A stretch of DNA of 24,136 bases from Cochliopodium minus (taxonomy: Eukaryota > Discosea > Himatismenida > Cochliopodiidae), in assembly GCA_024220525.1 (NCBI GenBank), contig JAMYWO010000464.1, forward strand, positions 1-24,136, given 5' to 3'. The notes under the pieces were generated by a model. The model was not told where the DNA came from and did not search any database. It saw nothing but the letters and a program-made list of their open reading frames with translations. How positions within the stretch are numbered: the stretch's first letter is position 1; each line of letters starts with the position of its first letter. Position numbers and translations under genes: made by a program. Of this stretch, positions 1 to 24,136 are shown piece after piece.

Positions 1-225
1 AAATAAAAATAAAAATAAAAATAAAAATAAAAATAAAAATAAAAATAAAAATAAAAATAAAAATAAAAAAAATAAAAAATAAAAAATAAAAACAAAAATA
101 ATAAATATTAAATAATGAATGAAATTAAAATAAAAATAAAATAAATAATAAATAATAAATAATAAAAATCATAAATCATAAATAAATAAAATTAAATATT
201 CAAAATAATATATAATTCAAAAAAG
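1..225. repeat. A/T simple-sequence tract
   Basis: Positions 1-70 are an almost perfect (AAAAAT)n tract. It decays into mixed A/T words up to about 225. The tract lies directly upstream of the last receptor exon and most likely belongs to an intron of that gene, because the exon is entered through an AG at 224-225. No coding signal is seen in it. Confidence 0.8.
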
Positions 226-502
226 ATTCATTCATAAATCCGCCAAAAAACGTATGATAGGCTATATATTTGTATATTTCATAACAACAGTACCTGGATT
301 GATAAACAGAATGCAAGAATATATCTACCCTCGCTCAGTGTTTTTTTTATTTTTTATTGAAGCCATGGTTACTTGTTCTCAGGGATTTTTGGACAGCATG
401 ATCTATGGTTTCAGATCTTCTGTTAGAGTTGAACTTACAAATTGTTTTTGTGCGAAAAAAAGGCGAAGTCTTTTGATGGGAAATATGCAATCTTATCATT
501 AA
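226..502 (+). CDS. 3' end of a cAMP-receptor-like (Crl, class E) G-protein-coupled receptor, partial
   Basis: This is the last exon of a seven-helix receptor whose 5' part lies outside the window. The reading frame, open from an AG acceptor near 225, gives a basic loop (KSAKKR). A hydrophobic helix with the motif PGLINRMQ follows, then a second helix with SQGFLDSMIYGF, a short tail with CFCAKKRR, and a TAA at 500-502. A proline and NR at the end of TM6, and SQGF..(S/A).YG in TM7, are typical of the Dictyostelium cAMP receptor/Crl group. By family knowledge such proteins sit in the plasma membrane and couple to heterotrimeric G proteins; the ligand cannot be told from here. The exon start is a best guess because no upstream exon is visible. 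The stop lies 106 bp from the end of the convergent TBC gene. Confidence 0.7.
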
Positions 503-608
503 ATTAAATTAAAAATAAATAAAAACTTTTTTAAAATAAAATTTAAAAACAAAAAAAACTTTTAAAAATAAATTTTTTAATTTGACAGTCGTTCGTTTTT
601 TTTTTATT

Positions 609-2859
609 TTATCTCGATGTTTTCCTCATATGATTTCTTTTAAATGCTTTTTTGAGTGAAAATCTAGGTGCAACTTGTAAATAATCATCTATTGGAATGT
701 CTGAATAAATACCCTCTATTTTAATGTCATCGTCGTGCAATGTTAAAAGATAAGGGAGAATTTCGTCCAAACTTTATAAAAATAAAAGTTTAATTTGAGA
801 ATTAATTATGTTTTTAAATAATAAAATTATTTTTTTTTACCTTTCCATTTTTAGTAGTTTTTCTTCTATTGAATAAAAAATAGACAATCCTATTTTGTAG
901 ATTGCTTTTATCCCCTCTAACAGAACAAAATCAACGCATCGAATGTGTTTGTTGAAATTTACAAAAGAAAAAAGAGAAAGAACCCATTTAGAGAAATACC
1001 TTATCAAATTTTAAAAAAAAAATAAAAAAAATAAAAAAAATAAAAATTATTATTCTTTTTTTTTTTACATATTTGTTTCTACTCCATGTGTTTTAAAATG
1101 TTTTAGCAAGTTTGGAAATTGTTTACTAAGTAACCACTCGAACAACACTGATTTAATAAATAAAATAATTAAAAATTAAATTAAATAAAATTTTTTTGAA
1201 TATTTAAATATTAAATTTAATTTACAAATATCTTCTTTTAGTTCCCACATGTTCTTTTCATAGTACCCTTCCAATTTTTCAATTACTTCACAAAATACGC
1301 AAAAGGCGCTTACGTCGTCATTCATCACTAGCAAAATAGTAGCTGCTATTTCGTTCATTCCTTGACAATATCCTAAAAAATAAAAAATTAAAAATTAAAA
1401 TTAAAAATAAAAAATAAAAAATAAAAAATAAAAAATAAAATAATAAAAAATAATTTAAAAAATAAAAAATAAAACAAATAAAATAAAAAATAAAAAATAA
1501 AAAATAAAACAAATAAAAAATAAATAATAAAAAATAAAAAATAAAAAATAAAATAAAAAATAAATCAAAAAATAAAAAATAAAATAAAAATATAAAAAAA
1601 TAAAATATACAAATAAAAAATATAAAAAATAATTTTACCCATATCCTTTCTGAAAACAATAAAATTTCTCAGGAGATGAATCAATCTTACTCTTCCCTCA
1701 CTAATCTCATTCTCAAAATAATAGTGCTCTAAAAAAGTACGCTGACAATCCAACTGTATCTGTCTATGGTATTCATTCTCTTTGTCCTTCTCTTTCTCGT
1801 TAATTTTCTCGCATTTTTCCCATCTCTCTTTGTATATCACCTTTAGATCTTTGTTGTATTTGTATTTGGTGCTGAATGTAGATTGCTTTGAGAAAAAAAA
1901 AAATCTTCTGATCAGTTTTTAAATTTAGATTATTAAAAACGAAAGAATATTCAATATAATTTTTTTTTCTTTTTTTTTTTTCAGCTAAATATTATAATAT
2001 TATATATTCTTTTTTTTATTTTGAGTGAGTTATTTATATTTTACCTTCAATGAAGCAAGTTCTAACCAGATTATGGATCTTCAAAAAAAAAAAATTTAAA
2101 TTATTTTTGATGTGAAAAGAAATTTCTTTAATATGAGAAGATATATCATAAATTTGATTTTTATGAAGTTTATATCAAATTTATTAAAGATGAACCATTT
2201 ATAAATGTTGTATTATTATTTGATGAACAAAAAAAGATGTCTAATAATAAATGTTTTCACTGTTTTTATATTTTATAATCAATCATTGTGGGATCACTGT
2301 ATACATTTTTATTACTTTAAATAGAAGAATTAAATGATACAAACCTCAATTTTTCTGGCACATTTTTATGAACAGATGATTTAATATCTTTCCTTTCGGT
2401 CTTGTCAAAATTTTCAATTATCACCTTCCATTCCCTTATATTCTCGAATATTTCATTACGAGGTATCACAGGTGTAGATACACTTCTTTTGGAAGTTCTG
2501 AAAATCATAATTTAAGAGAGAGGAGGTATGAGGATGATGAAAAAATATTTTATATATCCTCACCTATAGAATCCATTAATGTCATATTCTTTTATAGATG
2601 ATAACCTCCTATTCTCCTTTATATTATTATCTTCTATACTCTTATTCATTTGATCAATATCCAAATTCATGCTTGTATCTGTACTGAGGCTATCATTGAT
2701 GCTGTTATCTAGGCTTTCATTTTGATCCATTTCCTCAGTTACAGTATCAAAGGTATTATCAAATAAATTATCGGTGTTTTTATTGATAATATTTTCTTTA
2801 TTTATGTTTTCATCTATTGTTTCAATTTGATTAATAATACGAACAATCTCATCTTGCAT
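609..2859 (-). CDS. TBC-domain Rab GTPase-activating protein (8 exons, 425 aa)
   Basis: Predicted GTPase-activating protein for a Rab GTPase, acting in membrane traffic. Exons on the minus strand: 2859-2564, 2497-2345, 2078-2045, 1885-1639, 1372-1226, 1147-1069, 999-841 and 771-609. They total 1278 nt, with every junction phase matching and a TAA at the end. Residues 1-100 are acidic, Asn/Ser-rich and probably disordered. The TBC domain runs from about 125 to 385. It opens with REWK and VPEKLRSIIW, carries the arginine finger in IQLDCQR (Arg210) and the glutamine finger in YCQG (Gln247), and ends with KWVLSLFS and LLEGIKAIYKIGL. Both fingers are present, so it should be an active dual-finger GAP. 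The shortest exon is 34 nt, and the 266-bp fourth intron is largely a simple repeat. The layout resembles small TBC proteins of the GRTP1/TBC1D2 type, but the Rab target cannot be assigned. Start codon: ATG at 2857-2859. Confidence 0.9.
1375..1625. repeat. (A5-6T)n simple repeat inside a TBC-gene intron
   Basis: About 250 bp of AAAAAT, AAAAAAT and AAAAT words fill the intron at 1373-1638 of the TBC gene. Long open frames rich in Phe, Leu and Ile on the minus strand here are products of the repeat and not genes. Confidence 0.85.
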
Positions 2860-2981
2860 TTTTTTTTTTTTTTTTCATTAAATATTTTTTATATATCAGT
2901 CAATAAAAGTGAAATTTAGAATTTATCATCATTTTATGGTTTTTAATTCTATAAAATTTCAAATTTATAAATTGAAAATTT

Positions 2982-5488
2982 TCAATTTGTCTTAGGTTCA
3001 TCATTCTCTTGAAATTTCTGCTTCAAATCATCAATCTGAAACTGCAAATCTTGTCTCATACCATAAATAGCTTGATCAAGGTAACTTATTTTTTGTTCTA
3101 AATAAGAGTTTTTGTTTTCGAGATCGGAAATAGAATCAATAGCTTTGTTATAGTTTTGTTTGAGGAAAAGAATCTCCTCTTTTAATTTTTGAGTTTTCAA
3201 TTTTCTTTTCTTTGCATTTTCGTCTATTTGTTTCATTTCAATGGGAGGATTTTTTTGGTTTCTTTTCTTGGAATTATTTTCTTTTCTGTTGGTGTTCTCA
3301 TTCTCTTCACTGTTGAAATTGTTGTCAAAATAATTATTTCCATCAATCGAAAAATTGTTGAAGCTTTTCTTTAAAGCAGTCTCGGGAGGAGCAACATAAA
3401 TTTTTTTGGAAGGTTGGTTTTGTAGAGAAGACCTTTTTTCTCTTGTGGACATTCGGGGTGAAGGAGAAAGCTTTCTAGTGCTTCTGGTAGCACGTTTAGG
3501 AACAACCTCTTTCTTTTCGGAAACTTCTTCGACAGTCTCATCCTCAACACTCTGATCTTCATTATTTTTGTTACCAACTTCTTCAGAAGAACTTTCATTC
3601 AAAGCATTATCTTCTTCAGATTTGTAAGTAATTTCTTGTCCTATAAAGTTAGGAACGGGAATGGCCAATAAAGATTGAAAAATATTTTTCGACACTTCTC
3701 CATCATTCAATTCTTTATTGTCGTTACACCAGTAAAAAAAATTTCTTAGTTCTTTCCAATAAGTAACTTTAGTAGGATTTTTAATAGAAGTATCCTCTAT
3801 TAAAAATTCTGAATAAGCAGTAAACCATTTTAACATATCACTGCCCTGATAAATGTCATAACCAATATTTACAACACCAAAAGTCTCAATGAGATAATTA
3901 AAGAATTTTCTTAAAGGAGACGTCTCGTTTGCTACTTTCATTTTGATGTTTTTCACTTTGGCTTCTTTCGCTTGTTCTATTTTGTGATCTATGAAATCTT
4001 GGAAGAAATCGCAGAAGGACGCTAGATCCAGTCTCCCTCTGGTCATAACTATGCTCCTTTTTTCTGTTTTTACGGGAGGAGATTTGATTTTTTTTGGGTT
4101 CTTTTCTTGTTCATCTAACTTTTTTTTTTTTTTTTGATAAAAACAAAATTGAATAAACAAAACATAATAGGAATTATAAAAACTAAAATTAACAAAAAAC
4201 AAAACTATAATTTAAAAATGAATAAAATTTTTTACCTCAAGAAAGTTTTTAGATGCAAGTTTTTGATCTGAAGAAAGTATTTTAAGGTGCTCCATATTTT
4301 CATTGTAATTTTCTTCCTCCTTGTCCAAGTTGTCGATGGCCCAGTAAAAAAACTTGGAGAGTTCGAAAGCGCAGTCACTTTTTTCCTTGTTACTTAAAAT
4401 AGATTGTTGAAAAAACTTTTCTAGAAGCTCCGAGAAGTTTTCTATGAAGTCCTCTGTCAGTGTTTCTTCTTCTAGTTCTTGTAACAAGAAGTTGAATGTT
4501 GGTGAAACTATTTTTGAGATTTCCTCGTTTTTTTTGAGCTTGGATTCTGTTGATCTGTACTTGATACTTTCTAGGTAAGTAGAAAAAAGAGGAAATGTAT
4601 CTATGTGTTCATCATTTTTCTCCTATGAATTCGATGAGAGAAATATAAATATTTTGAAAATATATTCAAGATCTGGATAAATTTATTTAAGAATGAGTAT
4701 GAGAGGAATGATTGATTTTAATCTAAAATTATATTTCTTAATATATATTCTTATGTTATTGAAATGGTAAATATATTTTCCATTATTCAAAAGGATATTT
4801 GTTTTAATTGAAGAATATGAAAATTATATGATATGGTTTGAAAAATTTTATTTCTCTCGAATCCAAAATTTCAAATTTCGTATAAATTATGAATATAAAC
4901 TAACCCAATCTTCAAATAATCCATTAATAATATAATCACTTACCTCATTATTTGTATTATCCATCTTTATTTCTTTTTTTGTCTTCATCAACCTTTCATC
5001 TAAAACTTTCTTCATCAAATTAATTTTTTCTTTCCTCTCCTTATTATCCTTTATCCCATCCCTGATATCATGCAACCAATTGAGAAAAGATAAGAGTTTC
5101 TTGATGAATATCATCTTTGTATTCTTCATCTTATCATTTTCGCAGAATTTAAGGCAAAATTCCTTGAAAATTTCAACTGTGTCCTCATTATCAAAATATT
5201 TCTCATCTATTTTGCTTATTTTCTTTTCTTTATTCAGATATTGAAGATATTTTTTTAACGGTGATATTTCCAGTCTTATTTTCGCTTTTATATTTGCATT
5301 CTGTCTACTTTCAAATTCTTTATTCTTGAAATCAATGTATCCCTGATAAAACGGGCTTATTTCACTCAATATCTTATCACGCTGTTTTTATTTATTGTTT
5401 CAAAAAAATATTTAAATTTTTTTTAATTTTTGATATAGAAAGGAAGGAATTAATATTAAAAAAAATTAGTTACATTCTTGATTATCAT
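2982..5488 (-). CDS. Uncharacterised protein with three copies of a novel domain and a C-terminal coiled coil (4 exons, 658 aa)
   Basis: Not recognised as any known family. Exons on the minus strand: 5488-5474 (tentative, MIIKN), 5381-4944, 4622-4236 and 4118-2982. All introns are phase 0; the total is 1977 nt. One domain of about 105 residues occurs three times, at about residues 14-125, 161-260 and 315-425, one per exon. Shared landmarks are an aromatic/Ile start (FYQGYIDFK; FSTYLESIK; FFQDFIDHK), then NIKxK(I/V)..E in copies 1 and 3, an SP dipeptide (45-46, 191-192, 347-348) before a hydrophobic helix, and an aromatic-Trp-acid signature (LNWLHD; FYWAID; FYWCND) with Trp at 107, 245 and 410. 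After copy 3 come an acidic stretch, a basic Ser/Arg-rich segment (about 450-500) that may be a nuclear signal, and a coiled coil at about 587-650. The helical (S/F)F.(N/Y)W ending is faintly like the core-binding domain of tyrosine recombinases, but that is speculation. The first 15-nt exon is the weakest part: the next exon has no usable ATG and begins at a CAG acceptor. Confidence 0.72.
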
Positions 5489-6047
5489 TTTATTCTAGTT
5501 TGTTTCTTTAATGTTTTAAAAAACACTTTTTTCAATTTTTTTTTTTTAAAATACATTTGAATAATATATTTTAAAAAAATTTTTTTTTGGGCTTTAAAAA
5601 ACCAATATCATTCTAATTTGAGCTTTAATTGATCTATTGTATCTTTTTTATACTTTAGATTTTATATATTTGTTCATTTTTTAATTATCTAAAAAAAAAA
5701 ATCTTTTTAAAAAATCTCTCAAAAAAGGAGATGATTTTTGTTTAAAAAATTTTTTTTTGAACAATTTTAAATTTAATTCCAAAATAAGATATATATATAT
5801 ATATATTTTTAAATTTTCTTTAAAATTTGTAAATCAAAAAATTTACCCAAAACTAAGATTTTGAAAAAAAATAAAATAATCCCTAAATCTCAAAACAAAA
5901 AAGACTTTAAAAGTTATAAAAATAATAAAAAAGAAATTATTTTCAACAAGTTTAAATCACTTTTCTTTTTGATTTTTCAAAAATTTTTTTGCAAATTTCA
6001 AATGATTTTCTATTAGTTTGATTTTATCAAAAATAAAAAAAAAAAAA
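5489..6047. other. Divergent intergenic region
   Basis: This stretch of about 560 bp separates the start of the three-copy domain gene (minus) from the start of the transporter (plus), so it should hold both promoters. It is nearly all A/T with long homopolymer runs and a (TA)n run near 5790-5806. I see no coding frame, RNA gene or convincing operator. Confidence 0.6.
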
Positions 6048-7798
6048 ATGAATGTTGGTGAAAAAAAAGAACAATATAAAGAAGGATCAACTTCGAGTTC
6101 ATTTTTCAATTTAACAAATACGTAAATTATTAAATTTAACAAATTCCCAAATTGACATTTGAACGGTTTAAAAGAATGTAAATCATTTAAAGCACTATAT
6201 GACATTATCTTTAATATCAATCTATATAAGAATAGGTGGAGGAATGTTGAGCTTACCTTATGCTATACAATTCTGTGGATTGATAAATGGAATCATATTG
6301 ATTGTGATATTTTCCTTCATATCTGGATATACATCACAATTGCTCATATTGGTTTACTTGAATGATAAAAGTAATGGAGATTCCTACATAGATTATTCGA
6401 AAAAGATATTTGGAGAAAATTTTGGAAAATATATTGCGAATATATCGATAATACTCTTTCATTTTGGACCACTGGTGGGTATAAAATTAATATTCTGATT
6501 TCTACAAATAAATCTCTTTCCAAAGCATATATAATTATAGTTTCAGATATATTCCATCTCTATATGAGCAGATTGATAATTGTCGACAAACGATTGTTGG
6601 GTAACCATTTTTGAATTTTATTTTTTTTGATAAACTTGAATCACTATATTAAAAAGCTTTTGTGATCACTGCATTCACTATGTATCCTCTCGTTAACCTC
6701 AAACAAATAAACGCACTAAGAATTACATCTATCATATCATTCATACTAATTATTTACAATTCACTTGTGATCTTCGTTAGATGTTTACAAAGTAAAACTA
6801 AAAAAAATTTATTAAATAAAAGATAATATAAATAAAAACAATAAATTAAAAAAGTTATAAAATCTGCAACATGGGATCCTCATGACATTGTTTATTTCGA
6901 TTTTAACATTCAAACATTGAGTTCGTTTTCCATCATTTCATTAGCTGTAACTTTTCAAGCGAATGTATTACCAGTTTTCAACGAAATGAGAAATCCTACA
7001 AAGAAAAATATTTATATAGCAATTTGGGGAGCAGTTTCTGTAAGTTATATTGTATATAGCGGAGTAGGATTGTTTGGATATTTAGCTTTTTTGGTGGGTA
7101 AAAAAATTTTCTTTTTTTTTATTATTTATTTATTATTATTTTTTTATAGATGTGAAAGACAATATTTTGCTTGAATTCAAAACAGACATCATCAATGATA
7201 TTTCAAGATTTTCTTTTTCATTCATTATTATCTTTTCTTATCCGGTCATGGCCTATCCAATTAGACAATCTTTGATCAACTTGTTCATATCTGATAAAAA
7301 CGCTGGGAAATTACCTATAACCATCTCTGCTTTATGTATCTATATATTTTCTTTTTTGTTGGCGATATCTGTACCTGGAATCGGTTTTGTATTTTCATTT
7401 ACAGGTATATAATTTTTTTCCTTTAGTCTTTTAAATTTAATTATCTTTATTAATAATTAAGGAGCAACTTCAGGTGTTATGGTAATTTTTAAAAAATAAA
7501 AAAAATTTATTTTCTAATTTTTTTTAATAAAAAAAAAAAAGATTGTTTTTATTCTTCCTTCCTTATTTTATTTACACCTAATTCCCCATCCCTCGGAAAT
7601 AGGTGGGAAACATCCTTGGTGGGTCTATAGATATTTTTCATACAACAAAATTGGATCTATTCTTGTATTAATAATTGGTTTGATTACTATGATAGGTAAT
7701 AAATAAACTATTTGTTATTAGTATTTTTAAAGAATTTTTTTTAAAAACTTTTTTATTTTTAAGGAGGAACATTTTCTGCTATTTATTCACTTTTTTGA
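6048..7798 (+). CDS. SLC38/AVT-type amino acid transporter (9 exons, 405 aa)
   Basis: Predicted multi-pass transporter for neutral or other amino acids, located in the plasma membrane or the vacuole/lysosome membrane (amino acid/auxin permease superfamily, SLC38/AVT branch). Exons: 6048-6121, 6231-6478, 6547-6600, 6657-6791, 6855-7097, 7150-7404, 7463-7482, 7542-7695 and 7764-7798. They total 1218 nt with all phases matching and a TGA stop. The family signature is clear at the first helix: FNLTNTIGGGMLSLPYAI. Also family-like are FVITAFTMYPL, the loop-helix with AVTFQANVLPVFNEMRNP, YPVMAYPIRQSL and a C-terminal helix ending in GGTFSAIY. About 10-11 hydrophobic helices are expected. The cytosolic N-terminus is only about 20 residues. 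At the second and fifth introns the donor must be the downstream GT of TGGTGGGTA, because the upstream GT leads to a stop or breaks the frame. Substrate and direction cannot be read from the sequence. Confidence 0.9.
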
Positions 7799-7829
7799 AA
7801 TATTGCGCAAAACAAAATAATAAAAAAAA

Positions 7830-9836
7830 ATGAGAATTTTTTATACTTCTTGTATTCTTTATTTCTTCTTCATCCAATGTTTTATTGGATCAACTCAATC
7901 TTACAAGGATGCACGTAGCTATTGCCAACCTGAATCATATGAAATACCGATCTTGAATAATCCTGATCTTCGATTATCGATGGTGCAATTGATTACTAGA
8001 CATGGTAATTACTCATGATTTTCAAAAGTTCATTCACAAAAAAATCTTTGGATCTTTAAAAATAAAAATAAATAAAATTGGAGAAAGATATAAGAATAAT
8101 ATACAATCCATAAATACCCCTTCATTAAACAAAAATACATATTTTATTATTTGTTTTTGATATTTATTTTTTATTTTTATTTTTTTAGCTGAATTGACTT
8201 TTAAATATTTAATTTTGAAATGATTTACAGGAGATAGATTGCAAAGTTCATTGATTTCACCTGATCCAAGCTTCAGATTGTATTGGAACACTTGCCAAAC
8301 AGAATATTCCACCACAAAAGATAACAACTTTAACTTTTACAAGAAATATCTCATAGATGCTTCTCTTGGTAATCCACAATCACTCTTGGGTCCATGTTCT
8401 TTTGGATTGTTGACTACAAAAGGATCTGAACAAATGAAAAAAGTTGGAAAATCGTTAAGAAATGTAAAACAAGTTTATTTTAAATTATTTTATTTTATTA
8501 TATTTCTATCATATTTTTTTAATTTTATTATTTTTATGATGTTTTTATTTTAGACTTATATTGATAAATATGGATTTTTGAGTTCTAATCCACAAAATTT
8601 TGAGGATCAAATATGGGTTAGAAGTTCAGATTATGAGAGAACGCTCAATTCTGCATATTATGTTTTATCTGAACTTTATCCGTCCAATAACACTTCTTCT
8701 GGAAGAATTCCAATTCCTATCCATGTAAAAAACAAATAAAAAATGATAATTCGATAAATAATTAAAACAAATCAGAAACCAAAGAAAAAAATAAAAAACA
8801 AAAAAATAAAAAAATAAATATAAAAATAAAAAACAAATAATATTTGAATGAATATATTTTTTTGTAGGTTTTACCTGCAAGTGATGAAAATTTAACTCCA
8901 AACAGAATCATTTGTCCAAAAATAGATGTATTTCAAGAACAAATCGAAAATTACGCAGCTTACAAGAACTATTTTGCCAAACTAACAGGATTGGAAGACA
9001 CTCTCAAAAGAGTTTTGAAGTGGGGCAACATCACTTGGTACAATTTGGAAGATCCTTTTATTTGTAGAATTTGCAGCAACAGAGAAATGCCAACTGGTAT
9101 TCAATTTTTTTAATTTTTTTTTTTTAAAATAAAAGATTCTTTTTTTTTTCAAGGAATAACACAAGAAATGGCTGAACAAATTTTTGAAGCAGCTTTGTTT
9201 ATCGGAAATTTATATGAGAGGTTTCAAATTTCATTACTTTATTTTAGATTTTTAACATTTTTTTTTTTAAAAGTTTTAAAGAAGGTTTGATTTTAGAATC
9301 TGCTCCCTTTTTGGGAGAACTAATGTTGAACATTGAAAAAAGAATGCACGCAGTCAACATGCCTCGTTTTATTTATTATTCTGCACACGACATTACTGTA
9401 AAAACAACCTCAAGTTTTATTTTATATCTTTTTATTTTTCCTTTCTTAGATTTCACCAATCATAACTGCACTTGGTTTTCCCCAAGCTCTGAATTGGCCT
9501 CCATATTGTAAATTTTTTTTATTTCAATTTATATTTCAATCTAATTCTTTTTTTTTTTTTTTAATCAAAAAAAGCATCTCAATTAATTTTTGAAACTTGG
9601 CAAACTATTTCTACTTCTGAATATTTAACAAGGTAAAAATGATTTATTTTTATTTGATTATTTTAAATTATTTTTTTGAATTTTAAAAAAAAAGATTTAT
9701 TTACAATGGAGAAGTGGTGAGTTTGCCTTCTTGTACTAAATATCCAGGTCTTTGCACATTTACAGAATTACAAAATTTGGTTTCAGGAATAGCAATGGAT
9801 AAGAACCAATACAAACAATTTTGTGATCAAAAATAA
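7830..9836 (+). CDS. Secreted or lysosomal histidine acid phosphatase (9 exons, 418 aa)
   Basis: Predicted histidine-type (branch 2) acid phosphatase that hydrolyses phosphomonoesters through a phosphohistidine intermediate. Exons: 7830-8004, 8231-8463, 8554-8724, 8868-9096, 9154-9220, 9274-9397, 9450-9507, 9575-9632 and 9695-9836. They total 1257 nt with all phases matching and a TAA stop. Residues 1-23 form a hydrophobic signal peptide. The catalytic RHGDR motif is at 57-61 and is split by the first intron. A conserved VRSSDYERTLNSA block follows, and the proton-donor HD pair lies in SAHDIT at 330-331. N-glycosylation sequons such as NNTS, NLT and NIT fit passage through the secretory pathway. 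There is no C-terminal membrane helix, so a soluble lysosomal or secreted enzyme is most likely. The length matches prostatic and lysosomal acid phosphatases (about 420 aa). Its ATG lies only 31 bp after the stop of the transporter on the same strand. Confidence 0.93.
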
Positions 9837-9914
9837 AATTCGTTAAAAATGTTTTCTTTTTTTTTTTTTTTTTTTGAAAATTTTTTTGTTAATAAAATAA
9901 AAAAATAAGTTTAA

Positions 9915-12900
9915 TTATTGATTGAAAATAATAGATTCCAAGAGCTTCTTTTTAGGGGTCCAATCATTAATATAATTATTAACTTCGCTTCCATGATCAT
10001 TGAACCAATTAGCGTTAGAATAAACAATATCCAAGCTTTGCTTCAAATCATTAGTGATAATAATGTTGTTGGTAGTCAAAAAGGTGCGATATTGATTGTA
10101 GAGATCTTGGTTGGAGAAGGTTTTGGAGATGGCAACGAGAATGGATTCGATTTGATCTGGATACAATGTAAGAAAGTTATTCCAGTTGTTTTTGAAAAAA
10201 GTCCATGTTTCGCTCTAATTAAAAATGAAAAATATAAAATAAAAAAATAAAATATCAAATAAAAAAACAAAAAATAAAAAAAAGATAAATAAAATATCTA
10301 AAAATTTGAAGGATTACATTATGATGGGTAGCTAATAAATTGATATATGTGACAATGTCGTGTTGTTTGATAGTCCCATCAATCAACATGTTGAGTGCTG
10401 CATTCAACGAAGTAGTATCTGAGACATCGCAAAGTGATAAAAGAATGCGATATTGTTCATCCAATGAAAGGGTCGTCAAAAATCTGTTTTTCAACCAATT
10501 AAAGTCAGTGGCATTACCATACATTGCACCAGCAGTAAAAATACCTTTTTACAAAAAAAAAAAAATAAAATGAAAACCGTTTTAGGTGATAATTTCATTT
10601 TAAATTTTATTTAATTGTTATGATTTTCTTTAAATTTATTTTTATTATTTTTGTTTTACCTAATTGAATATTGGGATCCAAAGACAAGTTGTTTGAGGTG
10701 AAGTTTCTGAAAAGTTGCAATGCTTGTTGAGCACATCCAGAGACATTATAATGTACAGCAAAAGGTAAAACAATAGCTCTGAAAAAAGTGAAATTTTTTA
10801 ATAAAAATAATAAAAATAATTAAAAAATCAAAATATTTATAATAGAAAAAATAAAAAATAAAATATTACCTCAAAATTTTGTCTTGGTGAGAATCAGTAC
10901 TACGAGGGGTCAAGGTTACATATGAAAATACATTTGTAGTGATATATCTGACAAAATTTCCGAAACGGGATTCCATAGCAGGGTATCTCAACAAAATTTT
11001 GAGATCAGTGATCATGTCTATTACTTCTTCCCAAAAGTTTGGATCTTTTGATTCGGTGGTCAAAAGGATGATGTCAAAGAAATACTTTAGAGAGTACTCA
11101 AAACCTAAAATAGATCAGAATAAACAAAAATTATAAATTAAATTTGGATAAAAATAAAAAATAGAAAATAAATTTTTAAAAAATGAAAAAAAGAGAAAAT
11201 AAAATTTTATACCAGTCACATTAGAACGAGACATTTGGAGAACATCATCCAATAAGCCGATGAGATCTTCTGGGTTGTAAGCACCTACCCCTTGAGTAGA
11301 CAAAACATTGGTGATGTTGTTGATCATTTCAGTGGTGTACAAAACTCTGTAGAAACCAATTCTCTGGGGATTGACGAGCATATAAGGGCTTTTATTGATG
11401 TTCTCTGCAAAAGGTGGACTTTCTGTTGTATGGTTGAATTTGTAACGATAATACGCAGAAAGCTTGGATTCGTATTGGATCAGCAAAGAGACCCACCATG
11501 ATTGAGCAGATGGTGCACTTCCTCCCAAATAAAACTTGTTTTGTTTTGCGGTGAAGGTGGTGGGAGTTTTACGGACGAAAGAGACAAGGGGGTAGCCAGG
11601 GACAAAAATCCAGTTGTAAATGAAGTCTCTGATAGGAAAGGAGGAACTCTTTTCGAGAGCAGTTATGAGACTGTTTGAGTCAACAAACTTTTCAGCGTTA
11701 GTCGAAACGTAATATTGCATTGCAGTTTGAAAGTAGCCGATTTCAACTGCTTCCAATCTGTCATACAACATATATATAATTGCTGAACCTTTGTATGTTG
11801 GACAATCATCGGATGTTGCATCTATTATTTCCGAAATGGTATTTATGGAAGAGGCAGAAGGTTCCAATGCTCTAATATTGCTCAATGAATCAGAGAGGAG
11901 TGCTTCGTGTTTTTGGAGTTGGAATCTTGCCCAGATGTCCCATCCAGGTTTTAGCTGATCAGTAACATAATATTGGAAGAAAGTACATATTCCTTCATTC
12001 AACCAAATCTTGTTCCACCAATCAATTCTCAAATTATTTCCTGTGCAAAAATAAATTATTAAAACGTTAAATTTAAAAATTTGAATTTCATACCAAACCA
12101 CTGTTGACATATTCCGTGAGACAAAACAAGATGTGTATCTTCTTCGTTTCTTGTAGTAGAATTTATGTCGTTCATGAGATCTCTACTTCTGACAAAGATG
12201 ATCCCAGGACTTGATATTCCGAAATCAGGGTAATCAGGAATGGAAATGATATCGAGTTTTGACAAAGTGTACTTTAATAAAAATTTTAAAATAAATTTGA
12301 ACAAAGAAGTAATTTTTTACGTTGTAATTAAGATAATCTCCGTAATAATCTAGAATATTAGAAGCTGTTTCTAATACATCCTCTGCATATGAAATGAGTC
12401 TTGGAGGAACATATATGTTGATTAATGTCCTTCCTATCTTTCCGACAACTTGATCGTAACTTGCAACGAAGAAGGAGAGGGATTTTGAAGGCATCATCAC
12501 AGAAGTTTGGAACCTTATTGACTTTATACCTTTGTAGACCTCGTTGTTGTCGTATGGCATATTTGAGATCACTGTTTGTTGGTCTGTTGTTGTATTAATT
12601 GTCAATGTGAATGTTGATGTTAATTGGGGCTCGTCCAAACCTAAAAATTAAAGAATAATTGAATATATGAAGAAAGTGAATAATTTAAAAAGGTATATAA
12701 AAATCTAGTGAGTGGGTTTTAATGGGGGAGATAATACAATTTGTTTTGTAAAAATGATCGATCAACGTATACAAATGATTTTGGATAAATGATATGGTAT
12801 TCTTATGTTGAGATTTAAAAATTGATTCAAATTTTTCTTTTGGGAATAATTTATTGATATTATTATGATTGATTTAAACATCAATTCCGAGAAGAAAATT

Positions 12901-13911
12901 ATAATATATTTGAAAAAAATAATTACATGGCATTGCCATTCTTGCGCTTGTTGGTTCGAAATTTGTTGCGAGGAAAGGAATGGTCTTTCCAGCTGGATTC
13001 TTGTAGAAGGATTTATAAATACCTTGATTGATGGATTGATAATTTCCTGTCCATTTGATCTTCAATTGAACATATTTGGTCCCCTCTACATCCTTTCCAT
13101 TCTTTAGCTCATTTGATCTCAACAATACCCAATTGTATACATCATCATAGAGTGTTGCATCCCCATTGACATAATTGGTAGAGGTATCTTTGTCGAAATC
13201 TGATTTGCTCTCCAATAATCTCAATGTATAGCTTGTGATTTGGAGATCCTGTGCGCTCAACACTATTGTATCAGTGGTAGTATTTGTGATCAATAAATCT
13301 ATTGTAGAAATCCCAGAGAATGTAGTTTTTGAAGGATCTAAAGAAGAAAATGTATAATAATAGTAATTTGTTAGTGTATTATTCAACAATGGTTTCTTTA
13401 TATTTCTCTATATATTAATTTTATGTTGCAGGAATTTTTCAATCTGGTTATATAGATTGAATTTGAATGATTATTTCCATATTCATTGAATTTATAAAAA
13501 TCTCGTTATATATACTGATGTATTTTTAATTTTCCAATAAATTTACCCAATAAAAATGTCACATCATAATGTGTTGCCAATTGCCAAGTTGGTAATCTTG
13601 GATTTTTCCATGATGGGTGTGGTTTCAACAATATCTTTCTTCCTACAAATGCCAAGATGATAATAAGTAATATCACCACGAATATAATCACTATTATTCC
13701 TGTTATTACTTTTAATTTATTTTGTTGTGGATCAACCTTTTTTATTATTCCAAATGGATTCTGATCTCTCAATTCAATACCATCCTTTTATATTAATGAT
13801 TTTAAAAATATATAAATTTTTTTTTATAATTTTGGTATATTTATTATTTGTTATAACTATTTGATTTTATAAGAACTTCTATATTTAATTTACTTCTATA
13901 CTATCACTCAT
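9915..13911 (-). CDS. Type II membrane M1-family peptidase-like protein, predicted catalytically inactive (10 exons, 957 aa)
   Basis: This has the full architecture of a membrane M1 (gluzincin) aminopeptidase: a short cytosolic N-terminus, one anchor helix at about residues 32-53, the M1 N-terminal beta domain, the peptidase domain, and an ERAP1_C-like helical domain to the C-terminus. Exons on the minus strand: 13911-13894, 13784-13547, 13337-12927, 12640-12321, 12271-12094, 12040-11213, 11104-10870, 10778-10660, 10544-10318 and 10214-9915. They total 2874 nt with every phase matching. MAMPCLDEPQ corresponds to the conserved 'PCFDEP' block. However, HEXXH reads HGICQ (381-385): the catalytic Glu is Gly382 and the second zinc His is Gln385. 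The following QWFG and the distal ligand in LNEG (Glu404, exactly 23 residues on) remain. The substrate-recognition GAMEN motif is replaced by GISSP (347-351). It should therefore not be a working peptidase and may act as a binding or receptor protein. The first exon (MSDSIE) is only 18 nt and is inferred from phase and splice sites. Confidence 0.9.
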
Positions 13912-14372
13912 TAAATGATTTGGAAGTTGTCAAGATTTTTTTTTTTTATTATTTTGAATAAAGAAATTTAAAAGCTGATTTCGATTGAATCAAATTTTGA
14001 TATCACCAATTTGAGCCATTTTTGGAGTTATAAATCTATCATAAGGAAAATAATTTGCATAATTATGCGAATCACCATACATTGTGTAATATCTATTGTA
14101 GAAGATATTTCCAATATATAAATTGAATGATTTTTTTTATAGTGTTAAAAATATGTGTCTGGAGGTCGATACGGACACATATTAAAAAGAAAAAAAATTT
14201 CCCCTTATGATAAAGTGATGGATTTAAATATTTGAAATGAGAATAATTAATATTAATGAAAGATTATGAGAAATTCAAGCTGACATTATACCAACATTAA
14301 GCGAAATTTAATATAATTCAAATTTATAATTTTTTTCTTATTTGAAAATTAAAAAAAAAATCAAATAGAAAA
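13912..14372. other. Divergent intergenic region between the M1-like and C2 genes
   Basis: This A/T-rich spacer of about 460 bp should carry both promoters. Apart from the hairpin described separately at 14150-14183, I see no coding frame or known RNA gene. The stretch 14040-14100 is slightly less A/T-biased than the rest but has no open frame worth calling. Confidence 0.55.
14150..14183. other. Perfect inverted repeat (possible hairpin)
   Basis: AATATGTGTC at 14150-14159 and GACACATATT at 14174-14183 are exact reverse complements. They flank a 14-nt loop that is far less A/T-rich than its surroundings. The structure lies in the spacer between two divergent genes and is followed by an A-rich run. 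It could be a small structured RNA, a dyad protein-binding site or a chance palindrome. I do not recognise a known family, and no tRNA-like or snRNA-like boxes are visible beside it. Confidence 0.45.
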
Positions 14373-16011
14373 ATGACAACAAAAAGTACATCATTAATTG
14401 TGAGAGCAATCAAAGGAATTGGATTGAGTAAAATTTTGAATTTATAGAAATAATAAAAAAATTTAATTTATTTCCAAAATTTAAATTTTTTAGAAGCAGC
14501 AGATATTGGAGGAACTAGTGATCCATATCTTATATTAAAATTAGGATCTCAAATATTCAAAACTGAAGTAATCAAAAAGACATTGGATCCAGAATGGAAT
14601 GAAAGCTTCCTATTTACAATAAATGATTTGAATGTTGAAAAATTGGAGATACTATGCAATGATAAGGTAAAATTTTCCTTGTTATAGAAAAAATAAATTT
14701 GCTAATCAAAAAAAATAATCTGAAATTCACTTTTTATAAACGTTAAATGATAACAATAGGATTTGCTTAAAGATGATAAAATTGGAGATATCACCATACC
14801 TATTAACAATTTGGTACCAGGACAAGAGACAATCCAAAATTACAAGCTTTTGAACGTCACCAAAGGAGAATTGCAATTGGGATTGACATTGGAAGTGGAT
14901 GATTCCCCTGAAGTGGAAACTATCGATATTATCTCTGTCAAAATATTCATCAATAGCGCAAGAAATTTGATCCAACCAAATAATGTTGCACCAAATCCAT
15001 ATGCTTTGTTGTATTTTGGGGATAAATCGTTCATGACAAACAAGCAGGGTATATAATTTAAAATTTACAGATATATTTGTAAAAATGATCAATATTAAGA
15101 TCAATTATTAAACATATCATTATTGATCCAATTGATATAAATTTAACAACAAAAATAGTATTTATTATTGAAATTATAAAATAGAATCAATTATCTTTTG
15201 ATATCTATTAACTATATCTATTAAATATAAAAATAATTATTTTATTAACAATTTTTAACAAGCAAACACTGTGGTATGATCTCCTTTTTTTTTAAAAATT
15301 AATTTAAACTAAAATTTTTAATAAAAAAAAAGACTCCAAAATGGTCTGGGCAAGAGTTTAGGTGGACAATAGAAGATGCTCACGAAAAGATGATCCTTCC
15401 TGTTTGTGTATTCAGCAAGCAAAAAAACAAAAAGGACGAATTTCTTGGTATGTTCTCTTTTAATCTATTTTTTAAAATATTTACTTTGTTTTTAATAGGT
15501 CTTGCTCTAATTCCTTTGGCTGGTAATAAATTATTTTTATTATATTGAATTTTTTAATTAAAAAAAAATCTTAAAAAGGGGTAAATAAGTTCCATTTATT
15601 TTTTTAGTTAAAAAAAATTAAACTTTCTCGATTAAAAAGGTTTCAAATGAAGAGAAAGTATCTTTTTATAAACTTCATGGTGTTGATGTAACAATTTTTA
15701 ATTTTGAAATTTTGACAAAATATTTTATTTGTTTTAAAATTAATTAGACTGGTGAAATTGAGATTTCAATTTCAACAAGCAGGCCTAAAACTTCAATCCC
15801 CATCTCTGATCCAGCAATATACCAAAAAGAACTCAAAAGGAAAGAAGATTTTTCTGCCCAATTCATTAAAATGTCCAAGAACAGTCAAGCAGGAGGTCTT
15901 AAAAAGTTTGGACGTGGATTTGCTTCTTATTTGGGTGTAGCTGCACAATTTGTTGTGGATAATTCTGATGATATCAATGATTTATTGAGTGGTGGGGGTG
16001 ATGATAATTAA
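14373..16011 (+). CDS. Tandem C2-domain protein (about 321-326 aa)
   Basis: Predicted cytosolic or membrane-peripheral protein with two C2 domains and no other enzyme domain. Exons: 14373-14427, 14494-14666, 14760-15048, 15263-15273 (an 11-nt microexon), 15333-15447, 15499-15522, then 15640-15687 or 15653-15687, and 15748-16011. C2A (about 5-95) keeps the calcium-loop acids: an Asp before GGTSDPY, the Asp in SDPY, and the D-x-D-x4-D pattern in NDKDLLKDD. LDPEWNESF is the usual strand motif. C2B (about 112-235) has NPYA where SDPY is expected and FSKQKNKKDEF where the Asp-rich loop should be, so it is probably calcium-independent. A Ser/Lys-rich region and a Gly/Asp-rich tail follow. The junction after 15522 is unresolved. 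A 2-nt exon (GG, 15579-15580) joined to 15640 keeps frame (326 aa), and so does direct splicing to 15653 (321 aa). The role is likely phospholipid binding in membrane traffic or signalling. Confidence 0.85.
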
Positions 16012-16409
16012 TGTTTTTCAAACTAGAATAAATAAAATACCAACCACTTTCAAAAATTTTTTTTTAATTTTTTTGGATTGTTGGAAGCAATTAATGATTT
16101 CTTTGTTAAAAATTCTGCTCGGGAAGTGAGGGCTGTGTAACTCTTGATGCAATTCTGGAGAGGATTACAGCTATTTAAATGAAATCTCAACCCATGATTT
16201 GATCACTCAACAATGCGTGAGCATTCTTGCAAGAACAAGATAGAATTGATGCGATGCTTCAATTGATCAAGCTTTACCCCAAGTGAAGGTTCCAAAATCT
16301 ACTCGTGGTCAAGTAATTGGGAGTTTGTTAAACAGCTGATGTTATCATCATCAATCTTACTTGTTGCACTCATCATGAAGTAATCATTCATTGTTTTTTT
16401 AAAGATTAA
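16012..16409. pseudogene. Degenerate coding-like remnant of unknown origin
   Basis: From about 16080 to 16375 the base composition is much less A/T-rich than ordinary spacer here. All frames are broken by stops, although short protein-like runs appear in different plus-strand frames, for example TLDAILERITAI near 16143-16178 and RIDAMLQLIKLYPK near 16242-16283. This looks like a decayed coding sequence with frameshifts, possibly part of the mobile element next door. I do not recognise the protein. Positions 16012-16079 are plain A/T spacer. Confidence 0.35.
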
Positions 16410-16616
16410 TTCAGTTTAGATAAATCAGATGAGATTCAAAAAGAGATAAAGGAAAACCATTATGAAAAGAGGGTGAGGAACAAGGTGAAAAACTCTATTT
16501 CTCTCAAACAGTTTTCTTTGTTTAAAAGAAATTTAGTTGATGAACCTTTTCAGTTGAATTTTGGAACAAAAAGATGTTTGGTTATGTTGTTACCTTTATT
16601 CTTGAAATATTCTTAA
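16410..16616 (+). pseudogene. 3' end of an unidentified ORF running into the left direct repeat
   Basis: An open frame from 16410 to a TAA at 16614-16616 encodes a basic, Lys/Phe-rich segment (including NHYEKRVRNKVKN and LKQFSLFKRNLVDEP). It has no obvious own start and may be entered through an AG at 16413-16414. The last residues are read from the left direct repeat. The position mirrors that of the Gag-like ORF, which ends just before the right repeat, so it may be the tail of an ORF from an adjacent, mostly lost unit. No family is recognised. Confidence 0.35.
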
Positions 16617-16720
16617 TTTATTGTGTTTATCAAAGATATTTCTCAAATCTAAATCAATTAAAGATAGCTTGATAAAATATAAAAATAAATAAAAAAAAAT
16701 TCTGTTTATCTTTATGGATA
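16585..16720 (+). repeat. Left direct repeat (LTR-like or promoter repeat)
   Basis: This 136-bp segment starts TGTTGTTACC and ends on ATGGATA. It is repeated in the same orientation at 18922-19086. Long blocks match, for example AAAGATATTTCTCAAATCTA and AGCTTGATAAAATATAAA. The copy includes the start codon of the Gag-like ORF at 16714. It could be a short LTR or a duplicated promoter/leader. Confidence 0.75.
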
Positions 16721-18909
16721 AGGGTACAGAGGGCATTTCTGGGCTTGAGGATTCAACAAATACACAACATGTTATAACACGTATTAATTCAAATAATGAG
16801 CTCAATAACATCGTAGATGAATCAGGCAGTAATACATCTGTGGAGAAGAATATACCTGAGGCATATTCTTCTCAAATACATGTTAATAAAAAAAGAGAAA
16901 GTGAAGAAGATAATTCATCTGATGATATCTCGAGATCTCCAATCAAGAAAAGGGAAGATCAAGAGGATGATTCAAGTGAGATTTCAAACAATATCACAGA
17001 GATTCAAAATCACCGCGGTGAGAAGGTATCTGTGGATTTGAATATTAAATCTGATGAAGATAATCAGGATAATGATGTTATAAAATTGAAAAATCTATAT
17101 CTGCAAAAACAATATGAACATACTTTAGAACAGGACAAACAGTTGTATCTCCAGGTCAAGAGTATGGCTGAGGAAAACAAAAGTATCAAGGAGATTTCTA
17201 AGCAGCTTCAATCTGTTACTGAAATACAACAGAAGAAGTTGGTGTTGTTGCAAGAGAAGGTTGACAGTGCGAATTTAGAGAACGAGAAAATGAGACATGA
17301 TAAATTGGTTTTCTCTCAAGAGTTAGAGAAATATAAGAAGGAGCAGAAAGAGAAAAAGAAGAAGAGGAAAGAAATAAGTGAAGATAATCAAACGAGGTTT
17401 TTTAAAATGTTTGAAGAACAAAAGTTGATAGCGGAGAAGTTGGAGAAAAAGCTGGATGAACTAACTCAACGTAACAAACTTCTACAACAGGTACAGTTGG
17501 AACTGGAACAGAAACTTCATAAAGTGCAACAGTCTCAACAAGTGGGGCAGTCTCAACAGGAACAGATTCTACAGGAACAGATGTTTTTTCTGGAAGATTC
17601 TACAGACACTCCAAAAGTGGAAGAAGTGACTTCTGAAATGGACAATAAGTTGTTGAAACTTATCAATAAACAGCTTAAGGAGAAGTTGAGAATTTCTGAG
17701 GAGTCTTTCATGCGAGGATTTGATGAGTTTAACAAAATTATGTTAAAGATGGAAGAAGATAGAAATAAGAATAAGATAGCCTTGGAAAAAGAAAATAAAG
17801 ATTTGAGACGCGAAAGAGAACAGGATAGGTTACAACTGCAAAAAGATAGGAATGAGATGTTGAAGGATTTCAAGAATATTAGTTTTTCAACACCCAAACC
17901 GGTGGTTCTTGAAGAAGTGAATCGTCGTGTGGAAGTGTTAAAAGATGATAAATACAAGTTTTGTTTAACTGGTGGAGATAACACTTTCAAGTTTGAAGTC
18001 AACTTTGGATCGTGTTCTTACAGAGTTGATAAGAAAGTATCTCTCAAGAAGAATTCTCTGTGTTTTGAATCAGTTGGGAGGAAGGTAACCGAAGATTTTC
18101 TTCATTTCCTCTCTTTGTGGAAAAGAGAGATTGAATCAAACTCTTTCGATCAGACTACCTCTTTCTGGTTGTTGCAGATGAACTGCGAGAAGAATGCGAA
18201 TGCTACAATCAGTGGGTCAAAGACACTTGGAGAAGCTCTTTCTTTGCTGGTCACGCAGAATGTCTCCAAGGACAATATGGTACACATGAGAATGAAGCTT
18301 GCTGGTTTCAAACAAGAAAATTACGAAGAATTACCTATGTGGTTGGATAAGTTGTTGGAATTTTCACAATTTTTTGTAGATCTCAAACATGAAGAGCTAT
18401 TCAAGATATTTGTGGATGGTCTACATAGAAATTTCTCTCAACATCATGCTATTGCCTTGAAAAATCTTTCTCCTGAAACTCCTCTCGTTGAACAGAGAAA
18501 ATCATTGTATTATTTGAAGTGGCCTTCCAATCAAGATTTCCAGAATAGTCGTGGTGGTCTCTCTAACAGCTTTGGTTCTTCAATCAATACAAATTCCAAT
18601 CAAAGTTCGTCTGGTAGCAATAGAGAGAGTAGAAACAGAAGAGAAAACAATCGTGGTGGTAGCTCGAATAATAACAGTAGAGGAGGAAGTTCCAATAATC
18701 AAAGTAATGGGAGTGTTAACAACTCAAGAAGTAATGTCCCTAATTCTCAATGGACAAGTGATTTAGAGAAACTGAGGGATAACAGAAAATTCACGCAGTG
18801 TTTTATGGAGCAACATCCGAGTGGGGTTTCCAAATATCTTCAAGAATTTGAAAAGAAATATCCAAGTAACAAGAAAGGAATTTCTAAAAACAAGAAATCG
18901 AAGAAGTAG
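16714..18909 (+). CDS. Intronless coiled-coil protein with a Gag-like domain (731 aa)
   Basis: Residues 1-125 are acidic and Ser/Asn-rich. Residues of about 125-400 are a long Gln/Glu/Lys-rich coiled coil. Residues of about 420-610 look like a retrotransposon Gag capsid domain: FLHFLSLWKREI, then a helix with LLVTQNVSKDNMVHMRMKL, a DKLLEFSQFFVDLKHEELFK block, and the FVDGL pattern that usually closes Ty3/Gypsy-type Gag. The tail (about 610-731) is basic with RGG, Asn and Ser repeats and ends in a Lys-rich stretch. No CCHC zinc knuckle is present, so nucleic-acid binding would rest on the RGG/basic tail. The start codon lies inside the left direct repeat and the stop is 12 bp before the right one. 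It may be a self-assembling Gag of a non-autonomous element or a domesticated Gag. The Gag call rests on motif spacing only. Confidence 0.65.
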   Translation: MDKGTEGISGLEDSTNTQHVITRINSNNELNNIVDESGSNTSVEKNIPEAYSSQIHVNKKRESEEDNSSDDISRSPIKKREDQEDDSSEISNNITEIQNHRGEKVSVDLNIKSDEDNQDNDVIKLKNLYLQKQYEHTLEQDKQLYLQVKSMAEENKSIKEISKQLQSVTEIQQKKLVLLQEKVDSANLENEKMRHDKLVFSQELEKYKKEQKEKKKKRKEISEDNQTRFFKMFEEQKLIAEKLEKKLDELTQRNKLLQQVQLELEQKLHKVQQSQQVGQSQQEQILQEQMFFLEDSTDTPKVEEVTSEMDNKLLKLINKQLKEKLRISEESFMRGFDEFNKIMLKMEEDRNKNKIALEKENKDLRREREQDRLQLQKDRNEMLKDFKNISFSTPKPVVLEEVNRRVEVLKDDKYKFCLTGGDNTFKFEVNFGSCSYRVDKKVSLKKNSLCFESVGRKVTEDFLHFLSLWKREIESNSFDQTTSFWLLQMNCEKNANATISGSKTLGEALSLLVTQNVSKDNMVHMRMKLAGFKQENYEELPMWLDKLLEFSQFFVDLKHEELFKIFVDGLHRNFSQHHAIALKNLSPETPLVEQRKSLYYLKWPSNQDFQNSRGGLSNSFGSSINTNSNQSSSGSNRESRNRRENNRGGSSNNNSRGGSSNNQSNGSVNNSRSNVPNSQWTSDLEKLRDNRKFTQCFMEQHPSGVSKYLQEFEKKYPSNKKGISKNKKSKK

Positions 18910-18921
18910 AGGGAGATGTTG

Positions 18922-19086
18922 TGTTGTTACCTTTATTCTATTCTTAATTTATTGTGACCCAAAGATATTTCTCAAATCTAAATCAATTTAAGATACTTTG
19001 AGTTCTTAAATTTGTTTATTAGAATAGCTTGATAAAATATAAATAAAAAAAATTCTGTTTATTGATTGTATTTATCTTTATGGATA
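18922..19086 (+). repeat. Right direct repeat (LTR-like or promoter repeat)
   Basis: This is the 165-bp partner of 16585-16720 in the same orientation. It carries an extra insert of about 30 bp after the AAATCAATTTAAGATA block and a short internal duplication near TTCTGTTTAT. It too ends on ATGGATA, and that ATG (19080) opens a different reading frame downstream. Confidence 0.75.
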
Positions 19087-19438
19087 ATCTGAAAAGATCT
19101 CTAATAAAAATTGATATCCTTAAATATTGCAAATCTGACGATCGAAATGGGGATCAGATTTTTCAAAGTGTTATTTGTAAACCTCTATTTGAAGATTTTA
19201 GTCCAAAACAAACTGTATACTTTTTAAACAAATTTATTATAATTTTTTTTTTTTTAATTTTTATTTGGTCAATTAAAAATAATTGATTTAAATTAAATTT
19301 AATCATTTAAATGAGTAAATAAAAATTTCTATTTTATTTTAGGTGCGACCAAAAAAACCAGTAAGGAGAAGATTTGATAAAGTAAGAGAAGGTGTAAAAG
19401 AAAAGAAAACAAAAAAGAACAACAAGGGAGATTTGTGA
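19080..19438 (+). CDS. Small unidentified protein starting in the right repeat (tentative, 2 exons, 76 aa)
   Basis: The ATG at the end of the right repeat opens MDNLKRSLIKIDILKYC and continues to 19214. A GT donor at 19215 and an AG at 19341-19342 allow an in-phase join to 19343-19438, which adds a very basic end (RPKKPVRRRFDK and a Lys-rich tail) before a TGA. No family is recognised. The splice is inferred. The gene could be the truncated start of a second repeat unit, or a host gene now led by a copied promoter. Further coding-like pieces follow downstream, so the true 3' structure may differ. Confidence 0.35.
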
Positions 19439-19916
19439 AGAAAAGTTTGATGGGATTAATTTGGTGATGGAATTTGTTGATTTCCCAAAAAAGGGAGAAA
19501 AATAAAAAAAAATCAAGAATGATGAAGAATTGCACGGGGTTGTCCGTTCATAATTGGAGAAAGGTTGATAAAATTTATCAAACAATTTTTAATAATTAAT
19601 TCTTTTAATAATTTATCTCTTTATTATTCTTTTATTTTTTATTTTGTTAATTATTATATTTTATTTTTTTACAATTTTTATCGTTTACTTTTATTTTTTA
19701 TTCAACTTTATTTTTTTTTTATAAATATTTTATTTTTGTTTTCAAAATTATATTTTTGTTCAACCCTTTTTTTATTTTTCATTTATTAACATTTTTTTTT
19801 TATTTTTATAATTTATTTGAAAATTTATTTTGAATTTATTAAAATTATTTTTATTAAAGGAAAATGACATAGAATATATAGATAAATTGGGAAAAGGTGA
19901 GATTGACGATCTAAAN
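19439..19916 (+). other. A/T-rich region with short coding-like fragments, ending at an N
   Basis: Two short plus-strand pieces look exon-like: about 19439-19570 (for example a frame with INLVMEFVDFPKKGEK) and 19861-19915 (a frame with ENDIEYIDKLGKGEIDDLK, entered after an AG at 19859-19860). The rest is A/T. Position 19916 is N, the only ambiguous base in the window, and a simple repeat starts immediately after it. I cannot join these pieces into a supported gene. Confidence 0.35.
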
Positions 19917-20035
19917 AAAATAAAAAAATAAAAAAATAAAAAAATAAAAAAATAAAAAAATAAAAAAATAAAAAAATAAAAAAATAAATAAAATAAAATA
20001 AATAAAAAAATAAAAAATATTTTTTGAAAGAAAAT
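19917..20035. repeat. (AAAAAAT)n simple repeat beside the N
   Basis: About ten nearly perfect AAAAAAT units follow the N and then decay to AAAAT and AAAT words. The tract lies inside what should be an intron of REV3 (donor at 20047 on the minus strand). Such a tract is a common cause of assembly breaks. Confidence 0.85.
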
Positions 20036-20047
20036 TAAATAATTAAC

Positions 20048-23000
20048 CTATCAGTTTTGCGAATTGACTATATCTCCCCAAAATATCTAATTTTTCTATC
20101 ATTACTAAGGTGAACTCTGATCGGTTGAGAAAGTATTGAACCACTTTGTATCTTTCTGTTTCGAAGGTATCTGTGGAGAGTTTGTGAGACCATTTGGTGG
20201 AGAGACTCTCATTGGAGAAGTAAGGGATTCTGTGATGTAGAATATGAAACACTGAATTTTCAAAGTTATAATTATCCAATGACAATTCTTTTAATTTAAA
20301 AAAACAAAAATTGAAAAAAAAAATTGAAAAATAAAATTGAAAAAAATATTAAGAATAAAATAAAATAAAATAAAATAAAATTATCAATAGTTTAATATGT
20401 GGAATATTCAAACACAACAAAAAGATAATTAATATGTAGAAAAAATTTAAAATAGAGAAAGAAAAATTCTTTAATTTTTTTTAAAAATCAAAAATTTTAT
20501 TTTTTTAAAAAATTTTTTACCTTTTCTAATCGTCCTCCATAAATCAATCAATAATCTCCCAGTTATGGTATCCATCAAACCCTTTTTCTTTTTCCATTTG
20601 AAATTGAATTCATCCTCTTTCAAGGTCTGAAACTCATTGTTGAAATAAGAATCAACCCTGCTGATTCTCTGCGAAACGTTTATCTGGAGAACTTTGCCCC
20701 TCTCTAACAAGTAATTCAAAGTGGAATGGAGATCATAATTGACAATGACATCTGGGTCGAAATATTTCATCCGTTCAAAAAACTTTTCGAAAAGAAGAAT
20801 TTCGGTTTCTACAAGATGGAAATCGATTTTTTTGTTGTAAATCCCATAAAAAGACTTCCAAGCAAGTTTTGGATCACTTTGATCGAAATCGTTCACACAT
20901 ATGAAACCAGAGTGATGCTCATACTCTTTCCCCATTATTTCTTCAATGTTCTCGTCGTGGATCGTGTAAAACAAAGCAACTATGGGAGAAGTTTTAGGGT
21001 TTGGAAGTTTCTTGGTGGTTGTTGGGGAAAATATTTGGAAAGACAGAACAGTGAAATGATTGCTGGCTTTTTTAGTTTTGTTGGTGTAATCTTCACTTGA
21101 AAAATGATACTTGAACTGATTTTTTTGGTTTGGGAACGAAGCTGTTTCGATTTGGGTTTTCAGCAATACTCTCCTCGGAGATTCGACAGAAACGTCGCGT
21201 GACAGTTGAGAATCAGCCAACGAAGAAAGGGAAGGAGGTGATTCAGTGGGAGTGTAATACTTTTTGTTGTCCATAAAACTCTTGAAATGAAATAAATCAT
21301 CCAATGTCTTTTCTTCATTGTGAGAAAATTGCGGAAAATTGTCATGGAACAAGTTTGACTTTGGAGGGCTTTGGGAGAAAGTATAGTACTTTTTTTTGTT
21401 TGAATCAAGGCTAATTTCTGCCAGTTTGAGTTTTTTAGGAGGAGAAATGATATCTTCGATATCAATCTCTTTGTTCTTCTTGACTGGAGTAGTTAATGGA
21501 GTAATATCTTGTGAAAGAACGGTCTTAGTAGTCTCGGGAGTGGAAAACTTGGTTTGTTGATAATCATCATTAATTTCATTTTTTTCTTCTTCAATCTCCA
21601 TTTTCTCCTCAACATCACTTTTGTCACTCTCTTCTCCAGAATTGGATTTATCACAAAGAATATTGTCTTCGTCTTGACTATCTTGATTGGCAGACCTAAT
21701 AATATCCTCACACTCTAAATTATAATTTTCTTCATTATTTCCTTCGATTTCATTGTCTTCACTCTCCGATCCATCAAGCATCCACTCCAAGTCTTTCAAG
21801 GTTTCGAGATCTTCCTTCTGAGTAAGAATCATATCTTCATTTACGTCCATATCTCCTCTCTTATTATTTCCTTCATTAAATTCGTTGAATATTTTTTCTT
21901 TCATTTGTGAAGATAAATCAAGATTAGATGGGAAAAAATTATCTATTTTTTGTTTTTTTTCCAATTTGTTTTTGTGGTTCTTCATCAATAAACTTTCTTT
22001 CGTAATTACTCTCTCCAATTTTTTCTTCCATTTTTCTTCGGTCTCTACAAAGGGAATTGTTTCAGGTCTTACCTGACTGACAGGAGTTTTGAATGATGGC
22101 ATAAACTCTACTTTCCTCTTCTTTTCTTCATCGTATAGTATTTTCAAAGATTGGATGTGAACAGTTTCATCTTTTTCCTTTACGTTCAAAATATCTCCTA
22201 TCTGTGCATCAATCTCAATATCACTAAATCCATATTTTTGAAGATTACTTTTTTGAAACAAAAATTTTATTTTTATAAAAATCATCAATTAAAAAAAAAA
22301 TTACTTTTCTTCATAGTTTAAGCTTCCAGTTTTATTAATAAAATGATCATTCAGATTATCATCATTGGAAAACTTTATTTCTATCTCTTTGGTATTCCAC
22401 ATTATCTTCTTGATTTGTGTAGGAATTCTCCTAAAAGTTGCTTTGGAAAGTTTAATTTGTGACATTCCATACAAATTGTGATCGATGAACAACTTCATTA
22501 AAAAAGGAATGTGAGCTTCATATACCACAAATTCAGTGCCTAATATCGCTCCGCTCCTAAGAACTTCCACAATCTTCTGAAAATGGTGAGGATTATACAA
22601 GAAGAGTTGTAAATATAATTTTTCAGAAGGAGCAAAACCATAAATAGGAGTTCCTTTTACAATCTTTTTTTTTTGATAAATATATTTTTATAAATTCGTG
22701 GAATAAATTTATTATTATTTTTTTTTATAATTTCACCGAAATATGGAAGATATATTGTTTTATTCTTGATTTTGGATAAACTATTTCCATCGCTTTCTCT
22801 ATTGATGTGTTTAATTTTTGGCAATAAGCATTTATATTCTCTTCTTTGGGATAATCTATGTAAAAGTAAGGAAATGCTTTATGTAGATGACATAATACCT
22901 TTTCTCCATTCGATGTTGTTCCCCATATTCTTACCACAGGTATCTGATTTACTGCTGTACCCGTAAATGATGAATATATCACGTCATGATCTTTATTGGG

Positions 23001-23069
23001 ATAGGTAAGATAGTAATCTATTGATTTGATATCAAATGATATAAAACATTCTTTTTCATTCTCTTTCAT
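20048..23069 (-). CDS. REV3: REV3, DNA polymerase zeta catalytic subunit, 5' part only
   Basis: Catalytic subunit of the B-family translesion polymerase zeta, which extends from damaged bases in the nucleus together with REV7. Four exons on the minus strand are present: 23069-22737, 22663-22305, 22247-20521 and 20287-20048, giving 886 residues. The N-terminal domain is unmistakable: VPVVRIWG-like text, LHKAFPYFYIDYP, a GTPIYGF block, YNPHH, and EAHIPFLMKLFIDHNLYGM. A long acidic, Ser-rich linker follows, then the exonuclease-like domain (FTVLSFQIFS; DVIVNYDLHS; FENSVFHILHHRIP). ExoI lacks the D-x-E of proofreading enzymes, as is normal for zeta. The gene stops at a GT donor (20047). The whole polymerase domain and the C-terminal zinc/Fe-S region are absent: downstream lie a simple repeat, an N and plus-strand material. 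An assembly break is the likeliest cause. The start is the ATG at 23067-23069. Confidence 0.92.
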
Positions 23070-23447
23070 GTCTCCAATTTTTTATTTATTTTTTGAAAAG
23101 TGAATATTCAATCAAAAAAAATAGGATTATACAATTTATTGATAAACTGATACTCAGAAATTATTTTTCTTAAAATGAATTCAATGGTTCTATATATTTG
23201 CGAAAAGATGAGAAGTTATTTTAAATTTCATTTGATATATTTAGATATTGAATGAGATATTTTCAGTCATACAAAAGATTTAAAGTATAATGTGATATCT
23301 ATCTCATATTTATGTATGTGAGATCATTTTTATAATTTTTTATTTATTGAGTGGATAATAAAAAATGATTCAAAGAAGAAGGAAATATTAAATGAATCCC
23401 CATTATTTCGAAAATGAGATCGAATTTATTATTCAACCCAAGTTCAA
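23070..23447. other. Divergent intergenic region, REV3 / receptor
   Basis: About 380 bp of A/T-rich DNA between two divergently read genes, so it should hold both promoters. No coding frame, RNA gene or clear motif is seen. Confidence 0.55.
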
Positions 23448-24136
23448 ATGAACAGATTCAATTTTTTTAATTCCAAAAACAAAAAAAAAATATTTGAAAA
23501 GATGTTTTTGATGACAGCGGAAAGTACACCAATGACATTGAAACAAATAGAAATATTGAGAACAGTGCAGGGGATATGTTCTTTATTCAGCATATTAGGC
23601 TCAACCTTTATCATCCTCACATATATATTCTTCAAGGTAATCATCATTAGATATACAATCACATCAAACAGTATAGATATACATTTAAACAATTTATAAA
23701 GTGAATAATATATTATTGATAAATTATAATTACAAGGCTCAAAGAGCCATCGAGATATAATAATTATCCAAAATACCCATCATACCTCATCTAATCTATT
23801 AACATAATAGAATCTGAGAACCCGGGTCACCTTCCTCGTATTAAATTTATCTATCACAGATTTGGGATCGGCCATCGCCAACATGCTATCTCTATTTCTT
23901 CCATATCAACAAACAGATCCATTTTTCACGATACCTTTATGCGTAAATAATAAAATTAAAAAATAAATAAAAAAAAATTAAAAATTTGATTATTAAAATT
24001 AAAAAAATGTGATTTAAAAAAATCAATCAATTATTTTTTGTTTTTTCATTTTATTTTAAATTGAATTTAGGTTGTCCAAGCTGCTTTAATTCAGTTTTTT
24101 TTTGTATCATCCTTTTTTTGGGTGTTGACAATAGCT
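23448..24136 (+). CDS. 5' end of a cAMP-receptor-like (Crl, class E) G-protein-coupled receptor, partial
   Basis: Three exons are visible: 23448-23636, 23811-23942 and 24071 to the window edge, all in phase 0. TM1 is GICSLFSILGSTFIILTYIF, followed directly by the first loop NLRTRVTF. TM2 contains LVLNLSITDLGSAIANML. The extracellular end and TM3 begin with CVVQAALIQFFFVSSFFW. This pattern (short first loop with R.R, LSxxDL in TM2, Cys then QAALIQFF..SSF.W in TM3) is that of Dictyostelium cAMP receptors and Crl proteins. The protein would signal from the plasma membrane through G proteins; the ligand is unknown. The start may instead be one of the in-frame ATGs at 23502 or 23511, since the first 18 residues are Lys/Asn-rich and not conserved in character. 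TM4-TM7 lie outside the window. Confidence 0.88.

Follow-up and report, generated by a model that had tools for sequence, protein, structure and literature searches.

A repeated all-helical domain of Cochliopodium minus with probable kinship to the core-binding domain of tyrosine recombinases

The stretch of Cochliopodium minus DNA analysed here (hereafter the window; 24,136 nucleotides, the whole of contig C449 in a 44.65-Mb assembly of 598 contigs) carries on its minus strand, at 5488-2982, a gene whose product repeats a small all-helical domain three times in diverged form, with one exon per copy. Profile comparisons give statistical support to a kinship of this domain with the core-binding (CB) domain of tyrosine recombinases, which we consider probable. 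Our fuller statement is that the domain may be a far-diverged CB domain that has parted from its recombinase, spread by repetition inside genes and across them, and become linked to coiled coils in what would be multivalent binders; we lean towards it with some reserve, because the weakly scoring subsets of the family were weighed in.

Gene structure

The window is AT-rich and its genes are seemingly split into exons in eukaryotic fashion, with frames matching RabGAP-TBC (1176-1394) and an amino acid transporter (6172-6498) on either side of the three-copy gene. All four predicted exons lie on the minus strand. Exon 1 (5488-5474) holds the start codon and five residues and is the least certain part, being placed on inspection by its ATG and GT donor only; exon 2 (5381-4944) bears domain copy 1, exon 3 (4622-4236) copy 2, and exon 4 (4118-2982) copy 3, a charged linker, a coiled coil and the stop. 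Every exon length is divisible by three and splicing yields one stop-free frame of 658 codons plus stop, while the three introns (92, 321 and 117 bp) all begin with GT, end with AG and lie in phase 0, the phase that an earlier note on this DNA had given for the introns between the copies. The four-exon model is confirmed at the level of sequence, its weakest points being the five-residue first exon and the run of A ahead of the last acceptor. Those two points would be the argument for a mistaken model, with exons drawn from separate genes or from a pseudogene, a reading to which we give hardly any weight in view of the single open 658-codon frame, its three phase-0 GT..AG introns, and the pairs of domain exons on contigs C58 and C358, which on inspection allow the same phase-0 joining and can be read as two-copy genes. 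The second C358 domain exon starts with an ATG and so could also be a separate gene.

Between copy 3 and the C-terminus, net charge in 30-residue blocks delimits a low-complexity linker (3234-3698, minus strand), acidic then basic, whose most basic 30 residues lie at about 3429-3518. The coiled coil occupies 3009-3191 (minus strand), its best 42-residue stretch by heptad contrast being 3066-3191. The heptad contrast of 0.72 was matched by none of 1000 shuffles; the pattern lies in the last 75 residues, and the C-terminal coiled coil proposed earlier is to this extent real. A 35-residue piece at C344:938-1039 (L005), interrupted by an internal stop, has 76% identity to the window protein's acidic linker.

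Two further frames of the window deserve mention. One, at 16693-18909 on the plus strand, has 738 residues, a coiled coil and no Pfam match, and the region after its coiled coil is presumably gag-like. A 92% identical copy of its tested residues at C4:254231-255028 lies inside a 1540-residue frame, and the window frame is therefore probably a piece of a retroelement; a tblastn comparison of it with C18 gave no match at E 10. The other, at 20471-22288 on the minus strand, has 605 residues and the exonuclease domain of a family B DNA polymerase.

Three copies of one domain

Copies 1 (5049-5369) and 3 (3702-4025) match each other directly at E=7e-11, with 29% identity over 109 columns. Copy 2 (4314-4607) is the most diverged and weak in pairwise comparison, with E=0.004 over 41 residues against copy 3 and E=0.87 against copy 1. 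A profile grown from relatives on C58 and C3 with the window left out (36 rows, 34 distinct), searched among 549 ORFs with Z set to 10000, recovers copy 1 (E=3.2e-16), copy 3 (E=1.7e-15) and copy 2 (E=1.5e-5, at 3-102 of 103), each over almost the full profile. Non-members under E=5 were otherwise limited to a broken C3 copy, matched in two pieces, and to another stretch of the C34 frame, and the 549 ORFs reversed gave no match. When copy 2 alone was compared with the whole genome, its best non-self match was the family member C3:201053-201415 (E=0.0094); this match, together with that to the non-window profile, rules out copy 2 as a chance look-alike. The proposal of three diverged domain copies of about 105 residues, one per exon, thus holds, from direct comparison for copies 1 and 3 and from the non-window profile for copy 2. 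The spacing from an SP dipeptide to a Trp is likewise 61, 53 and 62 residues in copies 1, 2 and 3, as had been reported; across the family at large the Trp is near-invariant (at least 90% of 20 members), and the SP dipeptide is not conserved to this degree.

A gene family in the genome

The earlier picture of an isolated domain of no recognised family has to be redrawn, since the domain is one of at least 37 distinct copies collected on seven contigs (C449, C58, C34, C3, C142, C132 and C358). This lower bound comes from single-member genome searches and profile searches of the retrieved stretches, and excludes the broken C3 copy in its two pieces (L019 7722-8368) as well as a second C34 copy (E=0.62). 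The broken C3 copy is split across two frames and is perhaps a decaying gene. The family profile has 39 rows, two of which (L155) duplicate rows from L020; they were kept in the HHalign profiles and dropped from the tree. On C3 an array at about 170-205 kb consists mostly of single-domain genes, several of which show, by eye, a charged linker, a coiled-coil-like stretch and a Pro/Gln/Asn-rich tail; long runs of N in this region (L018 about 8378-9901; L019 1 to about 2343) mean that there may be more members than were counted. In the C142 array (L022, L023, L147) two domain subtypes alternate between neighbouring frames, as if each gene had one of each, and in the tree each subtype has a branch of its own with five copies (support 99/96 and 98/99).

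So many copies, in a genome where the window itself also has the retroelement-like frame at 16693-18909 with its 92% copy on C4, could suggest that the family is a mobile-element protein and that the arrays are copies of the element. We regard this as most improbable: identity to copy 3 is just 13-29% for most members, and the window, C58 and C358 members read with introns. Across the genome, moreover, the recombinase catalytic domain PF00589 gave two matches, on C163 and C18, and none on C449 or the other family contigs. The flanks of family members were inspected within the retrieved stretches. Set beside a tyrosine recombinase enzyme or a RitA-type protein, the family has repeated domains, and the catalytic domain was not found.

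The two contigs with PF00589 matches were looked at in their own right. The match on C163 falls in a bacterial-looking stretch (C163:1-9500, L058), with frames that we take to encode a TonB-type receptor, a ThiF-like protein and the integrase; the PF00589 stretch reads to us as a Bacteroidetes contaminant, and the whole probably reached the assembly as contamination or from a bacterial partner. A search of viral contigs with the C163 integrase returned no relative. The match on C18 (L059 1845-4840) belongs to a retroelement, presumably of DIRS type, that has one frame for a reverse transcriptase and one for a tyrosine recombinase; next to it lie frames that we take to be Sel1-like repeats.

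Among four C3 genes, dN/dS over the domain is 0.18-0.44 in all six pairs, values that are rough because dS exceeds 1 in five of them. Three adjoining C3 genes (L018 4369-7830) have near-identical tails (dS about 0.07) and diverged domains (dS 0.67-1.29), and their tails were probably homogenised by gene conversion. This disparity, the arrays on C3 and C142, and the lack of a basic charge in copies 2 and 3 would suit a module that recognises proteins, in a multigene family undergoing diversification for self-recognition, immunity or host interaction and regardless of where the domain came from. We think this improbable, as the arrays do not include the window gene and the domain dN/dS, below 1 in six of six pairs, means that positive selection is not shown.

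The tree of the 37 distinct rows does not group the window copies, as it does the two C58 copies (96/90); good support is confined to 3 of its 34 inner branches, and its longest end branch is that of copy 2. Measured along the tree, each C58 copy is nearer to copy 3 than copy 1 is. A clade of the window copies is not rejected (AU p=0.295), and the same goes for one of copies 1 and 3 (p=0.387) and for one that unites copy 3 and the two C58 copies (p=0.526). Duplication of exons within the gene, which the earlier note had put forward as the origin of the three copies, is therefore not shown; it is possible, and only that, because the window copies form no clade and yet such a clade is unrejected.

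Pfam, NCBIfam and predicted structure

A Pfam scan of the window protein found no family above the cut-off, so that the expected lack of a known Pfam match is true at curated cut-offs. When 20 members were scanned, SAM-type integrase families made up at least three of the 30 families matched, and for 16 further members two of 10; for the 20 members reversed the count was none of 14. With 24736 Pfam families scanned, the SAM-type families are the most recurrent among the matches listed. NCBIfam behaved similarly for the 20 members, with Xer recombinases as three of 12 families (none of seven for the reversed members), and gave none of three for the 16 further members. The top Pfam family for the whole-family consensus is Phage_int_SAM_5 (E=4.3e-4, 3-95 on 1-81 of 98), SAM-type families accounting for four of its seven; the curated cut-off of Phage_int_SAM, 22.3 bits, was missed both by the family consensus (21.0) and by copy 3 (20.2). 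SAM-type families are three of 11 for the C3 consensus, but IF-2B comes first, and two of three for the window consensus, with GNAT_acetyltran marginally ahead; the two remaining consensus rows of the five scanned matched no SAM-type Pfam family. A phmmer search with the consensus gave one match (E 0.84), and a PDB profile search with A1 a best E of 0.4.

For copy 3, with the other two copies supplied alongside, AlphaFold2 produced a fair model (pLDDT 77.5, pTM 0.70). Its helices span 14-29, 35-57, 64-67 (short), 70-85 and 92-110, and their order seems to agree with the four-helix plan which we take to be common to CB domains and the family domain. The model of copy 1 is poor (pLDDT 60.7, pTM 0.41), its helix order being similar to that of copy 3. 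Foldseek and VIA-align searches with both models showed no recombinase among the matches listed, the copy 1 model being too poor to weigh.

Comparison with recombinase core-binding domains

For profile-profile comparison we used the core-binding (N-terminal, SAM-like) domains of two panels of tyrosine recombinases grown from different seeds, a Xer-type panel of 90 proteins (12 + 78) and a Bacteroidetes-type panel of 18 integrases (17 and the C163 gene), with catalytic parts and reversed profiles as controls. In HHalign the 39 family rows (37 distinct) match the 90 Xer-type N-domains at 87.2% (P=3.9e-6, 15-111 on 5-91 of 104), compared with 0.1% for the catalytic part and for reversed profiles. 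The family matches the 18 Bacteroidetes-type integrases at 84.8% (P=6.5e-6) over the second half of the domain only, and the combined panel at 90.3% over the whole domain (reversed, 0.1%). The C3 subset reaches 91.9% over the whole domain with the Bacteroidetes-type panel and 94.6% (P=6.6e-8) with the combined panel. Controls over all panels lie at 0.0-0.6%, the two recombinase panels match each other at 96.6%, and no column permutation, out of 300 in one run and 200 in another, reached the observed score. According to the earlier note, similarity to SAM-like core-binding domains would link the domain to recombinase ancestry, and these comparisons supply such a match. The DIRS recombinase of C18, tried as the source of the domain, scored 4.5% and was rejected.

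Other query sets vary in score. Against the Xer-type, Bacteroidetes-type and combined panels, respectively, the window copies alone give 63.8, 56.4 and 82.4%, the C142 copies 50.4, 8.1 and 34.1%, and the window, C58, C34 and C358 copies together 81.5, 18.3 and 86.0%. A narrow panel of 81 close XerD relatives gives 28.5% with 14 family rows and 19.7% with all 39, and there a circularly shifted family scored about equal to the native order. With the Bacteroidetes-type panel the register is native in six of six query sets, the alignment covering the whole domain only in the C3 set. With the Xer-type panel two of five subsets (non-window and C142) are shifted by one helical hairpin, and helices 3-4 placed before 1-2 score higher than the native arrangement (41.8 vs 33.9), native order ranking 8th of 120. 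A likeness between two hairpins of the CB fold may explain this ambiguity of register.

A model built from recombinases only places family ORFs at ranks 1-18 of the 549. Because most of the 549 are short chance frames, the ranking was repeated on 126 ORFs of at least 100 residues without duplicates, where all 19 reported were family members (the family being 35 of the 126; P=2.6e-13). Its single-sequence E-values are poor, the best being 1.9e-4, with ten under 1.

The same results bear on the alternative that the domain is a lineage-specific helical bundle without recombinase descent, its matches reflecting a shared pattern of amphipathic helices ending in T...L..F..W. Such a bundle would account for individual matches that all fall below curated cut-offs, for two competing registers against Xer-type profiles, and for the absence of a recombinase among the fold-search matches listed. 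It sits less easily with the reversed members, which match no SAM-type or Xer family, with the permutation results, with the agreement of two panels from different seeds, and with the SAM-type Pfam families that recur most among the matches listed and lead for the family consensus. We judge it rather unlikely and prefer kinship with the CB domain.

Implications and comparison with known systems

If the domain is a CB domain by descent, the DNA-gripping part of a recombinase would have been retained with the catalytic half absent, and would now serve as a phase-0 exon module. This module would have been multiplied within genes, giving three here, the two-copy genes readable on C58 and C358 and the pairs on C142, and between genes, giving the family collected on the seven contigs. 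With three modules and a coiled coil in one protein, a dimer would carry six, and the protein may be a multivalent binder acting probably on nucleic acid or chromatin. Net charge is positive in 28 of the 39 family rows and averages +4.0 and +4.3 in the recombinase CB panels; the window copies differ (+5, -10 and -2 for copies 1, 2 and 3), suggesting that DNA contact would be likeliest for copy 1 and protein contact likelier for copy 2. The evolutionary course that we tentatively propose, and whose chances we put close to even, is that in a eukaryotic lineage the clamp domain was severed from a recombinase, became a phase-0 module and gave rise to a gene family whose multivalent coiled-coil products contain between one and three modules; this would be domestication by domain repetition, unlike that of Crypton-derived genes, which retain the recombinase region.

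If true, this would be a new route from the DNA-binding part of a mobile element to a host protein, by repetition of the clamp domain alone. It would provide a likely name for a domain missed by curated libraries, and the one-, two- and three-module proteins would form a natural series for studying DNA binding by stand-alone CB domains. The MRG domain (MRG15, Eaf3) also resembles recombinases, a likeness stated in none of the open-access papers as listed in our searches. Nor did searches of that literature for CB-only, tandem or domesticated CB proteins show, among the titles listed, a eukaryotic family of repeated CB-like domains alone. Searches for DUF3504 and NDC10_II gave no match here and none in control genomes either.

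The closest known relatives would be the CB domains of tyrosine recombinases (Pfam Phage_int_SAM_5, SAM_4 and SAM_1; Bacteroidetes-type integrases and Xer), which the family domain resembles in length, in profile and in the T...L..F..W-like pattern of the last helix, and from which it differs in having no catalytic domain, in being repeated and fused to coiled coils, and in scoring below curated cut-offs. The CB domain of recombinases is reported to bind the recombination site, and RitA recombinases to have two sequential CB domains per protein (PMC8138268). RitA proteins are bacterial recombinases carried on transposable elements, whereas proteins of the family described here combine as many as three CB-like domains and lack a catalytic one. 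Recombinase-derived proteins free of catalysis are described for the Crypton-derived DUF3504 genes (KCTD1, ZMYM2/3/4, QRICH1, WOC) and for yeast Gcr1/Cbf2, and DNA or protein binding has been proposed for the Crypton-derived domains (PMC3212892). These are the same two roles that we suggest for copies 1 and 2. The Crypton-derived genes keep a recombinase-type region (DUF3504), whereas the family of C. minus consists of a repeated CB-like domain.
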